DNA of 32,028 nt from Candidatus Acetothermia bacterium (GTDB lineage: Bacteria > Bipolaricaulota > Bipolaricaulia > Bipolaricaulales > Bipolaricaulaceae). Under the pieces are notes generated by a model, which saw nothing but the letters and a program-made list of their open reading frames with translations, ran no database searches and had not been told where the DNA came from. This document shows positions 1 to 32,028 of the stretch, piece by piece (position 1 is the first letter of the stretch; each line of letters starts with the position of its first letter). The translations under genes were made by a program, and so were the position numbers. Location: positions 1-32,028 of the forward strand of contig JANLFW010000018.1 of NCBI GenBank assembly GCA_024653305.1, given 5' to 3'.

Positions 1-59
1 ATCCCCACCTGCGGGACGACGCGTTCGTGGCCGAGCACCTCGGCGAGTGGCTGCGTTGA
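1..59 (+). CDS. C-terminal end of an unidentified protein (truncated by window edge)
   Basis: The frame that begins at base 3 stays open to a TGA at 57-59 and encodes a tail reading HLRDDAFVAEHLGEWLR. The stop lies 10 bases before the next start codon, and a purine-rich ribosome site (GGAGGG) begins right after it, so this looks like an upstream gene of the same operon. Eighteen residues are too few to name a family. The position, ahead of an isochorismatase-like hydrolase and an RbsABC-type transporter, suggests another catabolic enzyme or kinase, but that is only context. Confidence 0.45.
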   Translation, partial: PHLRDDAFVAEHLGEWLR

Positions 60-69
60 GGGAGGGAAG

Positions 70-666
70 ATGGCCCTGCATCCGAACGAGGCGACGATCC
101 CGGAGCCCTGGCCGACACGGCTGCGGCCCGGCGCGGCGGCGCTGGTCATCGTGGACATGCAGAACGACTTCGTTTCCCCAGAGGGCAAGATGGCCGCGCT
201 CGGCTTCGCCCTCGCGGACGTCGCCACCATCGTCGCCCCCCTCGGGCGGCTCCTCGCCGCGGCGCGGGACGCGGGACTGCTCGTCGTCCACACTCGGATG
301 CTCAACGACCGCGCCCAGAACAGCCCCTCCTGGTACGCGTTCTGGGGGGAGCCGGTCGTCGCCAAGTACGGCTACGGGGCGTTCCTCGGCACGAACCTCG
401 ACACGATCCTGCGCCGGGCCGGCGTTCAGACGGTGATCGTGGCCGGTACCGGCCCCGAGATCTGCGCTGGGGACACCCTGCGCCAGGCATTCGCCTTCGG
501 CTACCACGTGGTCGCGGTCGCTGACTGTCTGGCGAGCTTCTCCCGGGCCGGGCGCGCGATGAACCAGGACCTGAAGCGGGCTGCCCTCTACACGATCGAG
601 AACCACTACGGCCTCGTCACGACCGCGGATGCCCTGGCCCGCCTATGGCAGGAGCCGTCTCGATGA
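70..666 (+). CDS. Isochorismatase-family cysteine hydrolase
   Basis: This 198-residue cytosolic hydrolase belongs to the isochorismatase/nicotinamidase-like superfamily, which cleaves amides, ureides or carbamoyl compounds through a Cys-Lys-Asp triad. The triad is visible: D29 in VIVDMQNDF, K99 in VVAKYGYGAF and C132 in PEICAGDT. The PncA-type metal motif (DWH and a later H) is absent, so it is unlikely to be a nicotinamidase; a ureidoacrylate-, biuret- or N-carbamoyl-type amidohydrolase fits better. GGAGGG sits 4-8 bases ahead of the ATG at 70. The stop overlaps the next start as ATGA. It lies in one run with an ABC importer and a nitrilase-type enzyme, so the imported solute probably carries an amide or carbamoyl group. 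The family call is firm; the substrate is unknown. Confidence 0.85.
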   Translation: MALHPNEATIPEPWPTRLRPGAAALVIVDMQNDFVSPEGKMAALGFALADVATIVAPLGRLLAAARDAGLLVVHTRMLNDRAQNSPSWYAFWGEPVVAKYGYGAFLGTNLDTILRRAGVQTVIVAGTGPEICAGDTLRQAFAFGYHVVAVADCLASFSRAGRAMNQDLKRAALYTIENHYGLVTTADALARLWQEPSR

Positions 667-1697
667 ACCGCCGCCACGCCTTGCGGTCGGTGCCGCGCCT
701 GATCAAGGGCCAGATGGTGTACGTGTTCCTAGCCCTGGTTCTGGTGGCCGCGGCTGGGGTGTCGCCGCAGTTCTTCCGGCCGGCCAACGTGTTCAACGTG
801 CTTCGGCAGGCCTCCGCCATTGGCGTCCTGGCGATCGGGCAGACGATCGTCGTCGTGGCCGGGGGGATCGACATGTCGGTGGCCGCGGTGATGCAGCTCG
901 CCGGGGTCACCCTGGCCGAGATCACCAAAGGGGAGAACACCTTGGTGCCGCTGGCGATCCCGCTGTGTTTGGCGATGGGGATGGCGATCGGGTTCGGAAA
1001 CGGGCTCTTGGTTGCCAAACGCCGGGTGCAGCCGTTCATCGCCACCCTGTTCGTGGGGATCCTGGTCACCGGGTTGCGCCTTCTCGTCACGCGGGCCACG
1101 CCGTCGGGGATCCTCCCGGCAGCAATCCGCACCTTCGGCCGCGGCTCGATCGGGCCGATCCCGAACGCGGTGGTCCTGTTTGCCTGCGTGGCCGTAGCGG
1201 TGAGCTTCGTCCTCGGGCGGACCACGCTTGGGCGGCGGATCTACGCTGTGGGCGGGAACCCCAACGCCGCCGAGCTGAGCGGCGTGCGCGTGGACCGGGT
1301 CACGATCGGCACCTACGTCCTGTGCGGGCTTCTCGCCGCGGTGGCCGGCCTGGTCCTGGTCGGCTACCTCGGCTACGCGGATCAGGAGATCGGGGTCGGC
1401 TACGACCTCGACTCGATCGCCGCGGTGGTGGTCGGCGGCGCGTCCCTCGGCGGCGGCAGGGGCAAGGTGTCCGGGACCGTGGCTGGGGTGCTGTTGATGA
1501 CCGCTCTCCTCAACATCGTGCTCTTGCTCAACCTCAACGTGCAGTACCAGCTCGTCGTGCGTGGTGCCGTGATCCTGGCCGGCGTGGCGTTGTACTCAAC
1601 GGATTGGCCGAGGCTGTGGAGGGCGATCCGGGGGCGGGGGAAACCCGCCCCGGTGTGCCTTCCCCCCGATCAGCCTCGAGGAGGTCACGGGAGGTGA
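663..1697 (+). CDS. RbsC-type ABC transporter permease (standalone)
   Basis: This is an integral membrane permease of the ribose/autoinducer-2 class (BPD_transp_2), 344 residues with roughly eight to ten hydrophobic segments. The family signature GGIDMSVAA follows the third hydrophobic stretch, and the GRRIYAVGGNPNAAELSG cytoplasmic loop typical of RbsC is present. An in-frame ATG exists at 645, but the ATG at 663 is preferred: AGGAG at 650-654 is well spaced, and the codon overlaps the preceding stop as ATGA, implying translational coupling. It probably pairs with the permease half of the fused protein at 2887-5355, giving a heteromeric membrane channel. The last ~20 residues are Pro/Gly/Arg-rich and look unstructured. 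Confidence 0.9.
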   Translation: MNRRHALRSVPRLIKGQMVYVFLALVLVAAAGVSPQFFRPANVFNVLRQASAIGVLAIGQTIVVVAGGIDMSVAAVMQLAGVTLAEITKGENTLVPLAIPLCLAMGMAIGFGNGLLVAKRRVQPFIATLFVGILVTGLRLLVTRATPSGILPAAIRTFGRGSIGPIPNAVVLFACVAVAVSFVLGRTTLGRRIYAVGGNPNAAELSGVRVDRVTIGTYVLCGLLAAVAGLVLVGYLGYADQEIGVGYDLDSIAAVVVGGASLGGGRGKVSGTVAGVLLMTALLNIVLLLNLNVQYQLVVRGAVILAGVALYSTDWPRLWRAIRGRGKPAPVCLPPDQPRGGHGR

Positions 1698-1717
1698 GAA
1701 CGGGCCCAATGTTGTGG

Positions 1718-1744
1718 CCCTCGCGCTCCCCAGCGGAGCGAGGG
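1718..1744 (+). promoter_or_regulatory. Intergenic hairpin before the binding-protein gene
   Basis: In the 94-base gap between the permease and the solute-binding protein, CCCTCG and CGAGGG pair and enclose a second short CTCC/GGAG stem. It ends 47 bases before the next start and has no T-run, so it looks more like an RNA processing or stability element than a terminator. Its role is not shown. Confidence 0.3.
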
Positions 1745-1791
1745 CGCGGTAGGTCAAGCGGTGAGGTGCGAACGAACTTAGGAGGGGAACG

Positions 1792-2838
1792 ATGCGTACA
1801 GTGAGAGCGATGTTGGTGCTGTCCATGGTGATGATGGCCCTCGGGGTGACCGCCGCCGTGGGCGCTGAGCAGCTTCTGCCCGGCATGGTGGACACCTCGA
1901 AGTACGCGAAACCGGCGCCGTGGCTCGCCGGCCGGGCCGGCCTGGGCGACACGAACGCGTGGATGACCATGTTCGGCCTCCACTTCCGGTATGGGATCGA
2001 GGAGAAGTACGCCGACTTCTTCAAGGGGTATCGGGTCACGTCGTGCTTCTGGAATCCGGTCCAGCAGATCGCCGACATCGAAAGCCTCGTCGCCCAGGGC
2101 GTGGACATCCTGTTCATCGACCCGGCGAGCGAAGCGGCCCTGGTGGGTGCGGTCGAAGAGGCGATGGACGCGGGCATCCCGGTGGTGCTCGCCTCGACCC
2201 GGGTGAACACCGACAAGTTCGTGACCTGGGTGTCCCGGGACAACATCAAGGCCGGGTACCTCTACGCTGACTGGATGGGGAAGAAGCTCCCCAACGGCGG
2301 CAAGGTCGTGGTGCTGATGGGAACCGCCGGCAGCAGCTACGCCGAAGACGTGCTCCGAGGCGTGCGGCAGGGCCTGGCCGCGTACCCCAGCATTGAGATC
2401 GTCGGTCTGGCTTACTGTGACTGGTCCCCGGTCAAGGCCAAGCAGGCGATGGAGGCGTTCATCCAGGCCAACCCCAAGATCGACGGGGTCATCGCCGACG
2501 GTGGCCAGATGGCCCTCGGGGCCGCCGAGGCCCTGCTCGATGCGGGTCGCCCGATCCCGCCGATCACCGCCGATGACTGGAACGGCTGGCTCCGCATGGC
2601 CAAGGAGCACGACATCGACTTCCTGGCCGTCTCCGGCGGGAACCCGTTGGCCCTAACCTGCGTGGACCTCGCGGTCCAGATCCTGCAGGGCAAGCCGGTT
2701 CCGAAGGTCGTCGAGTACCCGATCGTCACGTTCGAGAAGGGCCAGCTCGACAAGTACTACCGCCCCGACCTCAACGACCAGTACTTCGCGATCCACGAAC
2801 TGCCCGAATCCTGGGTGGTCAAGTACTACGGGAAGTAG
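1792..2838 (+). CDS. Periplasmic solute-binding protein, RbsB-like
   Basis: This 348-residue secreted binding protein (Peripla_BP_4 / LacI-like fold) delivers solute to the adjacent importer. Residues 1 to about 24 form a Sec signal peptide: MRTVRAM, a hydrophobic core, then a small-residue cleavage site at AVGA-EQ. The mature protein shows the two-lobe pattern of the family, including an NPVQQIADIESLVAQGVDIL segment, DPASEAAL, and the C-lobe ADGGQMALGAAEAL. GGAGGGG at 1781-1787 is well spaced before the ATG. It follows the standalone permease and precedes the fused ATPase/permease, with a strong hairpin immediately after its stop. Aromatic and acidic residues are frequent in the mature part, but I cannot read the ligand from sequence. 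Confidence 0.88.
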   Translation: MRTVRAMLVLSMVMMALGVTAAVGAEQLLPGMVDTSKYAKPAPWLAGRAGLGDTNAWMTMFGLHFRYGIEEKYADFFKGYRVTSCFWNPVQQIADIESLVAQGVDILFIDPASEAALVGAVEEAMDAGIPVVLASTRVNTDKFVTWVSRDNIKAGYLYADWMGKKLPNGGKVVVLMGTAGSSYAEDVLRGVRQGLAAYPSIEIVGLAYCDWSPVKAKQAMEAFIQANPKIDGVIADGGQMALGAAEALLDAGRPIPPITADDWNGWLRMAKEHDIDFLAVSGGNPLALTCVDLAVQILQGKPVPKVVEYPIVTFEKGQLDKYYRPDLNDQYFAIHELPESWVVKYYGK

Positions 2839-2845
2839 CGCGCGA

Positions 2846-2875
2846 GGGCGGCCGGGCCGTCCGGCCCGGCCGCCC
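2846..2875 (+). terminator. Perfect 13-bp GC hairpin after the binding-protein gene
   Basis: Bases 2846-2858 pair perfectly with 2863-2875 around a GTCC loop, filling most of the 48-base gap between the binding protein and the fused transporter gene. There is no T-tract. A hairpin here is typical of importer operons where the binding protein is made in excess: it can protect the upstream mRNA end or cause partial termination. Confidence 0.55.
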
Positions 2876-2886
2876 ACCCCGAAGAC

Positions 2887-5355
2887 ATGGAGATGACGCC
2901 GAACTCGCTTGAGATCCGCGGGGTCTCCAAGGCCTTCCCCGGCGTCCAGGCCCTGGACTGCGTCTACCTTGACGTCCAACGAGGCGAGGTTCATGCCATC
3001 GTCGGCGAGAACGGGGCCGGCAAGTCCACCCTGATGAAGATCCTCGCCGGGGCCCTGGCTCCGGACGCGGGCCAGATAGTGGTCCACGGCCAGGAGGTCC
3101 AGACCTACAGCCCCGAGGCCGCCCGCGCGCACGGGATCGCCATCATCTTCCAGGAGTTCAACCTCGTCCCCTTCCTCACCGCGGCCCAGAACATCGCCCT
3201 GGGCCGCGAGCCGGGCCGGTGGGGCTGGATCCAGCGGGCGCGAGAGCTGGAAGAAGCCAAGTCGCTCCTCGCCGAGATCGGGGCCGAGGTGCCGCTTCGG
3301 GTCCCGGTGTGCCGCCTCAGCGTGGCCCAGCAGCAGCTTGTGGAGATCGCCAAGGCCCTCGCCGTCGACGCGAGCATCCTGATCATGGACGAGCCAGCGT
3401 CGGCGTTGTCGCTCACCGAGCGGGAGCACCTGTTCGCCCTGATCGGCCGGCTCCGCGACCGGGGGATCACCATCCTCTACGTGACCCATCACCTCGAGGA
3501 GGTGTTCCGCCTCGCCGACCGGGTGACCGTCCTCAAGGACGGGCGCGTCGTGCGCACGCTCCACGTCCGGGAGACGGACCGGGACGGCCTGATCACGATG
3601 ATGGTCGGCCGGAAGCTGGCCCAGGTGTTCCCCGCCAAGGCGTCCAAGGTCGGGGGACCGGTGCTCACCGTGGAGGGTCTGTCCTCGGGCCGTGAGGTGC
3701 GGGACGTGTCGTTCACCCTGCACAAGGGCGAGATCCTCGGGGTGTACGGCCTGGTCGGCGCCGGACGTACGGAGCTGTGCAAGGCCCTGTTCGGGGCCCG
3801 ACCCCACTCCGGGCAGATCACGGTGGACGGCCGCAAGGTGGCCGCGCGCCATCCGCACGCCGCCGTGGCGCAGGGCATGGCCGTCGTCACCGAGGACCGC
3901 AAGAACGAGGGGCTGGTGATGGGCCTCTCCGTCCGCCACAACCTGGCCCTACCGAACCTCGGCCAGAGGCAACGGCTGGGCGTGATCCGACGCGCCCAGG
4001 AGACCCAGGCCCTCCAGGCGATGGTGGAGAAGCTCGAGGTCCGCCCCCCAGACCTGGAGACCCTGACCGTTCAGTTGAGCGGCGGCAACCAGCAGAAGGT
4101 GGTCATCGGCAAGTGGCTCCTGACCAAGCCCAAGGTGCTGATCTGCGACGAGCCGACCCGCGGAGTCGACGTTGGGGCAAAAGTCGAGATCTACGCCCAC
4201 CTGCGACGCCTGGCTGAACAGGGGATGGCGATCCTGATGGTGTCCTCGGAGCTCCCCGAGGTGCTCGGGATGAGCGACCGGGTGCTGGTCATGGCCGGGG
4301 GGCGGATGGTCGCCGAGTTCTCCGACGGCGAGGCGACCGAGGAGCGGGTGATGGCCGCCGCGCTCGCCGACAAGGCCCACGCGGACCGACCTGCCTCGGC
4401 CTCCTCGGGCCGGCCCCGGGGGCTCGCCCGCCTGGGGCGGTGGCGACCGGACGCGACCTCGGTCGTGCTGGCTACCCTGCTCGCCCTGTTCCTCGCGGGA
4501 GCGCTTTCCTCGCCGCGCTTCCTTGGGATGTACAACCTGATCAGCATCCTTCGCAGCGCCGTGCCGCTGGCCCTGGTGGCGATGGGACAGGCGATGGTCA
4601 TGATCTCCGGCGGCGTCGACCTCTCGGTCAGCGCCACGATCACCCTGACCACGATCATCGGCGCCACCCTGATCGGCGGGAGCGACGCGCGCATCCTCCC
4701 GGCGGCGGTGGCCACGTTGGGAGTCGGCTTGGGGATGGGCGTGGCCAACGGTCTCGCCGTGACCCAACTCAAGATCCCCCCGTTCATCGCCACCCTGGGG
4801 ATGATGTCGATCGGCCGCGGGATCGTGCTCGTGCTGGCCCGGGGCCCGGTGGGAGCGATCGGCCGCGGGTTCCGGGCGTTCTCCCGCGGCGCCTTCGGTC
4901 CGATCCCGGCGGCGTTGGTGATCCTGGGGGTCGTGTTTGCCCTCGCCGCGCTGGTCATGAACCGCACCCGGTACGGGCGCCACCTGTTCGCCCTTGGTGG
5001 GAACCGCGAGGTGGCGCGCCTGGCCGGGATCCGCACCCGGTGGGTCGAGCTCTCGTCGTACCTGGTAAGCGGCGTGTGCGCGGTGATCGCCGGGTTGTAC
5101 CTGACGAGCCGGATGGGAGCCGGTGATCCGTCGGTGGGGCCGGGCCTGGAGCTCGACTCGATCATCGCCGTGCTCACCGGCGGCATCCCGTTCGGCGGCG
5201 GGCGGGGGAACGTGCTCGGGGTGATGGCCGGCGTCATGCTGCTGACGGTCCTCGGGAACCTGCTGACGGTGTGGAACCTGAGCAGTTGGTACCACCAGAT
5301 CGCCCGGGCCCTGGTGCTCCTGGCGGCGCTGGCCGTATTCAAGAAGGAGGACTGA
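2887..5355 (+). CDS. Fused RbsA-RbsC: double ATPase plus permease in one polypeptide
   Basis: This 822-residue protein joins a tandem sugar-type ABC ATPase to a permease domain. ATPase domain 1 has Walker A GENGAGKS (40-47), an atypical signature LSVAQQQLVEIAKAL and Walker B ILIMDEP. Domain 2 starts around residue 255, has a degenerate Walker A (LVGAGRTEL), a canonical LSGGNQQKV signature and Walker B VLICDEPTRGVD; this asymmetry is normal for RbsA. After a charged linker (about 495-520) come the hydrophobic segments of an RbsC permease with GGVDLSVSATITL and the GRHLFALGGNREVARLAG loop. RbsA alone is about 500 residues and RbsC about 320, so the sum fits a full fusion. No obvious ribosome site precedes the ATG at 2887; an ATG two codons later is possible. 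A second, separate permease lies at 663-1697. Confidence 0.9.
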   Translation: MEMTPNSLEIRGVSKAFPGVQALDCVYLDVQRGEVHAIVGENGAGKSTLMKILAGALAPDAGQIVVHGQEVQTYSPEAARAHGIAIIFQEFNLVPFLTAAQNIALGREPGRWGWIQRARELEEAKSLLAEIGAEVPLRVPVCRLSVAQQQLVEIAKALAVDASILIMDEPASALSLTEREHLFALIGRLRDRGITILYVTHHLEEVFRLADRVTVLKDGRVVRTLHVRETDRDGLITMMVGRKLAQVFPAKASKVGGPVLTVEGLSSGREVRDVSFTLHKGEILGVYGLVGAGRTELCKALFGARPHSGQITVDGRKVAARHPHAAVAQGMAVVTEDRKNEGLVMGLSVRHNLALPNLGQRQRLGVIRRAQETQALQAMVEKLEVRPPDLETLTVQLSGGNQQKVVIGKWLLTKPKVLICDEPTRGVDVGAKVEIYAHLRRLAEQGMAILMVSSELPEVLGMSDRVLVMAGGRMVAEFSDGEATEERVMAAALADKAHADRPASASSGRPRGLARLGRWRPDATSVVLATLLALFLAGALSSPRFLGMYNLISILRSAVPLALVAMGQAMVMISGGVDLSVSATITLTTIIGATLIGGSDARILPAAVATLGVGLGMGVANGLAVTQLKIPPFIATLGMMSIGRGIVLVLARGPVGAIGRGFRAFSRGAFGPIPAALVILGVVFALAALVMNRTRYGRHLFALGGNREVARLAGIRTRWVELSSYLVSGVCAVIAGLYLTSRMGAGDPSVGPGLELDSIIAVLTGGIPFGGGRGNVLGVMAGVMLLTVLGNLLTVWNLSSWYHQIARALVLLAALAVFKKED

Positions 5356-5356
5356 C

Positions 5357-6181
5357 ATGGGATTTCGAGCGGCAGTAGTCCAGATGAACAGCGTCCTTTG
5401 TGAGGTCGACGCCAACCTGGCCAAGGTCGCCATCCTCGTGCGGAGCGCGGCGGCGATGGGGGCAAAGCTCGTCCTCGTCCCGGAGACGTTCACCACCGGC
5501 TACGACGTCGGTGATCGCCTGCCCCAGGTGGCGGACACGATCCCCGGCAGGACCACCGACGCCGTCGGCCGCCTGGCCCGGGAGCACGGGGTGTACTTCT
5601 ACGGGAGCTTCATCGAGAAGGACGGGAGGCGCTATCACAACACCGCCGTGCTCGTGGACCCCAAGGGCGAGATCCTCGCCGCCTACCGCAAGGTCCACTT
5701 GTTCGCCGCCGAGAAGCGGATGTTCACCCCCGGCGACCGCCCGGCGGTGGTGGACACGGAACTGGGGACGCTCGGCCTGACGATCTGCATGGACCTCCTG
5801 TTCCCGGAGTACATCCGAGGGCTGGTGCTGGCCGGGGCCGAGTACATCCTGAACACCACCGATTGGCTGCGCTGGGGCCCGATCGATCGCTGGGGATGGT
5901 GCCACGCCCAGCCGCGGGCGCTGGCCGTGGTCCGGGCCCTGGAGAACACGGTGGGGCTGGCCATGGCCTGCCAGTGGGGGCAAGAGGGGGAGTACGTCAA
6001 GTTCGGGCACTCCTGCATCGTGAGCCCCTCGGGACGCATCCTGGCCGGGGTCGAGGAGGGCGAAGGCGTGGCCGTGCACGAGCTCTCGCTCGACGGCGTC
6101 GAGGAGTGGCGCAGGATCGCGACGTACCTCGCGGACCGGGCGGACCACCTCGCCCTGTACCGAAAGCTCCTCGACCTCTAG
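5357..6181 (+). CDS. Carbon-nitrogen hydrolase (nitrilase superfamily)
   Basis: This 274-residue cytosolic amidase belongs to the nitrilase/omega-amidase/beta-ureidopropionase superfamily. The Glu-Lys-Cys triad is plain: E43 in VPETFTTGY, K112 in YRKVHLF and C144 in LTICMDLLFPE. It is shorter than true nitrilases and close in length to omega-amidase and N-carbamoyl-amide hydrolases. AAGGAGG lies just upstream of the ATG, which follows the transporter stop by one base, so it is the last gene of the uptake operon. With the isochorismatase-like hydrolase at the other end, it could release ammonia from the imported compound in two steps. The superfamily is certain; the substrate is inferred only from the company it keeps. 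Confidence 0.88.
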   Translation: MGFRAAVVQMNSVLCEVDANLAKVAILVRSAAAMGAKLVLVPETFTTGYDVGDRLPQVADTIPGRTTDAVGRLAREHGVYFYGSFIEKDGRRYHNTAVLVDPKGEILAAYRKVHLFAAEKRMFTPGDRPAVVDTELGTLGLTICMDLLFPEYIRGLVLAGAEYILNTTDWLRWGPIDRWGWCHAQPRALAVVRALENTVGLAMACQWGQEGEYVKFGHSCIVSPSGRILAGVEEGEGVAVHELSLDGVEEWRRIATYLADRADHLALYRKLLDL

Positions 6182-6203
6182 CCACCCCCGGATCGGCTGT
6201 CGA

Positions 6204-6231
6204 TTGACTTTTCCCCGGGACGGGTTATGCT
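6204..6231 (+). promoter_or_regulatory. Sigma-70-type promoter of the EF-G gene
   Basis: TTGACT (6204-6209) and TATGCT (6226-6231) are separated by 16 bases, one of the best promoter matches in the window. Transcription would start near 6238 and leave a leader of about 125 bases before the EF-G start codon. Confidence 0.65.
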
Positions 6232-6263
6232 GACGCCCTCGTAGGTCCCTTTGTTGCCTAAAG

Positions 6264-6322
6264 AAGGGTCTCCCTTTCCGAAGCTTCAAAGGAACTCAAG
6301 GCCCGGTCGACGTTTGGGCCTT
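6264..6322 (+). promoter_or_regulatory. Structured 5' leader of the EF-G gene
   Basis: Two small hairpins lie in the leader: AAGGG/CCCTT at 6264-6276 with a 3-base loop, and AAGGCCC (6298-6304) with GGGCCTT (6316-6322) around an 11-base loop. The second ends about 30 bases before the ribosome site GGAGG at 6353. Neither is followed by a T-run. A growth-rate or translation-linked control element is possible but not shown. Confidence 0.25.
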
Positions 6323-6362
6323 GTGGGTTTGGTATCGCCTTGATCCGGACGCGGAGGATGAG

Positions 6363-8444
6363 ATGGAGTGCAGGTTTGATATAGCGAAGGTCCGCAACAT
6401 CGGGCTCGCCGCGCACATCGACGCCGGCAAGACCACGGTTACCGAGCGCATGCTCTACTTCACCGGCAAGGTCCACCGCATCGGCGAGGTGGACGACGGC
6501 CAAGCGACGATGGACTGGATGCCCCAGGAGCGGGAGCGGGGGATCACCATCACCGCGGCCGCCACCACCATCCAGTGGCGGGGGCACCGCATCAACCTCA
6601 TCGACACGCCGGGGCACGTGGACTTCACCGCCGAGGTCGAGCAGAGCCTGCGGGTGGTGGACGGGATGATCGCCCTGTTCTGCGCCGTGGGCGGCGTGCA
6701 GCCCCAATCCGAGGCGGTGTGGCGGCAGGCCGACCGCTACCGGGTGCCGCGGATCGCGTTCGTCAACAAGATGGACCGCATCGGGGCCGACTTCTCGGGC
6801 GTGGTGCGCGAGCTGCGGGCTGGACTCGGGGCGGCTGCCTTGCCGGTGGTGTTGCCGATCGGGGCCGAGGAGGAGTTCACGGGCCTCGTCGACCTCGTGC
6901 GGATGGAGGCCGTCTACTACGGCGACGGTCCGAGCGGCGAGGACATCCAGCCCGGACCGATCCCGGACGCGATGATGGCGGAGGTGGAGCGGGCGCGGGA
7001 GGCCCTCGTGGAGCGGGTGAGCGAGGAGGACGACCTGCTCCTCGCGAGGTTCCTCGCCGGGGAGGAGCCCACCGCGGCCGAGCTCGTCCAGGCGCTGCGC
7101 CGGGCCACCGTGGCCGGCCGCCTGGTCCCGGTCCTGTGCGGGGCCGCGTACCGCAACAAGGGGATCCGTCGGCTTCTCGACGCGGTGGTGGACTTCCTCC
7201 CGTCCCCGGCCGACCTGCCGCCGGCGATCGGTGCTTGGCAGGGCGAGGAGATGGTCCGGCACGCTCGCGACGATGCGCCGCTTTCGGCGCTGGCGTTCAA
7301 GGTCCAGGCCGACCGGCACGTGGGGAAGCTCACCTACGTGCGGGTGTACTCCGGGGTCCTGCGCACCGGCGGGTTCGTGGAGAACGCGAGCCGGGGCGTG
7401 CGGCAGCGCATCGGGCGCCTGTTCCAGATGCACGCCGACCGCCGCGAGCCCGTCCTTGAGCTGCGCGCCGGCGACGTCGGCGCGGCGGTGGGGCTAGGGG
7501 AGACCTACACCGGGGACACGCTGGCGAGCAAGGATGCCCCGATCGTGCTCGCGCCGATCGAGTTCCCGGCCCCGGTGATCGACCTCGCCATGTCCCCGCT
7601 CCGGCGCACCGATGCCGACCGCCTCGCCCGGGCCCTCGCCGATCTCTCCGCCGAGGACCCGACGTTCCTCGTGCGGCCGAACCCGGAGACCGGGGAGATG
7701 GTGGTGTGCGGGATGGGGGAACTGCACCTGGAGATCGTGGTCGACCGGCTGCGCCGCGAGTTCGGGGTCGAGGTGGTCACCGGGCAGCCCCAGGTCGCGT
7801 ACCGGGAGACGCTCGTCGGGTCGATCGAGCACGAGCACAAGCTGGTGAAGCAGACCGGCGGGCACGGCCAGTACGCGCACGTCGTCCTGCGGGTGGAGCC
7901 CGGCGCCCCCGGCACCGGGTTCGAGTTCGCGAGCCGGGTCGTGGGCGGGCGGGTTCCCCGGGAGTACGTCCCGGCGGTGGAGCGGGGGATCGTCGAGGCG
8001 ATGGCCGAGGGCCCCTACGCCGGGTTCCCGGTGGTGGACGTCCGGGTCACCTTGGTAGATGGCTCGGCCCACGAGGTGGACTCCTCCGAGCAGGCGTTCC
8101 GTGCCTGCGCCGTGGCCGCGTTCCGCGAGGCCTGCCGACGGGCGGGCCTCCGGCTCTTGGAGCCGGTGATGGACGTGGAGGTGACCGTGCCCGAGGCCGA
8201 CCTCGGGGCGGTAATGGGGAACCTCGCCGCCCGCCGCGGCCGGATCTTGGGTCTCGCGGCCAAGGGCAAGGCCCAGGTCGTGCACGCCGAAGTCCCGCTT
8301 TCCGAGATGTTCGGGTACGCAAGCGAGCTCCGGAACCTCACGAGCGGCCGGGGGGAGTTCACGATGCGGTTTGACCGGTATGAGGCGGTGCCGCAGGCGG
8401 TAGCCGAGGAGGTCGTGGCCGGCCACTGCGCCGCCGTGGGCTGA
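6363..8444 (+). CDS. fusA: Elongation factor G
   Basis: This 693-residue translational GTPase drives ribosome translocation. G-domain motifs are canonical: AHIDAGKTT (17-25), RGITITAA (59-66), DTPGH (81-85) and NKMD (135-138). The G' insert and domains II to V follow, including the domain IV region with [16 protein letters not shown], and the protein ends near the usual EF-G length. The TTG at 6321 would add 14 residues, but GGAGG at 6353-6357 points to the ATG at 6363. It stands alone behind its own promoter rather than with rpsL, rpsG and tuf. It could therefore be the only, relocated EF-G or a paralogue (fusA2). Its G motifs are intact, so GTPase activity is expected either way. Confidence 0.95.
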
Positions 8445-8445
8445 T

Positions 8446-8458
8446 CGCCCTGCGGGCG
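8446..8458. terminator. Short hairpin between convergent genes
   Basis: CGCCC and GGGCG pair around a three-base loop in the 27-base gap between the EF-G stop and the end of the opposite-strand hydrolase gene. The stem is short and has no T-tract, so it is a weak candidate for a shared terminator. Confidence 0.25.
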
Positions 8459-8471
8459 GGGGCGTGCGCGG

Positions 8472-9062
8472 TCAGGCGAAGCGCACCCCGTCCACGGTCG
8501 TGACCACGCCCTGGTACAGGAACGTCACCTGCCGGAGGGCGCATGCGAGGTCGAACGGGGTCAGGGCGCTCACCGCGTCCTCGGGGAGCACCACCCGGTA
8601 CCCGCGGAGCGCCGCCGACCCGGCGGCGTGGAGCACGCAGATGTTGGCCACCGTTCCGGCCACCACCACGTGCCGCACCCCCCACCGGCGGAGGACGAGG
8701 TCGAGCGGGGTGGCGTAGAAGGAATCGTACGTCGGGGTCTTGATGACCGGTTCCCCCGGGCGAGGCCCAAGCTCGGCCACGATCTCCGCCCCCCACGACC
8801 CGGCCACGGCATGGGGCGGCCAGATCGCGAACTCCGGGTCGTCCGGGCTGTGCCAGTCTTGGGTGAACACGACGCGGACTTCGGCCGCCCGCGCCCTCTC
8901 GAGGAGGCGGGCGATGGCGGGGATCGTGCTCGGTGCCTCCGGGACGAACAGAGCGCCGTCCGGATGGGCGAAGTCGTTCTGCATGTGCACCACGAGGAGC
9001 GCCGCCTCCCGCGCCGGGAGGACCACTTCGCGCGCCCGGGGGATCTCAGGAACGTCCACCAT
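8472..9062 (-). CDS. Nicotinamidase-like cysteine hydrolase (catalytic Asp replaced by His)
   Basis: This 196-residue isochorismatase-superfamily protein looks like PncA, which deaminates nicotinamide to nicotinate in the cytosol. Metal-site residues D69 and H71 (TQDWH) and H84 (WPPHA), Lys K108 and nucleophile C142 (ANICVL) are present. Two positions differ from classic PncA: the Asp of the usual VDMQNDF motif is H26 (VVHMQNDF), and the His normally found shortly after DWH is replaced (SPDDPEF). The ATG at 9062 is the first sensible start; no good ribosome site precedes it, and it lies 22 bases after the nicotinate phosphoribosyltransferase stop, so translation may be coupled. That neighbour uses nicotinate, which strongly supports a role in NAD salvage, but another amide is possible given the altered residues. 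Confidence 0.75.
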   Translation of the reverse strand: MVDVPEIPRAREVVLPAREAALLVVHMQNDFAHPDGALFVPEAPSTIPAIARLLERARAAEVRVVFTQDWHSPDDPEFAIWPPHAVAGSWGAEIVAELGPRPGEPVIKTPTYDSFYATPLDLVLRRWGVRHVVVAGTVANICVLHAAGSAALRGYRVVLPEDAVSALTPFDLACALRQVTFLYQGVVTTVDGVRFA

Positions 9063-9084
9063 CGCTTTGATTGTAGGGCCCCGG

Positions 9085-10398
9085 TTACAGGGTCTCCACC
9101 AACGCCGCGAGCTTGCACGAGAGGCACACCGGGTAACCGGGTTCGTCCACGGGGTCGAGGTCGGCGAGGTGGGGGGGCAGGGAGAACAGGCGCTCGCGGA
9201 TTTCCTCCCGTCGGCGATGGAGGTCCACCGGGGGCAGCACCCGTCGCCCGCCTTCCATGGCCTTGACGAGGAGCGGCCGGCCGGGGAGGACCTCCTCGGC
9301 CAGGGCAATGGTGTCCTGGATTCGCCCCCCTTCTTCTTGCCGCCACACCTGGGTCCGGCCGGGCAGGGTGACCTTGCCCGGGCTCCGCTTCATGCGCGGC
9401 CCGTGGGCATCCTCGACCAGCTTGTACATGCCGGGGAGCGCTGGGAGGTCCCACGACACCCCGAGCCGGGTCCCCACCCCGTACCCCCACGCGGCCCCGC
9501 CCCGGGCCCGGAACTCCCGGATCCGGTGCTCGTCGAGGTCTCCGGACACGAAGATCTGGACCTCGGGGAACCCGGCCCGATCGAGAAGCTCCCGCACCGC
9601 CCGGCAGTAGCCTACCAGGTCCCCGGAATCGAGGCGCACCCCGGAAAGGTCCCGCCCCACGGCCCGGAGCTCCCGGGCCGCCGCCGCCGCGTTCCGGGCC
9701 CCCTCCATCACGTCGTAGGTGTCGATGAGGAGCACCGGTCGCGGGTGGTCCTCGGCGAACGCCCGGAACGCGGAGAGCTCGTCGGGGAAGCTCAGGACGT
9801 ACGAGTGGGCCATCGTGCCCACCACCGGGATCCCATAGCGCTTTCCGGCAAGGACGTTCGAGGTGCCGTGGAACCCGGCGAGGAAACTCGCCCGGGCGGC
9901 ATGGACGGCGGCGTCGGCCCCGTGGTCCCGACGGGGGCTGAAGTCCACCACCGTCGCCTCCTCTCCCACGGCGAGGAGGATCCGCGCCGCCTTGGACGCC
10001 ACCAGGGTCTGGTAGTTGAGGACGTTGAGAAGGTAGGTCTCCACGACCTGGGCCTGGATGCGGGGAGCGGTCACTTGGACCAAGGGCTCCCCGGGGAACA
10101 CCATTTCCCCTTCCGGGACGGCCCACACCTCCCCGGTGAACCGGAGCGCCCCCAGGTAATCGAGGAACGCGGAATCGAAGAGATCCAGGGAATCGAGGTA
10201 GGCGCGGTCGTCCTCCGTAAACCGGAGGGCCTCCAGGTGGTCGAGGAGGGGGTCCAGGCCGGCGAACAGGAGGAACCGGCGGTTCGGGACCGGAGCCCGC
10301 ACGAAGTACGCGAACGTGGCCGGATCGTCCATGCCCCGCCGGAAGTACGAGTAGGCCATGGTCAGCTCGTACAGGTCCACAAGCAGTGCCTCCTCCAT
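9085..10398 (-). CDS. pncB: Nicotinate phosphoribosyltransferase
   Basis: This 437-residue cytosolic enzyme converts nicotinate, PRPP and ATP to nicotinate mononucleotide in the Preiss-Handler NAD salvage route. Typical features are the N-terminal LVDLYELTMAYSYFRRG, the catalytic-His region GTMAHSYVLSFPDE (H198), the phosphoribosyl-binding RLDSGDLVGYCR and FVSGDLDEHRI, and GVGTRLGVSWD. The C-terminus ends with CLSCK. AGGAGGGG lies just ahead of the ATG. The nicotinamidase-like gene follows 22 bases downstream on the same strand, so the two would take nicotinamide to NaMN. The 141-base region upstream is shared with the divergent gene at 10540. A TTGACC element lies there on this strand, but no matching -10 is clear. 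Confidence 0.92.
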   Translation of the reverse strand: MEEALLVDLYELTMAYSYFRRGMDDPATFAYFVRAPVPNRRFLLFAGLDPLLDHLEALRFTEDDRAYLDSLDLFDSAFLDYLGALRFTGEVWAVPEGEMVFPGEPLVQVTAPRIQAQVVETYLLNVLNYQTLVASKAARILLAVGEEATVVDFSPRRDHGADAAVHAARASFLAGFHGTSNVLAGKRYGIPVVGTMAHSYVLSFPDELSAFRAFAEDHPRPVLLIDTYDVMEGARNAAAAARELRAVGRDLSGVRLDSGDLVGYCRAVRELLDRAGFPEVQIFVSGDLDEHRIREFRARGGAAWGYGVGTRLGVSWDLPALPGMYKLVEDAHGPRMKRSPGKVTLPGRTQVWRQEEGGRIQDTIALAEEVLPGRPLLVKAMEGGRRVLPPVDLHRRREEIRERLFSLPPHLADLDPVDEPGYPVCLSCKLAALVETL

Positions 10399-10539
10399 CT
10401 CCCCCTCCTTGCTCGAGAGCCAACGCAGCCGGTAGGCCGACGGGACAAGTTTGCCGCGCCCGGGGGGTCAACGCCATGCTGCCCGCGCTCTCCACCCACG
10501 GGCTTTGTACCCGGTAACATGGCGTCAGGAGGGAAAAGC

Positions 10540-11292
10540 ATGGACTTGTGGAAGATCCTGCTGTTGGGCGCGGTGGTGGTGGGCCTGATCTTGCTGTTTC
10601 AGATGGGATCCAGGCCCGTGGCGGTGCCCGAGCCCCTACCGGGGAGCCTCGTCGAACAGGGCACGTTCGCGATCGAGCAGGCCGGCCAGCGGGTCGGGGA
10701 GGAGGCGTTCACGGTGTGGCTGGTGGAGGCGGGGTTCCGCGTGGACTCGGAGGTCCGGCTGACCGGGGTGGAACTGGCCGCCGAGCTCCTGCTCTCCCCC
10801 GATTGGACCCCCCTCTCCTACACGCTGGTGGTCCAGACGCCCCATGGGAAACAGCACTTAGCCGCGCGCATCGCTGGCGAGGAGGTGACGTTCGAAGCGG
10901 TGGTCGGCCTCGTCCGGCAGGACCGGGAGCTTACGGAAACGCCGCCGTTCGCGGTGCTCGACAACAACGTGATCGGCCACTGGCACGCGCTGTACCGGTT
11001 CCTGCGGGCCGCGGGGCGGACGGGGGAGATGCAGGGCACCGCCCTCATCCCTCAGGCGTTCGCCGCCCTTCCGTTCCGGGCTCAGCCGCCGGAGCCGGTG
11101 GGGCTCAAGGTGGGTGAGCGGACGCTCCCTGCCGAGCGCTACCGGGTGCAACTCGCGGACCAGGAGGTGTGGCTGTATGGGCAGGGGGAGCTCCTCCTCG
11201 GGGCGGTGTTCCCGACCCAGCTGGCGCTGGCCTACCTGGAAGAGGTCCTGCCGGATGGGCTGATCGTCGTCGAGCCCGTCCCCTCGCCCTAG
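10540..11292 (+). CDS. Membrane-anchored protein of unknown function
   Basis: I do not recognise this 250-residue protein. It begins MDLWKILLLGAVVVGLILLF, a single N-terminal membrane anchor or uncleaved signal, followed by a Pro-rich spacer and an extracytoplasmic part rich in alternating beta-strand pattern (for example TFAIEQAGQRVGEEAF and LSYTLVVQTPHG). The pattern of a lipid-clip-like or DUF3108-like beta fold comes to mind but is not a confident match. A conserved-looking segment reads VLDNNVIGHWHALYRFL. AGGAGGG at 10527-10533 gives a convincing start at 10540. A much longer open frame runs through this start from the left, but its upstream part is antisense to pncB and pncA. The gene stands alone, divergent from pncB and 35 bases ahead of the next promoter. 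Confidence 0.7.
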   Translation: MDLWKILLLGAVVVGLILLFQMGSRPVAVPEPLPGSLVEQGTFAIEQAGQRVGEEAFTVWLVEAGFRVDSEVRLTGVELAAELLLSPDWTPLSYTLVVQTPHGKQHLAARIAGEEVTFEAVVGLVRQDRELTETPPFAVLDNNVIGHWHALYRFLRAAGRTGEMQGTALIPQAFAALPFRAQPPEPVGLKVGERTLPAERYRVQLADQEVWLYGQGELLLGAVFPTQLALAYLEEVLPDGLIVVEPVPSP

Positions 11293-11326
11293 GGCTTCCC
11301 CCTCGTCGCGGGTTGCCGGGCCCCAC

Positions 11327-11356
11327 TTGACGCCCCCGGGGCATTCTCTCTACAAT
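11327..11356 (+). promoter_or_regulatory. Promoter of the FadR-type regulator
   Basis: TTGACG (11327-11332) and TACAAT (11351-11356) are 18 bases apart. The expected transcription start, near 11363, falls inside the operator at 11359-11373 and only about nine bases before the start codon. The mRNA would be nearly leaderless, and regulator binding would block initiation directly. Confidence 0.65.
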
Positions 11357-11358
11357 GT

Positions 11359-11373
11359 ATTGGTCTGACCAAT
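11359..11373. promoter_or_regulatory. PdhR-box-like operator O1 over the regulator start
   Basis: ATTGGTCTGACCAAT is a 7-1-7 palindrome that fits the FadR-subfamily pattern and the E. coli PdhR consensus ATTGGTnnnACCAAT exactly. It begins three bases after the -10 element and overlaps the start codon of the regulator gene, implying negative autoregulation. A sister site lies at 12138-12152. Confidence 0.7.
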
Positions 11374-12085
11374 GGACCCGACCTCGGGCTTGCCTGAAGG
11401 GAGACGGTCCTTCCTGGTCCTGGACCGCATCGTGCAGGCCATCCGGTCCGGTGAGTACCAGGAAGGGGCCCGTTTGCCCACCGAACGGGAGCTCGCCGAT
11501 CTGTGCGGCGTCAGCCGTTCCTCGGTCCGGGAAGCCCTCAGCATTCTGAGCGCCCTCGATATCGTGGACCGGCGCGTCGGGGACGGCACCTACGTGCGCT
11601 GCTGCGACGACCGGGTCCTGTCCCTGACCCTGGAGCTGGCCCGGGGCGAGGCGGACCTGCGGGACACGTTTGAACTGCAACGGATCCTCGAGGTCGGCGT
11701 GGCCGAGCTCGCCGCCCGCATCATGTCTGCCGATCACCTCGCCGAGATCCAAGTAGCGGTCGGAGAGATGGAAAAAGCCGCCGCCCGCGGCGACGTGGAG
11801 GCCTATTTTGCCGCCGACCGCCGGTTCCACCTCACGGTCGCCGCCGCCACCGGCAATGCCCTGCTCGAGCGCCAGCTCCGCTCCCTGATCGCTCAGATGG
11901 ACCGTCCGCTGTGGCGCACCGTCAAGGGCTATTTCATCCGGCATCAGGCCGAGTACCTCAACCGGTCACTGGCCGCCCACCGCCGGCTCTTGTCGGCGTT
12001 CCGGCTTCGGGACACCGCCCTCGCCCGCAGGGTCATGGAAGAGCACTTCGAACGCATCCGGGGGGAGATCTTCGGCGATGCCTGA
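11372..12085 (+). CDS. GntR-family transcriptional regulator, FadR subfamily (FCD domain)
   Basis: This 237-residue DNA-binding regulator has an N-terminal winged helix (residues about 14-80; ARLPTERELADLCGVSRSSVREAL is diagnostic when read across 38-61) and an all-helical FCD effector domain with the usual Asp/His metal-ligand pattern (DRRFHLTV, then AAHRRLL and EEHFERI). FCD proteins generally sense small carboxylates such as pyruvate, lactate, citrate or gluconate. The ATG at 11372 lies inside operator O1 with no ribosome site, consistent with a nearly leaderless transcript; a CTG at 11414 behind GAAGGGAG is an alternative. A matching operator lies 141 bases before the downstream ABC transporter, so it probably controls itself and that operon. 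The effector is unknown; a phosphoglycerate or related acid is my inference from the target genes. Confidence 0.88.
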   Translation: MDPTSGLPEGRRSFLVLDRIVQAIRSGEYQEGARLPTERELADLCGVSRSSVREALSILSALDIVDRRVGDGTYVRCCDDRVLSLTLELARGEADLRDTFELQRILEVGVAELAARIMSADHLAEIQVAVGEMEKAAARGDVEAYFAADRRFHLTVAAATGNALLERQLRSLIAQMDRPLWRTVKGYFIRHQAEYLNRSLAAHRRLLSAFRLRDTALARRVMEEHFERIRGEIFGDA

Positions 12086-12137
12086 CGGCAACGTGACGAC
12101 GCACGGGGCATCCCTCTGGACTGGGTGGTGCCGGTTC

Positions 12138-12152
12138 ATTGGTCAGACCAAA
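12138..12152. promoter_or_regulatory. PdhR-box-like operator O2 upstream of the transporter operon
   Basis: ATTGGTCAGACCAAA repeats the O1 palindrome (TTGGTC-N-GACCAA) with one base different in the outer pair. It lies in the 207-base gap between the regulator stop and the binding-protein gene. No convincing -35/-10 pair is visible around it, so the promoter it controls is not located. Confidence 0.65.
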
Positions 12153-12292
12153 CGGCAACCGCCGCGCCGGGACCTTCGGGGCAGGCAGACCGGGTCCGGG
12201 GAGCGGTCGGGGTACGGCAGAGGGGAGGTGGGAGCCGGCCTGAGCTTGGGCGAATTGACGGGAGATGCTGATTTCTAACGCAAGGAGGGACG

Positions 12293-13282
12293 ATGCGGAA
12301 GGCATGTGTAGTGCTGAGCGTGGGGTTGTTGGCGATCCTGGTGGGGTTCGGCGTGGCAGCGAAGGAAACCCTCCTGATCTACACGTCTACCCCGGTGGAG
12401 ATCATGACCAAGCTCGAACAGATGTTCGAGGCGACCTACCCGGACATCGACCTCCAGGTGTTCCGCTCCGGAACCGGCAACATCGCTGCCAAGCTCGCTG
12501 CAGAACGGGAGGCGGGGAAGATCCAGGCCGACCTGATCTGGGTTGCTGAGTACACGTACCTCGAAGAGCTCAAAGCCCAGAACCTCCTCTACAAGTACGA
12601 ATCGCCAGAGGCGAAGAACATCCCTGCACTCCTTGTGGATAAGGATGGCTACTACTACGGGGCCCGCATCTTCGCGTTGGTCATTGCGTACAACACGAAC
12701 TACGTCAAGGACCCGCCCCGGACGTGGACCGATCTCCTTGATCCGAAGTGGAAGGGGCAGATCGTAACCGCCAACCCTAGCTACTCCGGGTCCAATGCGA
12801 TCGCCGCCGCCGTCCTCGGCATGAAGTACGGGCTCGACTACTTCCGCGGCCTGGCCGCGAACAACACCACCGTCGTCCAGGGCAACAGCCAATCCGTGAC
12901 CGAGGTCGCTGCCGGCGCGTACCTGGTCGGGTTGACCTTGGACAACATGGTCCGCGGTCTCAAGGCCCAGGGAAGCCCGATCGACCTCGTGTACCCCGAC
13001 GACGGCCCGATCTTCCTCCCGAGCCCGATCGGGATCTTCGCCACGAGCCAGCATCTTGAGGCGGCGAAGAAGTTCGTGGATTACGTGCTGTCGGCAGAGG
13101 GACAGCGGGCGCTCGTTGAGATCGGAGCCTACATCCCGGCCAGGACCGACGTCGCCGGGCCGGCCGGGGCGCCGACCCTCGATGAGCTCGTGGCGAAGGC
13201 GATGCCGGCGGAGATAGAGGCCATCGTCGCCAACATCAACTTCTACACCCAGCAGTTCGTCAAGATCCTGCTTGGCCAGTAG
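12293..13282 (+). CDS. ABC transporter substrate-binding protein, ferric/hexose-phosphate (AfuA/FbpA) type
   Basis: This 329-residue type II periplasmic binding protein carries a Sec signal peptide of about 23 residues (hydrophobic VVLSVGLLAILVGFGVAA, then KETLLIY). Motifs of the Fe3+/spermidine-putrescine/2-aminoethylphosphonate cluster are present: RSGTGNIAAKLAAEREAG near residue 63, QADLIWVAE, and PRTWTDLLDPKWKG. Members of this cluster bind iron, thiamine, phosphonates or, as shown for AfuA, sugar phosphates. The paired tyrosines of ferric-binding proteins are not obvious near the C-terminus, which favours an organic or phosphorylated ligand. AAGGAGGG precedes the ATG. With the permease and ATPase that follow it forms a complete importer, translationally linked to phosphoglycerate enzymes. 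Confidence 0.85.
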   Translation: MRKACVVLSVGLLAILVGFGVAAKETLLIYTSTPVEIMTKLEQMFEATYPDIDLQVFRSGTGNIAAKLAAEREAGKIQADLIWVAEYTYLEELKAQNLLYKYESPEAKNIPALLVDKDGYYYGARIFALVIAYNTNYVKDPPRTWTDLLDPKWKGQIVTANPSYSGSNAIAAAVLGMKYGLDYFRGLAANNTTVVQGNSQSVTEVAAGAYLVGLTLDNMVRGLKAQGSPIDLVYPDDGPIFLPSPIGIFATSQHLEAAKKFVDYVLSAEGQRALVEIGAYIPARTDVAGPAGAPTLDELVAKAMPAEIEAIVANINFYTQQFVKILLGQ

Positions 13283-13289
13283 CCGAACC

Positions 13290-13315
13290 GGGGCGGGGCC
13301 GACCGGTCCCGCCCC
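13290..13315 (+). terminator. GC hairpin between binding-protein and permease genes
   Basis: Bases 13290-13300 pair with 13305-13315 (11 pairs, one G-T) around a GACC loop, in the 45-base gap after the binding-protein stop. There is no T-run beyond TTC. The same arrangement occurs at 2846-2875, and both probably set a high binding-protein to membrane-component ratio. Confidence 0.5.
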
Positions 13316-13327
13316 TTCATCCTGACC

Positions 13328-15001
13328 ATGGGGCCGAAACTGACGCGGACGCTCGCGTTCGGTGTAGCCTTCGCTTTGCTGATGGCGCTGGTGGCGTTTC
13401 CGCTGGGGATCTTGTTCTACAAGAGCTTTGTGCGCGCGGGAGAACCTTCGCTGGGGAACTACACCGAGGTGTTCTCCGACGGACGTAACTACCTGCCGTT
13501 CTGGAACACGGTCAAGCTCGGGTTCTGGACAGTGCTCCTGGCCGCGGCGATCGGCGTCCCGCTGGCATGGGTGGTCGCCCGCACCGATCTCCCGGGGCGG
13601 TGGCTTCTCGAGAACCTGTGCTTGCTCCCGTACATGATCCCTCCGTTCATCGGGGCCATCGCCTGGGTCCAGCTCCTCGCCCCCCGGGTGGGCTACGCGA
13701 ACAGGTTGTGGATGTCCCTTGTCGGCACCACGACCTCTCCGTTCAACATCTACTCGTTCGGGGGAATGGTGTGGGTGATGGGACTCTATTCCTTCCCATT
13801 CGTGTTCATCGCCGTGCTGGGGGCGCTGGAGCGGATGAACCCGTCGCTGGAAGAAGCAGCCCGGATCTCCGGGGCAGGGCGGTTCCGGGTGGTGCGGGAC
13901 ATCACGATCCCCCTCGTCCTTCCCAGCGTGATGTCCGGGATGATGCTCGCGTTCCTGTACACGGTGGCCAACTTCGGGATCCCGGCTTTGATCGGGATGC
14001 GGGCCCGGATCTTCGTCCTCACCACGCGCATCTATAGCTACGTGTACCGCGGTGACTTCGCCGGGATCCAGCTGGCCGCGGCGTTGTCGGTGTTGCTGAT
14101 GGTGCTGGCCGTGGCGCTGCTTGTGCTCAACCAGTGGATCCTACGGCGACAGCACGGGGCGGCGATCATCTCCGGGAAGAGCGTTCGCCCGACCGTGGTC
14201 GAGCTCGGTCGATGGAGGTACCCATTGGCCGGGGTGGTCTACCTGTTCCTCACTCTCGCCATCATCGCCCCGCTCGTGGCTTTGTTCCTCACCTCATTCC
14301 TCCGGGCATGGGGGCTGCCGCTCGCGTGGTCAAGCTTCACAATTCGGAACTACCAGTATGTCCTGTTCGAGTACAGTCTGACCAAGAAGGCGATCGTCAA
14401 TAGCCTCTCGCTCGCCCTCATCGCCGCCTCGGCGGCGACAGCCCTGGGGGCGATCCTCGCCTACATCTCTACGAAGACCCAGCTCCGAGGACGGAGGGTT
14501 GTGGACACGCTGTGCACGTTGCCGAACGCTATCCCCGGCACGGTGGTGGCGCTGGCGATGATCCTGGCCTGGTCCGGGCAGTTCAGGATCAACCTGTACA
14601 ACACATTCGCGATGCTGATCGTGGCCTATGTGGCCCACTACACGTTTTACGCGTTCCGCAACATCTCCGCGTCCCTCGTGCAGATCCACCCCTCGCTCGA
14701 GGAGGCGGCGCGGATCGCCGGAGCCGGGTGGCTGCAGAACTTCCGCGACGTGGTGGTGCCGCTGATTCGTCCGGGGCTCGTCGCGGGGTGGCTCCTCGTG
14801 TTCATGCCCACGTTGCGGGAACTGAACATGTCGATTCTGCTTTATGGGCCGCGCACGCCGACCATCGGCGTGGCCGTGTTCGAGCTCCAGGACGCCGGGT
14901 ACTACCACATCGCCGCCGCGCTGGCCGCGTTGGTGGTGGTCGTGATCTTCGTGACCAACCTCGTCGTGCGGAGGATCGTCGGCGGCCGTCGGCGCGCCTG
15001 A
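13328..15001 (+). CDS. ABC transporter permease with two fused BPD_transp_1 domains (AfuB/FbpB type)
   Basis: This 557-residue inner-membrane protein has about twelve hydrophobic segments in two homologous halves. Each half carries the ATPase-contacting EAA loop: EEAARISGAGRFRVVRDITI around residues 176-195 and EEAARIAGAGWLQNFRDVVV around 458-477. A single chain with two permease domains is characteristic of the ferric/thiamine/hexose-phosphate transporter group. No clear ribosome site precedes the ATG at 13328; the preceding hairpin ends 12 bases upstream. The ATPase gene follows after 10 bases. Assignment to this transporter class is firm, and the solute is unknown. Confidence 0.9.
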   Translation: MGPKLTRTLAFGVAFALLMALVAFPLGILFYKSFVRAGEPSLGNYTEVFSDGRNYLPFWNTVKLGFWTVLLAAAIGVPLAWVVARTDLPGRWLLENLCLLPYMIPPFIGAIAWVQLLAPRVGYANRLWMSLVGTTTSPFNIYSFGGMVWVMGLYSFPFVFIAVLGALERMNPSLEEAARISGAGRFRVVRDITIPLVLPSVMSGMMLAFLYTVANFGIPALIGMRARIFVLTTRIYSYVYRGDFAGIQLAAALSVLLMVLAVALLVLNQWILRRQHGAAIISGKSVRPTVVELGRWRYPLAGVVYLFLTLAIIAPLVALFLTSFLRAWGLPLAWSSFTIRNYQYVLFEYSLTKKAIVNSLSLALIAASAATALGAILAYISTKTQLRGRRVVDTLCTLPNAIPGTVVALAMILAWSGQFRINLYNTFAMLIVAYVAHYTFYAFRNISASLVQIHPSLEEAARIAGAGWLQNFRDVVVPLIRPGLVAGWLLVFMPTLRELNMSILLYGPRTPTIGVAVFELQDAGYYHIAAALAALVVVVIFVTNLVVRRIVGGRRRA

Positions 15002-15011
15002 GGAGGGGAGG

Positions 15012-16115
15012 ATGGCGGGCATCACGCTGCGCCGGGTGACCAAGCAGTTCGGCGACGTCAAGGCGGTGGACGATGTGTCCTTGGACATCGCCGATGGGGA
15101 GATCGTCTGTTTCCTAGGTCCTTCCGGGTGTGGCAAGACCACGACCCTGCGCCTGATCGCCGGGTTCGAGCGCCCCACCGCCGGGGAGGTGTACATCGGC
15201 GAGCGCCGGGCCTCCTCGGCCAAGGAGCTCGTGCCCCCCGAGCGTCGCAACCTGGGGATGGTGTTTCAGAACTACGCGGTGTGGCCGCACATGACCGTGT
15301 TCGACAACGTGGCCTATCCGCTGAAGTTGCGCAAGGTCCCCAAGGCCGAGATGCGCAGGAAGGTCATGGACACGATCGCCATGGTCGGCCTTGGCGGGCT
15401 CGAGAAACGCTACCCGGAACAGCTTTCCGGCGGGCAGCAGCAGCGGGTGGCGTTGGCCCGAGCCCTGGTGGTGGAGCCGGACGCGCTGCTCCTGGATGAG
15501 CCCCTGTCCAACCTCGACGCCAAGCTCCGGGAGAAGATGCGGTTTGAGATCATGGACCTCCACCGGCGCCTTCGGGTGACCCTCGTCTACGTGACCCACG
15601 ACCAGGCCGAGGCGATGGTGCTATCGGATCGGGTGGTGATCATGAACCAGGGGAGGGTGGTCCAGGTGGGGTCCCCGTGGGAGATCTACCGCGAGCCGGC
15701 CGACCCGTTCGTGGCCGACTTCATCGGGCTGGCCAACTTCGTCCCGGCGGTGCTCGTAGAGGAGGCTGGCGGGGAAGGGGTGGCGGAGGCCGATACCCCA
15801 CGCCGGCCCCGGTTCCGGTGCCTTGTCCCGTCGCGGCCGGGGCGCGCGCTTCCGGCGAACGGCATCCTGTTCGTGCGCCCGGAGGAAGTGGAGCTTCTCC
15901 CCGCTGGGGAGGCAGAGGTGACAGGGACGGTGACCCGGGTCACGTTCCTCGGAGCGCGGCTCGACGTGCGGGTCGAGGCCGATGGGGCCGAGTGGCGGGT
16001 CGAGGCCCCGGCCGGGGCGCGGGTGCGGGAGGGCGATCGGGTTGGCCTGGTGGCCCAACGCGCCATCTTCTTTGACGCGAAAGGAGCGATCGATGAAACC
16101 GAACCAAGCGCATAA
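15012..16115 (+). CDS. ABC transporter ATP-binding protein (AfuC/PotA type)
   Basis: This 367-residue ATPase energises the importer encoded just upstream. Walker A is GPSGCGKT (36-43), the Q-loop is in FQNYAVWPHM, the signature is LSGGQQQR (138-145), Walker B is LLLDEP (159-164), and the switch His is in YVTHDQAEA. After residue 235 comes a regulatory TOBE-like domain (VRPEEVELLPAGEAEV) typical of PotA/FbpC proteins. GAGGGGAGG lies directly before the ATG. Its last 23 bases overlap the start of the cyclic 2,3-diphosphoglycerate synthetase gene in another frame, so the transporter and that enzyme are made from one message. Confidence 0.92.
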   Translation: MAGITLRRVTKQFGDVKAVDDVSLDIADGEIVCFLGPSGCGKTTTLRLIAGFERPTAGEVYIGERRASSAKELVPPERRNLGMVFQNYAVWPHMTVFDNVAYPLKLRKVPKAEMRRKVMDTIAMVGLGGLEKRYPEQLSGGQQQRVALARALVVEPDALLLDEPLSNLDAKLREKMRFEIMDLHRRLRVTLVYVTHDQAEAMVLSDRVVIMNQGRVVQVGSPWEIYREPADPFVADFIGLANFVPAVLVEEAGGEGVAEADTPRRPRFRCLVPSRPGRALPANGILFVRPEEVELLPAGEAEVTGTVTRVTFLGARLDVRVEADGAEWRVEAPAGARVREGDRVGLVAQRAIFFDAKGAIDETEPSA

Positions 16116-17457
16116 ACCTCGGGCCATCGCGCTGGTGGACGGCGAGCACTACCTCCCGGTGGTGAAATGGGCCCTCGTTTCTCTGGAAAAGGACTACGCG
16201 GTGGTCGGGGCGGTGTTCCTCGGCGGGACGGAGAAGGTCGGTTCCGAGGAAGACCTCGTGAACCTCGGAGTGCCGGTGGTGCACGGGAAAACCATTGCCG
16301 CGTCGGTGCGGGAAGCCGTGGCCCGGTTCGCGCCCGAGGTCGCGCTGGATCTATCCGATGAGCCGGTGGTCGGGTACCGGGAACGGTTCGAGATGGCCAG
16401 CCTGCTCCTGTACATGGGCGTGCGCTACGTGGGCAAGGACTTCGCGTTCACCCCACCCAAGCTCGTCAAGACCTCGCTCCCCGCGATCAGCGTGGTCGGG
16501 ACCGGCAAGCGCACCGGGAAGACGGCGATCGCCGGGCACGCCGCCCGTGTGTTCAAAGAGAAATGGCGGGTGGGGATCGTGACCATGGGCCGGGGAGGGC
16601 CCGCGGAGCCGGAGGTCCTCCACGGGGAAGAGCTTGACCTCGGCGTGGAGGAGCTCATCCGCTACGCCGATCAAGGATTCCACGCCGCCTCGGGGTGCTT
16701 CGGGCATGCCTATATGACCCGGGTATTGGTCATCGGTTGCCGCCGCTGCGGCGGGGGGATGAGCGGAGGGGAACCGTTCGTGAGCAACGTGGTGGAGGGA
16801 GCCAAGCTCGCGGAAGAATTCGACCTAGACATCGTCATCTTCGATGGGAGCGGGGCCACTGCGCCGCCGATCGAGGTCGATCGGCAGGTGCTGATCGTCG
16901 GCGCCCACCAGCCGGTGGATTACGTGCGCGGCTACTTCGGACCGTATCGGATCCTTCGTAGCCACGCGGTGGTGATCACCGGGTGTGAGCCGCCCCTCGC
17001 CGACGAGGCCAAGGTGGATGCCATGGAAGCAGCGGTGCGCGAGGTCAGCCCAGGGATCCCCGTGTTCCGCACCGTGTTCCGGCCGCGGCCGGTGCGGGAG
17101 GTGGATGGGGCCCGGGTGTTCCTGGCAGCCACCGCCCCGGCCGCGGTGTTGCCCCGCCTGGTCGAGCACCTCGAGGAGCGCTACCGGTGCCGAGTGGTGG
17201 GGGCCTCACCCCACCTCTCCAACCGGCCCAAGTTGCGCCAAGACTTGGCGGCGGCAGGGGATTTCGACGTGCTGTTGGTGGAGCTGAAGGCGGCCGGGGT
17301 CGACGTGGGGGCTCGCACCGCGCTTGCTCGCGGCAAGGACGTGGTATTCGTGGACAACGAACCTGTGGCCCCGAACATGAGCGAACTCGACCAGTGCCTT
17401 GGGCGCTTGGCGGTGGAGGCCGTTCAGGCCAAGCGGGGGGCGGCTTTCCATGCCTGA
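16093..17457 (+). CDS. cpgS: Cyclic 2,3-diphosphoglycerate synthetase
   Basis: This 454-residue cytosolic enzyme closes the phosphoanhydride ring of 2,3-diphosphoglycerate with ATP, giving cyclic 2,3-diphosphoglycerate, a solute known from thermophilic methanogens. Family marks are IALVDGEHYLPVVKWAL near the N-terminus, LSDEPVVGYRERF (88-99), a P-loop-like GTGKRTGKT (136-144), MGRGGPAEPEV (165-175), GCRRCGGGMSG (215-225), the GAHQPVDYVRGYFGP stretch, and near the C-terminus VELKAAGVDV with FVDNEPVAPN. The length matches archaeal CpgS (about 460). AAGGAG at 16081-16086 supports the ATG at 16093, inside the ATPase gene; longer upstream starts lack such a site. The next gene, a phosphoglycerate mutase relative, overlaps by 8 bases. 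A related P-loop enzyme with another substrate is possible but less likely. Confidence 0.85.
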   Translation: MKPNQAHKPRAIALVDGEHYLPVVKWALVSLEKDYAVVGAVFLGGTEKVGSEEDLVNLGVPVVHGKTIAASVREAVARFAPEVALDLSDEPVVGYRERFEMASLLLYMGVRYVGKDFAFTPPKLVKTSLPAISVVGTGKRTGKTAIAGHAARVFKEKWRVGIVTMGRGGPAEPEVLHGEELDLGVEELIRYADQGFHAASGCFGHAYMTRVLVIGCRRCGGGMSGGEPFVSNVVEGAKLAEEFDLDIVIFDGSGATAPPIEVDRQVLIVGAHQPVDYVRGYFGPYRILRSHAVVITGCEPPLADEAKVDAMEAAVREVSPGIPVFRTVFRPRPVREVDGARVFLAATAPAAVLPRLVEHLEERYRCRVVGASPHLSNRPKLRQDLAAAGDFDVLLVELKAAGVDVGARTALARGKDVVFVDNEPVAPNMSELDQCLGRLAVEAVQAKRGAAFHA

Positions 17458-19015
17458 GCCGATTGAGCCGAGCGCGCGGCGGATGGCTGAGGCGGTCGAG
17501 GCCCGCTACCGGGAAGGGGAGACCGACTATTGGTTGTCCCCCCTGGTGCTGGTGGGCCGCGGCCGGCCGGTGGGACGGATCAGCGCCGGCGACGCCGTTG
17601 TCTTCTGCTGTCGCCGGGGGGAACGGGAGGTCCAGCTCACCCGGGCGTTCGCTGACCCGACGTTCTGCGAGTTCCCACGGCCCCGCCTCGCGCCCCTCAC
17701 GTTCGTCCCCCTGACCTTGTACCACCCTGATCTGCGGTATCTGCGAGCGGCGTTCACCCCCCAGGACGTCCCCGACACCCTGGGGGAGGTGGTCGCCCGC
17801 CAGGGCCTCGCCCAGCTCCGGGTGGCCGAGGAGGAAAAGTACGCCCACATCACGTACTTCCTGAGCGGCGGGCGGGGGACGGCCTTCCCAGGGGAGGTGG
17901 ACCGGCGGGTTCCTTCGTTCCTCGCCGATCCCCCCCGGGCATTGCCGGGACTGGTGGGAACCGTGCGGGAGGAACTGGGCGCGGCCGATTTCCCGCTGGT
18001 GGCCCTCAACTTGGCCACCGGGGACATCATGGGCCACGCGGCTGAGCTCGCCCCGAAAGTGGCCTGCGCCGAGGCGGTGGACCGGGCGCTCTCGGAGATC
18101 CTCGAGCTCGGGCGGGTCCATGGGTACTGGGTCGCCATCACCGCCGACCATGGCCTGCTCGAGGACCACGGCCCGCCTGAGGGCCCGGCGAACACCGGCC
18201 ACACCACCCATCCCGTCCCGTTCCTCCTGGTGGGCCCACACGGAGAGCGTCCCAACCTGGCCCGGGACGGGATCCTGGCTGATGTGGCGCCCACCCTCCT
18301 TGCCTCGCTTGGGTTACCCCGGCCGGCAGCGATGACCGGCCGGCCGCTCGTCGAAGGGAAGGCGCCACGGGCGGAGAAGGCCATGCTCGTGGTCCTCGAC
18401 GGATGGGGCCTTGGCGGCGAGGGCAGGGTGAACCCGATCGCCCTTGCCCGGACCCCGTGCTGGGACGAGCTATCCCACGGGCCGCTGGCCCGCCTGACCG
18501 CCTCCGGGGAGGCGGTGGGCCTCCTCCCCGGTCGGAAGGGCAACTCCGAGGCTGGGCACCTCAACCTGGGGGCGGGGCGCATCGTCCCTCAGGACGAGGT
18601 CCGCATCCAGCGGGCGATCGAGGCCGGGACGTTCGCCGAGAACCCGGTGTTCCGCGAGGCCATTGGCGACGCCCGCGCCCGCGGGGGGGCGCTGCACCTT
18701 CTGGGGCTCCTCTCCGAGCAGAGCTCCCACGGGTCGGTGGATTACGTGCTTGAGCTCCTCAACCTGGCTCGCCGAGAGCGGCTGGACCGGGTTTACGTCC
18801 ACCTCATCACCGATGGCCGGAGCACCCCCCCGGGCAGTGCCCCGGAAATGCTGCGCAAGGTTGGGAGGGCAATGGCCGGGATCGGGGTGGGCACCGTGGC
18901 GACCTTGGTCGGGCGCGGACTGGCCCTGGACCGAGGGGGCGACTACACGGGCAAAACGCGGCGTGCCTTCCGGGCGCTGGTGCTAGGCGAGGGGACGGCG
19001 GTTCCACTCAGCTGA
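17450..19015 (+). CDS. Circularly permuted cofactor-independent phosphoglycerate mutase homologue
   Basis: This 521-residue metalloenzyme of the alkaline phosphatase superfamily matches iPGM (about 510 residues), but its halves are swapped. Residues 1-300 correspond to the canonical C-terminal part: REGETDYWLSP (21-31), substrate Arg pair R56/R59, K130 in EEEKYAHITYF, metal ligands D192 and H196 (GDIMGH), D233/H234 (TADHG) and H251 (GHTTHPVP). A short linker (about 301-311) leads into the canonical N-terminus: D317 (VLDGWG), phospho-acceptor S366 (GNSEAGH), H427, R457 and R495. The catalytic Asp of the usual DGRD motif is S458 (DGRST). Overlap with cpgS by 8 bases implies coupling. It could be a mutase, or a 2,3-diphosphoglycerate-forming or -hydrolysing variant; the chemistry is inferred, while the domain order is read directly. 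Confidence 0.88.
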   Translation: MPEPIEPSARRMAEAVEARYREGETDYWLSPLVLVGRGRPVGRISAGDAVVFCCRRGEREVQLTRAFADPTFCEFPRPRLAPLTFVPLTLYHPDLRYLRAAFTPQDVPDTLGEVVARQGLAQLRVAEEEKYAHITYFLSGGRGTAFPGEVDRRVPSFLADPPRALPGLVGTVREELGAADFPLVALNLATGDIMGHAAELAPKVACAEAVDRALSEILELGRVHGYWVAITADHGLLEDHGPPEGPANTGHTTHPVPFLLVGPHGERPNLARDGILADVAPTLLASLGLPRPAAMTGRPLVEGKAPRAEKAMLVVLDGWGLGGEGRVNPIALARTPCWDELSHGPLARLTASGEAVGLLPGRKGNSEAGHLNLGAGRIVPQDEVRIQRAIEAGTFAENPVFREAIGDARARGGALHLLGLLSEQSSHGSVDYVLELLNLARRERLDRVYVHLITDGRSTPPGSAPEMLRKVGRAMAGIGVGTVATLVGRGLALDRGGDYTGKTRRAFRALVLGEGTAVPLS

Positions 19016-19033
19016 GGCACGAAAGCGGCCATG

Positions 19034-19894
19034 TTACGCGGCGTCCGGCGTCCCATCCAGAGCCGGACGTTCGTTCTTTCCTTCACCCTTCCGCGGCGGC
19101 TTGTGCCGGAGCTTTTCCCAGTGGACCTCGCCCTTCGTTCCGTCGCCCCACTGCACGGTGACGGTGCTGCGGAACACGTTGAACCCAACGATCTCTCCGG
19201 TCCGCCCGTCCACCACCACCTGGTCCCCCGGCTTGGGTAGCCCCTGGAGGGCCTCCAGGTACTGCTCGTGCTCGTACGCCAAACAGCACATGAGCCGCCC
19301 GCAGACGCCGGTGATCCGGTCCGGGCTCAGGAACAGTTGCTGTTCGAACGCGATCTCCAGCGGGATCGGGCGCAGCTTGCGCAGGAACGTCCGGCAACAC
19401 AGGGGACGGCCACATGGCCCGATCGTGCCCAGGAGCCGCGCCTCGTCGCGGGGGCCGATCTGGCGGAACTCGATGCGCACCTTGAACTCGGCCCCCAGGT
19501 CCCGCAGGAGGTCGCGGAAGTCCACCCGGCCCGGGGCGGAGAAGAACAGGCGCAGCAGACGGCGGGTGAGGTCCAGCTCCGCCCCGGTGAACCGCATCGG
19601 AAGGTCCAGCTCGTCCACCTTGCCCTGGGCCCGCCCGAGCAGCCCCTGCGCCTCCTCCGCCCGCGCCTCATGGGCGGCGAGGTCGTCCGCAGTCGCTGGT
19701 CGGATCAGGGTGCCCTGGGGCTCCGCTGTCTCTTGGGCTGGGGACTTCAGGACCCGCACCAGCCACAGGCCACGGCCGTCGTCCTCTACCCAGACGTGGC
19801 CGGTGCACCCCACCGTCGTCTCCCACGCCGCCGGGTGCACCTCCAGCATCGGGCTGAACTTGCGCACCAAGGCCTTCAGCTTCTCCGCGGCCAC
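19034..19894 (-). CDS. ricT: RicT/YaaT PSP1-domain protein
   Basis: This 286-residue cytosolic protein belongs to the PSP1 C-terminal family. In Bacillus subtilis RicT (YaaT) forms the RicAFT complex, which carries iron-sulfur clusters and steers RNase Y mRNA processing. The cysteine-rich core is clear: GPCGRPLCC and GVCGRLMCCLAYEHEQY, preceded by RIEFRQIGPRDEARLLG. The open frame extends far upstream, but that part is antisense-like shadow of holB. I choose the GTG at 19894, with GGAGG about nine bases ahead, which overlaps the holB end by 19 bases. holB next to ricT is conserved synteny in Firmicutes and supports the call. The C-terminal ~25 residues are charged and probably disordered. Confidence 0.88.
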   Translation of the reverse strand: MAAEKLKALVRKFSPMLEVHPAAWETTVGCTGHVWVEDDGRGLWLVRVLKSPAQETAEPQGTLIRPATADDLAAHEARAEEAQGLLGRAQGKVDELDLPMRFTGAELDLTRRLLRLFFSAPGRVDFRDLLRDLGAEFKVRIEFRQIGPRDEARLLGTIGPCGRPLCCRTFLRKLRPIPLEIAFEQQLFLSPDRITGVCGRLMCCLAYEHEQYLEALQGLPKPGDQVVVDGRTGEIVGFNVFRSTVTVQWGDGTKGEVHWEKLRHKPPRKGEGKNERPALDGTPDAA

Positions 19895-20757
19895 AGGGCC
19901 ACCACCTCCGCAAGGAGCCGCGCGTTGGCGTTGTCCTCCACCTCGCCCCGGGCCAGGGACGCCTTCCGGGCCCAAGAGACCCGGGTGGCCGGGGAGAGTC
20001 CGGGCCACGCCTTGTCCGCTTCCTCCATGAGGAACCGGAGGAGCTCCCACAGGAAGGCCGTCACGGTCGCGGCGCCGCCCTGGGCCAGGCGCTCGGCCAC
20101 CGCCAGCACTTGGTCCGCCGCCACGGCGGAGAGCGCCCGGATAAGCGCCCGGCCCACCGCCCGCCGCCGCACCGGATCGCCCACGTACGCGGAGAACCGG
20201 GCCGCCAGTTCCTCCAACGGCAGGCCCTGGGCCTCGTCCTCGGCCTGGGCCCACTCCTCAAGCGGACGGCGGCGTTCGGTCAGAAACGGGGCGAGCTCCT
20301 CCTCCCGGTCGTGCGCGAGCCAGAGGAGGAACGCCGTTTCTTCCTCGTCATATCCGGCGGCCCGCAGCCGCGCGGCGTGCACCTCCCGCAGGGTCGGTGC
20401 CCACACCACCGCGCAACGGGAGCGCACTGTGGGGAGGACCCGATCCGGGGCCTCGGCGAACAGGAGCAGGGCGAGGTAGGGCGGGGCCTCCTCGAGGATC
20501 TTGAGGAGGGCGCTCGACGCCTCTTGGGTGAGCCGTTCCGCCGGCCCGATGATCGCCACCTTGTGGAGGGCCCGGCTCGGGCCGTAGCGTGCCCACAGGA
20601 GCACTGCCCGCACCCGGTCGATCCCGATGAGGGCGCCGCGCTCGGAGACCACCAACTGGACATCCGGGTGTCCTTCGGGTGGCCCCCCAAGGAGGAGGGC
20701 GGCGCGGGCGCGGGCCGCTGCCTGCCCACCCGGGCCCCAAAACAGCTCGGGCATCAT
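19876..20757 (-). CDS. holB: DNA polymerase III delta-prime-like clamp-loader subunit
   Basis: This is a divergent clamp-loader subunit of about 293 residues. The diagnostic block is ASSALLKILEEAPPY followed by LPTVRSRC, the AAA+ SRC arginine-finger motif. The P-loop region is reduced to WGPGGQAAARARAALLL, without the GKT of ATP-binding loaders, and the zinc module expected between it and the HPDV block is missing, so this should be a non-ATP-binding delta-prime. A TTG start at 20802 is possible, but tandem ATGs at 20757 and 20754 fit the domain better; none has a good ribosome site. A perfect -35 TTGACA lies upstream on this strand without a matching -10. ricT overlaps its 3' end. Confidence 0.8.
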   Translation of the reverse strand: MMPELFWGPGGQAAARARAALLLGGPPEGHPDVQLVVSERGALIGIDRVRAVLLWARYGPSRALHKVAIIGPAERLTQEASSALLKILEEAPPYLALLLFAEAPDRVLPTVRSRCAVVWAPTLREVHAARLRAAGYDEEETAFLLWLAHDREEELAPFLTERRRPLEEWAQAEDEAQGLPLEELAARFSAYVGDPVRRRAVGRALIRALSAVAADQVLAVAERLAQGGAATVTAFLWELLRFLMEEADKAWPGLSPATRVSWARKASLARGEVEDNANARLLAEVVALWPRRS

Positions 20758-20881
20758 TCCGGCCACGACGGGTAGGGTAACGGGCGACAGATGGGGGCAC
20801 AAGCCGGGCGGATCGGCCTCGCGGGGTGGCGTTGGACTCTATCAAGTAGAATCTGTCAACTTATTGCCTTGGGAGGTTGCC

Positions 20882-21073
20882 GTGCCGAGAAAGAAATCGG
20901 CGAAGTCCGACCCCGTGGCGGCCAAGCTCTCCTTGTACATCCCCACGGAGAAAGGGGGGACCGAGGTGCTGGCGCGCCTGCGTCGGTTGGCGCGGGACAA
21001 GGGTCGGTCGGTCAACTACCTGGTGGTGGGCGCAATCCTCGCTTATCTGAAGCAGATGGAGCAGAAGGCCTAG
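20882..21073 (+). CDS. Small ribbon-helix-helix DNA-binding protein
   Basis: This 63-residue basic protein starts at a GTG with GGAGG five bases upstream. After a Lys-rich arm (MPRKKSAK) comes a beta-strand AKLSLYIP and two helices, GTEVLARLRRLARDKGRS and VNYLVVGAILAYLKQM, the layout of CopG/Arc-type ribbon-helix-helix repressors. No toxin gene lies next to it, so a free-standing regulator is more likely than an antitoxin. The upstream gap shared with holB is AT-richer than its surroundings and could hold its operator, but I cannot define one. The start and fold are well supported; the target is unknown. Confidence 0.65.
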   Translation: MPRKKSAKSDPVAAKLSLYIPTEKGGTEVLARLRRLARDKGRSVNYLVVGAILAYLKQMEQKA

Positions 21074-21203
21074 GCCGACGAGGAGACCCGGTGAAGTCCG
21101 TGCGGATTCTCAGTAGGATTTCGTTTTCCCCGTGTTTTGCCGTTCCACGCTTGTAGCGGTTAAGGTTCCCCGAAGCCTCGATGCGGAGGTTTGGGAGGGT
21201 GCG

Positions 21204-22403
21204 ATGGGGGATCAAGCGCGGCTGGTGGAGACGCGGGCGATCATCGACCGGACGTTCCTCATCCGGCGCATCACGTTGGGCGCCTTTTGTGGGGTCGCCC
21301 TGGCGGTGGTGGGGTTCCCGGGCTTTCCATGGAACCCCCTGTTCGCCGTTCCGTTCGCGTGGCTCCTCCTCACCGTGCCCTTCCAGCGGCTCCTCCATCG
21401 GCAGCGCACCCTCCGCGCCCTGAACAATGTCCATGCCGCGTTCTTCTCGGTGGAGATCGTGCTTGTGACGTACCTCGTCCACCGCTTGGGCGGCGTGGAG
21501 TGGGTGGGGGTCGTGTTCTACCTGTACACCGTGATGTACGCGAACTTCTTCCTCCCCAAGGTCGCCGGGTACGTGGTGACCGCTCTCGCGGTGGGGGGCT
21601 ATGCCCTGGTGGCGTTCCTGGAGTATTTCGGGTTGATCCCTCATGTGTCGTTGTTTCCGCTCGTCCGGCCGCCGCACCGCGACCTGGCCTATGTCCTGAC
21701 CACGGTGCTGGCCGGTGGGATCGGCCTGTACGCCGTCCTTGCCTTCACCGTGCGCGCGTTCGCCGACGTCTATGAGCAGAAGCGGCGGGAGCTGGTCCGG
21801 CGGGAGCGGGCGTTGGCTCGGCTCTCGGCGCGGCTCCTGTCCGCTCAGGAGGAGGAGCGGCGGCGCATTGCCCGCCGCCTCCACGACGAGCTCGGGCAGA
21901 CCTTGGCCGCTGCGCGGTGGGCACTGGCCGGGGGAGATCCCCGAGAGGCGGAGCGCCTCCTGGCCCTGGGGGTGGAGGGGACGCGGTCCTTGGCCCGCGA
22001 CCTCCGCCCGCCCCTCCTCGACGAGCTCGGCCTGGAGCCGGCCCTGCGCCATCTTGCGGAGCGGTTCTCCGCGTCCGCCGGGGTCGAGGTGGAAGTGGAC
22101 CTGCCGGGGCAGCGCCTGCCGGAGGCGGTGGAGATCGCCGTGTTCCGGGTGGTGCAGGAGGCACTGGAGAACGTGCGTCGTCATGCTCGGGCCCACCAGG
22201 TGCGCGTCCAGGTGGAGGTGGGGAAGGGGGAGGTGATCGGGGAGGTGGAGGACGACGGCCAGGGGTTCGACCCAGACGGCACCGCGGAGGGGCTGGGGCT
22301 ATCCGGCATGCGGGAGTGGGTGGGGTTGCTGGGCGGGGAGCTCGCCGTGCGCTCCGCGCCCGGCCGGGGGACCCGGGTCTGGTTTCGGGTGCCGCTCTCA
22401 TGA
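21204..22403 (+). CDS. Membrane sensor histidine kinase, NarX/DesK-like (HisKA_3)
   Basis: This 399-residue kinase has an N-terminal membrane sensor of about six helices (residues 20-185) with short loops and no large periplasmic domain. A coiled stretch (190-215) leads to the HisKA_3 dimerisation helix with phospho-acceptor H227 in ARRLHDELGQTL. The HATPase domain shows the N box ENVRRHA, G1 EDDGQGFD and G2 GLGLSGM. GGGAGGG precedes the ATG at 21204; an upstream in-frame GTG at 21132 lacks a site. The small loops suggest it senses something within or near the membrane. It overlaps the first response-regulator gene as ATGA, and a second follows, ahead of membrane-lipid biosynthesis genes. Confidence 0.9.
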   Translation: MGDQARLVETRAIIDRTFLIRRITLGAFCGVALAVVGFPGFPWNPLFAVPFAWLLLTVPFQRLLHRQRTLRALNNVHAAFFSVEIVLVTYLVHRLGGVEWVGVVFYLYTVMYANFFLPKVAGYVVTALAVGGYALVAFLEYFGLIPHVSLFPLVRPPHRDLAYVLTTVLAGGIGLYAVLAFTVRAFADVYEQKRRELVRRERALARLSARLLSAQEEERRRIARRLHDELGQTLAAARWALAGGDPREAERLLALGVEGTRSLARDLRPPLLDELGLEPALRHLAERFSASAGVEVEVDLPGQRLPEAVEIAVFRVVQEALENVRRHARAHQVRVQVEVGKGEVIGEVEDDGQGFDPDGTAEGLGLSGMREWVGLLGGELAVRSAPGRGTRVWFRVPLS

Positions 22404-22966
22404 TCCGGGTGCTGATCGTCGATGATCATCCCATCGTCCGGGAGGGGCTTTCCCGGCTGCTGGCGCGCCGGGGCCTGGACGTGGTCGGCCAGGCCGCGGA
22501 TGGAGAAGAGGGCACACGGCTCGCGGCCGGGTTGGCCCCGGATGTGGTGGTGTGGGACCTGGCGATGCCGGCTGGGGGGGTGACCGGATTGAGCCACCTG
22601 AAGCGGACTGCCCCGGGGTGCCGGGTGTTGGTGGTCACCGCCCTGGACGATCCCTGGCTCGCGGCCGAGGCCGCCCGGGCCGGGGCGGACGGGTTCCTGG
22701 CCAAGACCGCGTCGCCGGAGGAGTTCATCGCCGCGATCCGCGCCTGTGCCGAGGGACGGCCCGCGTTCCCCTCCGTCCCCGAGCTCTCGCCCCGGGAGGA
22801 AGAGGTGTTTGCCCTCCTCGGCCAGGGCCTCGCCAACCGGGACATCGCCGCTCGCTTGGGCATCTCCCCGAAGACGGTGGAATCCCACCTCGAGCGCCTG
22901 AAGGAGAAGCTCGGCTGCGCAAGTGCCACCGAGCTCCGGGCTCTGGCCCTGCGCCATCGGGCCTAG
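22400..22966 (+). CDS. NarL/FixJ-family response regulator 1
   Basis: This 188-residue protein has a receiver domain (IVDDHPIVREG, phospho-acceptor D53 in VVWDLAMP, conserved Lys in FLAKTASPEE) and a C-terminal LuxR-type helix-turn-helix (LSPREEEVFALLGQGLANRDIAARLGISPK when read over about 130-158). It starts within the kinase stop (ATGA), so the two are made together and this is the most likely cognate partner. The receiver carries a small insertion after the acceptor (AMPAGGVTGL). Its targets are unknown; the adjacent isoprenoid operon is an obvious candidate. Confidence 0.9.
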   Translation: MIRVLIVDDHPIVREGLSRLLARRGLDVVGQAADGEEGTRLAAGLAPDVVVWDLAMPAGGVTGLSHLKRTAPGCRVLVVTALDDPWLAAEAARAGADGFLAKTASPEEFIAAIRACAEGRPAFPSVPELSPREEEVFALLGQGLANRDIAARLGISPKTVESHLERLKEKLGCASATELRALALRHRA

Positions 22967-23006
22967 TGCGGTTCCCCCATCCCCGATCCCTCCTCCTTGG
23001 GCTACC

Positions 23007-23639
23007 ATGAATGCCATGCGCGTCGTGATCGCCGATGACCATGCGCTGGTCCGCGAGGGCATGGCCAACCTCCTCGCTGGGGCGGGGCACGACATCGTCG
23101 GCCAGGCGGCCACCGGCCAGGAGGCATGGTCTCTCCTCCGGCGGCTGCGGCCGGACGTGGCCCTGCTGGACGTGGCGTTGCCCGCTCTCTCTGGGCTGGA
23201 GGTGTGCCGGCGGGCGCGGAGGCGGCTCCACGGGGTGGCGGTGGTGTTGGTGTCCATGTTCGATGACCCGGCGTGGCGGGCCGAGGCCGCCCGGGCCGGG
23301 GCGGCGGCGTACGTGCTGAAGGGCGAGACCCCGGCGTCCCTCCTCGACGCGGTCGAGCGGGCGGCCCAGGGCGAGATGCTCCTGCCCCCCCTTCAGGGCG
23401 GGGGGCTTCCCCTCACCGCCCGCGAGCGCGAGGTCGTCCAGTTGATCGCCGAAGGCCACAAGCTCTCCGGGATCGCCCGGACGCTCTCGAGGTCCGTGCC
23501 CACGGTGCGGGCCCACAAGGCCTCCGTGATGCGCAAGCTCGGCGTCCACTCCACCGCCGAGCTCGTCCAGGCCGCGCTGGCCCTCGGGATCGTGCGCGTG
23601 CCCCACGCCCCAGAGGTGATGAGCGGTGGAGATCGTTAG
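23007..23639 (+). CDS. NarL/FixJ-family response regulator 2
   Basis: This is a second receiver/LuxR-HTH regulator of 210 residues. The receiver has IADDHALVREGM, acceptor Asp in ALLDVALP (D55), and Lys in YVLKGETPAS. The DNA-binding part runs LTAREREVVQLIAEG to VRAHKASVMRKLGV. It begins 40 bases after regulator 1. The ATG at 23007 and one at 23016 are both possible and neither has a clear ribosome site. Its end overlaps the prenyl synthase start by 14 bases, so it is transcribed with the isoprenoid genes. The two regulators are only moderately alike, so this is not a recent duplication. Confidence 0.88.
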   Translation: MNAMRVVIADDHALVREGMANLLAGAGHDIVGQAATGQEAWSLLRRLRPDVALLDVALPALSGLEVCRRARRRLHGVAVVLVSMFDDPAWRAEAARAGAAAYVLKGETPASLLDAVERAAQGEMLLPPLQGGGLPLTAREREVVQLIAEGHKLSGIARTLSRSVPTVRAHKASVMRKLGVHSTAELVQAALALGIVRVPHAPEVMSGGDR

Positions 23640-24594
23640 TCGATATCGGGAGGCGATCGTGCGCGCCCTGGACGAGGCCCTCGCCGTCGAGGGGTCGCTT
23701 GGGGTCCTGGTCCGGTACCCGGTGGGGTTGGCCGACCCCGACGGGCGCCCCGGACCAGGTGTCGGGGGCAAGCTCCTCCGTCCGTCCCTGACCTGCTTCG
23801 CCTGCGAGGCGCTGGGCGGAGAGGCAACCCGGGCGCTCCCCCTGGCGGCAGCGGTGGAGCTGGTGCACAACTTCTCCCTCGTCCACGACGACATCCAGGA
23901 TGGTGACGAGCTTCGCCGCGGCCGGCCCGCGGCCTGGAAGGCGTTCGGCCTGCCCCAGGCGATCAACGCCGGGGATGCCCTCCTCGTCCTCGCCGTCAGG
24001 ATGGCCGGTCGGGCCGCCCTGCCGGCGGAGGACGTGCTGGCCGCGGTGGACGCGATCCTCGCGGCCACGTTCGCCATGATCGAGGGCCAGGCGCTGGACG
24101 TGGGGTTCGAGGGCCGGCCGCTCGGGGTGGAGGCGTACCTGGACATGGCTCGGCGCAAGACCGGGGCGTTGTTCGGCTGCGCCCTGGAGTTGGGGGCGAT
24201 CGCCGCCGGCCGTCCCGACCTGCGGGAGGGGCACCGCCGGTTAGGGGAGGCGTTGGGCCTGGCGTTCCAGGTGCAGGACGATTGGCTCGGCCTGTGGGGG
24301 ACGCCGGAACGGGCGGGCAAGCCGGTGGGCGGTGACCTCGCCCGGGGAAAACGGTCCTACCCCATCGCCTGGGCGCTCGCGCGCGACCCCTCGCTGGGGA
24401 CGTTCCTGGCCAAGGGGGCGATCCGGGAGGCCCACCGGCGCCTCACCGCCTTGGGGGCGGAGGAGGCGACCCGGGCCGCGGCCGCAGGGTTCCTGGCCGA
24501 GGCTCGCGCGGCGGTGCAGGACCTGCCCTGGCCCGACTGGGCGCAGCAGGCGTTCGCAGCGTTGGCCGCGGCGCTCGCGGCGCGGGAGGCATGA
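23626..24594 (+). CDS. Trans-polyprenyl diphosphate synthase (FPP/GGPP synthase family)
   Basis: This 322-residue enzyme elongates allylic diphosphates with isopentenyl diphosphate. The first aspartate-rich motif is DDIQD (88-92) in HNFSLVHDDIQDGDE, followed by RRGRP. The second is shortened to DDWLG (218-222) in FQVQDDWLGLWG, a form also seen in other bacterial synthases. The bulky residues before the first motif suggest a short product (C15 to C20), but chain length cannot be fixed by eye. GTG at 23626 is preceded by GAGGTGAT and lies within the second response-regulator gene. As the first enzyme of the cluster it could supply farnesyl diphosphate for squalene and hopene. Confidence 0.88.
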   Translation: MEIVSRYREAIVRALDEALAVEGSLGVLVRYPVGLADPDGRPGPGVGGKLLRPSLTCFACEALGGEATRALPLAAAVELVHNFSLVHDDIQDGDELRRGRPAAWKAFGLPQAINAGDALLVLAVRMAGRAALPAEDVLAAVDAILAATFAMIEGQALDVGFEGRPLGVEAYLDMARRKTGALFGCALELGAIAAGRPDLREGHRRLGEALGLAFQVQDDWLGLWGTPERAGKPVGGDLARGKRSYPIAWALARDPSLGTFLAKGAIREAHRRLTALGAEEATRAAAAGFLAEARAAVQDLPWPDWAQQAFAALAAALAAREA

Positions 24595-24595
24595 C

Positions 24596-25597
24596 ATGGG
24601 GCGACCGTGGCGGATGACCTATGAGCTCGGGCGGTACCTCGTGCGGCGGGCTCCGGGCCTGCGGCGGGGGCGACTCTTTCCCATCGTGCTCATGCTCGAG
24701 CCCCTCGAGGCCTGCAACCTGCGCTGCGCTGGGTGCGGCCGGGTCCGCGAGTACCGGGAGCACCAGGCCTTCCGGCTCTCGGTGGACCAAGCCCTCGCCG
24801 TGGCGGATGGGGCGGGTGCCCCGGTGGTATCCGTGTCCGGCGGGGAGCCGCTCCTCCATCCCGGGATCGCCGACATCGTGCGGGGGCTCGTGGAGGGGCG
24901 GCGGTGGGTGTTCCTGTGCACCAACGGCCTCCTCCTGCGGGAGTCGCTTCCGAAGTTCCGGCCCCACGAGCGCCTGTGCTTCGTGGTCCACTTGGACGGG
25001 ACGGCCCACGTCCACGACGCGGTGACCGGGCGGCCTGGATCCTACGCCGAGGCGATCGCCGCCATCCGCGAGGCACGAGCGCGGGGATTTCGGGTGTGCA
25101 CGAACACCACCGTGTTCCACGGCTCCGATCCCGATGACCTGCGGCAGCTCTTCCGCACCCTGGTCGGGCTCGGGGTGGAGGGGATCATGCTCTCCCCGGG
25201 CTACGCCTACGAGCAGGTAGCCGAGCAGGAGCTCTTCCTCCGGCGGGAAGAAGCGGTGCGGGCGTTTCGGGCGATCCTCAACGGGAAAGACCGGTTCCCG
25301 TTCTACGACAACCCCCTGTTCCTCGATTTCCTGCGCGGGGAGCGCGCCTACGACTGCGCGGCGTGGGCGGTGCCCACGTACACCGTGCTCGGCTGGCGCA
25401 AGCCCTGTTACCTCATCGCCGACGAGCACGTCTCTAGCCTGGAGGAGCTTTTGGTCCCCCAGCTGTGGCAAAGGTATGGCCCGGGACGGGACCCCCGCTG
25501 CGCCGGGTGCATGCTCCACTCCGGGTTCGAGCCGGCAAGCGTCCTCGATGCGCTCGGTCACCCATGGAGGCTCGTGCGGAGGCGGAGATGGTCGTGA
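24596..25597 (+). CDS. hpnH: Radical SAM adenosyl-hopene transferase HpnH
   Basis: This 333-residue radical SAM protein has the cluster motif C40, C44, C47 (CNLRCAGCGR) and SGGEPLLHPG. Similarity extends through CTNGLLL, HLDGTAHVHD and the C-terminal GCMLHSGFE, matching HpnH, which joins an adenosyl group to diploptene to start C35 bacteriohopanepolyols. It follows the prenyl synthase stop by one base, with GGGAGG upstream. HpnG follows directly and squalene-hopene cyclase lies three genes away, so the neighbours confirm the pathway. Confidence 0.9.
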   Translation: MGRPWRMTYELGRYLVRRAPGLRRGRLFPIVLMLEPLEACNLRCAGCGRVREYREHQAFRLSVDQALAVADGAGAPVVSVSGGEPLLHPGIADIVRGLVEGRRWVFLCTNGLLLRESLPKFRPHERLCFVVHLDGTAHVHDAVTGRPGSYAEAIAAIREARARGFRVCTNTTVFHGSDPDDLRQLFRTLVGLGVEGIMLSPGYAYEQVAEQELFLRREEAVRAFRAILNGKDRFPFYDNPLFLDFLRGERAYDCAAWAVPTYTVLGWRKPCYLIADEHVSSLEELLVPQLWQRYGPGRDPRCAGCMLHSGFEPASVLDALGHPWRLVRRRRWS

Positions 25598-26148
25598 CCG
25601 TGGGGGCGTTGCGCACGGAGCTCCTGTTCGTCCCGGGGCCGCGGCGGGCCCTGGGGGTGGGCCAGGGGGCGGCGACGCGGTTGGCGCGGTGGCTGGCGGA
25701 CCGCCGGCCGGACGGGGTGTTGGTGGTGGGCTTTTGCGGGGGACTGCGGGGGCACCTCACGCCGGGCGCACTGGTCCTGGCGGACCGGGTGGTGGGCGAG
25801 GCCGCGGCGATCCCGGTGGGCGAGGAGTTGGTTGAGCGGGCCCGGGCGGCGGTCCCGGGGGCGGAGGTGGGGGCCCTGATCACGGCGGCGGGGCTCGTGG
25901 GGCCGCGGGAGAAGGCGATCCTCGGGATCGAGGCCCTGGGGGTGGACCTGGAATCGGCCCCCCTCGCTCGGGAGCTTTCGGGGTGGGGGATCCCGTTCCT
26001 CGTGGTCCGGGTCGTCCTGGACGCCCTGTGGGAGGAGCTCCCCCGGCGGGGGCAGGCCTTCCTCTGGGTCCGGCGGGCCCTGGCCTGTGCCCGCCGGCTC
26101 GGCGCGGCGGCACGGGCCCTGACGCCGGTTCTGGAGGGACGGGGATGA
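25588..26148 (+). CDS. hpnG: Adenosylhopane nucleosidase/phosphorylase HpnG
   Basis: This is a small member of the purine nucleoside phosphorylase/MTAN fold, 186 residues. Typical motifs are VGFCGGLRGHLTPGALV and the substrate-binding DLESAPLARELSGWG followed by PFLVVRVVLD. HpnG removes adenine from adenosylhopane on the way to ribosylhopane or bacteriohopanetetrol. The ATG at 25588 has GGAGG at 25578-25582 and overlaps the hpnH end by 10 bases; an ATG at 25564 would add eight residues. It is shorter than most HpnG proteins because the N-terminus starts right at the first strand. Its position after hpnH makes the call much safer than the sequence alone. Confidence 0.82.
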   Translation: MVVTVGALRTELLFVPGPRRALGVGQGAATRLARWLADRRPDGVLVVGFCGGLRGHLTPGALVLADRVVGEAAAIPVGEELVERARAAVPGAEVGALITAAGLVGPREKAILGIEALGVDLESAPLARELSGWGIPFLVVRVVLDALWEELPRRGQAFLWVRRALACARRLGAAARALTPVLEGRG

Positions 26149-27203
26149 CCAGGGCCGTGAAGGTGGGGAACGTGGTCCTCGGCGGGGGGAACCCGATCGT
26201 GGTCCAGTCCATGACCAACGCCCCCACCACCGACATCCCGGCCACCGTGGACCAGATCCGTCGGCTGGTTGCGGCCGGCTGCGAGGTGGTGCGGGTGGCC
26301 GTGCCGGGCCTGGACGCGGCCGCGGCCATCCGGGAGATCAAGCGCGAAGTGACCGTCCCCATCGTCGCCGACATCCACTACGACCACCGGTTGGCCCTGG
26401 CCGCGCTCGCGGCTGGGGCGGACAAGCTCCGCCTCAACCCCGGGAACATCCGCGACCCCGACAAGATCCGGGAGGTGGCCGTGGCTGCCGGGGAGAAGGG
26501 GGTGCCGATCCGGGTCGGGGTGAACGCCGGCTCGGTGGACGCCCGGTTCAAGGGGCGGGACGGGAAGGTCACGGCCGAGGGGTTGGTCGAGGCGGCGCTG
26601 TGGGAGGTGCGGCTGCTGGAGGACGTGGGGTTCCGGGACATCGTGATCTCGATCAAGGCCCACGACGTCCACCTCACCGTGGACGCAAACCGGCGCCTCG
26701 CCCGGGAGGTGGACTACCCCCTGCACCTCGGGATCACCGAGGCCGGAACCCCGTGGGAGGGGGCGATCCGGTCTGCGGTTGCTCTCGGGATCCTCCTTTC
26801 CGAGGGGATTGGGGACACGATCCGCGTTTCCCTTTCCGGCGACCCGGTGCGGGAGGTGGCGGCGGCGTGGGAGATCCTCTCGACGCTGGGGCTGCGGCGG
26901 CGCGGACCGAGCTATGTGGTGTGTCCAACCTGCGGCCGCACCGGGGTCGACATCGCCGGGATCGCCCAAGCCGTGCGGGCGCGCCTCGCTGGGGTGGTGC
27001 ATCCCCTGACCATCGCCATCATGGGCTGCCCGGTGAACGGGCTTGGCGAGGCGGAAAGGGCGGACTTCGCGATCCTCGGGGGCCAGGGCCACGGCACCGT
27101 GTACGCCCACGGAAAGGTCGTCCTCCCCAAGGTCCCCGAGGTCCGCTTGGTGGAGGAGCTGGTGACCCTGATCAGGCGGGAGGTGAAAGGCCATGAACCG
27201 TGA
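26145..27203 (+). CDS. ispG: 4-hydroxy-3-methylbut-2-enyl diphosphate synthase IspG
   Basis: This 352-residue iron-sulfur enzyme of the MEP pathway converts MEcPP to HMBPP. The N-terminal TIM-barrel half contains QSMTNAPTTD and VADIHYDHRLAL; the C-terminal half carries the cluster ligands C260 and C263 (CPTCGRTG), C295 and E302 (MGCPVNGLGEAE). This is the short form without the extra domain seen in chloroplast-type enzymes. The ATG overlaps the hpnG stop (ATGA), with GGAGG eight bases ahead. ispH, the next enzyme of the pathway, lies just beyond the cyclase gene. Confidence 0.95.
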   Translation: MTRAVKVGNVVLGGGNPIVVQSMTNAPTTDIPATVDQIRRLVAAGCEVVRVAVPGLDAAAAIREIKREVTVPIVADIHYDHRLALAALAAGADKLRLNPGNIRDPDKIREVAVAAGEKGVPIRVGVNAGSVDARFKGRDGKVTAEGLVEAALWEVRLLEDVGFRDIVISIKAHDVHLTVDANRRLAREVDYPLHLGITEAGTPWEGAIRSAVALGILLSEGIGDTIRVSLSGDPVREVAAAWEILSTLGLRRRGPSYVVCPTCGRTGVDIAGIAQAVRARLAGVVHPLTIAIMGCPVNGLGEAERADFAILGGQGHGTVYAHGKVVLPKVPEVRLVEELVTLIRREVKGHEP

Positions 27204-29151
27204 ACCGTCATCCGTGAACGGCAATTCGTTACGCGTGAACCGTGAAGAGATGCCCCCGCTTGCTGATCACGGATCACGGGTCACGGACCTCGATCGGGCC
27301 ATCGACCGGGCGGTGGGCTGGCTCCTCGCCCGCCAACACCCCGAGGGGTACTGGTGGGGAGAGCTCGAGTCCAATGTGACGATCACCGCCGAGCACCTGT
27401 TCCTGACCCACATCTTGGGGATCGGCAGCCAGGACCTGTGGGGCAAGATCGCCCGCTACATCCTGGGAGGGCAGCGCGCAGACGGCACCTGGGCCAACTG
27501 GTTCGGGGGGCCGGGGGACCTCTCCACCACGGTCGAGGCCTACGTGGCCCTGAAGATGGCCGGGGTGGACCCCGACGACCTGCGGATGCGCCGCGCCCGG
27601 GAGTGGATCCTCACCCAAGGCGGGGTGGAGCGGGCCCGGACCTTCACCAAGATCTGGCTTGCTCTGCTCGGGGAATGGCCGTGGGACGCGACCCCGATGC
27701 TCCCCCCGGAGCTGGTCCTGCTGCCGAGGTGGTTCCCGGTGAACCTGTACACGTTCGCGTCCTGGGCCCGAGGGACGATCCTGCCGCTTGCCATCGTGCG
27801 CACCCTGAAGCCGGTGTTCCCCGTGCCGGCCCACGCCCGGGTCGACGAGCTCTTCCCCCGGGGTCGGGCGCGGGCCGACTTTGCGCTTCCCCGGAAGTCG
27901 GGGGCATGGGCGGCCCTGTTCCGGGGCGTGGACCGCGGGCTGCGGGCCTACGAGGCCCTTCCGTGGAAGCCGCTCCGCCGAGAGGCGATGAAGCGGGCCG
28001 AGGCGTGGATCGTGTCCCGGCAAGAAGCCGACGGCTGCTGGGGCGGGATCCAGCCCCCGTGGGTGTACGCGTTGATCGCCCTCTATGCCCTGGGCTACAG
28101 CCGGGAGAGCCCGGTGATGCGGCGCGGCATCGACGGGTTCCGCCGCTGTGCCATCGAGGACGAGAGCGGGTTCCGGCTGCAGTCGTGCATCTCCCCGGTG
28201 TGGGATACCGGCCTCGCCATGCTCGCCCTCCAGGACGCCGGCCGGCCGGCCGATCACCCCGCGCTGGTGCGGGCCGGGGAGTGGCTCATCTCGGAGCAGA
28301 TCTTCGTGGGCGGCGACTGGCAGGTGCGGTGCCGGGCCCGCCCCGGTGGTTGGGCGTTCGAGTTCGACAACGACGTGTACCCGGACACCGACGACACGGC
28401 GGTGGTGTTGATGGCGATCCTGAGAACCGATCTTCCGGAGCGCGCCAAGGAGTTCGCCCTTTCGCGGGGCTTGGAGTGGCTCCTCGGGATGCAGTCCCGG
28501 AACGGCGGCTGGGGGGCATTCGACCGAAACAACACCAAGGCCTTTGTTCGCCAGATCCCGTTCGCCGACTTCGGCGAGCTGATCGACCCCCCGTCTGTGG
28601 ACGTCACCGCCCACATCGCGGAGCTCCTGGGGCGGATGGGGTACCGGCCGGGGTTCACCCCCCTGGACCGGGCGCTACGTTACATGTTCCGGGAGCAGGA
28701 GGCGGACGGCTCTTGGTACGGCCGGTGGGGGGTGAACCACATCTACGGCACGGGGGCGGTGCTGCCGGCGCTCGCGGCGTGCGGCTTCCCGATGGACGAT
28801 CCGCGGGTGCAAAAGGCGGCAGCCTGGCTCCTTGGCCGGCAGAACCCGGACGGCGGCTGGGGGGAGGCGGTGGAGTCCTACCATAGCGTGGAACTTCGCG
28901 GCCGTGGGCCCTCAACGGCTTCCCAGACGGCGTGGGCCCTGCTCGCGCTCCTCGCCGCTGGAGAGAGGGGGGAGGCCGTGCGCCGGGGCGTGGCCTTCCT
29001 CGTGGAGACCCAGGGGCCGGATGGCACGTGGGACGAGCCCTACTTTACCGGCACCGGTTTCCCCACCGACTTCATGATCCGCTACCACCTGTACCGGCAC
29101 TGCTTCCCGCTCATGGCGCTCGGGCGCTACCGGGGGGAGGTCGAGGCATGA
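27193..29151 (+). CDS. shc: Squalene-hopene cyclase
   Basis: This 652-residue membrane-associated triterpene cyclase turns squalene into hopene. The protonating DxDDTA motif is at 398-403 (DTDDTA), and QW repeats recur (QADGTW, QEADGCW, QSRNGGWGAF, QEADGSW, QNPDGGWGE, QGPDGTW). The Alicyclobacillus enzyme has 631 residues with its motif at 374, so the excess is about 24 residues at the N-terminus. Those residues are encoded by a heptad-repeat inverted repeat. GGAGGTGA at 27179-27186, a near-perfect ribosome site, supports the ATG at 27193 despite that; the in-frame ATG at 27250 has none. It overlaps ispG by 11 bases and ispH by 4. Confidence 0.92.
   Translation: MNREPSSVNGNSLRVNREEMPPLADHGSRVTDLDRAIDRAVGWLLARQHPEGYWWGELESNVTITAEHLFLTHILGIGSQDLWGKIARYILGGQRADGTWANWFGGPGDLSTTVEAYVALKMAGVDPDDLRMRRAREWILTQGGVERARTFTKIWLALLGEWPWDATPMLPPELVLLPRWFPVNLYTFASWARGTILPLAIVRTLKPVFPVPAHARVDELFPRGRARADFALPRKSGAWAALFRGVDRGLRAYEALPWKPLRREAMKRAEAWIVSRQEADGCWGGIQPPWVYALIALYALGYSRESPVMRRGIDGFRRCAIEDESGFRLQSCISPVWDTGLAMLALQDAGRPADHPALVRAGEWLISEQIFVGGDWQVRCRARPGGWAFEFDNDVYPDTDDTAVVLMAILRTDLPERAKEFALSRGLEWLLGMQSRNGGWGAFDRNNTKAFVRQIPFADFGELIDPPSVDVTAHIAELLGRMGYRPGFTPLDRALRYMFREQEADGSWYGRWGVNHIYGTGAVLPALAACGFPMDDPRVQKAAAWLLGRQNPDGGWGEAVESYHSVELRGRGPSTASQTAWALLALLAAGERGEAVRRGVAFLVETQGPDGTWDEPYFTGTGFPTDFMIRYHLYRHCFPLMALGRYRGEVEA
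27195..27286. repeat. Heptad-repeat inverted repeat inside the 5' end of shc
   Basis: From 27195 to 27250 the sequence runs in degenerate 7-base steps of the type GAACCGT (exact at 27195, 27202 and 27237). From 27266 to 27286 come three tandem 7-mers: ATCACGG, ATCACGG, GTCACGG. The arms 27198-27217 and 27267-27286 are complementary at 18 of 20 positions, with a 49-base loop. It looks like a REP/MITE-like intergenic repeat that became part of a coding start. The mRNA could fold next to the start codon. Confidence 0.7.
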
Positions 29152-29993
29152 AGATCGAGGTGGCGAGGGTGTGCGGGTTCTGCCCCGGGGTCCGCCGGGC
29201 GGTGCAGATGGTGGAGGAGCACCTGGCCAAGGACGGGCCCCTGGCGACCCTGGGGGCGATCGTCCACAACGCCCACGTCGTGGACCGCCTCGCTGCCCAA
29301 GGGGCGCGGGTCGTGTGCTCTTTGGACGAGGTCACGGAGCCAGCGGTGGCCATCACCGCCCACGGGGCCGGGCGCGAGACCTACGAAGCCATCGAGCGGC
29401 GGGGGATTGCCCTTGTGGACACCACTTGTCCCATCGTCAACCGGGCCCAGGAGAGCGCCCACCGCCTGAGCGAGGCCGGGTTCACCGTGCTCATCTACGG
29501 GGAGGCCGCCCACCCCGAGGTCCAGGGGCTCCTCTCCTGGACGGGTGGGAAAGGCCATGCCACGTTGGACCCCGCCGCCGCCCTGCCGGCAACGGATCGC
29601 CTGGCCATCATCTCCCAGACCACCAAGGGGCGGGGGGCGTTCTGGGAGTTCGCCCTGGCCGTGCTCGCCCGGCACCACCCGGACCTGCACGAGGTCCAGG
29701 TGGTGGATACCACCTGCCCGGAGACGGGCCGGAGGTATCAGGCGGCCCAGGAGTTGGCCCACCGCGTTCAGGCGATCTTCGTCGTCGGGTCGCGCAATTC
29801 CGCCAACACCAGGAAGTTGGCCGAGGTCGCCGGGGCTACCGGGGTCCGCACCCACTTCATCGAGTCGGCCGACGAGATCGAGCCCGGCTGGCTTTCTGGC
29901 CTGGAGCGGGTTGGGGTGACCGCCGGGGCCTCCACCCCGGACGAGGTCATCTGCCAGGTGATCGCCCGGCTGCGCGGGCTTGCGGAGGGGTGA
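29148..29993 (+). CDS. ispH: 4-hydroxy-3-methylbut-2-enyl diphosphate reductase IspH
   Basis: This 281-residue iron-sulfur enzyme makes IPP and DMAPP from HMBPP, the last MEP step. Cluster cysteines C12 (GFCPGVRRA), C94 (VDTTCPIVNRA) and C190 (VDTTCPETGRR) are present, as are H122 and E124 in AAHPEVQG and the C-terminal GASTPDEVI. Length is normal for the bacterial short form. The start overlaps the cyclase stop as ATGA with GGGGGGAGG upstream. Production of prenyl precursors and their cyclisation are therefore translationally coupled. Confidence 0.95.
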   Translation: MKIEVARVCGFCPGVRRAVQMVEEHLAKDGPLATLGAIVHNAHVVDRLAAQGARVVCSLDEVTEPAVAITAHGAGRETYEAIERRGIALVDTTCPIVNRAQESAHRLSEAGFTVLIYGEAAHPEVQGLLSWTGGKGHATLDPAAALPATDRLAIISQTTKGRGAFWEFALAVLARHHPDLHEVQVVDTTCPETGRRYQAAQELAHRVQAIFVVGSRNSANTRKLAEVAGATGVRTHFIESADEIEPGWLSGLERVGVTAGASTPDEVICQVIARLRGLAEG

Positions 29994-29997
29994 ACCG

Positions 29998-30471
29998 ATG
30001 GAAACCGCAGCCACGTCCGTTCGCCTGATCCTCCGCTACCTCTGGTTCCAGGTGGCCACGGAGCGGGCGCCGCAGTTCATCGACATCACCGGGGAGGTGG
30101 AACGGCTCGTCCGGGAGTGCGGGGTCAACGAGGGGATGGCCCTCGTGTTCTCGCGGCACACCACCGCCGCGGTGCGCATCAACGAGAACGAGCCCCTGCT
30201 CATCTCCGACATGGAGGAGTTCCTGAAGCGGGTCGCGCCTCGCGACCTCTACTACCGGCACAACGACTTCTCCATCCGCGTGCACAACATGACCGCTGAC
30301 GAGTGCCCCAACGCCCATGCTCACTGTCAGCACCTCCTGCTTGGGGCGGGCGAGGCGGTGCCCATTCAAAACGGGCGGCTACTGCTCGGCCGTTGGCAGC
30401 GCATCTTCCTTGTAGAGCTGGACCGGCCGCGGGTGCGGGAGGTCGTGGTCCAGGTGTTCGGATATGTCTGA
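29998..30471 (+). CDS. YjbQ-family protein (UPF0047)
   Basis: This 157-residue protein belongs to the YjbQ family, which has been linked to thiamine-phosphate synthase side activity in E. coli. Conserved motifs are FSRHTTAAVRINENEP, HAHCQHLLLGAGEAVPI and LGRWQRIFLVELDRPR, with His and Glu residues probably binding a metal. The ATG at 29998 has GGAGGGG seven bases ahead, directly after ispH. A TTG at 29980 would overlap ispH but lacks support. The N-terminal ~18 residues precede the usual family start. The family is certain; its biochemical role here is not. Confidence 0.85.
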   Translation: METAATSVRLILRYLWFQVATERAPQFIDITGEVERLVRECGVNEGMALVFSRHTTAAVRINENEPLLISDMEEFLKRVAPRDLYYRHNDFSIRVHNMTADECPNAHAHCQHLLLGAGEAVPIQNGRLLLGRWQRIFLVELDRPRVREVVVQVFGYV

Positions 30472-30898
30472 AGATCTGGTGAGACGGCTGGCGCAGGTCC
30501 CGCCGCGGGAGCGGGTCCTGCTTCTTCCCCACTGTCTGCGCCCGAGTCAGACCTGTCCTGGGCGCCCATCGCGGGAGGGGTTCCAGTGTCCCCCAGCCTG
30601 TACGGAGCCGTGTGCCATCCGCACCCTGCGCGAGGAGGCCGTGCGGCTGGGGTACAAGGGCGTGTGCGTGGCCCCTGGCGGGGCGTTGGCCCTCCGGTTC
30701 GTGCGGGAGACTGCGCCGCAGGCGGTCGTGGCCATCGCCTGCCAGAAGGAGGTCGAGGAGGGGATCCAGGCGGTGGGGGAGCTGAGCGAATCACGGCCGT
30801 GGGTGGTCACCGTCCCTCTTTTGCGCGACGGCTGCGTGGACACGGAAGTCGACCTGGAGGAAGCCTTGCGCGTGTTGGGTGCCGGGGGGTTGGGCTGA
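30464..30898 (+). CDS. DUF116 domain protein, cysteine-rich
   Basis: This 144-residue protein matches the DUF116 pattern: LLLPHCLRPSQTCPG near the start, then FQCPPACTEPCAI, VCVAPGGALAL, AIACQKEVEEGI and a final LLRDGCVDTEVDLEEAL. Eight or so cysteines suggest a metal or iron-sulfur site. It overlaps yjbQ by 8 bases and is the last gene before the rRNA region. No function is established for the family. A weak hairpin (GTGTG/CACAC, 30900-30915) follows the stop. Confidence 0.75.
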   Translation: MSEDLVRRLAQVPPRERVLLLPHCLRPSQTCPGRPSREGFQCPPACTEPCAIRTLREEAVRLGYKGVCVAPGGALALRFVRETAPQAVVAIACQKEVEEGIQAVGELSESRPWVVTVPLLRDGCVDTEVDLEEALRVLGAGGLG

Positions 30899-30971
30899 AG
30901 TGTGCCCCAGCACACCGCCGTGTCTTCTCGATCGCCGAACCGGGTAGGACGTTTACCCCGTCACGTTAAGG

Positions 30972-30992
30972 TGTGGAAAAACCTGTGGAAGA
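30972..30992 (-). promoter_or_regulatory. Pair of DnaA-box-like sites
   Basis: TGTGGAAAA (30972-30980) is the reverse complement of TTTTCCACA, which fits the DnaA box TTWTNCACA exactly. TGTGGAAGA (30984-30992) differs at one position. They start 12 bases apart in the same orientation. A third, oppositely oriented site lies at 31082. Confidence 0.45.
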
Positions 30993-31042
30993 AAATGGCG
31001 GGGTGGCGCGGGGCACGGTGGTTATTCCCAAGGCCGGTTTTC

Positions 31043-31070
31043 GGGACACTTGTCCCATGGGCGTGGGACA
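31043..31070. repeat. Two mutually exclusive nested inverted repeats
   Basis: GGGACA (31043-31048) can pair with TGTCCC (31051-31056). The same TGTCCCA (31051-31057) can instead pair with TGGGACA (31064-31070). A flanking GGCCGG/CCGGCC pair (31032-31037, 31072-31077) encloses both. The cluster sits between the DnaA-like boxes in an otherwise gene-free stretch. Confidence 0.5.
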
Positions 31071-31081
31071 TCCGGCCCAAG

Positions 31082-31090
31082 TTTTCCACA
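31082..31090 (+). promoter_or_regulatory. DnaA-box-like site, opposite orientation
   Basis: TTTTCCACA fits the DnaA box consensus. It faces the pair at 30972-30992 across a nested palindrome. Together they could mark a DnaA-binding region or a regulatory site upstream of the rRNA promoter. Confidence 0.45.
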
Positions 31091-31172
31091 GGGCGAGGCT
31101 GCGGGGAGGCGGGGGGAGGGCGATGGCCCCTGCGGCGGGGGCGTGGCGGTTGGGCCCGCTCGCGGGCGACCC

Positions 31173-31201
31173 TTGACCGAGTGTGGGGTGACCGGTATAC
31201 T
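31173..31201 (+). promoter_or_regulatory. rRNA operon promoter
   Basis: TTGACC (31173-31178) and TATACT (31196-31201) have the ideal 17-base spacer, and GC-rich sequence follows, as expected for an rRNA promoter. Transcription would begin near 31208, about 87 bases before mature 16S. The TTGACA at 31243 has no partner -10. The rest of 30899-31294 contains no gene that I can support. Confidence 0.75.
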
Positions 31202-31294
31202 ATCGGCGCCCATCTAGGGGCATCTTCAGGGAAGGCTGGTCATTGACAAGTGGACAGGGAGCGACGGGAAACCCTATCGGAACTCTTGAGGCTA

Positions 31295-32028
<734 letters not shown>

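Follow-up and report, generated by a model that had tools for sequence, protein, structure and literature searches.

A dispersed inverted heptad repeat of Bipolaricaulaceae at the ispG-shc junction and its likely translation as an N-terminal tail

Introduction

Rickettsia palindromic elements (RPEs) are dispersed palindromic repeats that lie in frame inside protein genes. Other dispersed repeats are built of tandem seven-base units. Direct repeats of the heptamer TAACTGA are known from marine Beggiatoaceae, Cyanobacteria, and Bacteroidetes (MacGregor 2015, PMC4679880); the parts of that paper drawn on here place the arrays mostly just 5' of start codons, where they appear to replace the Shine-Dalgarno sequence, give an overlap of at most 18 nt with the upstream open reading frame (ORF), and record the reverse orientation inside ORFs. 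The GGGAATC heptads of Xanthomonas and the GGGGAYT heptads of Nostoc lie mostly between genes of the same direction, near or overlapping stop codons, and form close-by convergent pairs in 70 and 75 cases (Rehm et al. 2015, PMC4692102).

The window analysed here, a stretch of 32,028 nucleotides, is contig C18 of G000, a 1.59 Mb draft genome of a Candidatus Acetothermia bacterium. It carries an inverted heptad repeat where ispG ends and shc begins, a pair of isoprenoid/hopanoid genes that overlap, in the gene order ispG (PF04551), shc (PF13243/PF13249; TIGR01507), and ispH (PF02401). The repeat represents a heptad element that is dispersed in the Bipolaricaulaceae, a convergent element of which this copy has likely settled at the end of ispG, become enclosed in shc, and come to be translated as an N-terminal tail.

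The inverted repeat at the ispG-shc junction

The features of the junction are as follows.

26145-27203, + strand: ispG/gcpE (PF04551, E 1.4e-137); its last codons (..REVKGHEP) and TGA stop lie within the element
27179-27186, + strand: Shine-Dalgarno sequence of shc, GGAGGTGA, 6 nt ahead of ATG 27193
27193-27195, + strand: most likely shc start codon, in the heptad-phase unit ATGAACC; 11-nt overlap with the end of ispG
27193-29151, + strand: shc, squalene-hopene cyclase; residues 1-32 element-derived, cyclase homology from residue 34
27193-27248, + strand: left arm, eight GTRAYNN-type heptads in a single phase, with stops in the two non-shc frames
27207-27213, + strand: heptad GTCATCC; TRA position in the shc frame is TCA, no stop
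27228-27234, + strand: heptad GTTACGC; TRA position in the shc frame is TTA, no stop
27249-27265, + strand: spacer, which includes ATG 27250
27266-27286, - strand: right arm, made of three inverted heptads (ATCACGGATCACGGGTCACGG) that read open on the shc strand

The preliminary description of this locus had reported arms at 27198-27217 and 27267-27286 that pair at 18 of 20 positions and are built of 7-base repeats. This holds: the pair is the sole inverted repeat of its kind (20-nt arms, at least 18 matches, loop of at most 60 nt) in the 32 kb window, and 20 order-1 Markov shuffles of the window gave 0 such pairs. A repeat search widens the arms to 27198-27224 and 27260-27286 (27 nt, 85%). 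The heptad phase of the plus strand through 27193-27248 reads ATGAACC, GTGAACC, GTCATCC, GTGAACG, GCAATTC, GTTACGC, GTGAACC, and GTGAAGA, and the stop of ispG, TGA at 27201-27203, sits in the heptad GTGAACC at 27200-27206. Three perfect inverted units of the right arm, found as minus-strand pattern matches with 0 mismatches, occupy 27266-27284.

A dispersed family of heptad arrays

Other copies, which the preliminary description had proposed searching for, are present in the genome: CCGTGANCCGT matches G000 13+12 = 25 times, against 2+0 = 2 for the reversed pattern. The element consists of about four degenerate GTRAYNN heptads, a spacer, and about four inverted heptads (NNRTYAC). In 33 sampled stretches of three relatives, which cover the regions around pattern matches, 76 arrays were counted, against 1 in shuffled sequence. 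Neighbouring arrays in five sampled genomes of family f1 form 34 convergent pairs (+ then -) and 0 divergent ones; the modal arm in f1 genomes holds 4 units, and most spacers measure 6-33 nt. Three successive GTRAYNN units are enriched across f1 and in parts of the phylum's families f2 and f7, with the reversed-pattern control near zero in f1.

Within the unit, conservation reaches about 93-100% at the G, T, and A of GTRAY, and each genome has its own typical Y and NN (GTGATCC in G000, GTGACGC in G002 and G009, GTGATGA in G025). Such a conserved core beside a variable NN could be expected of sites for a DNA- or RNA-binding protein kept at gene boundaries by selection, as could the arrays of different unit type that one kind of junction carries across genera; yet array number differs widely between congeners (0 matches in G015, 8 in G005), relatives frequently have empty junctions, and the analysis yielded no candidate protein, so that binding sites are an unlikely explanation.

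Spacers were also considered as a conserved core of the element and rejected in this role, since they are unrelated except in one inverted pair of G000 copies and in a weaker match at null level, which joins two copies that both lie near tRNA genes: a copy on contig C13 shares spacer letters with an element of G016 (L181). That copy, at G000:C13:7727-7789 (L056), and another at C16:26987-27059 (L058) occupy gaps between adjacent tRNA-like genes.

Beyond f1, the same unit is found in G025 of family f2 (L296-L315), where neighbouring arrays are direct and form no convergent pairs; the convergent architecture is therefore claimed for f1 only. In 30 genomes with related cyclases, mainly Chloroflexi and Actinobacteria, GTRAYNN occurs at chance level. 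Patchy positives were obtained in a second phylum, sampled around a Desulfoferrobacter genome (L161), and thus the element is not confined to Bipolaricaulota; a restriction to that phylum, entertained as a candidate, is rejected. The arrays of a genome sampled there are mostly direct. Within this sample (G134, G150, G176, G212, and others; L335-L345), GTRAYNN is abundant in some genomes and absent from others, and several instead hold the reversed control pattern in large numbers, which implies further heptad families.

Stop codons and gene ends

Most of the 7-base units hold a stop codon, with TGA or TAA in the forward heptads, and reverse-oriented heptads read open in all frames. Since 7 equals 1 modulo 3, three successive forward heptads close all three frames, and a gene that enters a left arm consequently ends at +4, +11, or +18. 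Of 73 arrays with a nearby coding ORF end, 54 have that end inside the array and not before it, and 50 of these 54 ends fall exactly at +4 (23), +11 (11), or +18 (16). The position of the end, once inside the array, is arithmetic; the actual finding is that genes run into the arrays. A further 92 of 165 arrays had no nearby coding ORF end, about half of which number is expected because just one of the two arms faces the operon strand, and the home-made codon score missed some ends, chiefly in G025. Most copies are found where genes of an operon join, and there the left arm takes the place of the upstream gene's stop codon.

Single reverse-oriented arms also occur inside genes. In a DegT-family aminotransferase of G016 (contig C7, L189:2116-2141), reverse heptads lie in frame and encode LVTRYASRVT, and the stretch that holds them exceeds that of the closest solved homologue by 5 residues.

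The start of shc and its N-terminal tail

TIGR01507 matches shc from residue 34 (E 9.8e-253), and residues 34-651 align with 12-629 of the Alicyclobacillus enzyme (1gsz). The preliminary description had credited the repeat with most of some 24 residues by which this cyclase exceeds its relatives. Against 1gsz the excess is close to that, at 22 N-terminal residues (residue 34 aligns with residue 12), but close relatives bear extensions of their own, of differing length and built from the same kind of repeat. The view that the repeat was not selected as a peptide repeat is supported. Its capture in frame within shc likewise stands, whereas the label of an intergenic element calls for refinement, in that the repeat lies at the 3' end of ispG and provides the stop codon of that gene.

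Where shc begins bears directly on how much of the element is translated. Most family members have a GGAGGTG-type Shine-Dalgarno sequence ahead of the equivalent start. In the repeat-free relatives L014 and L019, the shc start overlaps the ispG stop in the same ATGNNTGA-type way, and the start codon of the window is therefore probably ancestral. Only because this start overlaps the ispG end does the element lie inside shc, where it would be translated. A start at ATG 27250, which the preliminary description had named, if demonstrated and joined to a lack of other copies, as evidence against its reading, would leave the left arm as a 5' leader with the right arm alone translated; it would give a 13-residue tail ahead of the LDRAI motif, resembling short relatives. 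It is very unlikely: its Shine-Dalgarno sequence is poor compared with GGAGGTGA before ATG 27193, an equivalent Shine-Dalgarno sequence and start precede the array in relatives, and five lineages keep the upstream frame open through stop-rich heptads, with the in-frame heptads altered.

In the shc genes of the five genomes G000, G013, G002, G009, and G003, heptads with their TRA position in the shc frame are all sense (TCA, TTA, CTA, TTA, TTG, TCG), and TGA or TAA is retained in most out-of-frame heptads. Taken together with four genomes of a second gene, similar to hdrA2, a stop is kept in 0 of 11 in-frame heptads against 21 of 29 out-of-frame ones, a count that is partly circular, as open genes were chosen, and whose rows are related. 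What the count does show is that stop-rich arrays have given rise to tails only in cases of altered in-frame heptad positions. Tails also change in length, as between L105 and L108/L110, whose shc arrays differ by 21 nt, equal to 3 heptads or 7 codons. From open frames and Shine-Dalgarno sites, we infer that the arrays are translated as an N-terminal tail of shc.

A second capture in an hdrA2-like gene

Another copy of the element stands at the start of the second gene.

G000:C11:29072-29192 (= L053:1403-1523): element copy at the N-terminus of an hdrA2-like gene (NF040770 is the best match, below cut-off)

The upstream gene ends within a heptad, in ..HEP and its stop, and the downstream start overlaps that end by 11 nt, as at ispG-shc. 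Four repeat-free orthologues from four genera (G003, G012, G004, G011) have 15-27 nt between the start codon and the protein body; the five heptad-bearing ones (G000, G001, G005, G015, G013) have tails of 78-135 nt, each length divisible by 3. The left arm was walked in G000, G001, G005, and G015, and its in-frame heptads are changed to TTA, TTG, TCT, or TCA. On its sequence, this locus reads as an independent second case of capture.

RNA structure over the shc start

The preliminary description had suggested that the hairpin could fold over the start region and tune translation. As an RNA regulatory structure, it might also couple shc to ispG. The isolated stretch 27193-27292 forms a predicted stem of -40.7 kcal/mol, many copies have convergent arms, and a role in translation has been proposed for heptad arrays elsewhere, in the parts of PMC4679880 drawn on here. 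In its natural context, however, the fold is no better than that of shuffles (z -0.47), and ATG 27193 is predicted to be about 87% unpaired. Complementarity of the arms within an element is 0.759, against 0.746 between elements of the same genome (permutation p 0.10); own arms fit no better than those of other elements, so precise RNA pairing is not the conserved feature. Moreover, shc orthologues without the repeat exist (L019, L022), and copies also lie between tRNA genes. With an ordinary fold in context and no co-variation of the arms, RNA hairpin regulation is rejected as highly improbable. An Rfam search of 26900-27500 gave no match up to E = 1.

Origin and spread

For capture by shc, the following course is proposed. 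The shc start codon would already have lain upstream of the ispG stop before the element arrived; on reaching the 3' end of ispG as a unit, the element would have fallen between the shc start codon and the protein body. Arrival as a unit is read from presence and absence between genera. The insertion may have been tolerated since those left-arm heptads that fall in the shc frame read as sense codons (TCA, TTA) and the right arm leaves the frame open; the translated arrays would form a dispensable N-terminal tail and would have survived through the loss of in-frame stops. Later gain or loss of heptads by slippage in the translated tails may have been kept only in frame-preserving steps.

Could slippage have made the arrays altogether, as local simple-sequence repeats and not as copies of a dispersed element? 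Unit number and type vary by genome, length changes of 3 heptads are observed, and work summarised in the parts of PMC4679880 drawn on here finds that, in many bacterial genomes, no long simple repeat is commoner than the heptamer. Against this, a single consensus (GTRAY) recurs across many loci and genera in strictly convergent pairs with a modal 4 units per arm, and slippage alone neither yields convergent arms nor spreads a consensus. Furthermore, two inverted copies of G000 (G000:C3:90414-90483 and 91541-91586; L002) share a 17-nt spacer match, scoring 17 against a null maximum of 14, which suggests duplication or movement of a whole element. Local slippage as the sole source is quite unlikely; it probably acts after an element has arrived. 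The two L002 copies, 1.1 kb apart with the same spacer, flank one gene.

Neither a target-site duplication nor a mobilising enzyme was found for the element. Y1_Tnp/RAYT (PF01797) was not detected in G000, G007, G008, G009, G013, or G019, drafts that may miss the gene, and all but G000 among them are relatives carrying many copies. RAYT is accordingly rejected as the mobiliser, and the term REP-like, used in the preliminary description, holds as an analogy and not in its strict sense. The element probably spreads as a selfish or neutral repeat and does not serve shc as an RNA switch.

The shc-ispH junction adds a further observation. In eight relatives (L010, L011, L012, L015, L017, L018, L021, L037) it holds arrays of differing unit type, and G000 has no heptad array at this C-terminal end of shc. 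L015 and L018 carry single arms there of different type and even of opposite orientation; arms that differ in this way require a contribution from gene conversion, re-insertion, or local rearrangement as well.

A wider picture is tentative and rather doubtful: the elements might be gene-boundary modules of the Bipolaricaulaceae that end incoming frames within 18 nt and leave outgoing ones open, that spread by some undescribed form of copying in which the GTRAY core persists as the unit type shifts from genome to genome, and that repeatedly make N-terminal tails at overlapping gene pairs.

The junction offers a concrete case of a non-coding dispersed repeat turning into protein sequence with the gene left intact. 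Its 7-base periodicity closes frames on one strand and leaves them open on the other, and the overlapping start and stop trap the element in the downstream gene. The natural series of empty, filled, and 21-nt expanded junctions lets the arrival of the element and its later change be traced. For annotation, it serves as a warning that some of the N-terminal protein sequence in these genomes stems from repeats.

Comparison with known repeats

As short dispersed palindromes between genes, the elements resemble REP/BIME sequences, which lack heptad arrays; here no RAYT was detected in six draft genomes. With RPEs they share an in-frame location in proteins, at the N-termini of shc and the hdrA2-like protein and in the interior of the DegT aminotransferase. 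RPEs are usually longer and not heptad-built, whereas capture here stems from overlapping genes and a left arm that supplies a stop.

The closest likeness is to intergenic heptamer arrays, a scattered and poorly explained kind of repeat to which one more phylum is now added: the units are tandem, seven bases long, and dispersed, and they are placed at gene boundaries, where they often overlap the upstream stop. Like the TAACTGA repeats, as the parts of PMC4679880 drawn on here present them, they consist of 7-base units that close three frames in the forward direction and are open in reverse, and they have a patchy phyletic spread and no known mobiliser. The TAACTGA unit, however, is nearly invariant and the Bipolaricaulota unit is a degenerate GTRAYNN; TAACTGA arrays are direct, with a single inverted case, while the Bipolaricaulota pairs are convergent. 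Translation of forward arrays through lost in-frame stops, proposed here, does not appear for TAACTGA in those same parts.

The heptads of Xanthomonas and Nostoc share the 7-base unit, the modal number of four, and the convergent pairs (PMC4692102). Their units are G-rich and quadruplex-forming (GGGANTN), and the Bipolaricaulota consensus has no fixed GGG tract; by our own reading, the GGGAATC unit has a stop codon on neither strand, whereas the Bipolaricaulota forward unit carries stops. The Bipolaricaulota element thus unites properties of the TAACTGA and GGGAATC types in a different, degenerate unit, and what it adds to both is repeated translated capture at overlapping gene pairs.
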